A stretch of 64,000 bases of DNA from Sandarakinorhabdus cyanobacteriorum (GCF_002251755.1 NZ_NOXT01000123.1:57280-121279); one strand, 5' to 3'. Positions 1-64,000 are shown, numbered from the stretch's first letter. Translations and numbers: made by a program. The notes: generated by a model not told the origin, from the letters alone.

Positions 1-764
1 TCGGTGATCCCGATGCTGTGTTCGAACTGGGCCGACAGGCTGCGATCGCGCGTCACCGCCGTCCAGCCATCGTCCAGCACCTTCACGGCCGGGCCGCCGG
101 CGTTGATCATCGGTTCGATGGTGAAGAACATCCCCGGCCGCAGCAGCACGCCGCGCCCCGGCTTGCCGATGTGCACCACGTTGGGGGCGGTGTGGAAATC
201 CTGGCCCAGGCCATGGCCGCAGAAATCGCGCACCACGCTCATCCGGTTCTTTTCGGCATGGGTCTGGATGGCGTAGCCGACATCGCCCAGCGTGTTGCCC
301 GGCTTGGCCTGTTCGATGCCCAGCATCAGGCATTCATAGGTGACATCCACCAGCCGCCGCGCCTTGATCGGCACATCGCCCACAAAGAACATGCGGCTGG
401 TGTCGCCATACCAGCCATCCACCACCACGGTCACATCGATGTTGACGATATCGCCGGCCTTGAGCTTTTTCGGCCCCGGAATGCCGTGGCACACGACATG
501 GTTCACCGAAATGCACAGCGAATGGGAAAAGCCGCGATAGAAGACGGTGGCCGAAGCAGCGCCAGCGGCGCGGACAAACTCCCACGCCATCGTGTCGAGA
601 TCGATGGTCGCAACCTCCGGCTGCACGAAGGGGGTGATGTGATCCAGCACCTCGGCCGCGAGCCGCCCGGCCTTGCGCATGCCTTCGAACGCAGCCGGCC
701 CGTGCAGGCGCAACTGGCCTTCCTGCGGGTCCATCACGGTGGTGTAGAGCGCCTGTGTCATCAT
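1..764 (-). CDS. map: Methionine aminopeptidase type I (3' end cut by window edge)
   Basis: Removes the initiator methionine from nascent cytosolic proteins. The 254 visible residues contain the full metal site of the type I family: His93 (in CHGIPG), Asp110 (NIDVT), Asp121 (GDTSRM), His184 (CGHGLG), Glu217 (TIEPM) and Glu248 (FEHS). The reading frame runs off the left edge right after the last metal ligand, so only about 20 C-terminal residues should be missing. The start is an ATG at 764; an adjacent ATG at 761 and one at 773 are alternatives. It diverges from the CinA-like gene at 854 with about 90 bp between. Family assignment is secure. Confidence 0.95.
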   Translation of the reverse strand, partial: MMTQALYTTVMDPQEGQLRLHGPAAFEGMRKAGRLAAEVLDHITPFVQPEVATIDLDTMAWEFVRAAGAASATVFYRGFSHSLCISVNHVVCHGIPGPKKLKAGDIVNIDVTVVVDGWYGDTSRMFFVGDVPIKARRLVDVTYECLMLGIEQAKPGNTLGDVGYAIQTHAEKNRMSVVRDFCGHGLGQDFHTAPNVVHIGKPGRGVLLRPGMFFTIEPMINAGGPAVKVLDDGWTAVTRDRSLSAQFEHSIGIT

Positions 765-853
765 GATGCACATAGGCGTTCGGGGCCGCCAAGTCCATGC
801 GGCTAACAATCTGGGCATGGCCAGCCACTTCATGCTGGGGTAAGACGGCGGCC

Positions 854-1606
854 ATGAGCGACGAACGCATCTACACCGCCGCCCTGGTGATCATCGGGGA
901 TGAAATCCTGTCGGGCCGCACCCAGGATGCCAACCTGGCCTATCTGGCGAAATGGCTGGGCGTGCAGGGCATCCGCCTGAAGGAAGTGCGCGTGGTGTCG
1001 GATGATATGGACGCGATTGCCGACGCCGTGAACGCCCTGCGCGTTCGCCATGACTATCTGTTCACCACCGGCGGCATCGGCCCCACCCATGATGACATCA
1101 CCGTGGATGCGATTGCCGCGGCGCTGGGGCGGGAAGTGATCGTGCACCCGGATGCGCGGGCAATATTGGCCGACCATTATGGTGACCAGTTGACCGACGC
1201 GCGGCTGCGCATGGCCCGCACCCCGGCCGGTGCCAGCCTGATCGAAAATCCGCGCACCAAGGCGCCGGGCATAAGGGTGGAGAATATCTTCATCATGGCC
1301 GGGGTGCCGATGATCACCCAGGGCATGCTGGCGGCGCTGGACGGCACGCTGGAAGGCGGCGCACCGGTGTTGAGCCGCACGGTCGCGGCCTGGACGCAGG
1401 AGAGCAAGGTCGCCGACGTGCTGAAGCGCACCGAGCGGGACAATCCCGGCGTGCAGATCGGGTCCTACCCCTTCTGGCGGGAGGGCAAGACCGGCGCCAA
1501 CTTCGTGCTGCGCTCCACCAGCACCGCCCAATTGGCCGAGGTGGCGGAAAAGCTGATGGCAGGCCTCATGGAAATTGGTATCACGCCCGTAGACGGTGAG
1601 CTGTGA
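854..1606 (+). CDS. CinA/MoaB-like molybdopterin-binding domain protein
   Basis: A 250-residue protein of the competence/damage-inducible CinA N-terminal family, related to MoaB/Mog molybdopterin-binding folds. Typical stretches are IGDEILSGRTQDAN near residues 14-27 and TTGGIGPTHDD near residues 71-81. Full-length CinA proteins carry a C-terminal nicotinamide-nucleotide amidase domain that is absent here, so this is the short, domain-only form common in Alphaproteobacteria. Its exact substrate is unknown. An in-frame upstream start at 797 would add an unlikely leader of mixed composition; the ATG at 854 begins the conserved domain directly. Its stop lies 8 bp before the next ATG. Confidence 0.88.
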   Translation: MSDERIYTAALVIIGDEILSGRTQDANLAYLAKWLGVQGIRLKEVRVVSDDMDAIADAVNALRVRHDYLFTTGGIGPTHDDITVDAIAAALGREVIVHPDARAILADHYGDQLTDARLRMARTPAGASLIENPRTKAPGIRVENIFIMAGVPMITQGMLAALDGTLEGGAPVLSRTVAAWTQESKVADVLKRTERDNPGVQIGSYPFWREGKTGANFVLRSTSTAQLAEVAEKLMAGLMEIGITPVDGEL

Positions 1607-1614
1607 GGGTCAAC

Positions 1615-1896
1615 ATGGCGATCATCCGATATGCGCTGCTGGCGCTGATGGGGTTTGCATTTCTGCTGCTGGCGGTGTCGAACTGGACATTCGTGCCCTT
1701 CACCCTGCCCAATGGCGGGGTGGCGCGGGCGCCGTTGCCGCTGCTGCTGGCCGGGGCCTTTCTGGCCGGCATGATCCCGACCTGGTTGTGGATGGCCTTT
1801 GTGCGGCCGCTGGTGGAAGGCCGGCGGTTGCGGCCGAACACGGCCCGCACCGAGCGCGCCGAAGTGGCGCCGCCGCTGGCGCAAACGGGCATCTGA
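1615..1896 (+). CDS. Small LapA-like (DUF1049) inner-membrane protein
   Basis: A 93-residue protein with two hydrophobic segments, about residues 5-24 and 38-62, joined by a short polar loop (FTLPNG), and ending in a charged cytoplasmic tail. This layout and the SNW..V.FTLP stretch match the LapA domain family, linked in E. coli to control of lipopolysaccharide synthesis; that role is not shown for this protein. The ATG at 1615 has a good Shine-Dalgarno (GAGGG, 5 nt upstream). A GTG at 1603, overlapping the preceding stop, is an alternative start. It heads the pyrF-trp cluster, and only 1 bp separates it from pyrF. Confidence 0.72.
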   Translation: MAIIRYALLALMGFAFLLLAVSNWTFVPFTLPNGGVARAPLPLLLAGAFLAGMIPTWLWMAFVRPLVEGRRLRPNTARTERAEVAPPLAQTGI

Positions 1897-1897
1897 C

Positions 1898-2581
1898 GTG
1901 ACCGCCAATCGCGTGTTTGTGGCCATTGATGTGGCCGATGTGGTCGCGGCGCGCGCGCTGGTGGCCGCCGTCGCGCCGCATGTGGGCGGCATCAAGCTGG
2001 GGCTGGAATTTTTCTGTGCGCACGGGCCGGCCGGCATCGCCGCCGTGATGGCGGGGCAGGATCTGCCGCTGTTTCTTGATTTGAAGCTGCACGATATTCC
2101 CAACACCGTGGCCGGCGCCATTCACAGCCTGGCCCCGCTGGCGCCCAGCATCCTGACCGTGCATGCCGCCGGTGGCCATGCCATGCTGGCCGCCGCCCGC
2201 GCCGCCGCGCTGCCGCACACCCGGGTGGTGGCGGTGACGGTGTTGACCAGCCTGGATGATGGCGATCTGCTCGCCGCCGGTGTGGCCGATGGCACCGGGG
2301 CCCAGGCGCAGCGGCTGGCTGGGGTGGCGCGCGCCGCCGGGCTGGATGGCATTGTCTGTTCCCCGCATGAGGTGGCGGCGGTGAAGGCGGCGTGGGATGA
2401 TGGCCTGTTCGTCGTGCCCGGCTTGCGCCCGGCCGGCAGCGACGTGGGCGACCAGAAGCGGGTGATGACCCCGGCCGATGCGCAGGCGCTGGGCGCCGGC
2501 GTGCTGGTGATTGGCCGGCCGATCACGGCGGCGGCCGATCCGGCGGCGGCTGCGGCTGCGATTGCTGCCAGCCTGGCATGA
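1898..2581 (+). CDS. pyrF: Orotidine 5'-phosphate decarboxylase
   Basis: Catalyses the last step of UMP synthesis, OMP to UMP plus CO2, in the cytosol. The 227-residue length fits the bacterial family. The start of the TIM barrel (VFVAIDVAD), the KLGLEFF strand and the catalytic FLDLKLHDIPNT stretch with the Lys-Asp-Lys charge network are all present, as is the C-terminal phosphate-binding VIGRPIT. The start is a GTG at 1898, 1 bp after the LapA-like stop; upstream in-frame codons lie within that gene. The 3' end overlaps trpF by 4 bp (ATGA), so the two are probably translationally coupled. Confidence 0.96.
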   Translation: MTANRVFVAIDVADVVAARALVAAVAPHVGGIKLGLEFFCAHGPAGIAAVMAGQDLPLFLDLKLHDIPNTVAGAIHSLAPLAPSILTVHAAGGHAMLAAARAAALPHTRVVAVTVLTSLDDGDLLAAGVADGTGAQAQRLAGVARAAGLDGIVCSPHEVAAVKAAWDDGLFVVPGLRPAGSDVGDQKRVMTPADAQALGAGVLVIGRPITAAADPAAAAAAIAASLA

Positions 2582-3210
2582 CGTCGTTCAAGATTTGCGG
2601 GGTGAAAACCCCCGAGGTTGTGCACGCGGCCGTGGCCAGCGGCGCGGCGCATATCGGCTTCAACTTCTTCCCGCCCAGCCCGCGTTTTTTGAGTCCCGCC
2701 GATGCCGCGCCGCTGATCGCGCTGGTGCCGGCCGGGGTTGGCCGGGTGGCGGTGCTGGTTGATCCCGATGATGATCTGGTCGCTGCCGTGATCGCCGCCG
2801 GCATCGATATCCTGCAGTTCCACAATGTGCCGCCCGGGCGGCTGGCGGCGCTGGCGCAGCGCCATGGCCGGCCGGTGTGGCTGGCCGCCGGCGTCAAGAC
2901 CCGCGCCGATATCGAGGCTGCGACAAAGGCGGCAGGCCCGGCTGATCTGTTGCTGTTGGATGCCAAAGCGCCTAACGACGCGCCATTGCCGGGTGGCAAT
3001 GGCTTGGCCTTTGATTGGCGCCTGCTGGCCGAAACACGGCCGCAGCGCCGCTTTGGCCTGGCCGGCGGGCTTGGCATCCACAATGTCGCCGATGCGATCC
3101 GGCAGGTCGCCCCGGCGCTGGTGGACGTGGCATCAGGGGTGGAAGAAGGGGCAGGGGTGAAATCGGTGGAGAAGATCATGGCCTTTGCGAGCGCGGTGAG
3201 GGACGCATGA
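2578..3210 (+). CDS. trpF: Phosphoribosylanthranilate isomerase
   Basis: Converts N-(5'-phosphoribosyl)anthranilate to CdRP in tryptophan synthesis. It is 210 residues long, the usual length for a monofunctional TrpF. The N-terminal FKICGVK with the catalytic Cys, [10 protein letters not shown], the Asp strand LLLDAK, and the C-terminal phosphate loops (GLAGGL and VDVASGVEE) are all visible. The ATG overlaps the pyrF stop by 4 bp and the gene's own stop overlaps the trpB ATG by 4 bp. trpC, trpD and trpE are not in this window, so the tryptophan genes are split in this genome, as is usual in the group. Confidence 0.97.
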
Positions 3211-4421
3211 ACGCTGAAATTGGCACCCTGCGGGCCGGGCCGGATTCGAACGGCCATTTCGGCCAGTTTGGCGGGCGTTATGTTGCCGAAACCCTGATGC
3301 CGCTGATCCTCGAGCTGGAACAGGCCTATACCGCCGCCAAGGCCGATCCAGCCTTCCATGCCGAGCTGAATGATCTGCTCACCCATTATGTCGGCCGGCC
3401 GAGCCCGCTCTATTTCGCGCCGCGCCTGACGGAAGAGCTGGGCGGTGCGAAGATTTATCTGAAGCGCGACGAGCTCAATCACACCGGCGCGCACAAGATC
3501 AACAATTGCATCGGCCAGATCCTGCTCGCCCGCCGCATGGGCAAGACGCGCATCATCGCCGAAACCGGTGCCGGCCAGCATGGCGTGGCCACCGCCACCG
3601 TGGCGGCACGCTTTGGCCTGCCTTGCACCATCTACATGGGCGCGCGCGACATCGAGCGGCAGGCGCCCAACGTGTTCCGCATGAAGCTGCTGGGCGCCGA
3701 GGTGAAGGCGGTGGAAAGTGGCAGCAAGACGCTGAAGGATGCGATGAACGAGGCGCTGCGCGATTGGGTGACCAACGTGCACGACACCTTCTACATCATC
3801 GGCACAGCGGCCGGCCCGCACCCCTATCCCGAACTCGTCCGCGATTTCCAGACGGTCATCGGCAAGGAAGCCCGCGCCCAGATATTGGAGCGCGAAGGCC
3901 GGCTGCCCGATCTGCTGGTCGCGGCCATTGGTGGCGGTTCCAACGCCATCGGCCTGTTCCACCCGTTCCTGGATGACAAGAGCGTCCGCATCGTCGGCAT
4001 CGAGGCATCGGGCAAGGGGCTGGACACGCACGAGCATGCCGCGTCGCTGGCCGGTGGCCGCGCCGGGGTGCTGCACGGCAACAAGACCATGCTGCTGCAG
4101 GATGAGGATGGCCAGATCACCGAGGCGCACAGCATTTCGGCCGGCCTTGATTATCCCGGCATTGGCCCGGAACATGCCTGGCTTCATGCCATCGGCCGGG
4201 TGGAATATCAGAGCGCGACCGACACCGAAGCGCTGGAAGGCTTCCAGCTGCTCTGCCGCACCGAAGGCATCATTCCGGCGCTGGAGCCGAGCCATGCATT
4301 GGCCGCTGTCGCGCGCATCGCGCCGACCATGGGCAAGGACCAGATCATCATCGCCAATCTGTGCGGGCGCGGGGACAAGGATATCTTCACCGTGGCCGCC
4401 GCGCTGGGAGTGGCGATGTGA
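3207..4421 (+). CDS. trpB: Tryptophan synthase beta chain
   Basis: The PLP-dependent beta subunit, which condenses indole with serine in the alpha2-beta2 complex. It has 404 residues, the typical length. It starts with the canonical [15 protein letters not shown]. The PLP lysine lies in HTGAHKINN, near residue 96, the glycine-rich phosphate loop reads GGGSNA, and the C-terminal substrate-specificity stretch LCGRGDKD is intact. The ATG at 3207 overlaps the trpF stop. The trpA GTG overlaps its stop (GTGA), an arrangement expected to keep alpha and beta subunit synthesis balanced. Confidence 0.98.
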
Positions 4422-5251
4422 GCGGCGACCGGCTTTCCGCCCGCTTTGCCGCCTGCGCCAGCGAAGGCCGCGCCGCGCTGGTGACGTTCGTGACCGCCGG
4501 TGATCCTGATCTGGCGACCTCGGCCGGCATCCTTGCCGCGCTGCCGGGGGCAGGGGCGGACATCATCGAACTGGGCATGCCGTTCACCGATCCGATGGCC
4601 GATGGCCCCGCGATCCAGCGCGGCAATCTGCGCAGCCTGGGGGGCGGCACCACGCTGAAGGCGCTGCTGGCCATGGTGCGGGATTTTCGTGCCACGGATG
4701 ATGCGACGCCGATCGTGCTGATGGGCTATTTCAACCCGATCCTCGCCTTTGGGCCGGAGCGGTTTGCCGCCGAGGCCAAGGCCGCCGGCATCGATGGCTG
4801 CATCGTCGTTGACCTGCCGCCCGAGGAGGCCGCCGAGCTGACCCCGGCGCTGGCCGCCCATGGCCTGCACCTGGTGCGGCTGGCGACACCGACCACCGAT
4901 GCCCAGCGGCTGCCGGCGGTGCTGAACGGCGCGTCGGGTTTCCTTTATTATGTCGCCGTGGCCGGGGTGACCGGGGCCAATTCGGCCGCCGCCGCCGATA
5001 TCGCCGCCGCCGTTGCCCGCCTGAAGGCCGCGACGCCGTTGCCGATCGCAGTCGGCTTTGGCGTGCGCACACCGGATCAGGCCGCCGCCATTGCCGCCCA
5101 TGCCGATGCCGTGGTGGTGGGCAGCGCCATCGTGGATGCCATCGGCGATGCCGCCGAGGCCCGCGCCAATGATATTCCCGCCCGCGTTGCTGCCCAGGTG
5201 GCGGCGCTGGCCCAGGCGGTCCGCACCGCCCGCAAGGAGCAAGCCGCATGA
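4418..5251 (+). CDS. trpA: Tryptophan synthase alpha chain
   Basis: The alpha subunit, which cleaves indole-3-glycerol phosphate to indole and feeds it to TrpB. It has 277 residues. The key acid Glu is in [19 protein letters not shown] and the second acid Asp in [11 protein letters not shown]; the phosphate-binding GFGVRTP and VVVGSAIV loops close the barrel. The GTG at 4418 is chosen because it gives a 4-bp overlap with trpB and starts just before the conserved ARFAAC helix; in-frame codons upstream lie inside trpB. The stop overlaps accD by 4 bp. Confidence 0.97.
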
Positions 5252-6102
5252 GCTGGATCACCCGCACCCGCCAGCAGTTGACCGGGTTTCTCGCCCGTCG
5301 CGACACGCCGGACAATTTGTGGACCAAGTGCAAAAATTGTGGCGCCATGGTCTATACCAAGGAGTGGGAGGACAATGCCTCCGTCTGCCCGCGCTGTGAC
5401 CATCATGACCGCATCGGGCCGAAGGCGCGCTTTGCCCAGTTGTTTGACGGCGATTACCGCGTGCTGCCGGCCGCGAAGGTTGCCGAGGATCCGTTGAAGT
5501 TCAAGGACCAGAAGAAATATACGGATCGCCTGAAGGCCGCCCGCGCCGCCACCGGCGAGCCGGAGGCGATGATGGTCGCCGATGGCCAGATCATGGGCCG
5601 GCGCGCCATCGTGGGTGTGCAGGATTTCGCCTTCATGGGCGGTTCCATGGGCATGGGCGTGGGTGAGGCCTTTCTGGCCGGCGTGGATGCGGCGCTGGCG
5701 GCCAGTGCGCCCTATATCGTGTTCACCGCCGCCGGCGGCGCGCGCATGCAGGAAGGCATCCTCTCGCTGATGCAGATGCCGCGCACCACGGTGGGCATCC
5801 AGCAACTGCATGATGCCGGCCTGCCCTATATCGTCGTGCTCACCGATCCCACCACCGGTGGGGTGACCGCCAGCTATGCCATGCTGGGCGATGTGCAGAT
5901 TGCCGAACCCAATGCCCTGATCGGCTTTGCCGGCCAGCGCGTGATCGAGCAGACGATCCGGGAGAAGCTTCCCGAAGGCTTCCAGCGCGCCGAATATCTG
6001 CTGGAGCATGGCATGCTCGACATGGTGGTGCACCGCCGCGACCTGAAGGACACGCTGGGCCGCCTGATCGGCCTGTTGATGGCGCGGCGCATCGCTGCAT
6101 GA
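5248..6102 (+). CDS. accD: Acetyl-CoA carboxylase carboxyltransferase, beta subunit
   Basis: The beta subunit of the carboxyltransferase that makes malonyl-CoA for fatty-acid synthesis. It has 284 residues. The N-terminal zinc ribbon is seen as CKNCG (about residue 28) and CPRCDHH (about residue 48). The acyl-CoA/carboxybiotin oxyanion region includes GGARMQEG and [13 protein letters not shown]. It sits between trpA and folC with 4-bp overlaps at both ends. The trpA-accD-folC order is widespread in Proteobacteria and links lipid and folate genes to the trp cluster by shared transcription rather than by pathway. Confidence 0.97.
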
Positions 6103-7454
6103 GCCAGGGCGGGGGCGCATCACCTGGCGCGCGCATGCCGCCGGCCCGGTCTGACAATCCGGTGCTGGATGCGCTGCTGCGCGATGCCTATGCCCTGCAC
6201 CCGACCGAGATTGACTTGTCTTTGGGCCGATTGGAACGGCTGCTGGAGCGGCTGGGCAACCCGCACCACCGGCTGCCGCCGGTGTTCCACGTGGCCGGCA
6301 CCAACGGCAAGGGCAGCACCTGTGCCATGCTGCGCGCCTGCCTGGAGGCGCAAGGGCACCGCGTCCATGTCTATTCCAGCCCGCACCTGGTGCGCTTCAA
6401 CGAGCGGATCCGGCTGGCTGGCCAGCTGATCGCCGATGATGCGCTGATCGTTCTGTTGAAGGATGTGATCCGCCTGAACGGCGAGGCGCCGATCACCTTT
6501 TTCGAACTGACCACGGCGGCGGCCTTCCTGGCCTTTGCCACGGTGGAGGCCGATGCCTGCGTGATCGAGGTGGGGCTGGGCGGCCGCATGGACGCGACCA
6601 ATGTGCTGCCATCCGCGCTGGTCTCGGGCATTGCCCAATTGGGGCTGGACCACACGCAATGGCTGGGGCCGACCATTCTTGATATCGCCCGGGAAAAGAC
6701 CGGCATCGCCAAGCGCGGCGTGCCGCTGGTGACCGGTCGCCACCCGGCGGCGGTGACGGCGCGCATTGCCGAAATCGCCGGGCTGGCCGGGGCACGGCTG
6801 GTGATCCGCGGCCAGGATTGGGATGCGGCGGTGTATGAGAATCAGCTGCATTACCGCGATGGGGAGGGCAAGCTGGCACTGCCGCTGCCCCGCCTCGCCG
6901 GCGCCCACCAGCACGACAATGCCGCGCTGGCGGTGGCGATGTTGCGGGTGCAGACGGCGCTGCCGCTGAAGGAAGCGGCACTGCGCGCCGGCATGGGCTG
7001 GGCCGAATGGCCGGCGCGGCTGCAGCGGCTGGAACGCGGCCCGCTGCCCGAATTGCTGCCCGCCGGCAGCAGCCTGTGGGTGGATGGCGGCCACAACCCG
7101 GCCGCCGGCCGTGCCCTTGCTGAAGCCATCCGGCCGCTGCTGCAGCCCGGCCAGCGGCTTTTGCTGGTGGCCGGCATGCTGGCCAACAAGGATGCCGAAG
7201 GCTTTCTGAAGCCGTTCGCCGGCATGGCGAGCGCGATTTACACCGTGCCGGTGCCGGGCCATGCCGGGCATGATCCGCAGGCGCTGGCCGCCACCGCCTC
7301 TGCAATGGGGATGGCGACCGCCAGCGCCCCCAATATCCGCCAGGCGCTGAAGGCGATTGCCCGCACCGGCGACGCGCCGCCGCTGGTGCTGATCACCGGC
7401 AGCCTGCACCTGGCCGGCGCGGCGCTGGAGCTGAACGGGCAGGTGCCGGCGTAA
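6099..7454 (+). CDS. folC: Dihydrofolate / folylpolyglutamate synthase
   Basis: ATP-dependent ligase that adds glutamate to dihydropteroate and folates. It has 451 residues. The Mur-ligase P-loop [12 protein letters not shown], the [13 protein letters not shown] stretch and the VEVGLGGR.DATN motif (seen as [14 protein letters not shown]) are present, as is the C-terminal domain with [11 protein letters not shown]. The first 15 residues or so are poorly conserved, so a later start such as the Met near residue 13 is possible; the ATG at 6099 is favoured by its 4-bp overlap with accD. It is the last gene of the cluster, followed by a perfect palindromic hairpin. Confidence 0.96.
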
Positions 7455-7462
7455 AGAACAGG

Positions 7463-7488
7463 TCCTCCCCAAACAAGTTTGGGGAGGA
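7463..7488. terminator. Palindromic hairpin between convergent folC and the XRE gene
   Basis: A perfect 12-bp inverted repeat (TCCTCCCCAAAC / GTTTGGGGAGGA) with a 2-nt AA loop, starting 8 bp after the folC stop and ending 6 bp before the stop of the opposing regulator. There is no T-run on either side, so it may act as a bidirectional hairpin or simply be a short genomic palindrome; its G/A-rich end resembles the ends of the larger repeats at 27.1 and 48.7 kb. Confidence 0.55.
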
Positions 7489-7494
7489 TCCTGG

Positions 7495-8055
7495 TTACAG
7501 TCGCCGCACCAGCGTGGTCACCATGGCCACCCACGGCACATCCAGCACCAGCTGCCGCGCGCCGGGCGTGGTGGGCAGCAGCTGGATGCGGCCGCCTTCG
7601 GTGGCGATCAGGCGGCCGAAGGCAAAGCGGCCGGCGGGGCGGGGGGCGAGCACGTCGCGGTTGAGGGCGCGGCCGAATTGCGCCGGTTCCAGCCGCTGCG
7701 CCCACAATTCATCGCCGCTGCGATAATCGCCCTGCGCGGTTTCCACCACCAGCCCCAGCATGTCGCCCTGCGGGCTGGGCGGCACCAGCGTGCGCGGCCG
7801 TTCCGGGGCATCGGCGCCATTCAGGCCGATCAATGCCGCCACTGGCACATCGGGGCGATCCGGCATGGCGACCAGCGCGGAGGACGGCACGCCCATGGCG
7901 GCGGCAATCCGTTCCAGCCAATCGATCGACACGGTGCGCATCCCGGTTTCCAGCCGCCCGATGGTTTGCGGCGTCGTCGGCGGATCGCAGGCCGCCGCCA
8001 CATCGGCCAGGGTGAGGCCACGGCTTTTGCGCACATCACGGATGCGGGTGATCAT
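7495..8055 (-). CDS. XRE-family HTH regulator with C-terminal sensory-like region
   Basis: A 186-residue DNA-binding protein. Residues 1-60 form a lambda-repressor-like helix-turn-helix (IRDVRKSRGLTLADVA, then a recognition segment ending IGRLETGMR). Residues 75-186 hold a beta-rich region (GLVVETAQGDYRSGDELWA) of the kind seen in S24/LexA-like regulators, but I cannot identify a Ser-Lys dyad. It is divergent to the DUF6456 gene, and its start codon lies 6 bp from a palindrome, suggesting autoregulation. Ligand and targets cannot be read from the sequence. Confidence 0.8.
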   Translation of the reverse strand: MITRIRDVRKSRGLTLADVAAACDPPTTPQTIGRLETGMRTVSIDWLERIAAAMGVPSSALVAMPDRPDVPVAALIGLNGADAPERPRTLVPPSPQGDMLGLVVETAQGDYRSGDELWAQRLEPAQFGRALNRDVLAPRPAGRFAFGRLIATEGGRIQLLPTTPGARQLVLDVPWVAMVTTLVRRL

Positions 8056-8061
8056 GTTGCC

Positions 8062-8085
8062 CCAATCAAATAACCTGATTGGTTA
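8062..8085. promoter_or_regulatory. Overlapping palindromes, probable operator of the XRE regulator
   Basis: Two interleaved inverted repeats lie in the 99-bp divergent spacer: CCAATCA-N7-TGATTGG (8062-8082) and TAACC-N5-GGTTA (8071-8085). They begin 6 bp upstream of the XRE start codon and are AT-rich compared with the surroundings, as expected of a dimeric repressor site. Binding is inferred. Confidence 0.55.
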
Positions 8086-8107
8086 ATCCTGTCCTACAAC
8101 CCCTGCC

Positions 8108-8121
8108 TCATGCAAGCATGA
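8108..8121. promoter_or_regulatory. Second short palindrome in the XRE / DUF6456 spacer
   Basis: TCATGC-AA-GCATGA, a perfect 6-bp inverted repeat with a 2-bp centre, 33 bp upstream of the DUF6456 start codon. It could be a second operator or part of that gene's 5' leader; its sequence is unlike the first palindrome pair. Confidence 0.35.
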
Positions 8122-8154
8122 ATTCGCCCATTTCGTGCCAAACAGGAGAATCGC

Positions 8155-8652
8155 ATGCCGAACACCGCCGAAACCGCCGATGTACCCCCGGCCACCGCCA
8201 ACCGCCTGATCGGCACCCGCACCCTGCCGCCGGGCGACCGGATCGACCGGGCGCAGGTCGCGGTGAACCTGGCCGAGGCGCCGCTGGCCTGGCTGGCGCG
8301 GCGCGGCCATATCAGCGCGGCGCAGCTGGCGGCCGGGATGCGGCTGCGCGATGATTATCACGCCGCCAGCCTGGGCCCGTGCGTGACCATGCGCTGGGAC
8401 CCGCTGCCATCCAGCCGCCGGCCGGGCAGCGCGCCGGAGCCGGGGGGCAGCCAGATCGCCGCCCGCCGCCGCTTTGATGCCGCGGTGGCCGCCTGCGGGC
8501 CGGGGCTGGCCGATGTGCTGTGGCGGGTGGTGTGCGCCGGCGAAGGGCTGGAGGCGGCCGAGCGTGGCCTGGGCTGGCCGGCGCGGGCCGGGAAACTGTT
8601 GCTTTCGCTGGCGCTGGACCGGCTGGTCAGCCATTATGGGGTGAAGGAGTGA
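8155..8652 (+). CDS. DUF6456 domain protein
   Basis: A 165-residue protein resembling the DUF6456 family of Alphaproteobacteria, known only by sequence. The C-terminal two thirds are helical. RRRFDAAVAACGPGLADVLWRVVCAGEGL and the helix ending SLALDRLVSHYG suggest a compact helical domain of the kind often found fused to DNA-binding regions. The N-terminal 40 residues are low in conserved features. A Shine-Dalgarno (CAGGAG) precedes the ATG. It is transcribed away from the XRE regulator across the palindromic spacer, so it is a likely direct target. It ends 2 bp before the sodC-like ATG. Confidence 0.68.
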   Translation: MPNTAETADVPPATANRLIGTRTLPPGDRIDRAQVAVNLAEAPLAWLARRGHISAAQLAAGMRLRDDYHAASLGPCVTMRWDPLPSSRRPGSAPEPGGSQIAARRRFDAAVAACGPGLADVLWRVVCAGEGLEAAERGLGWPARAGKLLLSLALDRLVSHYGVKE

Positions 8653-8654
8653 CC

Positions 8655-9197
8655 ATGCGCCAAGTCTTGCTGTTGTTGCCGCTGATGCTGGCGGCCTGTG
8701 GGCCGAAGGCCGAATCGCTGGGCCGCGTGGGCGGTGCGCCCCCGTCGCTGATGCTGTCAGCCAAATTGCTCACCGCCGAGGGCAATGCGCTGGGCGATGC
8801 CGAGCTGTTGCAGCTGGCCGAGGGCACGCAGCTGATCGTGGCGGTGAAGGGCCTGCCGCCCGGCCAATATGGCCTGCACATCCATGCCATTGGCCGTTGT
8901 GTGGGCCCGGATTTCGCCAGCGCCGGCCCGCATTTCAACCCGGCCGGCCGCCAGCATGGCCGCGACAATCCGATGGGCAGCCATGCCGGCGATCTGCCCA
9001 ACATCACGGTGGACGCCAAGGGCGTGGGCAATCTCAATGAGATGATCCCCGGCCTGCGCCTGGCCGATGGCGCCACCCCAGTGCTGGATGATGATGGCGC
9101 CGCCATCGTGCTGCACGGCAAGCCCGATGATTATCGCAGCGATCCGGCCGGCAACGCCGGGCCGCGCTTTGCCTGCGCGGAGTTTCGGAAAGGCTGA
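8655..9197 (+). CDS. sodC: Cu/Zn superoxide dismutase-like lipoprotein
   Basis: A 180-residue envelope protein with a lipoprotein signal (LMLAAC, Cys15). The Cu/Zn-SOD metal ligands are in place: His75 and His77 (GLHIHAIG), bridging His93 (GPHFNP), His101, His110 and Asp113 (SHAGDLPN), and His154 (IVLH). The structural disulfide pair fits Cys82 and Cys174. It would convert superoxide to peroxide in the periplasm, tethered to a membrane by its lipid. The arginine near the C-terminus (PRFAC) matches the active-site Arg. It lies 2 bp after the DUF6456 gene and probably shares its transcript. Confidence 0.9.
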   Translation: MRQVLLLLPLMLAACGPKAESLGRVGGAPPSLMLSAKLLTAEGNALGDAELLQLAEGTQLIVAVKGLPPGQYGLHIHAIGRCVGPDFASAGPHFNPAGRQHGRDNPMGSHAGDLPNITVDAKGVGNLNEMIPGLRLADGATPVLDDDGAAIVLHGKPDDYRSDPAGNAGPRFACAEFRKG

Positions 9198-9202
9198 AAG
9201 GG

Positions 9203-9280
9203 TGGGGCGACTGACGGGGCTTGAACCCGCGACCTCCGGTACCACAAACCGGCGCTCTAACCAACTGAGCTACAGTCGCC
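9203..9280 (-). tRNA. tRNA-His (anticodon GTG)
   Basis: Read on the minus strand it folds as a cloverleaf: the extra G(-1) of tRNA-His at 9280, acceptor GCGACTG pairing with CAGTCGC, D-arm GCTC, anticodon stem CCGGT/ACCGG around the loop TTGTGGT (GTG, histidine), and T-arm around TTCAAGC. The C73 opposite G(-1) and an encoded CCA end (9203-9205) complete it. It is the only tRNA gene I find in the window. Confidence 0.97.
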
Positions 9281-9298
9281 ACAGCAAGAGGAGAGGCC

Positions 9299-9326
9299 GG
9301 ATAAACGAGCCGGGGGCGGCTGGCAA
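9299..9326 (-). promoter_or_regulatory. Promoter of tRNA-His
   Basis: On the minus strand: -35 TTGCCA (9321-9326), 16-bp spacer, -10 TTATCC (9299-9304). The -10 ends 18 nt before the first tRNA base, leaving a short 5' leader. The same spacing recurs at the purC, ATPase-zeta, pet and rplY promoters. Confidence 0.6.
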
Positions 9327-9422
9327 GCGGCTTTGTGTTTCGGGCGCTGCGGCAGGGAAGATTGCTGGACGTTGGAATATTGTTGCGTTAAGGCGCAATT
9401 TTTCCTTGGTGGAGCTTGAGTC

Positions 9423-10517
9423 ATGACCGTTGCCGCCCCCCTCGCCACCTCTTTGCAGACCCTACAGCTGGCCCGCCTGCCGGCCGAGGCGGCTCCCGGT
9501 TTTGACGCGCACGAACAGGTGATGCTGGTGAAGGATGCGGCCACCGGCTTGCATGCCATCATTGCCATCCATTCCACTCACCTTGGCCCGGCGGCCGGCG
9601 GTGTGCGGCGCTGGGCCTATGGCAGCGAGGCCGAAGCGCTGACCGATGCGCTGCGCCTGTCGCGCGGCATGAGTTACAAGAATGCCATCGCCGGCCTGAA
9701 GGCGGGCGGCGGCAAGGCGGTGGTGCTGGCTGATGCGCCGAAAACCGAAGCGCTGCTGGAAGCCTTTGGCGAGGCAGTGGCGGCGCTGGGCGGCCGTTAT
9801 GTGACGGCCGAGGATGTGGGCATGACCGATGCCGACATGGTGGTGCTGGCGCGGCGCACGGCACATGTTGCCGGCCTGCCGGTGGCAGCGGGCCGTGTGG
9901 GCGGCAATCCCGGCCCGTTCACGGCGCGCGGCGTGGCTGTCGGCCTGAAGGCGGCGGTGGCCCACAAGCTGGGCCGGGCAGAGGTGCGCGGCCTGCATGT
10001 GGCGATCCAGGGCGTCGGCAGTGTGGGCGGTGCGCTGGCCCGCGCGCTGGGCGCCGAAGGTGCGAAGCTGACGCTGGCCGATGCCGATGCGGCCCGTGCC
10101 GCGCGGCTGGCCACCGAACTGGGTGCCGCGCATGTGGGTGTGGACCAGATCATGGGCGTTGCCGCCGATGTGTTCAGCCCCAACGCGCTGGGCGCCATCC
10201 TGAACGAGGCCAGCATCGCCGCGCTCGATGTGGCGGTGGTGGCCGGTGCCGCCAACAACCAGCTGGCAACGGCCGCCGATGGCGCCCGGCTGGCGGCGCG
10301 CGGTATCCTTTATGCCCCCGATTATGTGATCAACGCCGGCGGCATCATCAGCGTGATTGCCGAATATCTGGGCGAGACCAGCCTGGATGCCGTGAACGCC
10401 CAGGTGGACGAAATCGGCCCGCGCCTCGCTGGCCTGTTCGATCTGGCCCAGGCCAGCGGCGAGGCGACCGACGTGGTGGCGGACCGGATGGCGCGGCGGC
10501 TGATCGGGCGTCAATAA
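9423..10517 (+). CDS. Leucine dehydrogenase family (Glu/Leu/Phe/Val dehydrogenase)
   Basis: NAD-dependent oxidative deamination of a branched-chain amino acid to its 2-oxo acid, in the cytosol. The 364 residues contain the family's substrate and catalytic residues: Lys86 (MSYKNAIAGL), Lys98 (GGGKAV) and Asp131 (TAEDVGM). A Rossmann GVGSVGG follows near residue 200. The glycine loop and the small size (about 360, hexameric/octameric LeuDH class) exclude glutamate dehydrogenase; phenylalanine or valine as preferred substrate cannot be excluded. The leader contains the inverted repeat TTGCG-N6-CGCAA at 9383-9398 and GGTGGAG as ribosome site. The stop overlaps the convergent tamB stop by 7 bp. 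Confidence 0.88.
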   Translation: MTVAAPLATSLQTLQLARLPAEAAPGFDAHEQVMLVKDAATGLHAIIAIHSTHLGPAAGGVRRWAYGSEAEALTDALRLSRGMSYKNAIAGLKAGGGKAVVLADAPKTEALLEAFGEAVAALGGRYVTAEDVGMTDADMVVLARRTAHVAGLPVAAGRVGGNPGPFTARGVAVGLKAAVAHKLGRAEVRGLHVAIQGVGSVGGALARALGAEGAKLTLADADAARAARLATELGAAHVGVDQIMGVAADVFSPNALGAILNEASIAALDVAVVAGAANNQLATAADGARLAARGILYAPDYVINAGGIISVIAEYLGETSLDAVNAQVDEIGPRLAGLFDLAQASGEATDVVADRMARRLIGRQ

Positions 10518-13500
10518 TCCTTCGTCCACTGGAGGCCGGCCGAGGTGCCGCCAAGGGTGGCGACGCTGCTGAGCAGTGACAGCGAGCGGGTGAGGCCAAT
10601 CTCGATGCTGGTGGCGGTATAGCCCTGGGCGTCGGTGGCGAGTTCGACATAGACATTGCGGCCGAGATATTGTCCGGCGGCGACCGAGGTCTTGCGGCCC
10701 AGCGTGGTGTCGGCCGGCAGGATGCGCAGGCGATCGATGCCCAACCCCTTTGAAACCGCGCCAATGGGGTTGAAGCCGCCGCCGCGCAAGGATGTGAGCG
10801 CGCCGGCCAGCTGGATGGCTTCGGGCGCGGACAGATCGGTGACGCGGGCGCCGAACAGCACGCGGCTCAGCACCTCGTCTTCCGGCAGGGACGGCACCGA
10901 GCTGAAGCGGATCTGCGGGCGCTGCGCCGTGCCTTCGATGCTGAGCAGCGCGGTGAAGCCGTTGCTGGCATTTTCGGCGGCGACATTGATGATGGGATCG
11001 GGCGGATAACCGCCCTGGAAACGGATGTCGCCGCGGGTGAGCTGGAAGCGCTTGCCGGCAAAATCATAATCGCCGCGCACCAGTTGCACGCGGCCGAACA
11101 GTTCGGGTGCGGTGGCGGCGCCGCGCAGCCGCACATCGGCCTGCCATTCCGATTTGATGCCCATGCCGGTGACGCGCAGATCGCGCGGCGCGGTGATGGA
11201 AAGATTGTAGAGCCAGCGGGTGGGCGGCACATATTGCGCCACGCGCCGGCCGAGCACGCGGGTGTTGCGTTCCGTCACCGCCAGCACCGGGACATCGGCC
11301 ACGGCGGTGCGCCCCACCCGATATTCGGCGCGCGACAATTTCAGTGTGCCCGAAACGACGCCGCCATATTCGTCGGTCGCGACCCGGATATTGCCGCTGC
11401 CCACCGCCGACAGATCATCGCGGCCCAGGATGGCGGCATCGCTGACCGCCATGCGGATATCCATGGGGAAACCGCGTTCCAGGCTGAGATCGATGCTGCC
11501 CGAACCGGTGATGCGGCCGCTGCCCGAGGTGCCGGCAAAGCGGGTCAGCTCCAGGCGGGAGGCGTTGAAGCGGGCATCAAGGCTGGTGCCGGTGGCGACC
11601 GCACCCAGCAACGGCGCTTCCACCCGGGCGTCGCGGGCGATGATGCGACCGGCAATCTGGGGATCGCCCAGCGTGCCCGACAGATCGGCTGCCACCTGCA
11701 CGCCCCCGCGCAGATCAAGCGCGGTCAGGCCGGACAGGCCCCACAGATCCTGCGCCGGCCCGGCATAGCGCAACTGGCCGGTGATGGGTGCGGCGGCATA
11801 GGCGGCGATCAGGCTTTCCGCCCCTTCGGCCGCCGGGCCGAGCCGCGCCTGCGCCCGGCCTTCGACCTTGCCGGCGCGCAGGATGACGGCGCGCACCAGC
11901 GTGCCATCGGCGCCCAGCACGGCGTTGAGGCCGAGATCAATGGGGGTGGAGGTGCTGGTGATGGCGCTGCGCGACAGGCCGTTCAGCCTGAGATTTGCCT
12001 TGCCGCGCGGCACGGCCCCGCGCGGCAGATCAAGATCGACATCGCCCGAGACGCGGCCGGCCAGGTTGATCGAGGGATAGGCGAGGCCCACCACCGCCAG
12101 CGACACCCGGTCGAGCCTGGCCTGCACCCGGCGCTGGCGCGGGCCCCAATCGCCGGACAGTTCGGCATTGCCGAAATCGCTGCTGATCCGCATCGGTGTG
12201 AGATGCCAGCCGGCATCATCCTGGCTGATCCGCGCCGGGCCGGTGAGGCGGGCGGCGCGGCCATCATAGCTGCCATCGCCCGACAATTGCACGCCGTCAC
12301 CGGCGATGGCGGCGGCCAGCGTGATCGCAAAGGGGGCGCCGCTGTCGCCCGACAGGGTGAGGCTGGCCTTGCCGCTGCCATCGGTGAGATCGATGCTGCC
12401 GCTGGCGCTATCGATCACCAGATTGCCGCGCTCCAGCCCCTTGAGGCTGAGGCTGCCGCGCAGCAGCGGGCCGGTGACCGGCAGGCGGAGCAGTGCCTTC
12501 AGCCGCAGCTGATCAATGCCCACCGGGGTTTCGATGCTGGCATCGGGCGCGATGCGGATATTGTCCCCCGACAGATCGAGATCGGCCTGCTGCACGTCGC
12601 CATTGGCCGACAGTTGCGCCGCGCCCGACAGGCCAGCGCCGGCCAGCGCCAGCCGCCCGACCAGCGGCCCGGCCGGGGACTGGCTGGCGCTGCCGCTGGC
12701 GACAAAGCCGGCCAGCGTCAGCCGCTCCACATCAAGGCGCAGCACCGGTTCGACATCAAAGCCTGCCGCCAGCGTGGCCGGGCCGGCGGCGGTCTTTGCG
12801 GTGGCGGCCAGTTGCCAGCGGGCGTTGCGGGCGGCCAGCCGCGCCTCCACATCGGTGAGGCCATAGCCGGGGCGGGGCAGGCGCAGGGTGAGGGCGAGGG
12901 CATCCAGAGGCCCGCCGCCATCGGCGCGGAAGGCGCCGAATTCGGCACTGCGGCCGCTGAGCGCGAAATTGACCCGGCCAGCCTGCCAGCCGAGCGTGCC
13001 GCCGGCGGAGAGCCTGGGGCTGCCCAGCGACAGGCCGCTGGCGCTGATCACCAGGCCGGGTTGCAGCGTGAAGCGGCCGGCAAGCGCGATGCTGCTGCCA
13101 GCGAGGCGGGTGAGGGCGCTGGCCGGCGGGCGCGCGGCGGTGAGCCGGAAATCGCCGCTGCCCGCCACGCCGGGTTTCAGATCGGCGGTGAAGGCGATGT
13201 CGCTGCCGCCCAGCAGCGGCAGGGCCCAGCCCCGGGCCTCTCCCACCAGGCGCAGGCCCCAGGCGGCGGTGGCCGGGCGCCAGCTGAAGCCGGCGCGGCC
13301 GGTGACCGGCCCGGATTTGACCGCCAGTTCGCTGCCCGAAAGCTGGCCGGCGCGCCAGATCAGCGGCCCGCTGGCCTGCCAGCGCCCGGCCAGTGGTGCA
13401 AGGTTGGCCGGCAGGCCGCGCACGGCGGTGACACTGGCCGCAGCCGGGATCGCGGCGCTGCCATCATTGGCATCGATGATGGCCGTGGCAGTCACCCCGT

Positions 13501-14653
13501 CCAGCCACCAGCCGCCGGGCAGGCCCAGGCTGGCGGCGTTGGCCTTGGCCTCCGCCGCCGGGGCCAGCCACGGGCCAGACAAGCGTGCGGTGGTGCTGAG
13601 GCCCTTCAGGGTGAGGCCGGCGGGCAGCGGTGCGCCATCCACAAGCTTCAAGGCAAGGGTGCCGGCCTCGATTCGTTCGGCGGCGCGGTCCACCCGGCCC
13701 GACAGGCTGGCGTTGAACCAGCGGCCGGTGGCGGTGGTGGTGACTTGCAGCGCATCATCGCGCGGGCTGGCGCGCAGGTTGATCGCCAGCCCGCCCGCCA
13801 GCAGCCGCGACAGGGCAGATGCGGGCAGCAGGGCGGCTGGATCGATGCGGCCGGCCAAGCCGAATTCTCCGTCGGTCAGGGTCAGCGCCGCATCGGCCAG
13901 CCGGGCAGCACCGCTGCTGGCGCGCAGCGTGCCGTTCCACGACCGCCAGCGGCCCTGGCCGTTGGCCGTGAGGTCCAGCCCGGCCGCGATACCGGTAAGG
14001 CCGGCGACGAGCCCGCCGGGCGGCGCCTGCAGCCGGGCCGAAAGCGCGAAGCGGTCATCATCAGGCCGGGCATCGAGATCGATCAGCAGCCGGTCGGCGC
14101 TGCCGGCTGCGGCCGTGACCTTGACCAGCGCGCGGCCGGCGGCGATGTCGATCCGGCCCGACAGACTGGCCTGATGCGCCCTGGCGCCGGCGACACCGGG
14201 GGCGAGCCGGATGCGCGGCGCCTCCAGCCGGGCGATGCTGATGTCAATGGCGGGCAGCAGGCGGGGATCGCTGCTCGGCCGCAGCCGGGGCAACCGGTCG
14301 ATCTGGATGGTGCCGGCCGCCAGCCGCCGGGCGGCAAAGCGGTTGGCGAGGAGGTCAAGCGGCTGCCAGTCCACCGCCAATTGGTCGATCCGGGCAAAGC
14401 GGCCGGCGGGATCATGCAGTTCCACCCCCACCAATGTGCCACGCCCCCAAAGGCTGCCCTTGATGGCGCGCACCCGGAACGACAGGCCGCTTTGCAGTTC
14501 CAGCGCCGGCAGGTTGCGCGCGACAAAGGCACGGCCGGGTTCGGTGTCGAGCGCAAAGGGCAGGGCGGCCAGTGCTGCCACCAGCAGCAGAAGGCCGACA
14601 AGCAGCGCCTTGAAACTGCGCCGCATCAGCCCGAGGCGGAGCCGTTCCGTCAT
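10511..14653 (-). CDS. tamB: Translocation and assembly module protein TamB
   Basis: A 1380-residue envelope-spanning protein of the TamB/AsmA-like lipid-bridge family. An N-terminal membrane anchor (about residues 12-33, LLVGLLLLVAALAALPFAL) is followed by over 1200 residues of repetitive beta-strands rich in Gly, Ala, Leu and Arg, and then the conserved C-terminal DUF490 region (GDYDFAGKRFQLTRG, then ISFRF-like strands near QIRFSS). The family works with TamA in inserting outer-membrane proteins and in moving phospholipid across the periplasm. The ATG shares one base with the tamA stop (TGATG), so both are made from one message. The 3' end overlaps the convergent dehydrogenase by 7 bp. Confidence 0.93.
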   Translation of the reverse strand: MTERLRLGLMRRSFKALLVGLLLLVAALAALPFALDTEPGRAFVARNLPALELQSGLSFRVRAIKGSLWGRGTLVGVELHDPAGRFARIDQLAVDWQPLDLLANRFAARRLAAGTIQIDRLPRLRPSSDPRLLPAIDISIARLEAPRIRLAPGVAGARAHQASLSGRIDIAAGRALVKVTAAAGSADRLLIDLDARPDDDRFALSARLQAPPGGLVAGLTGIAAGLDLTANGQGRWRSWNGTLRASSGAARLADAALTLTDGEFGLAGRIDPAALLPASALSRLLAGGLAINLRASPRDDALQVTTTATGRWFNASLSGRVDRAAERIEAGTLALKLVDGAPLPAGLTLKGLSTTARLSGPWLAPAAEAKANAASLGLPGGWWLDGVTATAIIDANDGSAAIPAAASVTAVRGLPANLAPLAGRWQASGPLIWRAGQLSGSELAVKSGPVTGRAGFSWRPATAAWGLRLVGEARGWALPLLGGSDIAFTADLKPGVAGSGDFRLTAARPPASALTRLAGSSIALAGRFTLQPGLVISASGLSLGSPRLSAGGTLGWQAGRVNFALSGRSAEFGAFRADGGGPLDALALTLRLPRPGYGLTDVEARLAARNARWQLAATAKTAAGPATLAAGFDVEPVLRLDVERLTLAGFVASGSASQSPAGPLVGRLALAGAGLSGAAQLSANGDVQQADLDLSGDNIRIAPDASIETPVGIDQLRLKALLRLPVTGPLLRGSLSLKGLERGNLVIDSASGSIDLTDGSGKASLTLSGDSGAPFAITLAAAIAGDGVQLSGDGSYDGRAARLTGPARISQDDAGWHLTPMRISSDFGNAELSGDWGPRQRRVQARLDRVSLAVVGLAYPSINLAGRVSGDVDLDLPRGAVPRGKANLRLNGLSRSAITSTSTPIDLGLNAVLGADGTLVRAVILRAGKVEGRAQARLGPAAEGAESLIAAYAAAPITGQLRYAGPAQDLWGLSGLTALDLRGGVQVAADLSGTLGDPQIAGRIIARDARVEAPLLGAVATGTSLDARFNASRLELTRFAGTSGSGRITGSGSIDLSLERGFPMDIRMAVSDAAILGRDDLSAVGSGNIRVATDEYGGVVSGTLKLSRAEYRVGRTAVADVPVLAVTERNTRVLGRRVAQYVPPTRWLYNLSITAPRDLRVTGMGIKSEWQADVRLRGAATAPELFGRVQLVRGDYDFAGKRFQLTRGDIRFQGGYPPDPIINVAAENASNGFTALLSIEGTAQRPQIRFSSVPSLPEDEVLSRVLFGARVTDLSAPEAIQLAGALTSLRGGGFNPIGAVSKGLGIDRLRILPADTTLGRKTSVAAGQYLGRNVYVELATDAQGYTATSIEIGLTRSLSLLSSVATLGGTSAGLQWTKDY

Positions 14654-16611
14654 CAGAACGCCTGCCCGATCGAGACATAGAAGACCAGCCGCGGATCGCC
14701 CCGCTGCGGGTTGATCGGGGTGGCGATATCGATGCGCACCGGGCCAAAGCCGGTGTAGAGCCGCGCCCCGATGCCGGCACCCAGCGACAGCCGGTCAAAG
14801 GCCGGGGTGGTGCCGGTGGAAACCTCCCCGCCGTCGACAAAGGCGACCAGGCCGACATCCTGGCCAAAGGCCTGGAAGCGATAGCGCGCCTCCACCGCCA
14901 TTTCGGTGAGGCTGTTGCCGCCGGTGGGCACATTGTCGGCATTGCGCGGGCCGACGCCCTGGAAAACATAGCCGCGCACCGAGCCGCCGCCGCCGGCATA
15001 GAAGCGGCGATCCGGCGCGATCACGCCGCGGCTGGCGCCGACGATGCTGCCGATGTGGAAGCGGCCAGCCAGCACCAGATCGCCAATCGGCTGATAGGCG
15101 GTGGTTTCAAATTGCGCCTTCAAATAATTGAAATTGCTCTGGTTTCTGAGCGTGAATTCCGGGCTGAGCCGCGCCGTGAGCCGGAACCCGCGCGACGGGT
15201 TCAACAGATCGCCGGACTGGTCCCACGTCAGGCTGGCGGGCAGGGCGAACACTGTGAAGGTGCGGCGCGGATCGCCGGGGGCGGAACGGTCGCGCTGGCT
15301 GGTGACCAGCGCCTGGGCGCCGATGCTCCATGTCCAGTCCTTTTGCCAGATGATGTTGCTTTCGCGCGCCAGCGCCGCGCTCACCCCCAGGGTTTCGGCG
15401 GCGAAGGCGAATTGCTGGCTGGCCGAAAAGCCGCCCGACAGCAGCAGGGAACGGTCGCGCGCGCGGAAATTGCGGCGGCGCAGCTCCACCTGGGCCAGCT
15501 GTTCACGCTCGGCGGCGACGGCGCGGGCGGTGAAGGCGCCTTCGGGCGGGAACAGGTTGCGGTGGGTCCAGCTGCCTTCGGCGCGCAGGCCCTGGCCGGT
15601 GGAAAAGCCGCCCGACAGGGCGATGGTGCGCAAGGGCGCGGGATCGGTGCTGACCTTCAGGTCCACCGTCTGGCGGCCATCCTCGGCGATGGCGCCTTCG
15701 ACCGGCGTGACCGACACGCCGCCGAACAGGCCGGTCTGCACCAGCGCACGCCGCAGATCATCGCGGCCGGCCTCGCTATAGCGGTCCCCCGGCTTGAAGC
15801 GGGCCAGCATGGTGACATGGTTGTTGCCGAACCCCTTCGCCGTGGTCTCGATGCTGATGGCGCCGAACATGCCGCGCCGGCCCAGATCGATCGCTTGCCG
15901 GAACTGGGCATCGCGGCCGGCGTGATCCACCACGATGTCGGGCGGCAGGATGCGCGGGAAGGGATAGCCGGCATCGGCCAGCCGGGTGGGCAGGCTGGTT
16001 TGCGCCGCCTGCACCCGCGCCGCATCGAGCGGATCGCCGATGCGGATCGGCAACAGGCGCGAGATAATGCGCCCTGGATCGGCCGGGCCCACGGCGCCTT
16101 CGGGCGCGCTGATCACCAGATCGCTGATGCGATAGAGCGGGCCGGGTTCCACCGCCACCTCGACCAGGCTGGCGCGGCGGCTGGCGCTGGGCGGCTGGGT
16201 GGTGATGCGCACCGTGCCGCCATAATGGCCGATGGAGCGCAGCAGCAGATCGATGAGATCGCGATCCTCGGCGATGCGGCGGCCAAGCTGGGCGAGGTTG
16301 GTATCCTCCCCCCGGTGCAGCCACAGCGAAGACAGGCCGCGGAATTCATCATCAAGGCCAAGTTCGTTCAGGCCCTTCAGTTCCACCTGGTAACGGATGG
16401 CGGCCGCGCCCGGTTCGGGATCGGCGGCGGTTTCGGGCGTGATGTCGGGCCAGGGCAGGGCTTCCATCCCCGGCAGTTCGGGCAGAGGCGCATCTGGCCC
16501 GGGCAGGGGCGGTTCGGAATTCGGCTCGGCCGGGGCGGGCGCTGGCACCGGCTGGGCCAGCGCCGGCACGGCAAGGCCAGCGGCCAGCAAGGCAAGGATC
16601 AGGCGCACCAC
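14653..16611 (-). CDS. tamA: Outer-membrane assembly protein TamA (BamA/Omp85 family)
   Basis: A 652-residue outer-membrane beta-barrel with N-terminal POTRA domains. A signal peptide (RLILALLAAGLAVPALAQ) and a Pro/Ala-rich linker lead to POTRA-like repeats from about residue 70 to 330. The barrel includes the Omp85 signature stretch around GGGGSVRGY and ends in the typical C-terminal aromatic FYVSIGQAF. The start is one of two tandem GTG codons (16611, 16608), preceded by GGAAG; an ATG at 16713 would extend it across the divergent gene and add a non-signal leader. It is co-transcribed with tamB downstream. Confidence 0.92.
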   Translation of the reverse strand: MVRLILALLAAGLAVPALAQPVPAPAPAEPNSEPPLPGPDAPLPELPGMEALPWPDITPETAADPEPGAAAIRYQVELKGLNELGLDDEFRGLSSLWLHRGEDTNLAQLGRRIAEDRDLIDLLLRSIGHYGGTVRITTQPPSASRRASLVEVAVEPGPLYRISDLVISAPEGAVGPADPGRIISRLLPIRIGDPLDAARVQAAQTSLPTRLADAGYPFPRILPPDIVVDHAGRDAQFRQAIDLGRRGMFGAISIETTAKGFGNNHVTMLARFKPGDRYSEAGRDDLRRALVQTGLFGGVSVTPVEGAIAEDGRQTVDLKVSTDPAPLRTIALSGGFSTGQGLRAEGSWTHRNLFPPEGAFTARAVAAEREQLAQVELRRRNFRARDRSLLLSGGFSASQQFAFAAETLGVSAALARESNIIWQKDWTWSIGAQALVTSQRDRSAPGDPRRTFTVFALPASLTWDQSGDLLNPSRGFRLTARLSPEFTLRNQSNFNYLKAQFETTAYQPIGDLVLAGRFHIGSIVGASRGVIAPDRRFYAGGGGSVRGYVFQGVGPRNADNVPTGGNSLTEMAVEARYRFQAFGQDVGLVAFVDGGEVSTGTTPAFDRLSLGAGIGARLYTGFGPVRIDIATPINPQRGDPRLVFYVSIGQAF

Positions 16612-16701
16612 AGTCTTCCGTTTACCGGATGGGACGGCGCTGGCAACGGTCCCGCGTGACCCCACTGGCCAATATCGGCCGGCTGGTGCATGGGAAGCGC
16701 C

Positions 16702-16890
16702 ATGGACAGCCAATCGCCCCGTTCCTCTGCCCGCCCGCCCCAGCGTGGTGGCGGCATCCTGATCGCGCTGGGCCTGGTGCTGGGCGCCGGGATCGGCACG
16801 GCGCTGGGCCAGCCATCGCAGGGGCTGATCATCGGCTTTGCGGTGGGGGGCGCGCTGGCCATCGCCCTGTTGTTTGCCGATCGGCGCTGA
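16702..16890 (+). CDS. Small hypothetical membrane protein
   Basis: A 62-residue protein with a basic, Ser/Arg/Pro-rich N-terminus (about residues 1-16) and two glycine-rich hydrophobic stretches (about residues 18-33 and 40-57) containing Gly-x-x-x-Gly spacing. It is probably inserted in the inner membrane as a hairpin. No family is recognised. The ATG at 16702 has GGGAAG upstream; an ATG at 16690 is the alternative. It diverges from tamA across about 90 bp, so shared regulation with outer-membrane assembly is possible but unproven. Confidence 0.6.
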   Translation: MDSQSPRSSARPPQRGGGILIALGLVLGAGIGTALGQPSQGLIIGFAVGGALAIALLFADRR

Positions 16891-16986
16891 ACCGCTCCTG
16901 ACTTTTCGGGGTTAAGCCGCCGCATTGCACAGAGGCAGGTTTTTTGCCAAGCGCAACACCGCATTGGGCTTTGGGGGACGATAAGC

Positions 16987-17907
16987 ATGGCGGGCGGCTT
17001 GTTTGCGCTGCTGGACGATGTGGCGGCGATCGCCAAGGTGGCGGCCGCGTCGCTGGATGACACGGCGGCGGCGGCGGCCAAGGCATCGGCCAAGGCGGCC
17101 GGGGTGGTGGTGGATGATGCCGCCGTCACGCCGCGTTATGTGGTGGGCTTTGCCGCTGATCGCGAGATCCCGATTGTCGCCAAGATCGCGCGCGGCAGCC
17201 TGAAGAACAAGCTGGTGTTCCTGCTGCCCGGCGCCATCGCATTGTCCTATTTCCTGCCGCTGGCGATCACCCCGCTGCTGATGGCCGGCGGCGCCTTCCT
17301 GTGTTTTGAGGGCGCGGAAAAATTGTGGGAAAAGCTGACGCCCGAGGACGAGGCGGCAGAGGATGCCGCCGAGATGGACCCGGTATCGCGCGAGAACAGC
17401 ATGGTGGCCGGCGCGGTGCGGACCGACATGATCCTCTCTGCCGAGATCATGGCCATCGCGCTGGGCACGGTGGAAGACAAGCCGATCGGCGAACAGGCCG
17501 TGGCGCTGGCGGTGGTGGCGCTGGGCATCACGGCGCTGGTCTATGGCGCGGTGGCGCTGATCGTGAAGGCCGATGATGCCGGTGTGCGGCTGGCGCGGAT
17601 GAACAATGGCGCGGTGGCGGCGCTGGGCCGGGGTCTGGTTTCGGGCATGCCGCCCTTCCTGGGCCTGCTGGCCTGGGTTGGCCTGGCCGCCATGCTGTGG
17701 GTGGGCGGCCATATCGTGATCGATGGCCTGAACAAGTTTGGCGTGCACCAGCCGCACGAATGGCTGCACGGGGCAATGCACATGGTGGAAGCCGGCGGCG
17801 GCTTTGCCACCTGGGCTGCCGAAGCCGGTGGTTCGGGCCTGTTTGGCCTGGCGCTGGGCGGGGTGATTGCCGCCGTGCTGCACCGGTTTCACGGGAAGCC
17901 GCATTGA
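16987..17907 (+). CDS. DUF808 family inner-membrane protein (YedI-like)
   Basis: A 306-residue multi-spanning membrane protein. The N-terminus GGLFALLDDVAAIAKVAAASLDD is the hallmark of the DUF808/YedI family, and the middle holds FLLPGAIALSYF, GGAFLCFEGAEK and several membrane helices up to the C-terminus. The family has no established biochemical role; it is often described as a possible capsule or envelope-associated protein, without direct proof. A strong purine-rich site (GGGGGAC) precedes the ATG. The 96 bp upstream contain no gene. Confidence 0.88.
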   Translation: MAGGLFALLDDVAAIAKVAAASLDDTAAAAAKASAKAAGVVVDDAAVTPRYVVGFAADREIPIVAKIARGSLKNKLVFLLPGAIALSYFLPLAITPLLMAGGAFLCFEGAEKLWEKLTPEDEAAEDAAEMDPVSRENSMVAGAVRTDMILSAEIMAIALGTVEDKPIGEQAVALAVVALGITALVYGAVALIVKADDAGVRLARMNNGAVAALGRGLVSGMPPFLGLLAWVGLAAMLWVGGHIVIDGLNKFGVHQPHEWLHGAMHMVEAGGGFATWAAEAGGSGLFGLALGGVIAAVLHRFHGKPH

Positions 17908-17962
17908 TTGACGATGGGTCGCGTCACGGTGTAGTGGAATTGCAACACAGTGGAGCGTGTTG

Positions 17963-18520
17963 ATGAAGATTGCCCTGGTTGCCATCCTGTTGTGCGGCGT
18001 TGCGGTGGTGTGGTTCGCCCGCGACGATGAAGAGCCCAAGCGTCTGACCAGCGAGACAAGCTGGAATCTCGAGCGGTTCGACAAGCGCGGGGGGAAGGCC
18101 GGGGACGATTCCGCCGGCGACAAGGTGGAGTTTCGCGCCAACACCGAATCACGCGAGATGGAACTGCGCCTGCCCGGCGGCATCCAGGGCAAGATGCGCA
18201 TGCCCGATGGCCTTGGCACCGAAACGAAATTCGATCTGGACGGCATTGGCCGCTATCCGGGCGCCAGGCTGCTGAGTGTCGACATGTCGGGCGGTGGCAG
18301 CCGCATCGGCCGGGTGATGCTGGGCTTTTTGGCGCCGGGCAGCGCCGATGCGGTGGCCGACTGGTATGAAAAGGCGCTGATCGCCAAGGGCCGCACCGTG
18401 GCGCGCACCGGCAACACCATCACCGGGGCGACCAAGGATGGCGAACCGATGGTGATCGCGGTGGAAGACGGGCCGGGCGACATCGCGCGCGGCCGCGTCA
18501 TCATCACCGATACGGATTGA
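17963..18520 (+). CDS. Hypothetical membrane-anchored protein
   Basis: A 185-residue protein with one N-terminal membrane helix (about residues 2-18, IALVAILLCGVAVVWFA) and a long soluble part, probably periplasmic. Residues 90-185 (from IGRYPGARLL to GRVIITD) look like a compact alpha/beta domain: a strand, LGFLAPGSADAVADWYEKAL, then paired strands. No family is recognised by eye. The ATG has GGAG 7 nt upstream. It follows the DUF808 gene by 55 bp on the same strand and converges on the ypfJ-like gene. Confidence 0.65.
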   Translation: MKIALVAILLCGVAVVWFARDDEEPKRLTSETSWNLERFDKRGGKAGDDSAGDKVEFRANTESREMELRLPGGIQGKMRMPDGLGTETKFDLDGIGRYPGARLLSVDMSGGGSRIGRVMLGFLAPGSADAVADWYEKALIAKGRTVARTGNTITGATKDGEPMVIAVEDGPGDIARGRVIITDTD

Positions 18521-18538
18521 TCGCCTCGGGCTTGATCG

Positions 18539-19429
18539 TCACAGGCTTTGGGCCGCGAACGTGTCGCAGGCGCGCACCTCGCCCGTGTCCAGCCCGCGCC
18601 GCAGCCAGCGCATGAGCTGCGCCGACGTGCCGTGGGTGAAGGCTTCGGGCTGGATGCCTTGCCCGGCTTCGGCCTGCAGCCGGTCGTCACCGATGGCCTC
18701 GGCGGCGCGCAGCCCTTCCTCGATGTCGCCCGGTTCCAGCAGATCCCGGTTGTGGTGCGCCCACACGCCGGCAAGGCAATCGGCCTGCAATTCTTGCCGC
18801 ACCGACAGGGCGTTGGCCCCGGCCTTGTCCATCGAACGGCTGGCGCGGTTCACCTGATCCGAAATGCCCAGCACGGTCTGCACATGATGGCCCACCTCGT
18901 GCGCGATGACATAGGCGGCGGCAAAATCGCCCGGCGCGCCGAAGCGGCGTGACAATTCGTCGAAGAAGCTGGTGTCGAGATAAACCTGCCGGTCGGCCGG
19001 GCAGTAAAATGGCCCCATGCCGCTGTTGGCCGGGCCGCAGCCGGAGCGGACGCGGCCTTCGAACAGGTTGAGCTTGGGCGCGGGATAGGGCTGGCCAAGC
19101 TGGGCCGGGAAAATCTCGCCCCAGGTGCGCTCGGTGGTGCCGAGCACGCGGGCGACAAAGCGGTCGTGATCGCCGGTCAGGGCCGCGCGTTCCTGTGCCG
19201 GTTGCGGCTGGCCAATGCCGGGGCCACCCACAGTGCCGCCGGCGCCGCCAAGCAGAGAGAGCGGGTTGACGCCAAACACCACGCCCACCACCATCAGGAT
19301 GGCGATGGTGCCCAGGCTCATGCCGCCACCGATCGGAATTGGCAGGCCAAAGCCCCCACCCCCGCCCGCGCCGCCTTCGCCGCGCCGGTCGATGATGTTG
19401 CCGCTTTCCTCTTCGTCGTCGAGGTTCAT
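18539..19429 (-). CDS. ypfJ: YpfJ-family neutral zinc metallopeptidase-like protein
   Basis: A 296-residue membrane-anchored protein of the YpfJ family. It starts with the family's acidic N-terminus (DEEESGNIIDRRG), has a membrane helix near residues 36-62 (GMSLGTIAILMVVGVVFGV), and carries the zinc motif HEVGH (VIAHEVGHHVQ) in the second half. The family is annotated as metallopeptidase from this motif; activity is rarely tested. The ATG at 19429 is chosen over an upstream Met at 19471 because it matches the usual start of the family. Upstream lies a 28-bp-arm palindrome. Confidence 0.88.
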   Translation of the reverse strand: MNLDDEEESGNIIDRRGEGGAGGGGGFGLPIPIGGGMSLGTIAILMVVGVVFGVNPLSLLGGAGGTVGGPGIGQPQPAQERAALTGDHDRFVARVLGTTERTWGEIFPAQLGQPYPAPKLNLFEGRVRSGCGPANSGMGPFYCPADRQVYLDTSFFDELSRRFGAPGDFAAAYVIAHEVGHHVQTVLGISDQVNRASRSMDKAGANALSVRQELQADCLAGVWAHHNRDLLEPGDIEEGLRAAEAIGDDRLQAEAGQGIQPEAFTHGTSAQLMRWLRRGLDTGEVRACDTFAAQSL

Positions 19430-19473
19430 GGTGAGCAGCCCGCCCGTGATTGCGTTCCGGTCCAATTCCAAAC

Positions 19474-19543
19474 CCGCTCATGCCGGGCTTGTCGAGGCAC
19501 GCTCCAGGTGCCGTGCGTGCCTCGACAAGCTCGGCATGAGCGG
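19474..19543. repeat. Large intergenic palindrome (28-bp arms)
   Basis: The arms 19474-19501 and 19516-19543 are complementary at 27 of 28 positions, around a 14-bp centre. The core contains TTGTCGAGGCACG and its complement. It lies between the ypfJ-like start and the S1/P1 nuclease stop. The perfect arms and intergenic location fit a REP-type dispersed palindrome, and as RNA it would form a very stable hairpin that could end transcription from either side. Confidence 0.75.
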
Positions 19544-19565
19544 TTCGATCATTGGATCCGCATGT

Positions 19566-20462
19566 TTATCCTTTCGGAGCGGGCGCCGCCAGCGCCTGTT
19601 CGACCAGGCTCGCGATGCGCGTGCCGGCCTTGGCAACCTGGGTCCGCACCGCCGGGGTGGCCGCGGCGACATAGGCCGGGGTGACCGTGCCGCGCGGCAG
19701 GGCGCGGCGGCCGGATTCCGGGATCGGGCAGCTGTCGGGATAGTCCTTCAGCTCCGGGTACACGGTGGTGCGGGCAATATCCCAGGCCTCGCGCGCCCAC
19801 AGCGCCACCTTGGCCTTGGTGCCGGCCGGGCCGGCGGCAAAGGCGGCGCGCATGGCCGGGGTGATGCGGCGGGGGGCGATGGCCGGCGGCTCGGTCAAGG
19901 CGCGTTCGGCCAGATCACCATCCCAGATCCAGTGCAAATTCATCCGGTCGGGCGCCTTGAAGCCGAAGGCGGCGCGCACATCATTGCCGCCGCGATCGGC
20001 CTTGTCGCCCATGTGCAGCGGCTGGTGCATGTCGCCAACCATGTGAACCAGAAAGGCAAGGGCCTGCAGCCGTTCGGCGGCCGGGCGCGACCGATCGGCC
20101 AGGATCGCCTGCTGGCGCGGGATCTGCGCGGTCACGCAATCGCCGTTCCAGCATTTGGCCGTGATGTCGAACGGCTCGCACACGCTGATGTTCTGATAAT
20201 GCCAGGGGGCGGAAAAGGCGAAGCGGTCGCGATAGCGGCCCCGCACGCAATCGGGCCAGACCGAGGCATCCTCGATGCTGGCCAGCCGGCATTCCGGCGT
20301 GTCGAGCCCAGGCGCGGCGCGGATCAGCGCCTTCACCTGGGCGCGTGCGGCCGGTGACAGCTGCGACCAGGCGATGCTGGCGGTGAGGCGATGGGCATAA
20401 TCGCCCCAGGCCAGTGCCGGGGCGGGGAGGAGCAGCAGCAGGAGGGCGAGGATGCGGATCAT
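19566..20462 (-). CDS. S1/P1-type secreted nuclease
   Basis: A 298-residue zinc-dependent single-strand nuclease or 3'-nucleotidase. The signal peptide (LALLLLLLPAPALA) would be cut to expose Trp as residue 1 of the mature protein, a zinc ligand in P1 nuclease, with His six residues in (WGDYAH). Further ligands are seen in IEDASVWPD and FLVHMVGDMHQPLHMGD, and in the later NLHWIWDGD. Cysteines near ECRL and CWNGDC may form disulfides. It probably acts in the periplasm or outside the cell to recover nucleotides or phosphate. It is divergent from the dnaJ-like gene. Confidence 0.92.
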   Translation of the reverse strand: MIRILALLLLLLPAPALAWGDYAHRLTASIAWSQLSPAARAQVKALIRAAPGLDTPECRLASIEDASVWPDCVRGRYRDRFAFSAPWHYQNISVCEPFDITAKCWNGDCVTAQIPRQQAILADRSRPAAERLQALAFLVHMVGDMHQPLHMGDKADRGGNDVRAAFGFKAPDRMNLHWIWDGDLAERALTEPPAIAPRRITPAMRAAFAAGPAGTKAKVALWAREAWDIARTTVYPELKDYPDSCPIPESGRRALPRGTVTPAYVAAATPAVRTQVAKAGTRIASLVEQALAAPAPKG

Positions 20463-20531
20463 GATCGGTCCTTATGCCAACATGGTTACGCTGGCGAGAT
20501 GGCGCCCGCGTCGCTATGGTCGCGGCCACTT

Positions 20532-20556
20532 GATGGGCGGCACCTGTCCGCCCATC
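20532..20556. promoter_or_regulatory. Inverted repeat upstream of the dnaJ-like gene
   Basis: Perfect 9-bp arms (GATGGGCGG / CCGCCCATC) around a 7-nt centre, ending 35 bp before the dnaJ-like ATG, in a 129-bp divergent spacer. It is not the CIRCE heat-shock operator. It could be a protein site or a hairpin in the mRNA leader. Confidence 0.4.
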
Positions 20557-20591
20557 TCAACACCACGGCCTATTTTCGATCTGGAACCAGA

Positions 20592-21530
20592 ATGCGCGAT
20601 CCATACACGGTGCTGGGAGTCAGCCGGACGGCGAGCGAAGCGGAGATCAAGAAGGCGTTCCGCACGCTGGCCAAGGAAAATCACCCGGACACCAACGCCA
20701 ACAATCCCAAGGCGGCCGAGCGCTTCAAGGAAGCCAATGCCGCCTATGAAATGCTGTCCGACAAGGAAAAGCGCGGCCAGTATGACCGGGGCGAGATTGG
20801 CGCCGATGGCCAGCCGATCAACCCCTTTGCCGGCGGATTTGGCCGTGACGCTGGCGGTGGCTTTGGCCGGGGCGGCGCAGGCGGCGGCCCAGGTGCCGGC
20901 GCTGGGCGCGGCGGCTTTGATTTTGCCCAGGGCGCCGATGATCTGTTTGCCGAGCTTTTTGGCGGACGCAGCCCGTTCGGTACCGGCCGTGGCGGCTTTC
21001 GCACCGAGGTGCGCGGGCCCGATGTCGCCTATCGGCTGACCGTGCCCTTTGTGGAGGCGGTGCGGCTGACGCCGCAGCGGGTGACGCTGCGCAGCGGCCA
21101 GACCATCGAGATCAAGCTGCCGGCGGGCCTCGAATCGGGCAAGCAGATGCGGCTTTCGGGCAAGGGCGAGCCTGGCCCCGGTGGCCCTGGCGATGCCATT
21201 GTCACCATCGAGATCGGCCCCCACCGCCTGTTCACCCGCGACGGCGACGATATCCGCCTGACCATGCCGCTGCGGCTGGACGAGGCGGTGCTGGGCGCCA
21301 AGGTGCGCCTGCCAACGCCGGAAGGCGATGTGACCTTCACGGTGCCGGCCGGCACCACATCGGGCAAGATGTTCCGCCTGAAGGGCCGGGGCTTCCGCCG
21401 CCTGGATGCCACCCGTGGCGACATGCTGGTGACGGTGATGATCGACATTCCGCCCGATCATGCTGCCCTGAAGGCCTTTGCCGAGAATTTCATCGACGGG
21501 CGTGAAATCCGCGCCGGGTTCGAAGCCTGA
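20592..21530 (+). CDS. DnaJ-like co-chaperone without zinc finger (CbpA type)
   Basis: A 312-residue Hsp40 protein that would stimulate DnaK and bind unfolded clients. The J domain is at residues 1-66 (PYTVLGVSR, HPD in ENHPDTN, and the closing helix to YDRGE). A Gly/Phe-rich linker runs to about residue 140. Two C-terminal beta domains follow, with no CxxCxGxG zinc repeats, so it is the type II class. The C-terminal KFL..F dimer region is visible near FAENF. The ATG at 20592 begins exactly at the J domain. It is followed by the YihY/BrkB gene after 5 bp. Confidence 0.93.
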   Translation: MRDPYTVLGVSRTASEAEIKKAFRTLAKENHPDTNANNPKAAERFKEANAAYEMLSDKEKRGQYDRGEIGADGQPINPFAGGFGRDAGGGFGRGGAGGGPGAGAGRGGFDFAQGADDLFAELFGGRSPFGTGRGGFRTEVRGPDVAYRLTVPFVEAVRLTPQRVTLRSGQTIEIKLPAGLESGKQMRLSGKGEPGPGGPGDAIVTIEIGPHRLFTRDGDDIRLTMPLRLDEAVLGAKVRLPTPEGDVTFTVPAGTTSGKMFRLKGRGFRRLDATRGDMLVTVMIDIPPDHAALKAFAENFIDGREIRAGFEA

Positions 21531-21535
21531 CACGC

Positions 21536-22384
21536 ATGCCGCTGGCCGCGCGCCTGCGCCGCGTTCTGGCCGACACGCTGGCCGGCACCTTCGAACATGG
21601 CTTCACCCATGCCGGGAACCTCGCCTATCTCAGCCTGGTTACCCTGTTTCCGTTCGTGATCCTGCTGGCGTTCGTGGCCGGCCGCATGGGCCGCACCACC
21701 GAAGGCATGGCGGCGGTGAGCGGGTTCCTGAAGGCGCTGCCCGACAATGTCGCCAGCCTGATTGCCCCGGCGCTGGGCGATGTGATCGCGGCCGAAGCCA
21801 GTGGCGGTGTCGTCACCTTCTCGCTGCTCGTCGCGCTGTGGACATCATCCGGCGTGCTGGTCACGCTGCGCATGATCGTCACGCAAGCCTATGGCCGGCA
21901 ATCGGAAATGCCCTATCTGCGCTGGCGTCTTCTGGGCATCATCGAGGTGCTGGGCCTGGTGCTGCTGCTGCTGATCGCCTTTGCCGCGCAGGTGGTGGTG
22001 ACGGGGGCGGAAACCTTCGTCTATCGCCTGATGCCGCTGGCGGCCGACATTTTCCCGGCGCTGGGCCTGCAGCGGGTGCTGCCCGCCGTGCTGCTGTTCC
22101 TGGCGCTGTGGGGCCTGTTTGCCCTGCTCTGTCCGCGCCGGTTCCGCATCGCGCCGGTGTGGCCGGGCGCGCTTGCCACGGCAACGGCGTGGACGGCGAC
22201 CACGCTGGCTCTGCCGCGCGCGCTCACCCTGTTTGGCGGCTATGCCCTCACCTATGGCGGCCTGGCCGGCGTGATCATCGCGCTGCTCTATTTCTACATC
22301 ATCGGCCTCGGGCTCGTGGTGGGGGCGCAGCTGAATGCAGCCGTGGCGCGCAGCCGGCTGGAAATTGCCGCAATTGCCCGTTAA
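21536..22384 (+). CDS. YihY/BrkB-family inner-membrane protein
   Basis: A 282-residue integral membrane protein with about six hydrophobic helices. The N-terminal amphipathic part (GFTHAGNLAYLSLVTLFPFVILL) and the C-terminal GGYALTYGGLAGVIIALLYFYIIGLGLVVGAQLNA are hallmarks of the YihY/virulence factor BrkB family. The family was once called RNase BN in error; its function is still unclear and an envelope transport role has been proposed. It lies 5 bp after the dnaJ-like stop and 27 bp before fabI. Confidence 0.93.
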   Translation: MPLAARLRRVLADTLAGTFEHGFTHAGNLAYLSLVTLFPFVILLAFVAGRMGRTTEGMAAVSGFLKALPDNVASLIAPALGDVIAAEASGGVVTFSLLVALWTSSGVLVTLRMIVTQAYGRQSEMPYLRWRLLGIIEVLGLVLLLLIAFAAQVVVTGAETFVYRLMPLAADIFPALGLQRVLPAVLLFLALWGLFALLCPRRFRIAPVWPGALATATAWTATTLALPRALTLFGGYALTYGGLAGVIIALLYFYIIGLGLVVGAQLNAAVARSRLEIAAIAR

Positions 22385-22411
22385 GGCGCGCCGCACGTGA
22401 AGGAGATTGAC

Positions 22412-23212
22412 ATGGGTATCATGGCTGGCAAGCGCGGCCTCATCATGGGCCTGGCCAACGACAAGAGCCTGGCCTGGGGCATTGCCAAGGCGCTGGCGGA
22501 GCAGGGCGCCGAACTGGCGTTCAGCTATCAGGGCCCGATGATGGAAAAGCGGGCGCGCCCGCTGGCCGAGCAGCTGGGCGTTGCCCGCCTGTTTGAATGC
22601 GATGTGGCGTCGATGGAGAGCATCGATGCCTGCTTCTCCGGCCTGGCCGCGGAATGGCCGACCATTGATTTCGTCGTCCACGCCATCGGCTTTTCCGACA
22701 AGAACGAGCTGCGCGGCCGTTATGTCGACACCAGCCTCGACAATTTCCTGCTGACCATGAATGTCTCGGTCTACAGCTTCACCGCCGTGGCCCAGCGCGC
22801 CGCCGCGATGATGCCCGAAGGCGGTTCGCTGCTCACCCTGTCCTACTATGGCGCCGAAAAGGTGATCCCGCATTACAATGTGATGGGCGTGGCCAAATCG
22901 GCGCTGGAATGCAGCGTGAAATATCTCGCGATGGATCTGGGCCCGCAGGGCGTGCGGGTGAACTGCATCTCCGCCGGCCCGATCAAGACGCTGGCCGCCA
23001 GTGGCATCGGCGATTTCCGCTACATCATGAAGTGGAACGAATATAACAGCCCGCTGCGCCGCAATGTCACCATCGAGGATGTCGGCGGCGCCGGCCTCTA
23101 TCTCCTGTCCGACCTTGCCAGCGGCGTGACCGGCGAGATCCACCATGTCGACGCCGGTTACAATGTGATCGGCATGAAGGCCGAAGACGCGCCGGACATG
23201 AGCCTGTCGTGA
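22412..23212 (+). CDS. fabI: Enoyl-ACP reductase (NADH), FabI
   Basis: Last reduction of each fatty-acid elongation cycle, trans-2-enoyl-ACP to acyl-ACP. It has 266 residues. The SDR-type NAD site ([16 protein letters not shown]) and the FabI-specific catalytic set Tyr145, Tyr155 and Lys162 ([18 protein letters not shown]) are present. The AASGI stretch in the substrate-binding lid is intact. The ATG at 22412 sits behind a perfect AAGGAG; the in-frame GTG at 22397 overlaps that site. The stop overlaps aroC by 4 bp (GTGA), a coupling of fatty-acid and aromatic-pathway genes. Confidence 0.97.
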
Positions 23213-24282
23213 GCCTCAACAGCTTCGGCCATCTGCTGCGCTTTACCACCTGGGGCGAAAGCCACGGGTCGGCAATTGGCGCGGTGGTGGATGGCTGCCC
23301 GCCGGGGCTGGCGCTGTCGGAAGCCGATATCCAGCCGTTTCTCGACAAGCGGCGGCCGGGGCAGAACAAGTTCACCACCCAGCGGCAGGAGCCGGACGAA
23401 GTCCGCATCCTGTCGGGCGTCTATGAAGGGCGCACCACCGGCACGCCGATTTCGCTGTTCATCGAGAATATTGACCAGCGGTCGAAGGATTATTCGGACG
23501 TGGCGGCCAAATATCGGCCCGGCCATGCCGATTATGCCTATGATGCCAAATATGGCCTGCGCGATCCGCGCGGCGGCGGGCGCTCCTCGGCGCGGGAAAC
23601 CGCCAGCCGGGTCGCGGCCGGCGCGGTGGCACGGAAGATCATTCCGGGCGTGACCATCACCGCCTATCTCGTCAACATCGGCGGCATCGCCATCGATCGC
23701 AGCCGATTTGACCTGGCAGAGATCAACCGCAACCCCTTCTGGTGCCCCGATGCCGTGACCGCCGGCCTGTGGGCCGAGCATCTGGATGCCGCCCGCAAAT
23801 CGGGATCATCGCTGGGCGCCATCGTCGAATGCGTGGCCACGGGCGTGCCGGCTGGCTGGGGCAGCCCGCTCTATCACAAGCTCGACGCCCAACTGGCCAG
23901 CGCCGCGATGAGCATCAACGCCGTGAAGGCGGTGGAAATCGGTGACGGCTTTGCCGTGGCTGCCCTGCGCGGCGAGGAAAATGCCGACCGCATGCGCCCC
24001 GGCGCCGATGGCAACCCGGAATTTCTCTCCAACCACGCCGGCGGCATTGCCGGCGGCATTTCCACCGGCCAGCCGATCGTGCTGCGCATGGCGCTGAAAC
24101 CCACCAGCTCGATCCTGACGCCGGTGGAAACCATCACCCGCGACGGCGAAGCGGCCGAAATCGTCACCAAGGGCCGGCACGACCCGTGCGTCGGTATCCG
24201 CGCCGCGCCGGTGCTGGAAGCGATGGTGGCGCTGGTGCTGGCTGATGCGATGCTGCTGCATCGGGGCCAGACCGGGCGCTGA
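23209..24282 (+). CDS. aroC: Chorismate synthase
   Basis: Makes chorismate from 5-enolpyruvylshikimate 3-phosphate using reduced FMN, at the branch point to Trp, Phe, Tyr and folate. It has 357 residues. The start [20 protein letters not shown] is nearly canonical; the flavin-binding [18 protein letters not shown] and the C-terminal [18 protein letters not shown] are present. It begins with GTG overlapping the fabI stop. It is convergent with the penicillin-binding protein gene; 43 bp separate the stops and contain a short palindrome. Confidence 0.97.
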
Positions 24283-24288
24283 AGCGAT

Positions 24289-24303
24289 TGTTCCTTGGGA
24301 ACA
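24289..24303. terminator. Short palindrome between aroC and the PBP gene
   Basis: TGTTCC-TTG-GGAACA, a perfect 6-bp inverted repeat 6 bp after the aroC stop, in the convergent spacer. There is no T-run, so a termination role is only a guess. Confidence 0.25.
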
Positions 24304-24325
24304 CTCGCAGAGCGGCTGGCGCAGA

Positions 24326-26314
24326 TCAGCCCGGCTGCGGTTGTTTTCCTGCCGGTTCCGTCCCCGATTTTTCCTGCAACGTCTTGTCCAGCCAGTTCTG
24401 GTCCAGCCGCGGGCTGTCCTCCATTGGCGGGGGTTCGCCCTCCACCGGAGGGGCTTCGCCCATGTCGATGCCATAGGATTGTGCGTCGGGTTCCAGCATG
24501 GCGCCGTCTTCCACCACGTCGGTCACCAGCGGTTCGGGCGGGGTGCCGCCCACGGCGCGGGCCATGAACTGGGCAAAGGCCCGCGCCGGGGCGCGGCCAC
24601 CGGCCAGGCCGCGCACGGCGGCATTGTCGTCACGGCCCATCCACACGCCGGTCGTCACGCCGCTGGAAAAGCCGATGAACCAGCCATCCTTGTTGCTGCT
24701 GGTCGTGCCGGTCTTGCCCGCCAGCGGCCGGCCGATGCGGGCGGCGCGCGCGGTGCCTTCCTCCACTGCGGCCTGCATCAACTGGGTCATCTGCGCCGCC
24801 ACCACCGGGGCCACCACCTGCCGCGTGTCACCGGCGGCGCGGTTGAACAGCACCCGGCCCGAACCGGTCGATATGCGGGTGATGGCATAGGGCGCGTTTT
24901 CCAGCCCGCCATTGGCGACGGTGGCATAGGCGTTGGTCATTTCAAACAGCGTCACCACCGAAGACCCCAGCGCCATCGCCGGCTGCCGGTCCACCGGGGT
25001 GGTGATGCCAAAGCGGCGCGCCATCTCGGCCACCGTGTCAAAGCCGACCTGCTGCGCAATCTCCACCGCCACCGTGTTGATCGATTGGGCAAAGGCCTGG
25101 CGAACCGTCACCGGGCCGGCAAAGCTGTTGTTGTTGTTTTTGGGGCTCCAGTTGCCAATGGTGATCGGCTTGTCCTCATAGATATCGTCCAGCTTCACGC
25201 CCTGTTCCAGCGCGGCGGCATAAACGAAGAATTTGAACGCCGAACCGGGCTGGCGCCGCGCCGTCATCGCGCGGTTATAATTGGATCGCACATAATCGGT
25301 GCCGCCCACCATCGCCTTCACTCCGCCATCGCGGGCCAGCGCCACCAGCGCGCCTTGGGCGCCCTTCGGCGTTTCGGCGCGGATCGCCGCTTCGGCAAAG
25401 GCCTGCGCCTTGGCGTTCAGCGTGGTTTCCACCAGCAGCGGCTCATTGGTCTCGTCGGTCAGACTTTCCAGCTCGGCCAGCACCCAATCGGTGAAATAAC
25501 GCACGCCAGCCGGCCGCGCCTGCGGGGCGAACTGCACCAGCCGGGGATCGGCGGCGGCGGCCTCTTCGGGCGTGATGCTGCCGGCATCGACCATCACGTC
25601 GATCACCGTCGCCGCCCGCTTCCGCGCCGCCTCGGCATCGGCCGATGGTGAAAAGCGCGACGGCGCCTTCACCAGCCCGGCGATGATGGCGGCTTCCTCG
25701 ATGCTCATCCGGCGGGCGCTGTGGCCATAGAATTTGCGCGCGGCGGCATCGATGCCATAGGCGCCGCCACCGAAATAGACGCGGTTCAGATACAGCTCCA
25801 GGATCGCCTCCTTGCTGTATTTGCGCTCGATCGCCAGCGCCAGCACCACTTCGCGCAGCTTGCGCGTGTATTCCTTGGATGCGGTCAGGAACAGGTTGCG
25901 GGCCAGCTGTTGGGTGATGGTCGATGCGCCTTGCGCCTTGTTGCCGCGCATGGCGTTCACGACAAAGGATCGCGCGATGCCGATGGGATCGATGCCGGGG
26001 TGATACCAGTAACGCCGGTCCTCCACCGCGATCATGGCGTTCTTCATGGTGGCGGGGATTTCGGGATAGCTCAGCCATTCGCCATAGCTGGGGCCGAAGC
26101 TGGCCAGCACCGTGCCATCATCGCCGCGGATTTCCACCGATTGCCCGTTGGGGCTGCGCTTCATCTCGTCAAAGCCGGGCAGCGACTGATAGGCAATCGC
26201 CACGGCAACGGCGAGCGCGATGATGCCGGCCAGCCCGATCACCAGCCCTGCCTTCAGCAGGGTGGCAAGCCAGGTTCCGGATTTGCGGGCAGGGGGGCGT
26301 TTTTTCGCGGGCAC
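24326..26314 (-). CDS. Class A penicillin-binding protein (transglycosylase/transpeptidase)
   Basis: A 662-residue bifunctional peptidoglycan synthase of the PBP1A family. It has a basic cytoplasmic tail, a membrane helix at about residues 18-42, a glycosyltransferase domain with the catalytic Glu98 in VEDRRYWYHPGID and QGASTITQQLARN, and a transpeptidase domain with the serine motif GSAFK, the SIN motif (QSINTV) and the KTG motif (AGKTGTTS). A Pro/Glu-rich tail of about 70 residues ends the protein. At 662 residues it is shorter than E. coli PBP1a, mainly in inserted domains. It is 29 bp downstream of the MoeB-type gene on the same strand. Confidence 0.95.
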   Translation of the reverse strand: MPAKKRPPARKSGTWLATLLKAGLVIGLAGIIALAVAVAIAYQSLPGFDEMKRSPNGQSVEIRGDDGTVLASFGPSYGEWLSYPEIPATMKNAMIAVEDRRYWYHPGIDPIGIARSFVVNAMRGNKAQGASTITQQLARNLFLTASKEYTRKLREVVLALAIERKYSKEAILELYLNRVYFGGGAYGIDAAARKFYGHSARRMSIEEAAIIAGLVKAPSRFSPSADAEAARKRAATVIDVMVDAGSITPEEAAAADPRLVQFAPQARPAGVRYFTDWVLAELESLTDETNEPLLVETTLNAKAQAFAEAAIRAETPKGAQGALVALARDGGVKAMVGGTDYVRSNYNRAMTARRQPGSAFKFFVYAAALEQGVKLDDIYEDKPITIGNWSPKNNNNSFAGPVTVRQAFAQSINTVAVEIAQQVGFDTVAEMARRFGITTPVDRQPAMALGSSVVTLFEMTNAYATVANGGLENAPYAITRISTGSGRVLFNRAAGDTRQVVAPVVAAQMTQLMQAAVEEGTARAARIGRPLAGKTGTTSSNKDGWFIGFSSGVTTGVWMGRDDNAAVRGLAGGRAPARAFAQFMARAVGGTPPEPLVTDVVEDGAMLEPDAQSYGIDMGEAPPVEGEPPPMEDSPRLDQNWLDKTLQEKSGTEPAGKQPQPG

Positions 26315-26343
26315 GTTGGTGTGTTATCTTTCGAATACGGCAG

Positions 26344-27099
26344 CTATTGGGCGGAGCAGGCTGGACAGGCCGGGTCCTTGGGCAGGCTGATGCTGCGGAA
26401 CCGGCCCTGGCGCGCGTCATACAGGGTCAGCCGCCCGGCGGAAGAGGGGGCAAAGCCCGACAGCTCGCGGATCGCCTCCATCGCCATCAGGTTGCCGACA
26501 ATCCCGGTCAACGCGCCCAGCACGCCGGTGGCGGCGCAGTTGCGATCCGGCGCATCGGTGGGGGAACCGACAAAACAGCGATAGCAGGGCCGGTCCGGCA
26601 AGTGCCCGGCAAACACCGCCACCTGGCCATCCCAGGGCCCGACTGCGCCCGACACCAGCGGCACCCCCATCGCCAGCGCCAGATCTGCCACGGCGAGGCG
26701 GGTGGCAAAACTGTCGCTGCCGTCGATCACCAGATCATGCCCGGCCAGCAGCGCGTCGCCATTGTCGCCATCCAGCCGCAGCGGCACCGCGACCGTGTCG
26801 ATCTCCGGGTTCAGCGCATGCAGCCGCGTGCAGGCGGCCTCGGCCTTCATCGCGCCAAGATCGGCGGTGGTGAACAGCACCTGCCGCTGCAGGTTGGAAA
26901 GCGCCACCACATCATCATCGATGATGGTCAGCCGGCCCACCCCGGCGGCGGCCAGCATCAACAGGCAAGGGCTGCCCAGCCCGCCGGCCCCGATCACCGC
27001 CACCCGCGCCGATTTCAGCGCAGCTTGCCCGCGCCCGCCAAATTCCGGCAGCACGAGATGGCGGGCATAACGCTCCAGCTCATCGTCGGAGAAGTCCAT
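26344..27099 (-). CDS. moeB: HesA/MoeB/ThiF-family E1-like adenylyltransferase
   Basis: Activates the C-terminus of a ubiquitin-like sulfur carrier (MoaD or ThiS type) by adenylation. It has 251 residues, the MoeB length, with no rhodanese domain. The ATP-binding VIGAGGLGSP, the adenylation Asp in IDDDVVALSNLQRQ, and the candidate thioester Cys in NCAATGVLG are present, with zinc pairs CYRC and CPAC. Whether it serves molybdopterin or thiamine cannot be told; two molybdoenzymes in the window make MoeB reasonable. The ATG at 27099 follows an ideal GGAGGA that is supplied by the end of a palindromic repeat. Confidence 0.87.
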   Translation of the reverse strand: MDFSDDELERYARHLVLPEFGGRGQAALKSARVAVIGAGGLGSPCLLMLAAAGVGRLTIIDDDVVALSNLQRQVLFTTADLGAMKAEAACTRLHALNPEIDTVAVPLRLDGDNGDALLAGHDLVIDGSDSFATRLAVADLALAMGVPLVSGAVGPWDGQVAVFAGHLPDRPCYRCFVGSPTDAPDRNCAATGVLGALTGIVGNLMAMEAIRELSGFAPSSAGRLTLYDARQGRFRSISLPKDPACPACSAQ

Positions 27100-27102
27100 C
27101 AG

Positions 27103-27261
27103 ATCCTCCCCCGCTGGGGAAGGTGCTGAGCGCAGCGAAGCGGAGGGGGCGCACAAGCACCGTCCGTGCCAGCCCCCTCCGCCCTGCGGGCACCTCCCCC
27201 AGAGGGGGAGGATTGCCCCTCCGCCTCGCTGCGCTCAGCACCTTCCCCAGAGGGGGAGGAT
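27103..27261. repeat. Cluster of three related palindromic repeat units
   Basis: Three units of 40-50 bp: 27103-27150, 27172-27213 and 27215-27261. Each has a GGGGGAGGAT-type end and a CCCCTCCGCC-type end. The first is inverted relative to the other two: the stretch GCTGAGCGCAGCGA in unit 1 reappears as its complement in unit 3. Unit 2 is identical over 42 bp to 48743-48784. The cluster fills most of the gap between dut and the MoeB-type gene and can fold into large hairpins. Confidence 0.85.
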
Positions 27262-27283
27262 CGGTCATGCCGCACCCGCATCC

Positions 27284-27730
27284 TCACCCAACCCCGGTCG
27301 ATCCGAACCCGCCCGCCCCGCGCGCCGTGTCGTCCAGCGACTCCACCACCGCAAAGCCCGCCCGCGTCACCGCCGCCGGCACCAGCTGGCAGATGCGCAT
27401 GCCACGCTCCACCACGAAGGGCTCGCTGCCCAGGTTGATCAGCAGCGCCTTGACCTCGCCGCGATAATCGCTGTCGATGGTGCCGGGGCTGTTCGGCACG
27501 GTGATGCCGGATTTCAGCGCCAGCCCCGATCTCGGGCGCAGCTGCACCTCATAACCGTCGGGGATGGCCATGCAGAGGCCGAGCGGCACCGGATAGCGCT
27601 CGCCGGGCTGGATCGTCACCGGTTCGGTCACGGCGGCCACCGCGTCCATGCCGGCGGCGCCGGGCGTGGCATAGGCGGGCAGGGGCAGGCCCTCGCCATG
27701 GGGCAGGATGGTGATGGCAATGCTGATCAT
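27284..27730 (-). CDS. dut: dUTP diphosphatase
   Basis: Hydrolyses dUTP to dUMP, keeping uracil out of DNA and feeding dTMP synthesis. It has 148 residues with all five trimeric dUTPase motifs in order: AGMDA, the RPRSGLAL phosphate-binding stretch, [10 protein letters not shown] with the catalytic Asp, [10 protein letters not shown], and the C-terminal [10 protein letters not shown] arm that closes on the nucleotide. The start overlaps the coaBC stop by 4 bp (ATGA), a coaBC-dut pair common in Proteobacteria. Confidence 0.97.
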
Positions 27731-28926
27731 GGGGTTCCGTCAAAATGGCGGGCGATGCGGCCGGCCAACCGCTCGGCCACGGCCTGCTTGGGCGTGGGGC
27801 CCCAATCTTCGGGGCCAGCGGCGGTGATCAGCTGCACATGGGTGTGATCGCTGCCGAACACGCCTTCGCTGACATCATTGGCCACGATCCAGTCCGCGCC
27901 CTTTTTCAGGCGCTTGGCGCTGGCATGGGCGATCAGATCGCCTGTTTCGGCGGCAAAGCCCACCACCAGCGCCGGACGCCGGGCATGATGGCCGATGCCG
28001 GCCAATATGTCGGGATTTTCCGTAAGGCTCAGCGGCGGCGGCCCGCTGCCATCCTTCTTCAGCTTGGCTGGCGCTGCCTCCGCCCGCCAATCGGCAACCG
28101 CGGCCACCATCACGGCGATATCGGCGGGCAGGGCGGCCTCGCAGGCGGCCTGCATCTGGCGGGCGGTCATCACGTCGATCCGGGTGACACCGGCCGGGGT
28201 GGCCAGATGCACCGGCCCGGCCACCAGGGTGACGCGCGCGCCGGCGGCAGCCAGCGCAGCGGCAATGGCAAAGCCCTGCTTGCCCGATGAATGATTGCCG
28301 ATGAAGCGCACCGGATCGATCGGTTCGTGGGTTGGCCCGGCCGTGACCAGCGCATGCCGGCCGGCCAGCGGCTTCGGGCCAAACTGCGCCGCGATGGCCG
28401 CCATGATGGCCGGCACTTCGGGCAGGCGGCCGGGGCCATATTCGCCGCAGGCCATCTCGCCGTCATCGGGCGTCATCACCGTCACGCCATCGCCGCGCAG
28501 GCGTTCGATATTGCGCTGGGCGGCGGGGTGCAGCCACATGCGCACATTCATCGCCGGCACCATCAGCACCGGCTTGTCGGTGGCGAGCAGCAGCGTGGCG
28601 GCCAAATCATTCGCCTGGCCGGTGGCCGCCCGCGCCATCAGATCGGCCGTGGCCGGGCACAGGACAATCAGATCGGCCGCGCGACTGAGCTGGATATGGC
28701 CCATGCTGGCCTCATCCTCCAGGTCCCAAAGGCTGGTGCGCACCTTCTCCCCGGCCAGGGCCGACAGCGACAGCGGGGTGACGAAACGGGCGCCATTTTC
28801 GGTGAGCACCGGCAGCACGCGCGCACCGGCGCGGCGCAGCTCGCGCACCAGCTCCAGCGCCTTGAAGGCGGCGATGCCGCCGCCCACGATCAACAATATG
28901 GTCTTGCCCAACACGGCTGCCGGCAT
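27727..28926 (-). CDS. coaBC: Bifunctional phosphopantothenoylcysteine decarboxylase / phosphopantothenate-cysteine ligase
   Basis: Two consecutive steps of coenzyme A synthesis. The 399-residue protein has an N-terminal flavin-dependent decarboxylase (Coa[31 protein letters not shown], and the [11 protein letters not shown] lid) and a C-terminal CTP-dependent ligase (Coa[24 protein letters not shown] and AAVADWR). The start at 28926 is an ATG just before the conserved [13 protein letters not shown]; an upstream Met at 28995 would run into the GNAT gene. It is coupled to dut. Confidence 0.95.
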
Positions 28927-28951
28927 AGCGCAGCCGGCGGCCCGCCGCCAG

Positions 28952-29461
28952 TCACAGCCGCTTGCTGTAATAGGTCGTCGGCGCCATCGCGCCATCGGGC
29001 ATCAGGGCATAGGCCGGGATCTCGCCCACCCGCTCCCAGCCGCCGCGCTCATACAGGCGGGCGGCGGCCGATCCGCTGATCGTGTCGAGCACCAGGGTCG
29101 TCCGGCCCATGCGGCGGGCAAGATCCTCCACAGCGCTGAGCAGCGCGGCGCCCACACCCCTGCGCTGCGCGTGCGGCGCGACCATCATTTTCGCCACATC
29201 GGCGCGGTGCAGCTGGTTGGGCATGGTGGCGGGCACCAGCGACACGGTTCCGGTCACAACCTCACCATCTGCGGCCACCAATATGGCCAGTTCGGCCACG
29301 CGCGCGGCACCAAAGCGCGCCCGCCACCAGGCTTCGGCCTCGGCTTGGCTGAACCCGGCCATGAAACCGATGGAGGCACCGCCGGCCACCGCCGCGACCA
29401 TCATCGCCGCCAGCTGCGGGATCAGATGGGCATCGGCCTCCGGATCAATCAGGCGAACCAT
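28952..29461 (-). CDS. GNAT-family N-acetyltransferase
   Basis: A 169-residue acyltransferase with the acetyl-CoA pyrophosphate loop seen as HAQRRGVGAALLSAVED (about residues 98-114), preceded by a strand that would hold the substrate-facing residues. The C-terminal half ends in LYERGGWERVGEIPAYALM, typical of small-molecule GNATs. The substrate cannot be predicted. It is 25 bp upstream of coaBC on the same strand and diverges from the MFS gene over 68 bp. Confidence 0.82.
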   Translation of the reverse strand: MVRLIDPEADAHLIPQLAAMMVAAVAGGASIGFMAGFSQAEAEAWWRARFGAARVAELAILVAADGEVVTGTVSLVPATMPNQLHRADVAKMMVAPHAQRRGVGAALLSAVEDLARRMGRTTLVLDTISGSAAARLYERGGWERVGEIPAYALMPDGAMAPTTYYSKRL

Positions 29462-29529
29462 GCCGGCATCATGGCCGGCCTGTTGACGGCGCGCACCCCC
29501 GAAGCCACTGTGCCGCCGGGGAGAATTTC

Positions 29530-30750
29530 ATGCTGTCTCGACCGCTCCGCTGGGCGATCATCCTGATCGGCGCCGCCATCGCCTTGAATTATATCGACCG
29601 GGGCGCTGTTTCCGTCGCGGCCCCACTGATTAAGGATGAATTCGGCCTCACCAACGAACGCTATGGCGTCATCGTGTCCAGCTTTTACTGGACCTATGTG
29701 CCTGCGCTGGCGCTGGCCGGCTGGCTGGCCGACCGGATGAGCGTGCGGTTGCTGATGGCGCTGGGCGTGGCGACCTGGGCGCTGGCCACCATCGGCATGG
29801 GCTTCATCGGCGGCATGGCCAGCGGGGTGACCTTGCTCATCATTCTCAGGCTTTTCATGGGCTTGGGCGAAGGTGTCGCCTTTCCGTGCGGATCAAAACT
29901 CATCGCGCGGGTGCCGGAAGGCGCGCGCGGACTGGCCAATATCTCGTTGTCGGGCGGGCTCGCGCTGGGGCCGCTGATCGGCACGCTGGCCGGCGGCTGG
30001 ATCATGAACATCTGGGGGTGGGAGATGATGTTCATCGTCTTCGGCCTCGTCACCCTGGTCTGGTTGCTGCCCTGGTGGCTGGCGCGCAAGGGCATCGAGG
30101 AGGGCGAAGGAAAACATGAGGTTGCGCCCGAACCCTCGGCGCCCATGGCAGCCGTTATGCGCCAACGCTCCTTCTGGGCGATCACGCTGCTCCACCTCGC
30201 CGGCACCTTCCCGCTCTATTTCATCGTGGGCTGGCTGCCGCTGTGGCTGGTCAAGGCGCGCGGCTATTCAATCATCGACATGAGCCTGCTCACCTCGGTG
30301 TTCTATGTCGCGCAGATCCTGGGCGGCACCGTCAGCGCCTGGGCGATCGACCGGGCGATCCGGGCCGGTGGTGACGGTTCGGCCTGGCGGCGCGGCATGC
30401 TGTTCGCCGCGGTCGCCACCTGCGTGGTCGGCCTGCTGCTGCTGCCCGATATCCAGGGCTGGCCACTGTTGATCACGGTGATCGCGCTCACCGGCTTCGG
30501 CTATGGCCCGATGCCCAACCTGCTGTTTGTCATGGGCCAGACCATGGCGGGTCCGGCCACCGCCGGCCGCTGGGTGGGGGTGCAAACCAGCCTGGGCAAT
30601 TTGTCGGGCATCATCGGCCCGGTGATGACCGGCATCATCGTCGATGCAGCCGGCTATCGCCCGGCCTTCATCGTGACGGCCGCCATCGTGGCGACCGGCA
30701 CGCTGATCTTTGGCCTGGTGGTGCGCCGGGTCGAACCGGTGCGCTGGTAA
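29530..30750 (+). CDS. MFS transporter, anion:cation symporter-like
   Basis: A 406-residue inner-membrane transporter with about 12 helices. The N-terminus (ALNYIDRGAVSVAAPLIKDEF) and GEGVAFPCGSKLIARVPEGARGLA near residues 115-140 match the anion:cation symporter branch of the major facilitator superfamily, which moves organic acids such as sugar acids or aromatic acids with protons. The actual substrate is not shown. It stands alone: divergent from the GNAT gene, and its stop lies 3 bp before the convergent purC stop. Confidence 0.9.
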   Translation: MLSRPLRWAIILIGAAIALNYIDRGAVSVAAPLIKDEFGLTNERYGVIVSSFYWTYVPALALAGWLADRMSVRLLMALGVATWALATIGMGFIGGMASGVTLLIILRLFMGLGEGVAFPCGSKLIARVPEGARGLANISLSGGLALGPLIGTLAGGWIMNIWGWEMMFIVFGLVTLVWLLPWWLARKGIEEGEGKHEVAPEPSAPMAAVMRQRSFWAITLLHLAGTFPLYFIVGWLPLWLVKARGYSIIDMSLLTSVFYVAQILGGTVSAWAIDRAIRAGGDGSAWRRGMLFAAVATCVVGLLLLPDIQGWPLLITVIALTGFGYGPMPNLLFVMGQTMAGPATAGRWVGVQTSLGNLSGIIGPVMTGIIVDAAGYRPAFIVTAAIVATGTLIFGLVVRRVEPVRW

Positions 30751-30753
30751 GGC

Positions 30754-31548
30754 TCAGCCCTCGGCGGGCTTGTCCTTCCCGCGCGCCTTGCGATGCTCCT
30801 CCAGGTCGAGCACGGCCGATTCATCCTCGGTCAGCAGGCCAAGGCGGCGCGCAACTTCCTGATAGGCTTCAACTTCGCCGCCCAGATCGCGGCGGAACCG
30901 GTCCTTGTCCATCTTGTCGCCGGTCTTCATGTCCCACAGGCGGCAGCCATCGGGGCTGATCTCGTCGGCCAGGATCACCCGGCTATAGTCACCGTCAAAC
31001 AGGCGGCCGAACTCCAGCTTGAAATCAATCAGGCGGATGCCGACGCCGGCAAACATGCCGGCCATGAAATCATTCACCCGGATCGCCATGTCGGCGATGT
31101 CGTGCATCTCTTCCTGGCTGGCCCAGCCAAAGGCAGCGATATGCTCGTCCGTCACCAGCGGATCGCCCAGCGAATCATCCTTGTAATAATACTCGATGAT
31201 CGTGCGCGGCAGCATCGTGCCTTCCTCGATGCCGAACCGCTTGGAAATGCTGCCGGCGGCGACGTTGCGCACCACCACCTCAATGGGAATGATCTCAACC
31301 TGGCGAACCAGTTGTTCGCGCATGTTCAGGCGGCGGATGAAATGGGTCGGGATGCCGATGGTCGAAAGCATGGTGAACACATGCTCCGAAATCCGGTTGT
31401 TCAGCACGCCCTTGCCGCTGATCGTGCCCTTCTTCTGGGCGTTGAAGGCGGTGGCATCATCCTTGAAATACTGGATCAGCGTGCCGGGCTCCGGGCCTTC
31501 ATAGAGGATCTTGGCCTTGCCTTCATAAATCTGGCGGCGGCGGGTCAT
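30754..31548 (-). CDS. purC: SAICAR synthase (purC)
   Basis: Joins CAIR and aspartate with ATP in purine synthesis. It has 264 residues, with the ATP-binding [23 protein letters not shown]-type start ([11 protein letters not shown]), [17 protein letters not shown], and [10 protein letters not shown] with [12 protein letters not shown]. The last 30 residues are charged and variable. The start is an ATG at 31548, about 70 bp downstream of its promoter's -10 box. The neighbouring ATPase-zeta gene is divergent. Confidence 0.97.
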
Positions 31549-31617
31549 GGCAAGTCTCCGGGCGGGAAATGCAAATCGGCCGGCAGGCTAACATGCCCCC
31601 GGCGCGTGGGGGAGTGC

Positions 31618-31645
31618 CCATAGCGGCAAAGCCCCGGCGAGACAA
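31618..31645 (-). promoter_or_regulatory. Promoter of purC
   Basis: Minus strand: -35 TTGTCT (31640-31645), 16-bp spacer, -10 CTATGG (31618-31623), about 70 bp before the purC ATG. Its -35 box is only 3 bp from the -35 box of the divergent promoter at 31649. Confidence 0.5.
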
Positions 31646-31648
31646 TGA

Positions 31649-31676
31649 TTGAACCTGCGGCCCGGCTTCACTATCT
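31649..31676 (+). promoter_or_regulatory. Promoter of the ATPase-zeta / bolA / grxD operon
   Basis: Plus strand: -35 TTGAAC (31649-31654), 16-bp spacer, -10 CTATCT (31671-31676). The expected start site near 31683 leaves a leader of about 23 nt containing the ribosome site (GGGAAAAG). This is the best-matching promoter seen in the window. Confidence 0.6.
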
Positions 31677-31705
31677 CAAGGGCCAATCCAGCCAGGGAAA
31701 AGCAG

Positions 31706-32023
31706 ATGAGCAGCTTTGACGATCGCGAGAAGGCCTTTGAAACCAAGTTCGCCCATGATGAGGAACTGAAGTTCCGCATCCTGGCCCGGCGCGGCAAGCT
31801 GATCGGCCTGTGGGCGGCGGAAAAGCTCGGCAAGTCCGGCGAGGCGGCGGACGAATATGCCAAGTCGGTGCTGCTCTCCGATCTCGAGATCCCGGGCGAC
31901 GCCGACATCATCGCCAAGCTGCTGGGTGATCTGGCGCCGCTGGGCGTTGGCGAGAATGACATCAAGGCGATGCTGGCCGAAAAGCTGGCGCAGGCCGAAG
32001 TCCAGGTGACGGGAGCCGCCTGA
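31706..32023 (+). CDS. ATP synthase inhibitor zeta subunit (DUF1476 family)
   Basis: A 105-residue all-helical protein. The start SSFDDREKAFETKFAHDEELKF is the signature of the DUF1476 family, shown in Paracoccus to be the zeta subunit that inhibits ATP hydrolysis by F1. Its inhibitory N-terminal segment is present. Role here is by family only. The ATG lies just after GGGAAAAGCAG. The stop shares one base with the bolA ATG (TGATG). Confidence 0.9.
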   Translation: MSSFDDREKAFETKFAHDEELKFRILARRGKLIGLWAAEKLGKSGEAADEYAKSVLLSDLEIPGDADIIAKLLGDLAPLGVGENDIKAMLAEKLAQAEVQVTGAA

Positions 32024-32253
32024 TGCCGATGGCCGCTGCCGATATCGAATCGGCGATTGTTGCCGCCTTGCCCGGCGCCCGGGTCGAGATCACCGATCTG
32101 GCCGGCGATGGCGATCATTATGCTGCGGTGGTGACCGCGCCGCAGTTCGCCGGCCTGTCGCGGGTTGCGCAGCAGCGGCTGGTGTATAATGCTCTGGGTG
32201 GGCGCATGGGGGGCGTCCTCCATGCCTTGAAGCTCACGACGATCCCGGCCTGA
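32023..32253 (+). CDS. BolA-family protein
   Basis: A 76-residue protein with the BolA fold: helix-loop [17 protein letters not shown], then [23 protein letters not shown]. The His in DGDHY and the C-terminal region are the usual ligands when BolA binds an iron-sulfur cluster shared with a CGFS glutaredoxin. The next gene is exactly such a glutaredoxin, so the two probably form the [2Fe-2S] heterodimer known for this family. It overlaps the upstream stop by 1 bp. Confidence 0.93.
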
Positions 32254-32279
32254 ACCGGCCCAACCAAGGATTTCCCCCG

Positions 32280-32612
32280 ATGACCAATCCTGTCCACGAA
32301 CGCATTGCCGGCATTGTTGGCAGCAACGATGTCGTGCTGTTCATGAAGGGCACGCCCTTCTTCCCGCAGTGCGGCTTTTCCTCCACGGCCGTCGCCATCC
32401 TCGAACGGCTGAACGTTGCCTTTGAAAGTGTTGACGTGCTGGCCGACATGGAAATCCGCCAGGGCATCAAGGAGTTTAGCGACTGGCCGACCATCCCGCA
32501 GCTCTATGTGAAGGGCGAATTCGTCGGCGGCAGCGACATCATGATGGAAATGTTCCAGGCCGGCGAGCTTCAGGCCCTCATGACGGAAACCGGCGTCAAG
32601 CCGGCCGCCTGA
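32280..32612 (+). CDS. grxD: Monothiol glutaredoxin, Grx4/GrxD type
   Basis: A 110-residue CGFS glutaredoxin that holds or delivers [2Fe-2S] clusters. Cys31 lies in FFPQCGFSS, preceded by the glutathione-binding lysine (FMKGTP). [19 protein letters not shown] provides the rest of the glutathione site. It is the third gene of the zeta/bolA/grxD operon, with 26 bp and an AAGGA site between it and bolA. Confidence 0.96.
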
Positions 32613-32632
32613 ACCCGGGGGCCCGGCACCGC

Positions 32633-33334
32633 GTGCCTCGCCTGACGGCTTTTGCCCTGTGGGATGCGATGGGGTCGGCCATGATGGCCGATCTCAACCG
32701 GCTGTTCTTCCTAGTCGCGCCCTTCACCCTGCTGGTCAGCGTGGCGATCGGCCTGTTCGGCCCGCCACCGCCTGACAGTTTCAGGCAGATGAGCGGGGCG
32801 CAGCTGTTCTGGCAGCTGGCTGTGCCCAGCCTCGTGGGCGCCGTGGGCCAGTTGGCCGCTGCCGCCATGGTGGTGCAGCCCGGCACCACCCCGCGCGCGG
32901 CGCTTGCCACCGCCTTTGCCGTGTGGCCCGCCTTCGTGGTGGCGCAGCTGCTGGTCTCGGTGCCGGTCGGCCTGGGCTTTCTGGTGCTGATTCTGCCGGG
33001 CATCTGGCTGTTTGCCCGCCTCGCCTTCCTGCCGGGCGCCTTGCTGGCGGCGCAGCGCGGCAGCCCCATCGATGCCGTGCGTGACAGCTGGCGGATGACC
33101 GAAGCCGACGGCTTGCAGCTGGCGATCTTTGTGGTGATCGGCGTGTTTGCCATCATCGGCATCGGCCTGATGGCGGAAATTGCCGGTTCGGCGCTCGATT
33201 CGGTGCTGAAACTCGCCGGCCTTGCCAGCCTCGGCCGTTTTGTTCACCTGCTGCTGCCGGGCATCGGCACCTGTTTCACCACCATCGGCTTTGGCGTCGC
33301 CTCGGCCATCGCCTGCCAGCGGCTCCTCAGATAA
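32633..33334 (+). CDS. Hypothetical multi-spanning membrane protein (YciC-like)
   Basis: A 233-residue integral membrane protein with about six hydrophobic segments. LPGIWLFARLAFLPGALLAAQRGSPIDAVRDSWRMT, in the middle, resembles the YciC and glycerophosphodiesterase-membrane-domain families, in which such a loop follows a helix. No catalytic residues are visible and no function is known. It starts with GTG at 32633, 20 bp after grxD, and may be read from the same promoter. It overlaps the convergent GNAT stop by 8 bp. Confidence 0.7.
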   Translation: MPRLTAFALWDAMGSAMMADLNRLFFLVAPFTLLVSVAIGLFGPPPPDSFRQMSGAQLFWQLAVPSLVGAVGQLAAAAMVVQPGTTPRAALATAFAVWPAFVVAQLLVSVPVGLGFLVLILPGIWLFARLAFLPGALLAAQRGSPIDAVRDSWRMTEADGLQLAIFVVIGVFAIIGIGLMAEIAGSALDSVLKLAGLASLGRFVHLLLPGIGTCFTTIGFGVASAIACQRLLR

Positions 33335-33911
33335 CCGGCACCTGCGGTGCCGGATTGTCGGCATAGGTGCCGTCAACGCGCGGATCGGGATAGGTTTCGA
33401 CCCAGCGTTCGTAGGGCGTGAATCCCGCCCGCTGATAAAAGGCCAACGCCGCCGGATGATCGAGATCGCAGGTGTGCAGCCACACACGCTCGATCCCATC
33501 GCGCCAGGCCAGCCGCAGCGCATGGTCCATCAACCAGCGGCCATGGCCACGCCCGGTCATGCCGGGTTCCAGCCCGAAATAGACGATCTCGCACACGCGG
33601 GGTGCCGAAAAATCCAGCTCGATCAAGCCCATGGCCGTGCCATCGCGGCGGGCGGCGACATGCACCTCGCACGTCTCGGCATTCAGCGCCGCGCTCAGCC
33701 CGGCATCATCCAGCACCAGCCGCCCGCGCCACAGCCAGGGCGCGCCGATGCGGCGGAACAGGGCGCGATACAGCGCCAGATCAACCGGCGCCGGCCAACG
33801 GACCAGTTTCAGCGCCGATCGTGCCGGCAGCGCCGGGGCCGGCCGCACCCGCATCTCAAGGCAGGTGACGATGGTCGCCAACTGCCCCTTGGGCACAATC
33901 GTGATGCTCAT
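33327..33911 (-). CDS. GNAT-family N-acetyltransferase
   Basis: A 194-residue acetyltransferase. The acetyl-CoA loop is GMTGRGHGRWLMDHALR (about residues 114-130), preceded by the strand CEIVYFGLEP and followed by WLHTCDLDHPAALAFYQRAGF, the usual last strand-helix of the fold. The substrate is unknown. Its start overlaps the hemF stop by 4 bp, so it is translated from the hemF message. Confidence 0.88.
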   Translation of the reverse strand: MSITIVPKGQLATIVTCLEMRVRPAPALPARSALKLVRWPAPVDLALYRALFRRIGAPWLWRGRLVLDDAGLSAALNAETCEVHVAARRDGTAMGLIELDFSAPRVCEIVYFGLEPGMTGRGHGRWLMDHALRLAWRDGIERVWLHTCDLDHPAALAFYQRAGFTPYERWVETYPDPRVDGTYADNPAPQVPVI

Positions 33912-34762
33912 TCCCAGATGGCGAGCGGCGGCAGGCTCATCAGGATGGCATCGGTGTTGCCGCCGGTTTTCAGGCCAAAGGTCGTGCCCCGGTCATAGAC
34001 CAGGTTGAACTCGGCATAGAGGCCGCGATATTTCAGCTGGGCGATGCGCTCCGCCTCGCTGAACGGCCGGTGCATCTTCTCGCGCACCAGCCTGGGATAG
34101 GTTTCCAGGAAACAGCGGCCCACATCCTGGGTGTAGGCGAAATCGGCCGCCCAATCGCCGCTGTTGAGATGGTCATAGAAAATGCCACCCACGCCGCGGT
34201 GGCGGTTGCGGTGCGGCACCCAGAAATATTCCTCCGCCCACTTGGAATGGGCCGGATAATATTCGGGATTGTGCCGGTCGCAGGTGGCCTTCACGGCGGC
34301 GTGGAAGGTCGCGGTTTCGGCTGCATCGGGCAGGGCCGGGTTCAGATCGACGCCGCCTCCAAACCAGCGCTTGGTGGTGACCAGCATGCGGGTATTCATG
34401 TGCACGGCCGGCACCAGCGGGTTGGCCGGGTGGATCACCAGGCTGATGCCGGTGGCAAAGAAGCGCGGATCTTCGGCAGCACCGTTGATCTGCTTGGCGA
34501 AATCCGGGTTGAACTGGCCATAGACGGTGGAGATGTTCACCCCGGCCTTTTCAAACAACCGGCCGGTCATGATGCCCATCTCGCCGCCACCGCCATCGCC
34601 GCCGCCATGATCGGTGCGCTGCCAGACCCGCTTTTCAAAGCGGCCGGCGCTGCCGGGCAGGGTCGATTCATCCTCCAGCTGTTCCAGCATCGCCCAGATG
34701 CTGTCACGCAGGGACCGGAACCAGGCCTGAGCGGCCCTTTGCTGTTCATCAAGCTCGATCAT
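33908..34762 (-). CDS. hemF: Oxygen-dependent coproporphyrinogen III oxidase
   Basis: Converts coproporphyrinogen III to protoporphyrinogen IX with O2, in the cytosol. It has 284 residues. Conserved stretches are GRLFEKAGVNIS, FGGGVDLNP, HRNRHRGVGGIFYDHLN and the C-terminal FNLVYDRGTTFGLKTGGNTDAILMSLPP. Its position opposite the bc1 operon, across a 214-bp spacer with a promoter for each side, suggests coordinated heme supply and respiration. The GNAT gene follows with a 4-bp overlap. Confidence 0.97.
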   Translation of the reverse strand: MIELDEQQRAAQAWFRSLRDSIWAMLEQLEDESTLPGSAGRFEKRVWQRTDHGGGDGGGGEMGIMTGRLFEKAGVNISTVYGQFNPDFAKQINGAAEDPRFFATGISLVIHPANPLVPAVHMNTRMLVTTKRWFGGGVDLNPALPDAAETATFHAAVKATCDRHNPEYYPAHSKWAEEYFWVPHRNRHRGVGGIFYDHLNSGDWAADFAYTQDVGRCFLETYPRLVREKMHRPFSEAERIAQLKYRGLYAEFNLVYDRGTTFGLKTGGNTDAILMSLPPLAIWE

Positions 34763-34827
34763 GCACTGCCTCTAGACCGGCTTTGGCGACGACGAAACCC
34801 CCCAGAAGCAGGCGCTCCCGGCACCAA

Positions 34828-34856
34828 ATATTACCGTCATGTCATGTCCGCGCCAA
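34828..34856 (-). promoter_or_regulatory. Probable promoter of hemF
   Basis: Minus strand: -35 TTGGCG (34851-34856), 17-bp spacer, -10 TAATAT (34828-34833). The -10 is unusually AT-rich for this window. The leader to the hemF ATG is about 60 nt. The spacer contains the direct repeat CATGACATGAC, a possible regulator site. Confidence 0.45.
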
Positions 34857-34886
34857 AATGTCCGGGGGGATAGGCCGTTTTGTCCG

Positions 34887-34914
34887 TTGCGTTGCGGCAT
34901 AGGCTTGTCTATCC
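34887..34914 (+). promoter_or_regulatory. Probable promoter of the petABC operon
   Basis: Plus strand: -35 TTGCGT (34887-34892), 16-bp spacer, -10 CTATCC (34909-34914). The expected transcript starts near 34921, leaving a leader of about 56 nt before the petA ATG. Confidence 0.45.
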
Positions 34915-34976
34915 CGTGGCCCGCTGCGGGCAGGCTGGTGCGTGCCCGCCTTGCACCCATTTTCGGAAGGGACGAA

Positions 34977-35543
34977 ATGGCTAGCGAAGTGCGGCAGGCC
35001 TCTGCCGATGATCTCACCCCCGGTGGCGAGCGCCGCCGCGACTTTCTTTATGTGGCCACGGCAGCCTTTGCCGGTGCCGGCGTGGTGCCGGTGGCGTGGA
35101 GCCTGGTCAACCAGATGAACCCGTCGGCCGACGTGCTGGCGCTGGCGTCGGTTGATCTGGATCTGTCTGCCGTGCAGGAAGGCCAGGCCATCAAGGCCAG
35201 CTGGCGCGGCAAGCCCATCTTCGCCCGTCACCTGACGGCGGCGGAAATCGCCGATGCCAAGAAGGTCGATGTCGCCACCCTGCGCGATCCGCAGAAGCTG
35301 GAAGACCGCACCAAGCCGGGCAGCGAACAGTGGCTGATCACGCTGGGCGTGTGCACCCACCTGGGTTGTGTGCCGTTGGGCGCCGCCGAAGGCGAAAGCC
35401 GCGGTGACTTTGGCGGCTATTTCTGCCCCTGCCACGGTTCGCACTACGACACGGCGGCCCGTATCCGCAAAGGCCCGGCGCCCAAGAATCTGGAAGTGCC
35501 GCCCTACACCTTCAAGTCGCCCACGTCGGTGACGATCGGCTGA
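34977..35543 (+). CDS. petA: Ubiquinol-cytochrome c reductase, Rieske iron-sulfur subunit
   Basis: The high-potential electron acceptor of the bc1 complex. It has 188 residues. A twin-arginine-like start ([19 protein letters not shown]) forms the single membrane anchor and export signal. The [2Fe-2S] ligands are Cys126 and His128 (CTHLGC) and Cys150 and His153 (CPCHGS); Cys131 and Cys152 form the disulfide. The ATG at 34977 follows GGAAGGG; an upstream in-frame Met would add an unrelated leader. It is the first gene of petABC. Confidence 0.97.
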
Positions 35544-35554
35544 GGACAAGGACC

Positions 35555-36847
35555 ATGAGCTTTCCCTGGGCCAAGCAATATCAGCCGACTTCGGCCGTCG
35601 GCAAATGGATGGACGAGCGGCTGCCGCTGCCGCGTTTCATCTTCGGCGCATTGGGGCCGGGCTATCCCACGCCCAAGAACCTCAATGCCTTCTACAACTT
35701 CGGCGTGCTCGCCGGCGTGGCGCTGGTGATCCAGATCATCACCGGCGTGGTGCTGGCCATGCACTTTGCCGCCGATACCCGCGTGGCGTTCGACTCGGTT
35801 GAGCACATCATGCGCGACGTCAACGGCGGCTGGATGATCCGCTACATGCACGCCGTCGGCGCCAGCTTCTTCTTCGGCGTCGTCTATATCCACATCTTCC
35901 GCGGCCTCTATTACGGCTCCTACAAGCCGCCGCGCGAAATGATCTGGATGCTCGGCCTCGTGATCTTCCTGCTGATGATGGCCACCGCCTTCATGGGCTA
36001 TGTGCTGGTCTGGGGTCAGATGAGCTTCTGGGGCGCCCAGGTCATCACCGGCCTGTTCTCGGCCTTCCCGGTTGTCGGCACCCATATCCAGACGCTGCTG
36101 CTCGGCGGCTACTCGCCGGACAACGCGACGCTCAACCGCTTCTTCTCGCTGCACTATCTGCTGCCGTTCGTGATCTTCGGCGTGATCGTGCTGCACGTGT
36201 GGGCGCTGCACATCCCGGGTTCGAACAACCCGACCGGCCTTGATGTGAAGACCGAAGCGGACACCGTGCCCTTCCACCCCTATTACACCGCGAAGGATTT
36301 CGTCGGCCTGGGCATCTATCTGATCGTCTTCTCGGCCTTCGTCTTCTTCATGCCGAACAGCCTGGGCGAGCCGGACAATTATATCCCGGCCAACCCGCTG
36401 TCGACGCCGGCCCACATCGTGCCCGAATGGTATTTCTGGCCCTTCTACGCCATCCTGCGCGCCTTCACGACCGACTTCCTCGGCGTGCCGGCCAAGCTGT
36501 GGGGCGTGCTGGCGATGTTCGCTTCCATCCTGCTGCTGTTCCTGCTGCCCTGGCTTGATCAGTCGCCGGTGCGGTCGAACAATTATCGCCCGGTCAGCCG
36601 CATCCTGTTCTGGGTGTTCGTCGCGGTGGGCCTGCTGCTCGGCGTGTGCGGCGGCAAGCCGGCCGAAGAGCCCTGGGTGCGCCTGTCGCAGATCCTGACG
36701 GCCTATTATTTCGCCCACTTCCTGATCATCCTGCCGATCGTCTCCAAGCTGGAGAAGACCAAGCCGCTGCCGGGCTCCATTTCGGAAGCGGTGCTGGCCA
36801 AATACGGCAAGGGCGGCGCGGCCCCCGTGGCCCAGCCGGCCGAATAA
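35555..36847 (+). CDS. petB: Ubiquinol-cytochrome c reductase, cytochrome b subunit
   Basis: The 430-residue membrane core of the bc1 complex, carrying hemes bL and bH and both quinone sites. It has the conserved YNFGVLAG start of helix A, heme-ligand His residues in helices B and D ([12 protein letters not shown] and [13 protein letters not shown]), the [13 protein letters not shown] quinol-oxidation motif, and eight hydrophobic helices. It is 11 bp after petA. It is a separate cytochrome b, not fused to cytochrome c1. Confidence 0.98.
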
Positions 36848-36859
36848 GGAGACACAAAG

Positions 36860-37681
36860 ATGATCCGTCTCGGCGCACTTGCCGTCGGCCTGCTGTTCGT
36901 CATCAACGTCCTGTGGGGGGCGATTGCCCCCCGCGAAGACGCGGCGCCCGACATGGCCAAGCAACTCCACAAGCATCCCAAGCATGTGGAATGGACCCAC
37001 AACGGCCCCGGCAACCTCGGGATCTTTGGCACCTTCGATCGCGGCCAGCTGCAGCGCGGCTTCCAGGTCTACAAGGAAGTCTGCTCGGCCTGCCACTCGA
37101 TCAACCGTGTCGCCTTCCGCAACCTGGCTGATCTTGGCTTCAGCGAAGCCCAGATCAAGGCCATCGCGGCGGAATATGAAGTGGCCGCCATTGATGCCAA
37201 CGGCGAGCCAACCACCCGCAAGGCCACCCCGGCCGACAAGTTCCCGCTGGTCTATGCCAACGAAGCGGCCGCCCGCGCCGCCCAGAATGGCGCCAACCCG
37301 CCGGACCTGTCGCTGATGACCAAGGCCCGCCCGGATGGCACCAACTATGTCTATTCGCTGCTCACCGGTTATTCCGATGACGTGCCGAAGGGTTGGACCA
37401 AGCCGGACACCTCCTACTACAACCCCTATTTCCACAGCATCAACATCGCCATGCCGCCGCCGCTCTCGGCCGACGGCCAGGTGACGTACAGCGATGGCAC
37501 CCCGGCCACCGTTGACCAATATGCCAAGGACGTGGCGGTGTTCCTGACCTGGACGGCCGAGCCCAAGCTGGAAAACCGCAAGGAAACCGGCGTTGCCGCG
37601 ATCCTGTTCCTGATCATCATGACCGGTCTTGGTTATCTGTCCTACCGCAAGGTCTGGGCCGACATCAAAAAGCCGGCCTGA
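36860..37681 (+). CDS. petC: Ubiquinol-cytochrome c reductase, cytochrome c1
   Basis: The 273-residue c1 subunit, which passes electrons to soluble cytochrome c. An N-terminal hydrophobic stretch (ALAVGLLFVINVLWGAIA) is the signal or anchor, heme c binds at CSACH (Cys75, Cys78, His79), and a Met ligand probably lies in the INIAMPPPL stretch. A C-terminal helix (ILFLIIMTGLGYLSY) anchors the protein. It is 12 bp after petB and is followed by a rho-independent terminator, closing the operon. Confidence 0.98.
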   Translation: MIRLGALAVGLLFVINVLWGAIAPREDAAPDMAKQLHKHPKHVEWTHNGPGNLGIFGTFDRGQLQRGFQVYKEVCSACHSINRVAFRNLADLGFSEAQIKAIAAEYEVAAIDANGEPTTRKATPADKFPLVYANEAAARAAQNGANPPDLSLMTKARPDGTNYVYSLLTGYSDDVPKGWTKPDTSYYNPYFHSINIAMPPPLSADGQVTYSDGTPATVDQYAKDVAVFLTWTAEPKLENRKETGVAAILFLIIMTGLGYLSYRKVWADIKKPA

Positions 37682-37702
37682 TTTTCAGCGCCAATCAACG
37701 GG

Positions 37703-37740
37703 AAGGGCGGTCATCCGGCAGGATGGCCGCCCTTTTCGTT
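37703..37740 (+). terminator. Rho-independent terminator of petABC
   Basis: A 12-bp GC-rich stem (GGGCGGTCATCC / GGATGGCCGCCC, one G-T wobble) with the tetraloop GGCA, followed by TTTTCGTTT. It starts 22 bp after the petC stop and separates the bc1 operon from the Lgt-like/radical SAM operon. Confidence 0.88.
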
Positions 37741-37758
37741 TGGCGTTAGGTTGCGGCG

Positions 37759-38454
37759 GTGATTGTCGTCCCCACCGATCCCCTGTGGCACCATGTTGGC
37801 GATGCGGCCGCGTGGATGGCAGCGGCCATCGGCGGGCGCTGGGTCTATCGTCGCCGCCGCCCGGCGGTGGAGGCGCTCGCCGCCCGCACCACGCCCGGCT
37901 ATTTCCTCAGCCTGGCGCTGGGCGCGGTTGCCGGCGCCTGGCTGTTCGGCTCGCTCAATCTCAGGGCGCCATCGCACAGCATTGCCGGGGCGCTGGCCGG
38001 GGCGATTGCCGGGGTGGAGCTGTGGAAATGGCGGCATGGCGTGCGCGGCTCCACCGGCGGCCCGTTCGTGGTGCCCTTGTGCCTCGGCATCATCGTCGGC
38101 CGCTGGGGCTGCCTGTTTGCCGGCCTGCCCGATGCCACCTTCGGCATTCCCACCGGCCTGCCATGGGGCGTTGATCTGGGCGACGGCATCGCCCGGCAGC
38201 CGGTGCAGATCTATGAATCGCTGGCCATGCTGCTGTTCCTGTTGGCCTATCGTTCGGCCCTGCGCCAGGAACGGCCATGGGCGGTGCAGCATGGCTTCCA
38301 CGCCTTCGTGCTGGCCTATGCCGTGCAGCGCTTTGTCTGGGAGTTTCTCAAGCCCTATCCAAGCCTGGTCTTCTCGCTTAACCTCTTCCATCTCTTGATG
38401 ATCGGGCTTGCCGCCTATGCTCTTGTCTGGATTGCCCGCAGCCGACGTCTCTGA
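37759..38454 (+). CDS. Lgt-like (prolipoprotein diacylglyceryl transferase-like) membrane protein
   Basis: A 231-residue integral membrane protein with about six helices, resembling Lgt, which transfers a diacylglyceryl group from phosphatidylglycerol to prolipoprotein cysteines. The likeness is GRWGCLFAG at residues 114-122 (Lgt: GRxGNFxNGE) and RQPVQIYES at 146-154 (Lgt: RHPSQLYE). Two key positions differ from true Lgt: the Asn-Phe of the first motif is Cys-Leu, and the His of the second is Gln. It is also shorter than typical Lgt (260-290). It is therefore probably a paralogue with a related lipid substrate. It starts with GTG and overlaps the radical SAM gene by 38 bp. Confidence 0.75.
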   Translation: MIVVPTDPLWHHVGDAAAWMAAAIGGRWVYRRRRPAVEALAARTTPGYFLSLALGAVAGAWLFGSLNLRAPSHSIAGALAGAIAGVELWKWRHGVRGSTGGPFVVPLCLGIIVGRWGCLFAGLPDATFGIPTGLPWGVDLGDGIARQPVQIYESLAMLLFLLAYRSALRQERPWAVQHGFHAFVLAYAVQRFVWEFLKPYPSLVFSLNLFHLLMIGLAAYALVWIARSRRL

Positions 38455-39862
38455 GCGCAAGGCCGCGCCCTATATCTTCCACAGCCAGACCAGCAGCCTG
38501 TGCGAAACCTGCCTCGCCGTGGTGCCGGCCAAGGTGATCATCGAGGATGATCAGGTCTATTATCTTAAGCGCTGCCGCGAGCATGGCGTGCAGAAAACCC
38601 TGATCAGCGATGATCTGGCCTATTGGCGCGCCCAGAAGGACTGGCTGAAACCCGGCGACCGGCCGCTGACAGCGCAGACCCGAACCGAAGCCGGCTGCCC
38701 CTTTGATTGCGGCCTGTGCCCGGATCATGAACAGCACAGCTGCCTCGCCATCATGGAGATCAACCAGGCCTGCAACCTCGCCTGCCCGGTGTGCTTTGCC
38801 GATGCCGCCGATGTGCACGGCAGCCACCGCCCGCTGGCCGAGATCGAGGCGATGCTCGACGCGCTGGTCGCCAGCGAGGGCGAGCCCGATCTGCTGCAGA
38901 TTTCGGGCGGCGAACCCACCATCCACCCGCAATTCTTTGAAATCCTTGACGCGGTGAAGCGCCGGCCGATCCGCCATGTGATGATCAACACCAACGGTGT
39001 GCGCATCGCGCAGGACCCGGCCTTCGTGGCGCGGCTGGCCAGCTATGCGCCGCGGCTGGAGGTGTATCTGCAGTTCGACAGCCTGAACGATGAGGCGCTG
39101 ATCAATCTGCGCGGTGCCCGGCTCGCCCGCATCCGGCAGGCAGCGCTGGAGGCGCTGGAGCGGGTCGGCCTGTCAACCACGCTCGTCGCGGTGGTGAAGC
39201 GCGGCGTGAATGACGGGGAGGTGGCCGCCATTGTGCGCCACGCGCTCAAATGGCGTTGCGTGCGCGGCGTCACCTTCCAGCCGGTGCAGGATGCCGGGCG
39301 CAACGAGGGCTTTGATGCCAAGGCCAACCGCGTGCTGCTCAGCCAGATCCGGCGGGAGGTGGTGAAGGCCGGGGTGTTCGCCGCCGATGACATGATCCCG
39401 CTGCCCTGCAACCCCGATCAGATCTGCATCGGCTATGGCCTGCGCGATGGCGAGCGCGTGACGCCGATCACCAGCCTCTTGCCGCGCGAGCTGATCCTCA
39501 ACGGCCCCAACACCATCAGTTACGAAGCCTATCCGGCGCTGCGCGAGGCGATCTTCAACCTGCTCAGCCTCGCCACCAGCCAGTGCAACACCGAAGAAAA
39601 GCTGGCGAGTGTGCTGTGCTGCCTGCCGCAGGGGCTGGTGCCGCAGGACCTGGGCTATGCCAACAGCTTCCGGGTGGTGATCCTGCAGTTCCTTGATCGC
39701 TACAACTTCGATCTGGGCACGGTGAAGCGCAGCTGCGTGCATTTCCTCACGCCCAGCGGGGAAATCATCCCGTTCGATACCTACAACAGCTTCTATCGCC
39801 CCGGCGCCGAAGGTGCGGAGCAACTCAAGACGGCAAGGGCTGGAATGGAGACCGGGCGATGA
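38417..39862 (+). CDS. Radical SAM protein of the tetraether synthase (Tes)-like family
   Basis: A 481-residue multi-cluster radical SAM enzyme. It has a rubredoxin-like N-terminal set (Cys29, Cys32, Cys53 with His56), a cysteine cluster CPFDCGLC with C-terminal partner (Cys94, Cys98, Cys101, Cys109), and the radical SAM core CNLACPVC (Cys119, Cys123, Cys126), followed by SGGEP at 163-167. C-terminal cysteines (PCNPDQIC, SQC, LCC, SC) could hold a further cluster. This layout matches archaeal Tes/MJ0619-type enzymes, which couple lipid tails into membrane-spanning lipids. Substrate here is unknown. The ATG at 38417 overlaps the Lgt-like gene; a small membrane protein follows with a 4-bp overlap. 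Confidence 0.82.
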   Translation: MLLSGLPAADVSERKAAPYIFHSQTSSLCETCLAVVPAKVIIEDDQVYYLKRCREHGVQKTLISDDLAYWRAQKDWLKPGDRPLTAQTRTEAGCPFDCGLCPDHEQHSCLAIMEINQACNLACPVCFADAADVHGSHRPLAEIEAMLDALVASEGEPDLLQISGGEPTIHPQFFEILDAVKRRPIRHVMINTNGVRIAQDPAFVARLASYAPRLEVYLQFDSLNDEALINLRGARLARIRQAALEALERVGLSTTLVAVVKRGVNDGEVAAIVRHALKWRCVRGVTFQPVQDAGRNEGFDAKANRVLLSQIRREVVKAGVFAADDMIPLPCNPDQICIGYGLRDGERVTPITSLLPRELILNGPNTISYEAYPALREAIFNLLSLATSQCNTEEKLASVLCCLPQGLVPQDLGYANSFRVVILQFLDRYNFDLGTVKRSCVHFLTPSGEIIPFDTYNSFYRPGAEGAEQLKTARAGMETGR

Positions 39863-40086
39863 GAAACATGTTTGCCGGTCTCCTGATGGCGCTGGGGCTG
39901 ATGATCTGCGGCACCAGCGGCCTCTGCTCGGCCTGGTTCCTGGGCATGACGCTGTTCGACTCTAACCAGAACGGCGCCCAGGCTGTGCTGGGCACGATTG
40001 GCATGGTCAGCGTGTTTGGCGGTGTGCCATTCGGCGTTGGCGTGTTGCTGTATCTGCTGGGTCGGCGCCTGGCCCGCGAGCGGTAA
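39859..40086 (+). CDS. Small hypothetical membrane protein
   Basis: A 75-residue protein with two hydrophobic segments (about residues 5-29 and 44-67) and a basic end (RRLARER), so probably two helices with the ends in the cytoplasm. No family is recognised. Its ATG overlaps the radical SAM stop by 4 bp, so it is made from the same message and may hold or assist that enzyme at the membrane. The next gene is convergent, 4 bp away. Confidence 0.65.
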   Translation: MRNMFAGLLMALGLMICGTSGLCSAWFLGMTLFDSNQNGAQAVLGTIGMVSVFGGVPFGVGVLLYLLGRRLARER

Positions 40087-40090
40087 CGCC

Positions 40091-40420
40091 TTACTTCACG
40101 CGGGCCTTGCGGGCGGCATAGCGCGCGTCGCGGGCGGCCTTCTGGGCGGCTTCGCGGGCGATGGCTTCCAGGCGCTGTTGTTCGGCCTGCTTTTCGCGCT
40201 GGGCTTCCTTCAGCTTCTTTTCCTCGGCCAGCTGGCGGGCGCGCTCGGCGCGGGCGGCCTTGGCTTCGGCTTCCTTCTGGGCGCGCTTTTCGGCGCGGGC
40301 CTTGGCGGCGGCCAGGGCTTCCTCGCTGGGCGGGGCGGCCTGCTTGAACTTGTCGAGCTTGGCCTTGCGGGCTTCGGCGGCGGTCTTGGCGCGATCGTTG
40401 AAATCGGGGAGTTTGAACAT
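40091..40420 (-). CDS. DUF6481 family charged coiled-coil protein
   Basis: A 109-residue protein that is almost entirely Ala, Lys, Glu, Arg and Gln after a short start (MFKLPDFNDRAKTAAEARKA). Residues 18-100 form one long predicted helix with strong coiled-coil character. It fits the DUF6481 family of Sphingomonadales, which is known only from sequence. A structural or nucleic-acid-binding role is possible but not shown. It stands 11 bp downstream of the molybdopterin oxidoreductase gene and may be on its transcript. Confidence 0.7.
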   Translation of the reverse strand: MFKLPDFNDRAKTAAEARKAKLDKFKQAAPPSEEALAAAKARAEKRAQKEAEAKAARAERARQLAEEKKLKEAQREKQAEQQRLEAIAREAAQKAARDARYAARKARVK

Positions 40421-40431
40421 AGGCGGCTGCT

Positions 40432-42549
40432 TTAGCCGCTCGCGGCTGTTGTCGCAACTGGCAAGGCAGTGGTTGGGGCAGGCGCAATGCTGACCGGCGT
40501 GCCCACCAGTGCCGCCGTGCCCGACAGCACATCGATGCGCGCCCGCGATGTCAGGTCGTTGTGGCTCACCCCCGGCCGCTGCCCGGCCACGCCCAGCCGC
40601 ACGCCCGGCCGGCCATGGCCAAAGCCGTGGGGCAGGGAGACGACACCGGCCATGATCTCGTCCGTCACCCGCGCCGGGGCCTCCACCGCGCCGGCATCGC
40701 TGCTGATGCGCACCAGGTCGCCATCACTGATGCCATGGGCGGCGGCGTCGGCCGGGTTGATCAGCAATATGCACTTGTCCGGCCCCTTGGCCAGGCGCGG
40801 GGCGTTGCCCAGCCAGCTGTTGTTGCTGCGGATATGGCGCCGGCCGATGAGGGTGAGGCCGGTTTCGGGTTGGCGGGCCAGCCAGGCGGCAAAGCGGCCG
40901 TTGAGATCGGCAATCAACGGCTCGGGGGCGCAGCGGATGGTCTTGCCCGGCGTGGCCAGCCGGTCCGGCAGGCGCGGGCTGTGGGCGCCCAGATCAAGCC
41001 CGTGCGGGTGGGCGGCCACCGCGGCCAGGCTGAGGCCGTGCGGGCCTTTCTGCAGCATGCGGTCCAGCTGCTCGCGCGGGTTGACCGGCGGCGGCATGTT
41101 CAGCCCCTGCGCCGCGCCGATGGCCTGGGCCAGTGCCGCCACCACCTGCCAATCCTGTTTCTGGCCCGGCAGCGGTTCCCACAGCGCGGGCGAGAATTTG
41201 GCGAAGTTGCGAAACGCGATGGGCGCCAGCAGCAGCGGATAATGATCCTTGGCCAGGGCTGCGCAGGGCGGCAGGATATAGTGGGCGTGGGCCGAGGTGG
41301 CGGTTATGTGGGGATCGACCGACACCATCAACTCCAGCCCGGCCAGCGCCGCATCAAGCGCGCCGCCATCGGGGACGGACAGCACCGGATTGCCGGCGAT
41401 CACCACCAGCGCCTTCACCTGACCCTCGCCGGGCGTCGCAATCTCCTCGGCCAGGCTGATGGCGGGGAATTCGCCCATCACTTCGGGATGGCCGCTGACC
41501 CGGCTGTGGAAGCGACCGTGGCTGCCAGGGCCGGAACTGCCGGCGACATCGACGGCCGGGGTGGAGAACATCACGCCGCCTGGCCGATCAAGATTTCCGC
41601 AAGCGATGTTGATCAGGTTGATCAGCCAATGCGCCAGCGTGCCGAACGGCGCGGTGGAAACGCCGATGCGGCCATAAACGGCGGTGGGCACGCCATTGCC
41701 GATTTCGGCCGCCAGCGCGCGGATTTCGGCCACCGACCAGCCACAGGCGCGGGCCAGATCGGCCACGGAAAAGCGCCGCAGCGCCGCCCATGCCACATCC
41801 CAGCCATCAAGCATGGGCGCCAGCCGGCCAGGGTTGACCAGGCCCGCCTCGTCCAACGCCAGCAACAGGCCGATCAGCAGCGCCGGGTCGCTGCCCGGCC
41901 GGATGAAATGATGGGCATCGGCCACGCCCGCCGTTTCGCTGCGCCGGGGATCGATCACCGTCAGCCGGCCGCCGCGGGCCTGCATCTCGGCAATGCGGCG
42001 CTTCACGTCGGGCACCGTCCACACGCTGCCGTTCGATGCCAGCGGATTGCCGCCCAGGATCACCAGATGCTGCGTGCGCTCGATATCCGGAATCGGGAAC
42101 AAGGCATTGTGACCATAGAGGAAATATTGCGCCAGCTGGTGGGGCATCTGGTCCACGGTGGAGGCGGAATAGACCCCGCGCACCCCCAGCGCCTTCTTCA
42201 GCGCGCCGGTCTGCATGCCCAGCGCGAAATCATGGGCGGTGGGGTTGCCAACATAAAGCGCCCCGGCGCCGCCGGCCGCCTTGATGGCCGCAAAACGCGC
42301 GCCGATTTCGGCCAGCGCCGTCTCCCAATCCAGCGCAACCCATTGATTGCCAACGCGCTTCATCGGGCTGGTCAGCCGGTCGGGATCCGCCTCCAGATCG
42401 GCAATGGCATTGCCCTTGGGGCAGATATGGCCGCGGCTGATCGGATCATCCGGATCGCCCTTGATCGACAATACCTGCCGGCCGCTGGTTTCGATCAGCA
42501 GGCCGCAATTGGCTTCGCAGATGTGGCAGGTGCGCGTGTGAACCGGCAT
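40432..42549 (-). CDS. Molybdopterin oxidoreductase (formate dehydrogenase / DMSO reductase superfamily)
   Basis: A 705-residue bis-MGD enzyme. The N-terminal [4Fe-4S] ligands are CHICEANC with a fourth Cys in RGHICPKGNA. It continues with the usual molybdopterin-binding domains (GNPTAHDF, LGGNPLASNGS, DPRRSETAGVADAH) and ends with a beta-barrel MGD-binding domain (LFGHGRPGVRLG-like GFGHGRPGV). I see no transport signal, so it is probably cytoplasmic. The substrate is not clear; no partner subunits lie nearby. The ATG at 42549 is chosen because the first cluster follows at once. It diverges from the Pr6Pr gene across about 90 bp. Confidence 0.88.
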   Translation of the reverse strand: MPVHTRTCHICEANCGLLIETSGRQVLSIKGDPDDPISRGHICPKGNAIADLEADPDRLTSPMKRVGNQWVALDWETALAEIGARFAAIKAAGGAGALYVGNPTAHDFALGMQTGALKKALGVRGVYSASTVDQMPHQLAQYFLYGHNALFPIPDIERTQHLVILGGNPLASNGSVWTVPDVKRRIAEMQARGGRLTVIDPRRSETAGVADAHHFIRPGSDPALLIGLLLALDEAGLVNPGRLAPMLDGWDVAWAALRRFSVADLARACGWSVAEIRALAAEIGNGVPTAVYGRIGVSTAPFGTLAHWLINLINIACGNLDRPGGVMFSTPAVDVAGSSGPGSHGRFHSRVSGHPEVMGEFPAISLAEEIATPGEGQVKALVVIAGNPVLSVPDGGALDAALAGLELMVSVDPHITATSAHAHYILPPCAALAKDHYPLLLAPIAFRNFAKFSPALWEPLPGQKQDWQVVAALAQAIGAAQGLNMPPPVNPREQLDRMLQKGPHGLSLAAVAAHPHGLDLGAHSPRLPDRLATPGKTIRCAPEPLIADLNGRFAAWLARQPETGLTLIGRRHIRSNNSWLGNAPRLAKGPDKCILLINPADAAAHGISDGDLVRISSDAGAVEAPARVTDEIMAGVVSLPHGFGHGRPGVRLGVAGQRPGVSHNDLTSRARIDVLSGTAALVGTPVSIAPAPTTALPVATTAASG

Positions 42550-42642
42550 GATGCTGCTTCTCCCCGGTGGGAGCCTATCAGGGCCACCCCCCAATGGCGA
42601 CAGGCTTTGCGCCGGCGCAACCATGGAGTAGCAACAGGCGCG

Positions 42643-43278
42643 ATGGAAGATTGGCTGGAACCCAAGGCAAGGGCGGCAGCGGCGGGCATCGCCATGCTGA
42701 CCGGCGGGGCGTTGTTTGGCCAGATCGCGCTCGACATGATCGAAAAGGGCCGTGGGCCGTTCGAGGCCTTTGGCGGCCTGTTCGGCTATTTCACCATCTG
42801 GTCCAACGGCATCGTTGCGATGGTGGCGGGCTGGTGCGGGTTGATCGGCCGGGCGCGCGGGCCGGGCCATCCGGCCTTGCTGGCGGCCAGCACCGTGTTC
42901 ATCCTGGTGGTGGGCGGGGTGTACAACACGCTGCTGGCCGGGCTGAACCATCCGCCGACCCTGCTGCGCGAACTGATCGACCATGTGTTCCACATCGCAG
43001 CGCCGGTCCTGTGGCCACTGTGGTGGCTCACCCTGCGCCCCCGCCGGCGCCTGGGCTGGGGGCATGTCTGGGCGGTGCTGCCGGTGCCGCTGCTCTATTG
43101 CGGCTGGTCGCTGTGGCGCGGCGGCGTCACCGGGAAATATGCCTATTTCTTCATCGATGTCAGCCTGTTGGGCTGGAACCAGGTGATATTGAACATTGCC
43201 GGGTTTGCCGCGCTGTTTGCCGTGCTGATGGCCGCCGCCATCGCATGGGACCAGCGCGGCCGACCGCGCAGCCGTTGA
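42643..43278 (+). CDS. Pr6Pr family membrane protein
   Basis: A 211-residue integral membrane protein with about six helices. FGGLFGYFTIWSNGIVAMVAG at residues 42-62, VYNTLLAG near 95, and DHVFHIAAPVLWPLWWL are typical of the Pr6Pr (FAR-17a/AIG1-like) group. Conserved Thr/Asn and His residues in related AIG1-type proteins act in lipid-ester hydrolysis, and an Asn/His pair is also present here, but activity in bacteria is not established. It is 11 bp before the acyl-CoA synthetase, so a lipid role is a fair inference. Confidence 0.7.
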   Translation: MEDWLEPKARAAAAGIAMLTGGALFGQIALDMIEKGRGPFEAFGGLFGYFTIWSNGIVAMVAGWCGLIGRARGPGHPALLAASTVFILVVGGVYNTLLAGLNHPPTLLRELIDHVFHIAAPVLWPLWWLTLRPRRRLGWGHVWAVLPVPLLYCGWSLWRGGVTGKYAYFFIDVSLLGWNQVILNIAGFAALFAVLMAAAIAWDQRGRPRSR

Positions 43279-43289
43279 GGGGAGACCAG

Positions 43290-44813
43290 ATGCATCCGTT
43301 CCACCACGCCACCGCCCAGCCTGACACGCCGGCGATCATCATGGCCGGCAGCGGCGAGGTGCTGACCTATGCCGGGCTGGAGGCGGAATCCAACCGCATT
43401 GCCCATCTGCTGCGCGGCCTTGGCCTGCAGCGCGGTGACAGTATCGCCATCCTGATGCTGAACGAGATGGCATTTCTTCCCATCTGCTGGGCCGCCCAGC
43501 GCGCCGGCCTCATCTTTGTCGCCATGTCCACCAAGCTGACGGCGGACGAAGCCGGCTATATCGTCACCGATTCCGGCGCCAAGGCGATCTTCTGCTCCCC
43601 GGCGCTGGCCGAGGTGGCGGTGGCGGCGACTCCCGGTCTGGCCCCGGCCGCGCGCCTGTGCACCGGCGCCGGCGCACCGGGCTGCACCGCGCTGAAGGAC
43701 GCGCTTGCCGGCCTGCCCACCACCCGCATTGCCGATGAAAGCAGCGGCCGCGACATGCTCTATTCCAGCGGCACCACCGGCCGGCCCAAGGGCGTGCGCG
43801 GTGCGCTGCCGGAAGGGCCGATCGATCAGGTGGATGCGCTGAGCGGCATGGTCGCCATGCTCTACCAGTTCGGGCCGGGGATGATGTATCTGTCGCCCGC
43901 ACCGCTCTATCACGCCGCGCCGCTGCGCTATTGCATGAGCGTGCACAAATTTGGCGGTACCGTCGTGGTGATGGAGAAGTTCGATCCGGAAACCTATCTG
44001 CGGCTGGTCGAGCAGTATCGCATCACCCACAGCCAGCTTGTCCCGACCATGTTCGTGCGCATGCTGAAGCTGCCCGACGATGTGCGCAGCCGTTACAATC
44101 TGTCGTCAATGAAGGTCGCCATCCATGCCGCGGCGCCCTGCCCGGTGGATGTGAAGCACGCCATGATCGCCTGGTGGGGGCCGGTGATCTATGAATATTA
44201 CAGCGCCACCGAAGGGGCCGGCTTCACCGCCATTTCCCCGCAGGAATGGCTGGCGCGGCCGGGCAGCGTGGGCAAATCCATCCTGGGCGAAATCCGCATC
44301 CTCGATGACGACGGCAACCGGTTGGGGCCCAACCAGGTTGGCCGCATTTTCTTCCACGGTGGCAGCAGCTTTTCCTACCACAATGATCCCGAAAAGACCG
44401 CGAGCGTGATGACCGAGCACGGCGCCACGTTCGGCGATATCGGCCGGGTGGACGAGGATGGCTATCTGTTCCTCACCGATCGCCAGGCCTTCATGATCAT
44501 TTCGGGCGGCGTGAACGTCTATCCGCAAGAGGCTGAGAATACGCTGATTTCGCATCCGGATGTGGCCGACGTCGCGGTGTTCGGCATTCCCGACGAGGTG
44601 ATGGGGGAGGCTGTGCATGCAGTGGTGCAACCGCGCGACATGGCCAAGGCTGGCCCCGATCTGGAGGCCGAACTGCTCGATTATGTGCGCAGCCGGCTGA
44701 GCCATGTGAAATGCCCCAAGCGCATCGATTTCCGCGCCGAACTGCCCCGCCATGACACCGGCAAGCTCTACAAGCGGCTGCTCAAGGACGAATATTGGGC
44801 AAAGGCGGGATGA
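43290..44813 (+). CDS. AMP-dependent acyl-CoA synthetase/ligase
   Basis: A 507-residue member of the ANL superfamily that activates a carboxylic acid via acyl-AMP to its CoA thioester. The phosphate-binding motif YSSGTTGRPKGV is near residue 153, the aromatic/acyl-adenylate motif YYSATEGAG near residue 302, and the hinge and C-terminal lysine domain (ISGGVNVYPQEAE, then a final Lys in TGKLYKR) complete it. Substrate chain cannot be told; FadD-like medium-chain or aromatic acids are both possible. A GGGGAG site lies 5 nt before the ATG. It is probably co-transcribed with the Pr6Pr gene. Confidence 0.92.
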   Translation: MHPFHHATAQPDTPAIIMAGSGEVLTYAGLEAESNRIAHLLRGLGLQRGDSIAILMLNEMAFLPICWAAQRAGLIFVAMSTKLTADEAGYIVTDSGAKAIFCSPALAEVAVAATPGLAPAARLCTGAGAPGCTALKDALAGLPTTRIADESSGRDMLYSSGTTGRPKGVRGALPEGPIDQVDALSGMVAMLYQFGPGMMYLSPAPLYHAAPLRYCMSVHKFGGTVVVMEKFDPETYLRLVEQYRITHSQLVPTMFVRMLKLPDDVRSRYNLSSMKVAIHAAAPCPVDVKHAMIAWWGPVIYEYYSATEGAGFTAISPQEWLARPGSVGKSILGEIRILDDDGNRLGPNQVGRIFFHGGSSFSYHNDPEKTASVMTEHGATFGDIGRVDEDGYLFLTDRQAFMIISGGVNVYPQEAENTLISHPDVADVAVFGIPDEVMGEAVHAVVQPRDMAKAGPDLEAELLDYVRSRLSHVKCPKRIDFRAELPRHDTGKLYKRLLKDEYWAKAG

Positions 44814-44862
44814 GGCGCAACGTCGCCGTTGCGGTGCCTCTGCTGCCTGCTAAGGGGGCAGC

Positions 44863-45732
44863 ATGAACCTGTTGCGCCGGCTCTTTCTTGCTGTTGCCTT
44901 GCTGTTGGCGGCGCCAGCATTTGCCGTGCCGGCGATGTGGCAGGTTGGCGAAGGCGACCGGATGGTGACCATTTACGGCACCATCCATGCCCTGCCCACG
45001 CCAGAACCCGGCAAAGACTGGTTGACGCCTGCTGCCGCTGCTGCCTTTGCCAAGGCCGATGCGTTGGTGGTGGAGGCGGTGTTTCCGGAAAACCCGGCAA
45101 CCATGCAGGCCAGCGTGATGCGGCTTGGCCTGCTGCCCGCTCCCAGCCCGATCCTGGACCGGGTGCCCGCCGATCTGCGGCCCAAGCTTGCCAGTCTGAT
45201 CCAGCAATCCGGCCTGCCGGCGTCGGTGTTTGACCGGATGAAAAGCTGGTTTGCCGCGATCACGCTGGTGCAGATGGAATTGGCCCGCGCCGGGCTTGAT
45301 CCATCCAAGGGGGTGGATGTGAGCCTGGTGGCCAAGGCGCGTGCCGCCGGGCGCACGCTGATCGGGCTTGAAACGCCCGAGGGGCAATTGGGCCTGTTCG
45401 ATGCGCTGTCCGAGGCGGATCAGCGCTTGCTGCTCGCATCGGCGGTGGTGGAGGCTGGTGACACGGCCGGCCAGATGCAGGCGCTGGTGGCTGCCTGGCA
45501 GGCTGGCGATGTGGAGCGCATCCTGAAGGATTTCGACGATTCCAGCCTGTCGCCGTCGGTGTATGCCGCGCTGTTCAAGCGACGCAACACCGCCTGGGCG
45601 GATTGGGTAGAGGCCCGGTTGAAACAGCCGGGCCGGAATTTCATGGCGGTGGGTGCGGCCCATATGGCCGGGCCTGACAGCCTGATCGCCATCTTGTCCG
45701 CCCGCGGCCTCAAGGTGCGGCGGGTGGAATGA
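44863..45732 (+). CDS. TraB/GumN family protein
   Basis: A 289-residue exported protein with a signal peptide (LFLAVALLLAAPAFA). The TraB/GumN hallmarks are YGTIHALP (about residue 38), a conserved Glu in VEAVF, GLETPEGQL in the second half, and GAAHMAG near the C-terminus. The fold resembles metal-dependent hydrolases with paired GxxH motifs, but function in bacteria is not settled. It is followed by a small lipoprotein with a 4-bp overlap (ATGA), so they may act together in the envelope. Confidence 0.9.
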   Translation: MNLLRRLFLAVALLLAAPAFAVPAMWQVGEGDRMVTIYGTIHALPTPEPGKDWLTPAAAAAFAKADALVVEAVFPENPATMQASVMRLGLLPAPSPILDRVPADLRPKLASLIQQSGLPASVFDRMKSWFAAITLVQMELARAGLDPSKGVDVSLVAKARAAGRTLIGLETPEGQLGLFDALSEADQRLLLASAVVEAGDTAGQMQALVAAWQAGDVERILKDFDDSSLSPSVYAALFKRRNTAWADWVEARLKQPGRNFMAVGAAHMAGPDSLIAILSARGLKVRRVE

Positions 45733-46112
45733 GACGCTGGCTCGCCCCTGTTGCGCTGGTTGCGCTGCTATCGGCCTGTTCGGGTGTGGACGAGCCGGCG
45801 GCGCATGCCGTGGTTGATCGCTTTCACGCGGCGTTGAACGCCGGCGATTGGGGGGCGATTGATACCATGCTCACCCAGGATGCCAGGGCGCTGCGCCCTG
45901 GCATCGGCACGGCGCGGGCATTCGGCAATCTGATCGAACGGCATGGCCGCTATCTGGGTGGCGAACTGGCGGGCATCACCGCCGAAGATGGTCGCACCAC
46001 ACTGGCCTGGGCCGCCAAATATGAGAAGGGCCCGGTTTCGGAGCTGTTCGTGCTGCGCGAAGAGGCCGGCGCGCTGAAGATCGAAAGCTTCACCGACAAT
46101 CCAGAACCCTGA
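45729..46112 (+). CDS. Small lipoprotein with NTF2/SnoaL-like domain
   Basis: A 127-residue protein with a lipoprotein signal ending in LLSAC (Cys17). The mature part starts with a helix VVDRFHAALNAGDWGAIDTML, typical of the first helix of NTF2/SnoaL-like cones that bind small molecules or serve as scaffolds, followed by beta-strands (LAWAAKYEKGPVSELFVLREEAGALKI). No catalytic residues are clear. It overlaps the TraB-type gene by 4 bp. A 14-bp near-tandem duplication covers its stop codon. Confidence 0.7.
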   Translation: MRRWLAPVALVALLSACSGVDEPAAHAVVDRFHAALNAGDWGAIDTMLTQDARALRPGIGTARAFGNLIERHGRYLGGELAGITAEDGRTTLAWAAKYEKGPVSELFVLREEAGALKIESFTDNPEP

Positions 46113-46133
46113 GGCCAGAACCCTGATGGCCGC

Positions 46134-46161
46134 TTGCCAAAGCGGGCCTGATCGCCTATGC
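46134..46161 (+). promoter_or_regulatory. Probable promoter of rplY-pth
   Basis: -35 TTGCCA (46134-46139), 16-bp spacer, -10 CTATGC (46156-46161). The leader to the rplY ATG would be about 78 nt, long enough for a regulatory fold, though none is recognised. Confidence 0.45.
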
Positions 46162-46245
46162 GCGCCGCTTCACACGGCCACCGCCATTTTCGCATCCCTG
46201 GAGGCGGGGGTGACCGGGTGATTTCATAACCATCAGGAGCGAGCA

Positions 46246-46842
46246 ATGAGCGAAACCTTCAAGCTCGCGGCTGAACTTCGCGCCAAGGCAGGCAAGGGAG
46301 CCTCCCGCGCGATCCGCCGCGAAGGCCGTGTCCCGGCCGTGATCTATGGCGCTGGCGAAGCCGCGACCACCATCCACGTCGAGGAAAAGATCCTCGTCCG
46401 CCAGCTGCACACTGGCCATTTCATGAACGCCATCGTCGAGCTGGAGCTGGACGGCACCACCATCCGCACCCTGCCGCGCGATGTCGCCTTCCATCCGGTC
46501 ACCGATCGGCCGATCCATGTCGATTTCCTGCGCCTGACCGGCAACGCCGTCGTCACCGTGACGGTGCCGGTGCACTTCGTCGATCAGGAACTGTCGGCCA
46601 TCAAGCAGGGCGCCATGCTGAACATCGTCGCCCACGAGCTGAAGCTGGATTGCCCCGGCGATGCCATCCCGGATGACATCACCATCAGCCTGGCTGGCCT
46701 GCAGGTCGGCGCGTCGATCCACATCGGCGACGTGAAGCTGCCCGAAGGCGTGAAGCCGCACGGCCGCGAGACCGGCCTGACCATCGCCACCATCGTGGCG
46801 CCGAAGGGCATGATCAGCGACGCGGGCGACAACAACGCCTGA
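46246..46842 (+). CDS. rplY: 50S ribosomal protein L25 / general stress protein Ctc
   Basis: Binds 5S rRNA in the large ribosomal subunit. It has 198 residues, the long (Ctc/TL5) form: an N-terminal RNA-binding domain (ELRAKAGKGASRAIRREGRVPAVIYG and the HFMNAIVELELDG strands) and a C-terminal beta-rich domain with VDFLRL...VTVPVHFV and the final GLTIATIV stretch. The ATG has CAGGAG upstream. A strong hairpin terminator follows, 26 bp after the stop. Confidence 0.96.
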   Translation: MSETFKLAAELRAKAGKGASRAIRREGRVPAVIYGAGEAATTIHVEEKILVRQLHTGHFMNAIVELELDGTTIRTLPRDVAFHPVTDRPIHVDFLRLTGNAVVTVTVPVHFVDQELSAIKQGAMLNIVAHELKLDCPGDAIPDDITISLAGLQVGASIHIGDVKLPEGVKPHGRETGLTIATIVAPKGMISDAGDNNA

Positions 46843-46868
46843 TCCACGGGCATTGATGCTGCGTTTTG

Positions 46869-46899
46869 CGGGGCAGGGGAGCAATCCCTTGCCCCGTTT
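46869..46899 (+). terminator. Hairpin terminator after rplY
   Basis: A 12-bp stem CGGGGCAGGGGA / TCCCTTGCCCCG with one G-T wobble around a GCAA tetraloop, followed by TTTGCGTGTTT. Because pth starts only 26 bp later, it may be partial and let some transcripts continue. Confidence 0.72.
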
Positions 46900-46924
46900 G
46901 CGTGTTTGGGGGTAGCGGCGCGCC

Positions 46925-47497
46925 ATGCACATCCTGGTTGGCCTCGGCAATCCGGGGGCGCAATACGCGCTCCACCGCCACAATGTCGGCTTCATGGCGA
47001 TTGATGCCATGGCCGCGCGCTGGTCCATCGGGCCGTTTCGCCCACGTTTTCAGGGCCTGGCCGCCGAAGGGCGGATCGGTTCGGCGCGCGTGCTGCTGCT
47101 GAAACCGGCGACCTTCATGAACGAAAGCGGCCGCAGCGTGGCTGAGGCGGTGCGCTTTTTCAAAGTTGATCCGGCAGCCGCCTTGAGCGTGTTCTACGAC
47201 GAGCTCGACCTGGCGCCGTTCAAGGTGAAGATCAAGCACGGCGGCGGTGCGGCTGGGCACAACGGCATCCGGTCCATCGATGCTCATCTCGGCCCGGATT
47301 GGCGGCGGGTGCGCATCGGCATCGGCCATCCCGGCCACAAGGATCGGGTGACCGGCCATGTGCTGGGCAATTTTGCCAAGGCAGAAATGGGCCCGCTGGC
47401 CGATCTGCTGGGCGTGCTGGCCGATGAACTGCCCACGCTGCTGGCCGGCGACGAGCCGCGCTATCTGTCAGACCTCGCGCTCAGGTTGCAGGCTTGA
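46925..47497 (+). CDS. pth: Peptidyl-tRNA hydrolase
   Basis: Recycles peptidyl-tRNA dropped from the ribosome. It has 190 residues. The catalytic His is in HRHNVGFMAID, with the substrate-gating Asn in GLGNPGAQY, KPATFMNESG, the Asp in FYDELDL, and GGAAGHNGIRSI. It is part of the common rplY-pth-ychF group and is followed by ychF after 50 bp. Confidence 0.97.
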   Translation: MHILVGLGNPGAQYALHRHNVGFMAIDAMAARWSIGPFRPRFQGLAAEGRIGSARVLLLKPATFMNESGRSVAEAVRFFKVDPAAALSVFYDELDLAPFKVKIKHGGGAAGHNGIRSIDAHLGPDWRRVRIGIGHPGHKDRVTGHVLGNFAKAEMGPLADLLGVLADELPTLLAGDEPRYLSDLALRLQA

Positions 47498-47547
47498 GGC
47501 CGGCGCTTTAAAGGCCGCGCCAACCATCTTTCATCGGAAAAGACCTT

Positions 47548-48648
47548 ATGCCCATCCGCGTCGGTATCGTCGGCCTGCCCAATGTCGGCAAATCCACCCT
47601 GTTCAATGCGCTCACCGAAACCGCGGCGGCGCAGGCGGCCAATTATCCTTTCTGCACGATCGAGCCGAACGTCGGCAATGTCGCGGTGCCCGATCCGCGG
47701 CTGAACCGGCTGGCGGCGCTGGCAAAAAGCCAGAAGATCATCGAGACGCAGCTGGGCTTCACCGATATCGCCGGCCTGGTGAAGGGCGCGTCGAAGGGCG
47801 AAGGCCTGGGCAACCAGTTTCTGGCCAACATCCGCGAGACCGATGCCATTGCCCATGTGCTGCGCTGTTTCGAGGATGATGATGTCACCCACGTCGCCGG
47901 CCGGGTGAACCCGGTGGAGGATGCCGAAACGGTCGAGACAGAGCTGATGCTGGCCGATCTGGAAAGCCTGGAAAAGCGGCTGCCGGCCCTCACCAAGAAG
48001 GCGGCGCAGGGCGACAAGGACGCCAAGGTGCAGGTGGCGGCGCTGACGCCGGTGCTGGAGCTGTTGCGCGCTGGCAAGCCGGCCCGCCTGGCAGAACCGA
48101 AGGACGAGGAGGAGGCCCGCGCGCTGAAGAATGCGCAGCTGCTGACCACCAAGCCGGTGCTCTATGTCTGCAATGTCGAGGAGGCCAGCGCCGCCACCGG
48201 CAATGCCCACAGCGAGGCCGTGGTGAAGATGGCGGCCGGCATCGGCGCCAAGGCGGTGGTGGTTTCGGCCGCGATCGAGGCGGAAATCGCCACGATGGAG
48301 CCGGCCGACCGGCAGGAATATCTGGAAAGCCTGGGGCTCGCCGAAACCGGCCTCGCCCGCGTGGTGCGCGCCGCCTATGAATTGCTGGGCCTGATCACCT
48401 TCTTCACGGTGGGGCCCAAGGAGGCCCGTGCGTGGACGGTGAAGAAGGGCGCCCGCGCGCCGCAGGCGGCCGGGGAAATCCACGGTGATTTCGAAAAGAA
48501 ATTCATCCGCGCCGAAACCATCGCCTTTGATGATTATGTCACGCTGGGCGGCGAAACGGCCGCCAAGGAAGCCGGCAAGCTGCGCGCCGAAGGCAAGGAT
48601 TATGTCGTCGCCGATGGTGATGTGATGCATATATTGCACGGTGCGTGA
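47548..48648 (+). CDS. ychF: Ribosome-binding ATPase YchF/OLA1
   Basis: A 366-residue Obg-family P-loop protein that hydrolyses ATP rather than GTP. GLPNVGKSTLFNAL is the P-loop, a coiled-coil helical domain is inserted in the middle, and NVEEAS replaces the NKxD specificity motif, as usual in YchF. A C-terminal TGS domain (LITFFTVGPKEARAWTV) ends the protein. The pth neighbour is typical. The downstream spacer holds the 48.7-kb repeat. Confidence 0.97.
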   Translation: MPIRVGIVGLPNVGKSTLFNALTETAAAQAANYPFCTIEPNVGNVAVPDPRLNRLAALAKSQKIIETQLGFTDIAGLVKGASKGEGLGNQFLANIRETDAIAHVLRCFEDDDVTHVAGRVNPVEDAETVETELMLADLESLEKRLPALTKKAAQGDKDAKVQVAALTPVLELLRAGKPARLAEPKDEEEARALKNAQLLTTKPVLYVCNVEEASAATGNAHSEAVVKMAAGIGAKAVVVSAAIEAEIATMEPADRQEYLESLGLAETGLARVVRAAYELLGLITFFTVGPKEARAWTVKKGARAPQAAGEIHGDFEKKFIRAETIAFDDYVTLGGETAAKEAGKLRAEGKDYVVADGDVMHILHGA

Positions 48649-48655
48649 TCCCGAA

Positions 48656-48784
48656 ATCCTCCCCCTCTGGGGGAGGTGCCGACCGCAGGGCGGCGGAGGG
48701 GGCAGGCGTGCGCCAATCCCATCGCTGATGGGGTTCTTGCGGGCCCCCTCCGCCCTGCGGGCACCTCCCCCAGAGGGGGAGGAT
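48656..48784. repeat. Palindromic repeat pair, same family as 27.1 kb
   Basis: Left unit 48656-48703 and right unit 48743-48784 are nearly complementary and can fold into one long hairpin, separated by 39 bp of unique sequence. The right unit is identical over 42 bp to 27172-27213. It fills the 221-bp gap between ychF and the sulfite-dehydrogenase-like gene, in which I see no other gene. Confidence 0.85.
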
Positions 48785-48869
48785 TTGGGGGGACAGGATT
48801 GCACGCGGAGCACAACAGACCAAAATGGAATTGGTGGCGCTGGTGCCATCAAGGCGCTAAACCAGCCCC

Positions 48870-50042
48870 ATGCTCACCCGCCGCACCCTGATCGCCTCTG
48901 CCTTGGCCGCTCCGGCCGCCGCTCAGGTCGATCTGGGCTTTGCCGACAATGGCATGCGGCCGACCACCCGCGCCTTTCCGCAAAAGGGCGAGATGATCCT
49001 GCAGCGCTCCACCCCGCCGCTGCTGGAAACGCCCTTGTCCGTTTTCGACGCCAATGATTTCACGCCGAATGACCGGTTTTTCGTGCGTTGGCATTATCCG
49101 TTCCCGCTCCAAATCGATCCGGCAAAGCATCGCCTGCGCATCGCCGGCCATGTCGCCAAGCCGCTGTCGCTGTCCCTCGCCGATCTCGCGCGGCTGCCGC
49201 GCGTTGCCATTGCGGCGGTGAACCAGTGTGCCGGCAATGGCCGTGGGCTGTTCAGCCCCCGTGTGGCCGGTGCGCAATGGGCCAATGGCGCCATGGGCAA
49301 TGCCCTGTGGGAAGGCGTGCGGCTGAAGGATGTGCTGGCCCTGGCTGGCGTGAAGGCCGGGGCGGTGGCGGTGCGCTGCGGCGGGCTCGACACGCCGCTG
49401 GTGGACAATGCGCCCGACTTTGAAAAGTCACTGCCGATCGACCACGCCCTTTCGGATGACGTGCTGATCGCCTGGAGCATGAACGGCACCGCCCTGCCGC
49501 TGCTCAACGGCTTTCCGCTGCGGCTGGTGGTGCCCGGCTGGTATTCGACCTATTGGGTCAAGATGCTGGACGCCATCGAGGTGCTGGCCAAGCCCGACGA
49601 TGGCTATTGGATGGCCAAGGCCTATCTGCAGCCGGCCAATGCCCTGGCCGATATTGCGCCCGGCGCGCCCGCCGGCCCGCGTGTGCCGGTCACCACCATG
49701 CGGCCGCGCGCCCTTGTCACCAACATCGCCAGCGGCACCAAGCTGCCGGCCCGGGCGTTGACCCCCATTCAGGGGGTCGCGCTCGGCGGGGATCATGGCG
49801 TGACCAGCGTGGAACTGTCGGCCGATGCCGGGCGCAGCTGGGTGCCGGCGCAGCTGGGTCCGGACCATGGCCGCTACAGCTTCCGCCGCTTCCGGGGCGC
49901 ATTGGCACTGGCACCGGGCCGCCATCTCATCCTCGCCCGGGCGAAGAATGCCGCCGGGGTGGAGCAGCCGTTGGGCCAGAACTGGAACCCCAGCGGATAC
50001 AACCGCGCCGGCATCGAGCCGGTCGCCGTGGAGATCATCTGA
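48870..50042 (+). CDS. Sulfite dehydrogenase-like molybdenum subunit (SorA/YedY superfamily)
   Basis: A 390-residue periplasmic oxidoreductase with a single molybdopterin. The export signal is TRRTLIASALAAPAAA. The molybdenum-binding cysteine is Cys120 in NQCAGNGRG, followed by GVRLKDVL and the YSTYWVKML stretch of the sulfite oxidase fold; the C-terminal dimerisation domain (from about residue 280: VTSVELSADAGRSWVPAQL) is present. The next gene, overlapping by 1 bp, is a monoheme cytochrome c, as in SorAB-type sulfite dehydrogenases. Substrate sulfite is therefore the best guess but not proven. Confidence 0.85.
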   Translation: MLTRRTLIASALAAPAAAQVDLGFADNGMRPTTRAFPQKGEMILQRSTPPLLETPLSVFDANDFTPNDRFFVRWHYPFPLQIDPAKHRLRIAGHVAKPLSLSLADLARLPRVAIAAVNQCAGNGRGLFSPRVAGAQWANGAMGNALWEGVRLKDVLALAGVKAGAVAVRCGGLDTPLVDNAPDFEKSLPIDHALSDDVLIAWSMNGTALPLLNGFPLRLVVPGWYSTYWVKMLDAIEVLAKPDDGYWMAKAYLQPANALADIAPGAPAGPRVPVTTMRPRALVTNIASGTKLPARALTPIQGVALGGDHGVTSVELSADAGRSWVPAQLGPDHGRYSFRRFRGALALAPGRHLILARAKNAAGVEQPLGQNWNPSGYNRAGIEPVAVEII

Positions 50043-50338
50043 TGCGCCTCGCTGTCGCGCTCGCCGCCATAGCCCTGATCGCCGCCGCGCCGCCCACGCG
50101 CCGGGTCGCGGTGGCGCTGCCTGATGCGGAGGGGCTGCTGCCCGAACGCTATAGCGTGTCGTCCGAAGCCGCCAACAACAACTGCCTCGCCTGCCATTCG
50201 GCCGCGATGATCACCGCCCAGCCGCGTCTGACCCGGGTGCAATGGGGCGAAACCATCGCCAAGATGCGCAATGTCTATGGCGCGCCGATCGATCCGGCTG
50301 ATGACAAGGCGATCCTGGATTGGCTTGTCGCTGATTGA
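50042..50338 (+). CDS. Monoheme cytochrome c (SorB-like subunit)
   Basis: A 98-residue exported cytochrome. The signal peptide is AVALAAIALIAAA. One heme-binding motif, CLACH, is near residues 49-53; the distal Met is probably the one in IAKMRNVYG. Its start shares one base with the stop of the molybdenum subunit (TGATG), so it is the electron acceptor of that enzyme and passes electrons on to the respiratory chain. The length is at the small end for this subunit. Confidence 0.87.
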   Translation: MRLAVALAAIALIAAAPPTRRVAVALPDAEGLLPERYSVSSEAANNNCLACHSAAMITAQPRLTRVQWGETIAKMRNVYGAPIDPADDKAILDWLVAD

Positions 50339-50371
50339 CCTTGCCATGCTGCGGCCGCTAAGGCGCGTGCC

Positions 50372-51229
50372 GTGAGCAAGCCACTTTCCTTCCAGTCGAT
50401 GATCCTTGCGCTCCAGCAATATTGGGGCGCGCAAGGCTGCGTGATCCTGCAGCCTTATGACCTTGAGGTCGGCGCCGGCACGTTCCACCCGGCCACCACC
50501 TTGCGCAGCCTGGGGCCGCAACACTGGAACGCCTGCTATGTGCAGCCCAGCCGCCGGCCATCGGATGGCCGTTATGGCGAGAATCCCAACCGGCTGCAGC
50601 ATTATTATCAGTTCCAGGTCATCCTGAAGCCCAGCCCGCCCGATCTCATTGGCCTTTATCTCGGCAGCCTCGATGCCATCGGCATCGACCGGCATCGCCA
50701 CGATATCCGCTTTGTCGAGGATGACTGGGAAAGCCCCACGCTGGGCGCCTGGGGCCTGGGCTGGGAGGTGTGGTGCGACGGCATGGAAGTCTCGCAATTC
50801 ACCTATTTCCAGCAGGTGGCGGGCCATGATTGCGCGCCGGTGGCGGGGGAACTCACCTATGGGCTGGAACGCCTCGCCATGTATATCCAGGGCGTCGAGA
50901 GCATTTACGATCTCGCTTACAACGATGCCGGCGTGACCTATGGCGATGTGTTCCTGAAGAACGAACAGCAGTTCAGCGCCTATAATTTCGAGGCGGCCAA
51001 CACCGAGCGGCTGTTCCAGCATTTCAAGGATGTCAGCGAGGAGTGCCGGGCGCTTGCCAGCCGGGGCCTGCCGCTGCCGGCCTATGACCAGGCCATCAAG
51101 GCCAGCCACATCTTCAACCTGTTGAATGCCCGCGGCGTGATCAGTGTCGCCGAACGCCAGGCCTATATCGGCCGGGTGCGCGATCTGGTGAAGGCGGTGG
51201 CCGACGTGTGGGTGGAGCAGGTGAAGTGA
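50372..51229 (+). CDS. glyQ: Glycyl-tRNA synthetase alpha subunit
   Basis: The catalytic subunit of the bacterial two-subunit GlyRS. It has 285 residues. Class II motifs are intact: [36 protein letters not shown] at the start and [27 protein letters not shown] in motif 2, with [12 protein letters not shown] as motif 3. It starts with GTG. The stop overlaps glyS by 4 bp (GTGA). Confidence 0.98.
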
Positions 51230-53304
51230 AGTTCCTCCTCGAGCTGCAATCCGAAGAAATCCCGGCCCGCATGCAGGCGGCGGCGGCCGAGCAGCTGAAG
51301 ACCCGCTTTGTCGAGGCGATGAAGGCCGCCGGTCTTGCCCATGGCACGGTGACGGCCGATGCAACGCCGCGCCGGTTGTGGCTGCTGGCCGATGATGTGG
51401 CCGCCGCCTCCGCAGGAAGTGCCGAAGAGGTGAAGGGCCCGGCCGCCACCGCCCCGGCGCAGGCCATCGAGGGCTTCCTGAAAAAGACCGGCCTGACCCG
51501 CGAGCAGCTGGAAGAGCGCGAGACGCCGAAGGGCGTGGTGCTGTTTGCCGTGATCCGCCGCGAAGGCCGGACGGCGGCCGAGATATTGGCCGAGGCCATT
51601 CCGCAGATCGTCACCGGCTTTGCCTGGCCCAAGTCGATGCGCTGGGGCGCTGCCAGTGCCTCCACGGCAAGCCCACGTTGGGTGCGGCCATTGACCGGCA
51701 TTTTGGCGCTGCTGGATCATGATGTGGTGCCGTGCAGCGTGTTCGGCCTCACCTCTGGCCGGGAAACGCGCGGCCATCGCATCCATGCGCCGGGCGTCCT
51801 CAGCATCACCAGCGCCGAAACCTGGGCCGACCAGCTGCGCGCCGCCCATGTGCTGGTGGCGAGCGCCGAGCGCCAGCAGATCATCGCCACCCGCGCCGAG
51901 GCCTTGGCGGCAGACGCTGGCCTGACGCTGATCCCCGATGCCGGGCTGGTGGCGGAAAATGCCGGGCTGACCGAATGGCCGGTGCCGCTGCTGGGCCGCT
52001 TTGATCCCGATTTCCTGAGTGTGCCGCGCGAGGTGATCGTGCTGACCATGCGCACCAACCAGAAATATTTTGCGCTGGCCGACAGCGCGGGCGCGCTCGC
52101 CCCGGCCTTCATCTGTGTCGCCAATCTGGAGGCGAACGACGGCGGCGCCGCCATCATCAATGGCAACCAGCGCGTGCTTTCCGCCCGCCTGTCCGATGCG
52201 CGCTTCTTCTGGGAACAGGATCTGGCCGCCGTGAAGGCCAATGGGTTGGAGGGTTTCCTGCCCAAATTGTCCGACATCGTGTTCCACGAGAGGCTGGGCA
52301 CGCTGGCCGAGAAGGTGGAGCGGGTGGCGGCGCTGGCACGCTGGCTGTGCGAAAGCGGCGCGCTGCCGGCCGATCCGGCGCTGGCGGAACGGGCAGCGCG
52401 GCTGGCCAAGGCCGATCTCGTCTCGGCCACGGTGGGCGAATTTCCGGAAGTGCAGGGCCTGATCGGCCGCTATCTCGCGCTGGCCGTGGGCATCGATCCC
52501 GCCATCGCTGATGCTATCCGTGATCATTACAAGCCAGCTGGCCAGGGCGATGATGTGCCGACCCAGCCTGTCAGTGTGGCGGTGGCGCTGGCGGACAAGC
52601 TGGATACGCTGTTTGGCTTCTTCAGCGCCGACATGCCGCCGACGGGGTCCAAGGATCCGTTTGCGCTGCGTCGTCAAGCGCTGGGCGTGCTGTCGATTCT
52701 GTCCGCATCGGAAACCCGCCTGCCGCTTCGTGCTGTCATGCGCCAGTATATTGTCCTTCAGAAACTGTCTGGATTTGAAGCTGGCTGGATGAGCCAGTTG
52801 ATGGACTTCTTCGCCGACCGCCTGAAGGTTCAGCAACGCGAAGCCGGCGTCCGTCACGACCTGATCGATGCCGTGTTCGCGCTTGGTGGCGAGGACGACT
52901 TCGTCCGCCTGCTTGCCCGCGTGAAGGCGTTGCAGGCCTTTGTCGAAACCGAGGACGGCACCAACCTGCTCGCCGGCTACAAGCGGACGGCAAATATCCT
53001 GAAGGCGGCGGAGAAGGACCCTCCCAGCGCCGAGCCGGCTACCGGCATTGGCGACGGGGCCGAGGCTGCGTTGTCCGATGCGCTGGATGCGGCGCTGCCG
53101 CAGGCGCAGGCTGCGGTGGCCGATGAACGCTTCACCGATGCCATGGCGGCACTGGCCGCACTGCGCGGGCCGGTGGATGGATTTTTCGACGCCGTGATGG
53201 TCAACGATCCCGACCCGGCAGTGCGGGCGCGGCGTTTGGCCCTGCTGGCGCGGTTCCGCGATGCGGTGCATGGCGTGGCGGACTTTTCACATATCGAAGG
53301 CTGA
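51226..53304 (+). CDS. glyS: Glycyl-tRNA synthetase beta subunit
   Basis: The tRNA-binding subunit of alpha2-beta2 GlyRS. It has 692 residues. It starts with [14 protein letters not shown], followed by KSMRWG, the HD-like region ([18 protein letters not shown]), [13 protein letters not shown] and a C-terminal anticodon-binding domain ([23 protein letters not shown]). The GTG at 51226 is favoured by the 4-bp overlap with glyQ. ppdK follows after 70 bp. Confidence 0.97.
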
Positions 53305-53373
53305 TCGGCAGCCGTCATAGGGGGTATGGCGGCCGTGGCTGGCAACGCGAAGTTTCAAAGGGTGCACGGGGCA

Positions 53374-56037
<2,664 letters not shown>

Positions 56038-56041
56038 GCCC

Positions 56042-56116
56042 TCAGCGCCGCCACATCCACCAGCCGGTCGCAAAGCCGGCCAGCACCCACAGCCATATCT
56101 CGGCAAACAGTGCCAT
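56042..56116 (-). CDS. 24-residue membrane micro-protein
   Basis: An ORF of 24 residues, almost all one hydrophobic, Trp-rich helix (four Trp; core WLWVLAGFATGWWMW) with a C-terminal RR. The ATG has a strong Shine-Dalgarno (GGAGG, 7 nt upstream) and shares one base with the stop of the BON-like gene before it (TGATG), both signs of real translation. The helix is just long enough to span a membrane. Its stop is 4 bp from the convergent ppdK stop, inside the palindrome GCTGAG-CC-CTCAGC. No family is recognised. Confidence 0.5.
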   Translation of the reverse strand: MALFAEIWLWVLAGFATGWWMWRR

Positions 56117-56406
56117 CAGCGCTCCTCCCACCGCGCATCGATGATGAGCGGATGGTGACGCAGCCGGGCAAGAATGGCGGCGCGGGTTTCCCGGTCGGCC
56201 GTGCCGGAAAGATAGGCGATGCGGGCAGGATGGCTGCGCGGCGGGCGGAAACTGATGCTGCCATCGTCAACCTCATGCACGGCCAGTGCCCGTTGCGCCG
56301 CCCAGCCCAGCCGGCCGATGATGGTATAGCCTTCCACCACCATCCCGCCACGTGCCAGCACCACGGTGGCCGCCAGCCCGGTCAACAATTTCACGCTGTT
56401 GTGCAT
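56116..56406 (-). CDS. Small exported protein with BON-like domain
   Basis: A 96-residue protein. Residues 3-22 form a hydrophobic signal or anchor (VKLLTGLAATVVLARGGMVV). The C-terminal half, IAYLSGTADRETRAAILARLRHHPLII, resembles BON domains, which are small periplasmic domains thought to bind lipid or to scaffold envelope proteins; this assignment is by eye. The ATG at 56406 faces the hydrolase gene across 55 bp. The 24-residue ORF follows with a 1-bp overlap. Confidence 0.6.
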   Translation of the reverse strand: MHNSVKLLTGLAATVVLARGGMVVEGYTIIGRLGWAAQRALAVHEVDDGSISFRPPRSHPARIAYLSGTADRETRAAILARLRHHPLIIDARWEER

Positions 56407-56461
56407 CGCCCACAGCGGTAGGGCTTTGGCCAAAGGCTGGCAAGCACCGGCAGAGGCGGCT

Positions 56462-57436
56462 ATGCCATGCGCCATGGCCGCTGAACATGTTCCCGAACCC
56501 GATGACTGGTTGCGCCGGCACCGCCTGCCCGACGGCGCCGAACAAAGCCATGTGCTGATGCCCGATGGCTGGCCGGTGCGGGTGGTGCATCTGCCCCAGC
56601 GCGACAAGGGCCATATCCTGATCCTTACCGGGCGGGCCGATTTCGCCGAGAAATATGCCGAGGTTCTGCACGATCTTGCCGATGCCGGCTGGGGCGCGAC
56701 CATCTTCGATTGGCGCGGCCAGGGCCTGTCGCGGCGGGTGGGGAAGACGCCCCAGCATGGCGCGTCACCCGGCTTTCCTGTCTGGCTGCGCGATCTGGCC
56801 AGCATGATCGAATGGGCCAGCGCCCGCAGCGATGGCCCCCTGGTGGCAATGGCCCATTCGATGGGCGGCCATCTGCTGCTGCGCCATCTGGCGGCTGGCG
56901 GCGGCGGTGTGGCGCGGGCGGTGCTGCTGGCGCCGATGATCGGACTCAATGTGCAGCCAGTGGGCCCGGGTATCGGCCGCTGGCTGGCCGGCGTGCAGGT
57001 GGTGCGCGGCAAGGGCGATGATTATGTGTGGGGCGGCGGCCCCTGGCAGCCCGGACGTCCCGGCGAACAGCGGCAACGCTGGCTGACCAGCGATATCGAA
57101 CGGTTTCGCGATGAAAGCTGGTGGATCGGCACCTATCCCGCGCTGGCGCTCGGCAGTGTCACCTGGGGATGGCTGGATGATGCCTTCGCCAGCATTGACG
57201 CGTTGACGGCGCCGGGCGCAGCCGAAGGCATTGCGACCCCCGTGCAATTCCAGATACCGGCCCGCGATGGCCTGGTCGATTGCGCGGCCACCCGCCGTCT
57301 CGCCGCCCGCATCCCCGGCGCGCAGCTGATCGAATATGCTGACGGTGCCCACGAACTGCTGCGGGAGGCTGATCCGCTGCGCCAGCAGGTGCTGGCCGAT
57401 GCGCTTGCCTTCCTGGACATGATCAGCCTGCCATGA
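56462..57436 (+). CDS. Alpha/beta hydrolase, lysophospholipase-like
   Basis: A 324-residue serine hydrolase. The nucleophile is Ser133 in AHSMGGH, the acid lies in ARDGLVD and the base His in YADGAHELLRE. FDWRGQGLSRR is the oxyanion-region stretch of the monoacylglycerol lipase / lysophospholipase (PldB) group. No signal peptide is seen. The ATG at 56462 has AGAGG upstream; 56474 is an alternative. The stop overlaps the FAD oxidoreductase by 4 bp. Confidence 0.85.
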   Translation: MPCAMAAEHVPEPDDWLRRHRLPDGAEQSHVLMPDGWPVRVVHLPQRDKGHILILTGRADFAEKYAEVLHDLADAGWGATIFDWRGQGLSRRVGKTPQHGASPGFPVWLRDLASMIEWASARSDGPLVAMAHSMGGHLLLRHLAAGGGGVARAVLLAPMIGLNVQPVGPGIGRWLAGVQVVRGKGDDYVWGGGPWQPGRPGEQRQRWLTSDIERFRDESWWIGTYPALALGSVTWGWLDDAFASIDALTAPGAAEGIATPVQFQIPARDGLVDCAATRRLAARIPGAQLIEYADGAHELLREADPLRQQVLADALAFLDMISLP

Positions 57437-58542
57437 GTGACTTCGACATTGCCATCATCGGGGCCGGAATTGCGGGCGCCAGTACGGCCTGGTCACTGCT
57501 GCAGGCCGCCCCGGGCTTGCGCATCGCCCTGATCGAGATGGAGACCCGGCCTGGCTATCACACCACCGGGCGGTCGGCGGCTTTCTGGGTGGAAAGCTAT
57601 GGCGGGCCGGCGATCGTGCCGTTGTCCCGCGCATCGCGTGGGTTTTTCGGCGCGCCACCGGCCGGCTTTGGTCCATTGCTGGCGCCGCGCCCGGCATTGA
57701 CCGTGGCAGCGCCCGATGATCCTGGCGGCCTGGAACGGGTGGCGGCCGAGTATGATGAGGGCGGTGTCGCTTATCGCTGGCTGGATGCCGCCGCCATGGC
57801 CGCCCTGCCATCGGGGCCGATGCTGCGTCCGGAATGGAACCGGCGCGGCCTGGTGGAGGATGATTGCCACGATATCGATGTGGCGTCGCTGCACCAGGGC
57901 TTTCTGCGCGGCGTTGATGGGGCCCGGCCCACATTGATCACCAATGCCGAAGTGACCGGTCTTGATCGCAACGGCGGCCGGTGGCGTATCACCACCCGCG
58001 CCGGGGAATTCACCGCCGCCACGCTCGTCAATGCGGCGGGTGCCTGGGCGGATGCCGTCGCGGTGCTGGCAGGGGCCGCCCCGCGCGGCGTGCAGCCGCT
58101 CAGGCGCACCATGGCGGTGCTGCGCCTCGATCCGCCGCCGCCGGCCGATCTGATGGTCGTGCTGGAAGCGGCCGGGCGCTTCTATTTCAAGCCGGATGGC
58201 GGCCGGCTCTGGCTGTCCCCCCACGATGAAACGCCCGACGTGGCGCATGACGTGCGACCCGACGAGCTTGATCTTGCCATGGTGATCGACCGGTTCGAGC
58301 AGGCGACCACGGTGACGGTGCAGCGGCTCGAATCCAGTTGGGCCGGCCTCAGAAGCTTTGCGCCCGACCGGGTGCCGTTGTTCGGGTTTGACGCCGGGGT
58401 TGATGGGCTGTTCTGGTGTGCCGGCCAGGGCGGCTTTGGCATCCAGACGGCGCCGGCCGCCGGCCGCCTGTGCGCGGCGCTGTTGCTGGGCAACACGCCG
58501 CCGCTGGACCCTGCGCCCTATCTCGTCACGCGGGCGTTGTAA
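57433..58542 (+). CDS. FAD-dependent oxidoreductase (DAO family)
   Basis: A 369-residue flavoenzyme of the D-amino-acid oxidase / glycine oxidase fold. The dinucleotide motif is IGAGIAGAS (residues 9-17), followed by the acidic strand [18 protein letters not shown] and the C-terminal [20 protein letters not shown]. Likely substrates are an amino acid or amine; none can be assigned. It is translationally coupled to the hydrolase upstream. Its last 25 bp overlap the 3' end of tgt, on the other strand. Confidence 0.87.
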
Positions 58543-59666
58543 CGGGCCAGGAAACCTGCCGCAAAATCGGTCAGCGTGCCGGCGGCAATGGCGGCGCGCA
58601 AACCCGCCATCAGCTGCTGGTAAAAGCCGATATTGTGCTGGGTCAGCAACATGGCGCCCAGCATCTCGCCCGCCTTGATGAGATGGTGGAGATAGGCGCG
58701 GCTGGCCGCATCGGGGCCATGGCACACCGGGCAGCGGCAATCCTCATCCAGGGGGCGCAGATCCTCGGCATGGGCGGCATTGCGCAGATTGAGCGGGCCA
58801 TCATGAGTGAAGGCCTGGCCGTTGCGCCCCGAACGGGTGGGCAGCACGCAATCAAACATGTCCACCCCGCGCACCACGGCGCCCACGATGTCATCCGGCT
58901 TGCCGACACCCATCAGATAGCGCGGGGCGGTTTCGGGCAGCTGATCGGTGGCATAATCCAGCACGCCAAACATCGCCGGCTGGCCTTCGCCCACAGCGAG
59001 CCCGCCGATGGCATAGCCGTCAAAGCCGATGGCGCGCAGCGCCGTGGCGGATTCGGCGCGCAACCGTTCGTCGAGCCCGCCCTGCTGGATGCCGAACAGC
59101 GCGGCGCCGGCCGCATGTTCGCCGCCGGCATCAAAGGCCGCCCGGCTGCGCACCGCCCAGCGCATGGAGCGTTCCATGGCGGCGGCGACCTGTTCGCGTG
59201 GGGCGGGCAGGGCGACCAGTTCGTCAAAGGCCATCACGATATCGCTGCCCAACAGGCGCTGGATCTCCATCGAACGTTCCGGGCTCATCAGATGGCGGCT
59301 GCCATCAAGATGGCTGGCAAAGGTCACGCCCTCTTCGCTGCGCTTGGTGAGGGACGACAGGCTCATCACCTGATACCCGCCGCTGTCGGTCAGGATCGGG
59401 CGGTTCCAGCCCATGAAGCGGTGCAGGCCGCCCAGGCGATGGATCCGTTCGGCCGTGGGGCGCAGCATCAGGTGATAGGTGTTGCCCAGGATGATGTCCG
59501 CCCCAGCCGCGCGCACCTCGGATGTGCGCATCGCCTTCACCGTCGCGGCCGTGCCCACCGGCATGAAGGCCGGCGTGCGGATCTCGCCACGCCGCATGGC
59601 GATGGTGCCAGTGCGGGCCTTGCCGGACCGGGCGTGGATGGTGAACTGGAAACGCGGGGGCATCAT
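58518..59666 (-). CDS. tgt: tRNA-guanine transglycosylase
   Basis: Exchanges the wobble guanine for preQ1 in tRNAs with GUN anticodons, including the tRNA-His of this window, on the way to queuosine. It has 382 residues. The nucleophile Asp is in the [17 protein letters not shown] region, the substrate Asp in [12 protein letters not shown], and the zinc site CRCPVC with a later His (YLHHLIK). It overlaps the convergent FAD enzyme by 25 bp. Confidence 0.97.
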
Positions 59667-59677
59667 GGCGCGGGGCC

Positions 59678-60544
59678 TTAGCCGGCTTTGCCCCCCTGCG
59701 CAAAGGCAGCACTGATCCAGCGGGTGACAGCGCGAATCGCCGGCAGGCGCTGCACATCGCGGTGGACGGCCAGCCAGGGGGTGCGTGGCGGCGCCGGGGT
59801 GGCGGTCGGGATTTCGATCAGCCCGCCCGCCATGCGGCGCGGCAGCAAACCGATGCCAGCACCGGCCTGGGTGGCGGTGAGCAGCGCCCGCGTGGAGCCG
59901 GTGGCCATGCGCACCGCCCCTGACAGGCCAAGCCCGGCCAGCCAGGCCATTTCGGGGATGCGGCCGAAACTGTCATCATAAGCCAATATCGGCCCGTCAG
60001 CCGCATCGATGCTGGCCGGATCGCGCCCCGCCAGCCAGGCTGGGCTGGCAAACAGCGCCACCTGCTCGGCCGGCAGCGCCCGCACGATCAGGGCATTGCC
60101 TTCGGGCCGGCTCATCCGCACCGCCACATCAGCCTCGCGGCTGGCAAGGCTGACCACGGCGCCCTGGCTTTGCAGGGTGATTGCGATGCCGGGATGCCGG
60201 GCCCACAGTTGTGGCAGGGCAGGGGCCAGCCGATCGGCAATGATGGTTTCAGTGGCGGTGATGCGCACGGCCACCGGCCCGTCTGCCCGCATGGCCGCCG
60301 CTGCCCGGCTGATGCTGGCCATCTGTGCCTCCAGCGGTTCGGCCAGGGCGGCCAATTTCTGCCCCTCGGGCGTCAGCCGCGCACCATCGGCCCGCCGGTC
60401 CACCAGTCGCAGCTTCAGGCTGCCTTCCAACCCGTCGAGCCGGCGGGCGGCGGTGGAGATGGCGATGCCGCGTGCGCGGGCCGCTGCGCTGATTGAACCC
60501 AACCGGGCAACGCTGGCCAGCAGCGCCATGTCATCAAGATCCAT
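59678..60544 (-). CDS. LysR-family transcriptional regulator
   Basis: A 288-residue regulator. Residues 1-60 are a winged helix-turn-helix ([21 protein letters not shown]...AARRLDGLE) and the rest is a periplasmic-binding-like effector domain ([30 protein letters not shown]). It diverges from the YdhR-like gene across about 110 bp, a typical arrangement for a regulator and its target. The effector is unknown. An in-frame ATG at 60559 would add five residues. Confidence 0.9.
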
Positions 60545-60653
60545 CGACAATCGTTCCATTTCTGCAACGCTGGTTTGCCGAGATCTGCATGGCAGCGCCG
60601 GCCTGCCAATGCCAGCATTAGATCTTCATCAATCGATGATGAGGAGAATGACG

Positions 60654-61016
60654 ATGTTGCCGAAACTCGTTCCCGCCATGGCCCTTGCGATGGGCCTGCT
60701 GCTGGCCGGCGGTGCCCAGGCCCGCCCCGTGGCCGTGCTTGTGGCGGTGCCCATCCCGGCCGGCCTGCCCAAGGAAAAGCTGGAGGGCCTGTTTGCCGCC
60801 AGCGTGGGCGACTATCAGGGCCGCACGGGCCTGACGCGCAAATATTTCACCATTGGCGATGATGGCCGGGCCGGCGGCATCTATCTGTGGGAAAGCCGGG
60901 CAGCGGCCGAAGCCTGGTTCAACGAAGCCTGGAAGGCAGGGGTGCTGAAACGCTGGGGCGCACCGGCCAGCGTCAGCTATTTCGATGTGCCGCTGGTGGT
61001 GGACAACAGCAAATGA
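60654..61016 (+). CDS. Exported YdhR-like (ferredoxin-like monooxygenase fold) protein
   Basis: A 120-residue protein with a signal peptide ([15 protein letters not shown]) and a mature domain of about 95 residues. LTRKYFTIGDDGRAGGIYLWESRAAAEAWFN matches the YdhR-type alpha/beta barrel family, dimeric proteins sometimes called putative monooxygenases; most members are cytosolic, so the export signal is unusual. The ATG at 60654 lies 7 nt after GAGGAG; in-frame ATGs at 60648 and 60636 are alternatives. The stop overlaps the alcohol dehydrogenase start. Confidence 0.72.
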   Translation: MLPKLVPAMALAMGLLLAGGAQARPVAVLVAVPIPAGLPKEKLEGLFAASVGDYQGRTGLTRKYFTIGDDGRAGGIYLWESRAAAEAWFNEAWKAGVLKRWGAPASVSYFDVPLVVDNSK

Positions 61017-62041
61017 TGCAGGCGCTGCATTTCATCGCCCCCGGCCGTTTTGAATGGCGGGAGCAGAAGCCGCTGGTGCTGGCGGCCGCCACGGACGCGA
61101 TTGTGCGCCCGCTGGCGGTCGCCCGCTGCGATCTGGATCTCTATATCGCTGCCGGCGTGGTGAAGATGCGAGGGCCGTTCGCCTTTGGCCACGAATGCGT
61201 GGCCGAGGTGGTGGACGCGGGCGAGGCGGCCGGCGTGCAGCCGGGCCAGCGGGTGATCGTGCCGTTCCAGCTGAGCTGCGGGCGCTGCCCGGCCTGCCAG
61301 CGCGGCCACACCGGCAGTTGTGAAGCCTATCCACCGCTCGCCAATTTCGGCCTCGGCGGCGCACCACGCACGGATTATGGCGGCGCATTGTCGGGCGCGA
61401 TGCATGTGCCGTTTGCCGATCATATGCTCGTGCCGCTACCCGAGGGCCTGGATCCGGTGGCGGTGGCAAGCGCGTCTGACAATATCGCCGATGGCTGGCG
61501 CGCGGTGGGGCCGCAACTGGCAGCCCGCCCCGGTGCCAGTGTGCTGGTGGTGGGCGGTCTGGCGCAGAGCGTCGGCCTCTATGCCGCCGGCTGCGCGGTG
61601 GCGGCGGGCGCGGGCCGCGTGCTCTATCTGGACGATGATGAAGACCGGCGCGAACGGGCGGCCCGCCTGGGCGCCGAAGTCGCGCCGCTGGCGCTCGCCG
61701 AAGGGCGCACACCCACCGATCTGTTCGACATCGTGGTGGAGGCGGCGGGCACGGCGCCGGCGCTGGAATTTGCCATCCGTTCGGCAGCGCGCAATGCGGT
61801 GCTGACCAGTGTGGCCATTCATCTTGATCGATTGACCCCGGTGCCGCTGACCGAAGCCTATTACCGCGGGCTCACCTTCGTCACCGCCCGGGTGGATTCG
61901 CGCGCACATCTGCCGGCGGTGGTGGGCTGCCTTGCCTGCGGGCATTTCCACCCCGAGCATGTGACGCACAAGGTGCTGCCCTTTGCCCAGGCCGGCGAGG
62001 CGATGACCAATCCTGGCCCCAAGCTGGTGTTTGTGCCCTGA
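61013..62041 (+). CDS. Zinc-dependent alcohol dehydrogenase family (MDR)
   Basis: A 342-residue medium-chain dehydrogenase. The catalytic zinc ligands are a Cys near residue 37 (ARCDLDLY) and the pair in GHECVAEV; the structural zinc has four Cys in CGRCPACQRGHTGSC. A Rossmann region follows (VLVVGGLAQSVGLYAA), with a changed dinucleotide motif (GGLAQS instead of GxGxxG). The LDDDEDR strand after it favours NAD over NADP. The first ATG (61013) overlaps the YdhR-like stop by 4 bp; a second ATG is at 61016. Substrate is unknown. Confidence 0.87.
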   Translation: MMQALHFIAPGRFEWREQKPLVLAAATDAIVRPLAVARCDLDLYIAAGVVKMRGPFAFGHECVAEVVDAGEAAGVQPGQRVIVPFQLSCGRCPACQRGHTGSCEAYPPLANFGLGGAPRTDYGGALSGAMHVPFADHMLVPLPEGLDPVAVASASDNIADGWRAVGPQLAARPGASVLVVGGLAQSVGLYAAGCAVAAGAGRVLYLDDDEDRRERAARLGAEVAPLALAEGRTPTDLFDIVVEAAGTAPALEFAIRSAARNAVLTSVAIHLDRLTPVPLTEAYYRGLTFVTARVDSRAHLPAVVGCLACGHFHPEHVTHKVLPFAQAGEAMTNPGPKLVFVP

Positions 62042-62065
62042 TGCGGCCTTGCCTATAATCGGGTC

Positions 62066-62434
62066 ATGCGCAGCGCCTTGCTCATCCTTGCCGTGCTGGC
62101 CGCCCCGGCGCTGGCGGCGCGCACCGATGTGGGTGCGTTGCCTGCCAGTGGCCCGGCGGTGAAATGCCTCGACGAAACCGGCCTGCAATATGTGGCGACC
62201 GGCAATCGCGACTGGCTGCTGATGCGCCAGGGCCGCGGCACCTTCCGGGCCGAGCTTGTGGGTGGCTGCCCCGGCATGGGCGCCAACCGCATCATCGCCC
62301 GCCGCAACACCCAGGGGCGGCTGTGCGGCAATGATCTGATCGAGGTGATCGATCCGGTGGGCGGCATGAACTATGGCCAATGCCGCATCGGCCGGATCGA
62401 GCCGATTGCCGTGCCCAAGGGCGCGCGCTTCTAA
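62066..62434 (+). CDS. Exported DUF6491-like protein
   Basis: A 122-residue secreted protein. The signal peptide is ALLILAVLAAPALA. The mature part has four cysteines in the pattern of the DUF6491 family: CLDETG, GGCPGMGANRII, RLCGNDLIEV and QCRIGRIE, probably two disulfides. No function is known for the family. It stands 25 bp downstream of the alcohol dehydrogenase and may share its message. Confidence 0.65.
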   Translation: MRSALLILAVLAAPALAARTDVGALPASGPAVKCLDETGLQYVATGNRDWLLMRQGRGTFRAELVGGCPGMGANRIIARRNTQGRLCGNDLIEVIDPVGGMNYGQCRIGRIEPIAVPKGARF

Positions 62435-62484
62435 CCGAGCCGGCAGCCTCGACAGGCGGGTGCTGCCCGCCGTAAGGGCAAGGC

Positions 62485-63207
62485 ATGAACGAAATTGCAA
62501 AGAACCGCCCCGCCTGGGCCGTGGCGCTGCTGGCCGGGGTCGCGATGCCGGCGGCCGCGCTGCTGCTGGTTGGGCCAGCGGGCGTGGCCGGCGTGGGCGC
62601 GCCGGTGCTGGCAGCCGGCCTGATGGCGATCGGCATGATCGGCGCTGCGGCGGCGGGCCGGTTCTGGACCGGCTATGGCATTGCCGTGCTGGCCGGCCTG
62701 GGGCTGGTGCTGCTGCTGCGCAGCGCCGGCTTCGGGCCATTGCCGCACCCCTTTTCAACCGGGCTTGCGGTGCTGATGGCCAGCCTTAGCTTTGCCGCGC
62801 GCGGTTTTCTGTTTTCGCGGGCGCTGGGTGCGCGGGGCTGGTTGATGGCCCTGTTTGTCGTCGCTGGTGAGGCGGCAACCCTGGTGGCCACGGCCACATT
62901 GCCCGGCGTGTTGCCGGCCTGGCTGCTGGCCCTGCTGCCGGCGCAGTGGGCGAGCATGGCGCTGAACACCGCCTTGCTGGGCACCGGCACGCGGGCGGCG
63001 GCATCGGCGCTCTATGCGCTGGCCGGCACGGCGGCCGCCACCCTGCTGGTTGCTCGGCTGCTGCCGCGCAAATGGCCCTATGCCATCATGTTCATAACCT
63101 GGCTGGCGCTGTCGGCGCTGGTGATGCACCGCCCGGTGCCGCCCGCTGGCGGCGCGGCGCCCGCTGCGATAGGCTTGGGCGCAGAGCAGGCAGGGGACAG
63201 GAAATGA
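62485..63207 (+). CDS. Hypothetical multi-spanning membrane protein
   Basis: A 240-residue integral membrane protein with about eight short hydrophobic helices rich in Ala, Gly and Leu and few charged residues apart from loops (RFWTGYG, FSRALGARGW, LPRKWPYA). I recognise no family. The start is an ATG at 62485 with an upstream AGGGCAAGG site. The stop overlaps the cupin gene by 4 bp (ATGA). Confidence 0.6.
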   Translation: MNEIAKNRPAWAVALLAGVAMPAAALLLVGPAGVAGVGAPVLAAGLMAIGMIGAAAAGRFWTGYGIAVLAGLGLVLLLRSAGFGPLPHPFSTGLAVLMASLSFAARGFLFSRALGARGWLMALFVVAGEAATLVATATLPGVLPAWLLALLPAQWASMALNTALLGTGTRAAASALYALAGTAAATLLVARLLPRKWPYAIMFITWLALSALVMHRPVPPAGGAAPAAIGLGAEQAGDRK

Positions 63208-63593
63208 GCAAGCATATCTGGGCAATCGGGGCGGCGATGGCGCTGGCGGGCTTTGGCGCCGGGCTGGCCGTGGCGCAGGGCGCGGCGCCCACCACCATGC
63301 GCACGCCGCAGTTCGCCAACACGGAAGTGAAGGTGTGGAAAAGCCTGATCATGCCGGGCAATCCGCTGCCGCTGCACCGCCATGATCATCCGCGCGTGAT
63401 CATCGCGCTGAAGGGCGGCACGATGCACATCCTCGAGGAAACCGGCCCGGCGCCGGACAAGAGCGACATCGCCGTGTGGGAAACCGGCAAGGCCTATTGG
63501 CTGCCCGCCAATCCCAAGACCCAGCACCAGGACATCAACATCGGCAAGGACCCGATCGAGGTGATGGTGGTGGAGCTGCAGAAGGCGTGGTGA
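63204..63593 (+). CDS. Exported cupin-domain protein
   Basis: A 129-residue protein with a signal peptide (AIGAAMALAGFGAGLAVAQ) and a single cupin barrel. The metal-binding His residues fit PLHRHDHPRVI, with the second motif less conserved (GKAYWLPANPKTQHQD). It may bind a metal and a small ligand in the periplasm; no enzyme activity can be assigned. It is coupled to the membrane protein upstream and to the TlyA-type gene downstream by 4-bp overlaps at both ends. Confidence 0.75.
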   Translation: MSKHIWAIGAAMALAGFGAGLAVAQGAAPTTMRTPQFANTEVKVWKSLIMPGNPLPLHRHDHPRVIIALKGGTMHILEETGPAPDKSDIAVWETGKAYWLPANPKTQHQDINIGKDPIEVMVVELQKAW

Positions 63594-64000
63594 AAACCGG
63601 ATCGGCAAAGGCGCGGGTTGACCAGTTGCTGGTGGCGCGCGGGCTGGTCGAAAGCCGGGCACGGGCGCAGGCGCTGATCATGGCCGGCCTGGTGTTTTCC
63701 GGCGACAGGAAGATCGCCAAGGCCGGCGACCTGCTGGCAGACGATGCACCGCTGGAGCTGAAGGGGCGGGATCATCCCTGGGTGTCGCGCGGCGGCATCA
63801 AGCTGGATCATGGCCTGACGCATTTCGGCTGGGATGTGACAGGGGCGGTCACCATCGATGTCGGCAGTTCCACCGGCGGATTTACCGATGTGTTGCTGGC
63901 CCGCGGTGCGTCGCGGGTCTATGCGGTCGATTCGGGCACCAACCAGCTGGCGTGGAAGCTGCGCCAGGATGCGCGGGTGGTGGTGCTGGAACAATTGTCG
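63590..64000 (+). CDS. tlyA: TlyA-family rRNA 2'-O-methyltransferase (3' end cut by window edge)
   Basis: The first 137 residues of a TlyA/hemolysin-A type protein. Residues 7-65 are an S4 RNA-binding domain (ARVDQLLVARGLVESRARAQALIMAG). An FtsJ-like methyltransferase fold follows, with the SAM-binding DVGSSTGGFTDVLLARGA. The family methylates 16S and 23S rRNA in mycobacteria. It starts with GTG overlapping the cupin stop (GTGA). The rest lies beyond the right edge. Confidence 0.9.
   Translation, partial: MKTGSAKARVDQLLVARGLVESRARAQALIMAGLVFSGDRKIAKAGDLLADDAPLELKGRDHPWVSRGGIKLDHGLTHFGWDVTGAVTIDVGSSTGGFTDVLLARGASRVYAVDSGTNQLAWKLRQDARVVVLEQLS

Follow-up and report, generated by a model that had tools for sequence, protein, structure and literature searches.

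The three genes at positions 37,759 to 40,086 of the window, a 64,000-nucleotide stretch of the Sandarakinorhabdus cyanobacteriorum genome, form a real, self-contained unit whose members are obligately linked. To judge by sequence, this cassette encodes an Lgt-like integral membrane protein, a radical SAM enzyme of the Tes/Trs superfamily and a small two-helix membrane protein. We consider it quite possible, though short of an even chance, that the small proteins are substrates that are lipidated at the cysteine of a G-x-C motif by the Lgt-like and radical enzymes.

The genes share one strand and are chained by overlaps of 38 bp (Lgt-like and radical SAM genes) and 4 bp (radical SAM and small-protein genes), exactly as the original prediction had described them (Table 1). 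An in-frame TTG at 38408 provides an alternative start for the radical SAM gene, giving a product of 481–484 aa. Upstream, a hairpin that had been called a clear terminator separates the cassette from petABC. The hairpin itself is real, with the region after petC1 folding at −49.7 kcal/mol (z = −6.3), but that wording was slightly strong, because the hairpin is absent from the output of a consensus terminator scan, where its short T run, located inside the stem, kept it from being listed. It is a probable terminator, though without the textbook form. A link between the cassette and petABC was considered and rejected because the flanking genes vary between genomes. Base composition proved uninformative about a recent import, as the GC content of the cassette (65.5%) falls within the spread of the window (mean 67.3%, sd 2.1).

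Table 1. Positions of the cassette genes, the upstream hairpin and the conserved motifs, counted from the first nucleotide of the window.
Feature	Position	Strand	Remarks
Strong GC-rich hairpin with short T run	37698..37739	+	Between petC1 and cassette; probable petABC terminator
Lgt-like integral membrane protein, 231 aa	37759..38454	+	GTG start; PF01790
Codons R115..C118 of Lgt-like protein	38101..38112	+	R143 kept (34/34 R); N146 replaced by invariant Cys (34/34 C)
Codons R191..E195 of Lgt-like protein	38329..38343	+	R239 and E243 equivalents; invariant, 34/34
Tes/Trs-superfamily radical SAM enzyme, 481 aa	38417..39862	+	ATG start
Rubredoxin-like site, C32-x2-C35-x20-C56-x2-H59	38501..38584	+	Invariant in 36 relatives
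N-terminal auxiliary cluster CPFDCGLCPDH, C97-x3-C101-x2-C104-x2-H107	38696..38728	+	Invariant in 36 relatives
QHSC motif with Cys112	38732..38743	+	Invariant in relatives; H-x-C in Trs-type enzymes; STTI in Tes
Radical SAM core CNLACPVC, C122-x3-C126-x2-C129	38771..38794	+	CxxxCxxC; invariant in 36 relatives
Cys404-Cys405 pair, C-terminal domain	39617..39622	+	Invariant in 36 relatives; present in Trs-type enzymes, absent from M. jannaschii Tes
Two-helix small membrane protein, 75 aa	39859..40086	+	Proposed substrate
G-L-C codons (Gly21-Leu22-Cys23)	39919..39927	+	Conserved G-x-C cysteine in alignment of 133 copies

The linkage of the three genes is most readily seen across genomes. Within the order, the radical SAM gene was found in 10 of 301 genomes, and the Lgt-like gene occurs in the identical set of ten and in no others. 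If the genes were independent, the chance of such agreement would be ~7e-19, a figure that measures linkage rather than independent gains because both genes travel as one unit. At the nine sphingomonad loci besides the window, the two enzyme genes are adjacent, overlapping or nearly so, and most flanking genes recur at none of the other loci. A scan of public genomes yielded 80 loci, mainly from Alphaproteobacteria and including Sphingomonas, Novosphingobium, Caulobacter, Phenylobacterium, Reyranella, Bradyrhizobium, Rhodoplanes and Tabrizicola. The Lgt-like gene adjoins the radical SAM gene in 78 of these, the two exceptions starting at contig ends, and a small protein is encoded beside the enzyme in all 80. 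In the reverse direction, searching 289 genomes of the class with the Lgt-like profile returned two further strong matches, both with an adjacent radical SAM gene. The original prediction had held that loss of synteny among relatives would count against its lipid idea; co-occurrence and synteny are instead conserved very widely. The cassette is missing from three genomes sampled within the genus of the window, and it looks mobile: its sporadic presence and the change of flanking genes between loci argue for horizontal spread.

The radical SAM protein matches a zinc ribbon (PF23545) at its N-terminus and the radical SAM domain (PF04055). Its closest solved structure by sequence is the tetraether synthase GDGT-MAS of M. 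jannaschii (MJ0619, PDB 7TOL; E 2e-59), which was also the top Foldseek match to the predicted model, over the whole chain (E 1.3e-32, TM 0.73). Peptide-modifying and other radical SAM enzymes matched the model over the core only. The model has a pLDDT of 78 and is weak at residues 81–109, the region of the N-terminal cluster, and at 366–393. The proteins share their domain order and an identical spacing of the rubredoxin-like site (C9X2C12X20C33X2H36 in GDGT-MAS), together with the CxxxCxxCxxH motif of an N-terminal 4Fe-4S cluster (C73/C77/C80/His in GDGT-MAS) and the CxxxCxxC core (PMC9433317). We judged cysteine conservation in 36 aligned relatives, where the layout named in the original prediction (C-x2-C plus C-x2-H, CPFDCGLC, CNLACPVC and later cysteines) was invariant as described. 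This also holds for the other late cysteines, C334 and C443. The N-terminal cluster motif is lost in actinobacterial relatives.

The description of this enzyme as Tes-like therefore holds at the level of superfamily, by sequence and by predicted fold, but not by the marks of Tes itself. The protein scores 264.6 bits against the Tes equivalog model (NF045702), below the cut-off of 450. Met439 and Tyr459, which are completely conserved in the archaeal enzymes (PMC9433317), are replaced by L426 and F446 in the window protein and by Leu, Val or Ser and by Phe, respectively, in Pseudomonadota relatives. Loss of the Met alone does not exclude coupling chemistry, because the M439A variant of GDGT-MAS stays active (PMC9433317). 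Unlike Tes, the cassette enzymes also possess the additional Cys112 and Cys404/405, and their genes stand beside an Lgt-like gene and genes for small membrane proteins, partners that differ from those of known tetraether pathways. True Tes function, in which the cassette would make membrane-spanning lipids as a bacterial tetraether or tetraester synthase, agrees with the superfamily, the fold and a published suggestion for proteobacterial homologues (PMC8941075). Given the low equivalog score, the replaced residues and the unfamiliar partners, we regard it as very unlikely.

The additional cysteines bring the enzyme nearer to Trs. The model for the TrsS radical SAM (seleno)protein (NF045646) gave the best full-length HMM match, and its members have in common with the window enzyme an H-x-C motif before the core and a C-terminal CC pair. 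However, the score of 299.4 bits is below the cut-off of 490, and no selenocysteine codon was present in the sphingomonad genes examined. An apparent internal TGA in relatives of 85% identity, which had raised the idea of a selenoprotein, proved to be an ordinary terminal stop read through by one residue. By the curated cut-offs, then, the enzyme is a member of neither family, with a predicted Tes-like fold and Trs-like extra cysteines. The plasmids of Mycolicibacterium vanbaalenii and of haloarchaea carry a relative of the enzyme in the Trs arrangement, next to a methyltransferase (of the DVU_1556 type in M. vanbaalenii) and without an Lgt-like gene. These relatives and the shared cysteines would suit a Trs-like redox or cofactor pathway with a small-molecule substrate; the Lgt-like protein would stand in for the methyltransferase of the Trs pair. 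We find this highly improbable, as the cassettes contain no methyltransferase, one of the DVU_1556 type was found neither in the window nor in the mapped cassettes, the TrsS cut-off is missed and the function of Trs is itself not established.

A tree of Tes, Trs and cassette enzymes was used only for the grouping of the cassette enzymes; its deep order was discarded as unsafe because of long branches and a partial Tes row. Matches from PADLOC, which raised the reading of a defense system, are confined to the generic radical SAM core of viperins, and that reading was rejected.

The first gene product is a relative of Lgt whose reaction appears to have changed. It exceeds the gathering cut-off of PF01790 (55.3 against 24.9 bits), and profile-profile alignment with canonical Lgt by hhalign gave a probability of 98.7 (E 2e-16, 223 columns). 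The AF2 model (pLDDT 94.8) predicts seven long helices, as in Lgt, in a shorter protein. On the other hand, the match to the lgt equivalog (TIGR00544) is only 16.7 bits, below the cut-off of 118.9. A Foldseek search with this model returned no Lgt entry, that of E. coli included, and listed unrelated membrane proteins at E values near 1; the Lgt structure 5AZB was present in the sequence set.

Residue conservation was assessed in an alignment of 34 family members, using E. coli Lgt numbering. Equivalents of R143, E202, Y235, R239 and E243 are kept in all 34. In E. coli Lgt, R143 and R239 bind lipid, and R239 and E243 are intolerant to mutation (PMC4728403). In contrast, the catalytic His103 of the HGG motif is lost in every member and replaced by Val, Glu, Ala or Leu; E151 is also replaced, N146 has become Cys, and R246 is Lys in 34 of 34. 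The E. coli enzyme loses its activity when H103, E151 or R246 is changed, R246K included (PMC4728403). A canonical lgt gene is also present in the window's own genome and in all 11 other cassette genomes examined. Because the phosphatidylglycerol-site residues are retained, the catalytic residues are lost and a canonical Lgt coexists, the protein seems to have kept its lipid site while the reaction, or its acceptor, has changed. The name Lgt-like is thus apt as a statement of kinship, but with H103 and E151 lost the Lgt reaction cannot simply be assumed.

A retained lipid site would also fit remodeling of free lipids. Here the radical SAM enzyme would couple or alter phospholipid acyl chains, the Lgt-like protein would serve as a lipid transferase or presenter, and the small hairpin proteins would be membrane scaffolds whose Cys is structural or metal-binding. 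Besides the arginines of the phosphatidylglycerol site, the Tes fold speaks for this possibility, as do the E. coli phospholipids bound by GDGT-MAS (PMC9433317) and the membrane-spanning lipids proposed for bacterial Tes homologues (PMC8941075). The absence of the Tes-specific Met439 and Tyr459 speaks against it. It also leaves unexplained why there should be multiple tandem small proteins with a near-invariant Cys and little else conserved. We consider it unlikely, if worth keeping in view.

The new clue to the cassette comes from these small proteins. The original prediction had treated the small protein as an accessory; it is instead a regular partner, and often a multi-copy one. Two or more copies occur in 37 of the 80 loci, with a range of one to five tandem ORFs, while the enzyme genes are single, and tandem copies have a median identity of only ~31%. 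A profile of the family gave 129 matches near cassettes, all on the cassette strand, and none in 611 kb of flanking sequence; no second copy was found elsewhere in the window genome. Neither the window protein, with its two hydrophobic helices, nor its family had a Pfam match above cut-off. Assignment to a known family was rejected, the only matches being sub-threshold ones of the Holin-X type (E 0.0005–0.009) and to Claudin_2 (E 0.17).

Across the alignment of 133 copies, a Cys is found in 127 and a Gly three alignment columns earlier in 122, in the forms G-L-C, G-G-C or G-A-C. Two glycines in helix 2 are also among the best-kept positions. The Cys is missing from six copies, some of them in fused or duplicated ORFs. 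In 84 of the 127 Cys-containing copies the Cys follows the last basic residue at a distance of 20–21 residues (quartiles 20 and 21 over all 127), and the next charge, mostly acidic, follows at a median of 11 residues. By the positive-inside rule, the Cys would therefore lie towards the outer face, in a helix oriented inside to outside, at the site where lipoprotein precursors present theirs. The sequence does not match the lipobox ([LVI][ASTVI][GAS]C, then a polar mature chain), as the window protein reads S-G-L-C and continues with hydrophobic residues. A regular partner that has one near-invariant Cys and is often multi-copy suggests a substrate.

A radical SAM gene next to short tandem genes that look like precursors also recalls RiPP clusters, and the Lgt catalytic His103 is lost in all members; both would fit peptide-directed chemistry without lipid. 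The radical SAM enzyme might then modify the small protein directly, the G-x-C Cys receiving a thioether, a methyl group or a crosslink, with the Lgt-like protein acting solely as a membrane carrier or recognition subunit. This peptide-directed chemistry seems distinctly unlikely to us. The whole-chain fold match is a lipid enzyme, with peptide radical SAM enzymes matching in the core only, HMM searches gave no match to a model of the SPASM domain or of a RiPP recognition element, and the phosphatidylglycerol-binding residues of the Lgt-like protein are strictly conserved. The original prediction had likewise held that a structure model in a peptide- or cofactor-modifying group would speak against lipids, and the model was placed in neither.

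Lipidation of the small proteins thus remains the reading that we prefer. Many diverged short copies with one fixed Cys, served by single enzyme genes, are most simply read as a modification system. The retained phosphatidylglycerol site suggests that lipid is brought to the Cys, and a Tes-like enzyme, matched over its whole length to the lipid-tail-coupling GDGT-MAS, suggests that radical chemistry joins an unactivated carbon, for which a lipid tail is the most natural place. The mechanism that we infer, from the small proteins as substrates and the Cys as site to the lipid nature of the modification, the radical step on the lipid and the order of steps, would run as follows. The two-helix substrate would present its Cys ~20 residues past the cytosolic end of an inside-to-outside helix, as in a lipoprotein precursor. 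With its retained arginines the Lgt-like protein would hold a lipid of the phosphatidylglycerol type, and it would put a lipid group on, or beside, the G-x-C Cys. From the cytosolic face, the Tes-type enzyme would abstract hydrogen at an unactivated carbon, either in the lipid tail or in the adduct, and then make a C-C or C-S bond. The product would be a small protein with an unusual lipid anchor, perhaps cross-linked. The idea of a lipid-altering system, as first put forward, thus gains from the fold, the Lgt kinship and the wide synteny, but its lipid substrate stays a matter of interpretation.

Several observations count against lipidation. Without H103, E151 and R246, classical diacylglyceryl transfer by the Lgt-like protein may not occur, and E. 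coli Lgt was not among the Foldseek matches to its model. The G-x-C motif does not form a lipobox, hydrophobic residues come after its Cys, and some copies are without the Cys. Furthermore, the radical SAM enzyme is soluble and cytosolic, whereas the predicted position of the Cys is close to the outer face.

Both cassette enzymes belong, by sequence, to known superfamilies. Bacterial Tes homologues, including some from Proteobacteria, have been reported, with the conjecture that they make membrane-spanning lipids (PMC8941075, PMC9433317, PMC11868695), so the enzyme family is not new in Proteobacteria (PMC8941075). A further membrane-spanning lipid synthase, Mss, is proposed to couple bacterial acyl chains (PMC11868695); by its description it is set apart from the cassette, being from other phyla and mostly from anaerobic conditions. 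Searches of an open library for Tes with Lgt, Tes with Sphingomonas, and radical SAM enzymes with Lgt and small membrane proteins found nothing, and no paper there connects bacterial Tes homologues with an Lgt-like gene or with small membrane proteins. The gene combination and the small-protein family appear to be undescribed. Bacterial tetraether synthase homologues became known in 2022 and have no assigned role; for one of their clades, the cassette supplies two constant partners and one residue that can be tested. A ‘Tes homologue’ in Alphaproteobacteria should also not be taken as evidence of branched GDGT production.

A broader claim, which we hold to be doubtful though possible, is that bacteria possess, besides the Lgt lipoprotein pathway, another way of lipidating proteins, in which the G-x-C Cys of small inner-membrane proteins receives a lipid that is altered or cross-linked by a Tes-type enzyme, yielding radical-made and possibly membrane-spanning proteolipids, and which is spread across phyla as a mobile three-part cassette. 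If lipidation of the small proteins is right, it would be a new kind of protein-lipid modification and would put radical SAM chemistry to use on proteins of the membrane, in mesophiles that can be cultivated, such as Sphingomonas, Novosphingobium, Bradyrhizobium and Caulobacter. Three genomes outside Alphaproteobacteria but within the phylum hold all parts (loci L119–L121), and similar trios are found in at least three phyla, Bacteroidota and Actinomycetota included. Actinobacterial and alphaproteobacterial small proteins have no detectable homology and are alike only in the motif and its place, which counts against the lipidation reading. Plasmids of Mycobacterium avium and M. branderi and a Nonomuraea replicon carry a gene of the Lgt family together with a distant enzyme (29–33% identity) and one or two small membrane proteins. 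The small proteins of this group have the tail S/T-A/G-G-x-C-T-G-L/I-N-P, with one M. branderi copy reading TVGVCTGLNP. A Persicobacter plasmid (Bacteroidota) encodes an Lgt-like protein, a radical SAM enzyme (48% identical) and a 59-aa two-helix protein that ends GTGICGSLLS. In all of these the Cys motif is located at the end of the helix that comes after the basic residues. One Planctomycetota MAG carries the genes in reversed order.

The Lgt-like protein encoded by the cassette (P0001) has a cysteine at residue 118, the position at which Lgt carries the PG-network residue N146 (E. coli numbering). This cysteine is invariant in every Lgt-like protein aligned and could serve as a catalytic or acyl-carrier residue.

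Copies of the cassette occur in two records labelled Planctomycetes, with 78% (L035) and 64% (L082) identity to that of the window. The L035 copy looks like sphingomonad contamination of the bin. The gene order is reversed in L082, and this copy may represent a real transfer. Gene order also varies in one alphaproteobacterial MAG, where the Lgt-like and radical SAM genes flank the small protein gene rather than lying 5' of it. In Bradyrhizobium sp. BTAi1, at least five ORFs of the small protein family lie in a row, including a 268-aa ORF that is apparently several copies fused.

On plasmids of M. avium and M. branderi, an Lgt-family gene is accompanied by genes for two small membrane proteins, whose tails have the form x-G-x-C-T-G-L-N-P. 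The same plasmids encode a distantly related Tes/Trs radical SAM enzyme from which the N-terminal cluster cysteines are absent. On haloarchaeal and M. vanbaalenii plasmids, a methyltransferase gene directly follows the Trs-type radical SAM gene; DUF547 and redoxin genes are found near the haloarchaeal copies, and CcdA and disulfide oxidoreductase genes near the M. vanbaalenii copy.

Coordinates of the features discussed (within-locus for L-numbered public-genome loci)
Feature	Locus	Position
P0001 Cys118 codon	Window	38110-38112
Small-family ORFs in a row, BTAi1	L096	8398-10214
Flanked small protein gene, MAG	L098	6688-6996
Lgt-family/small-protein/radical SAM, Mycobacterium plasmids	L124	3201-6521
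Same	L128	3331-6524
Trs-type radical SAM and methyltransferase, haloarchaeal/M. vanbaalenii plasmids	L125	4899-7177
Same	L127	3974-6084
Same	L123	4971-7339
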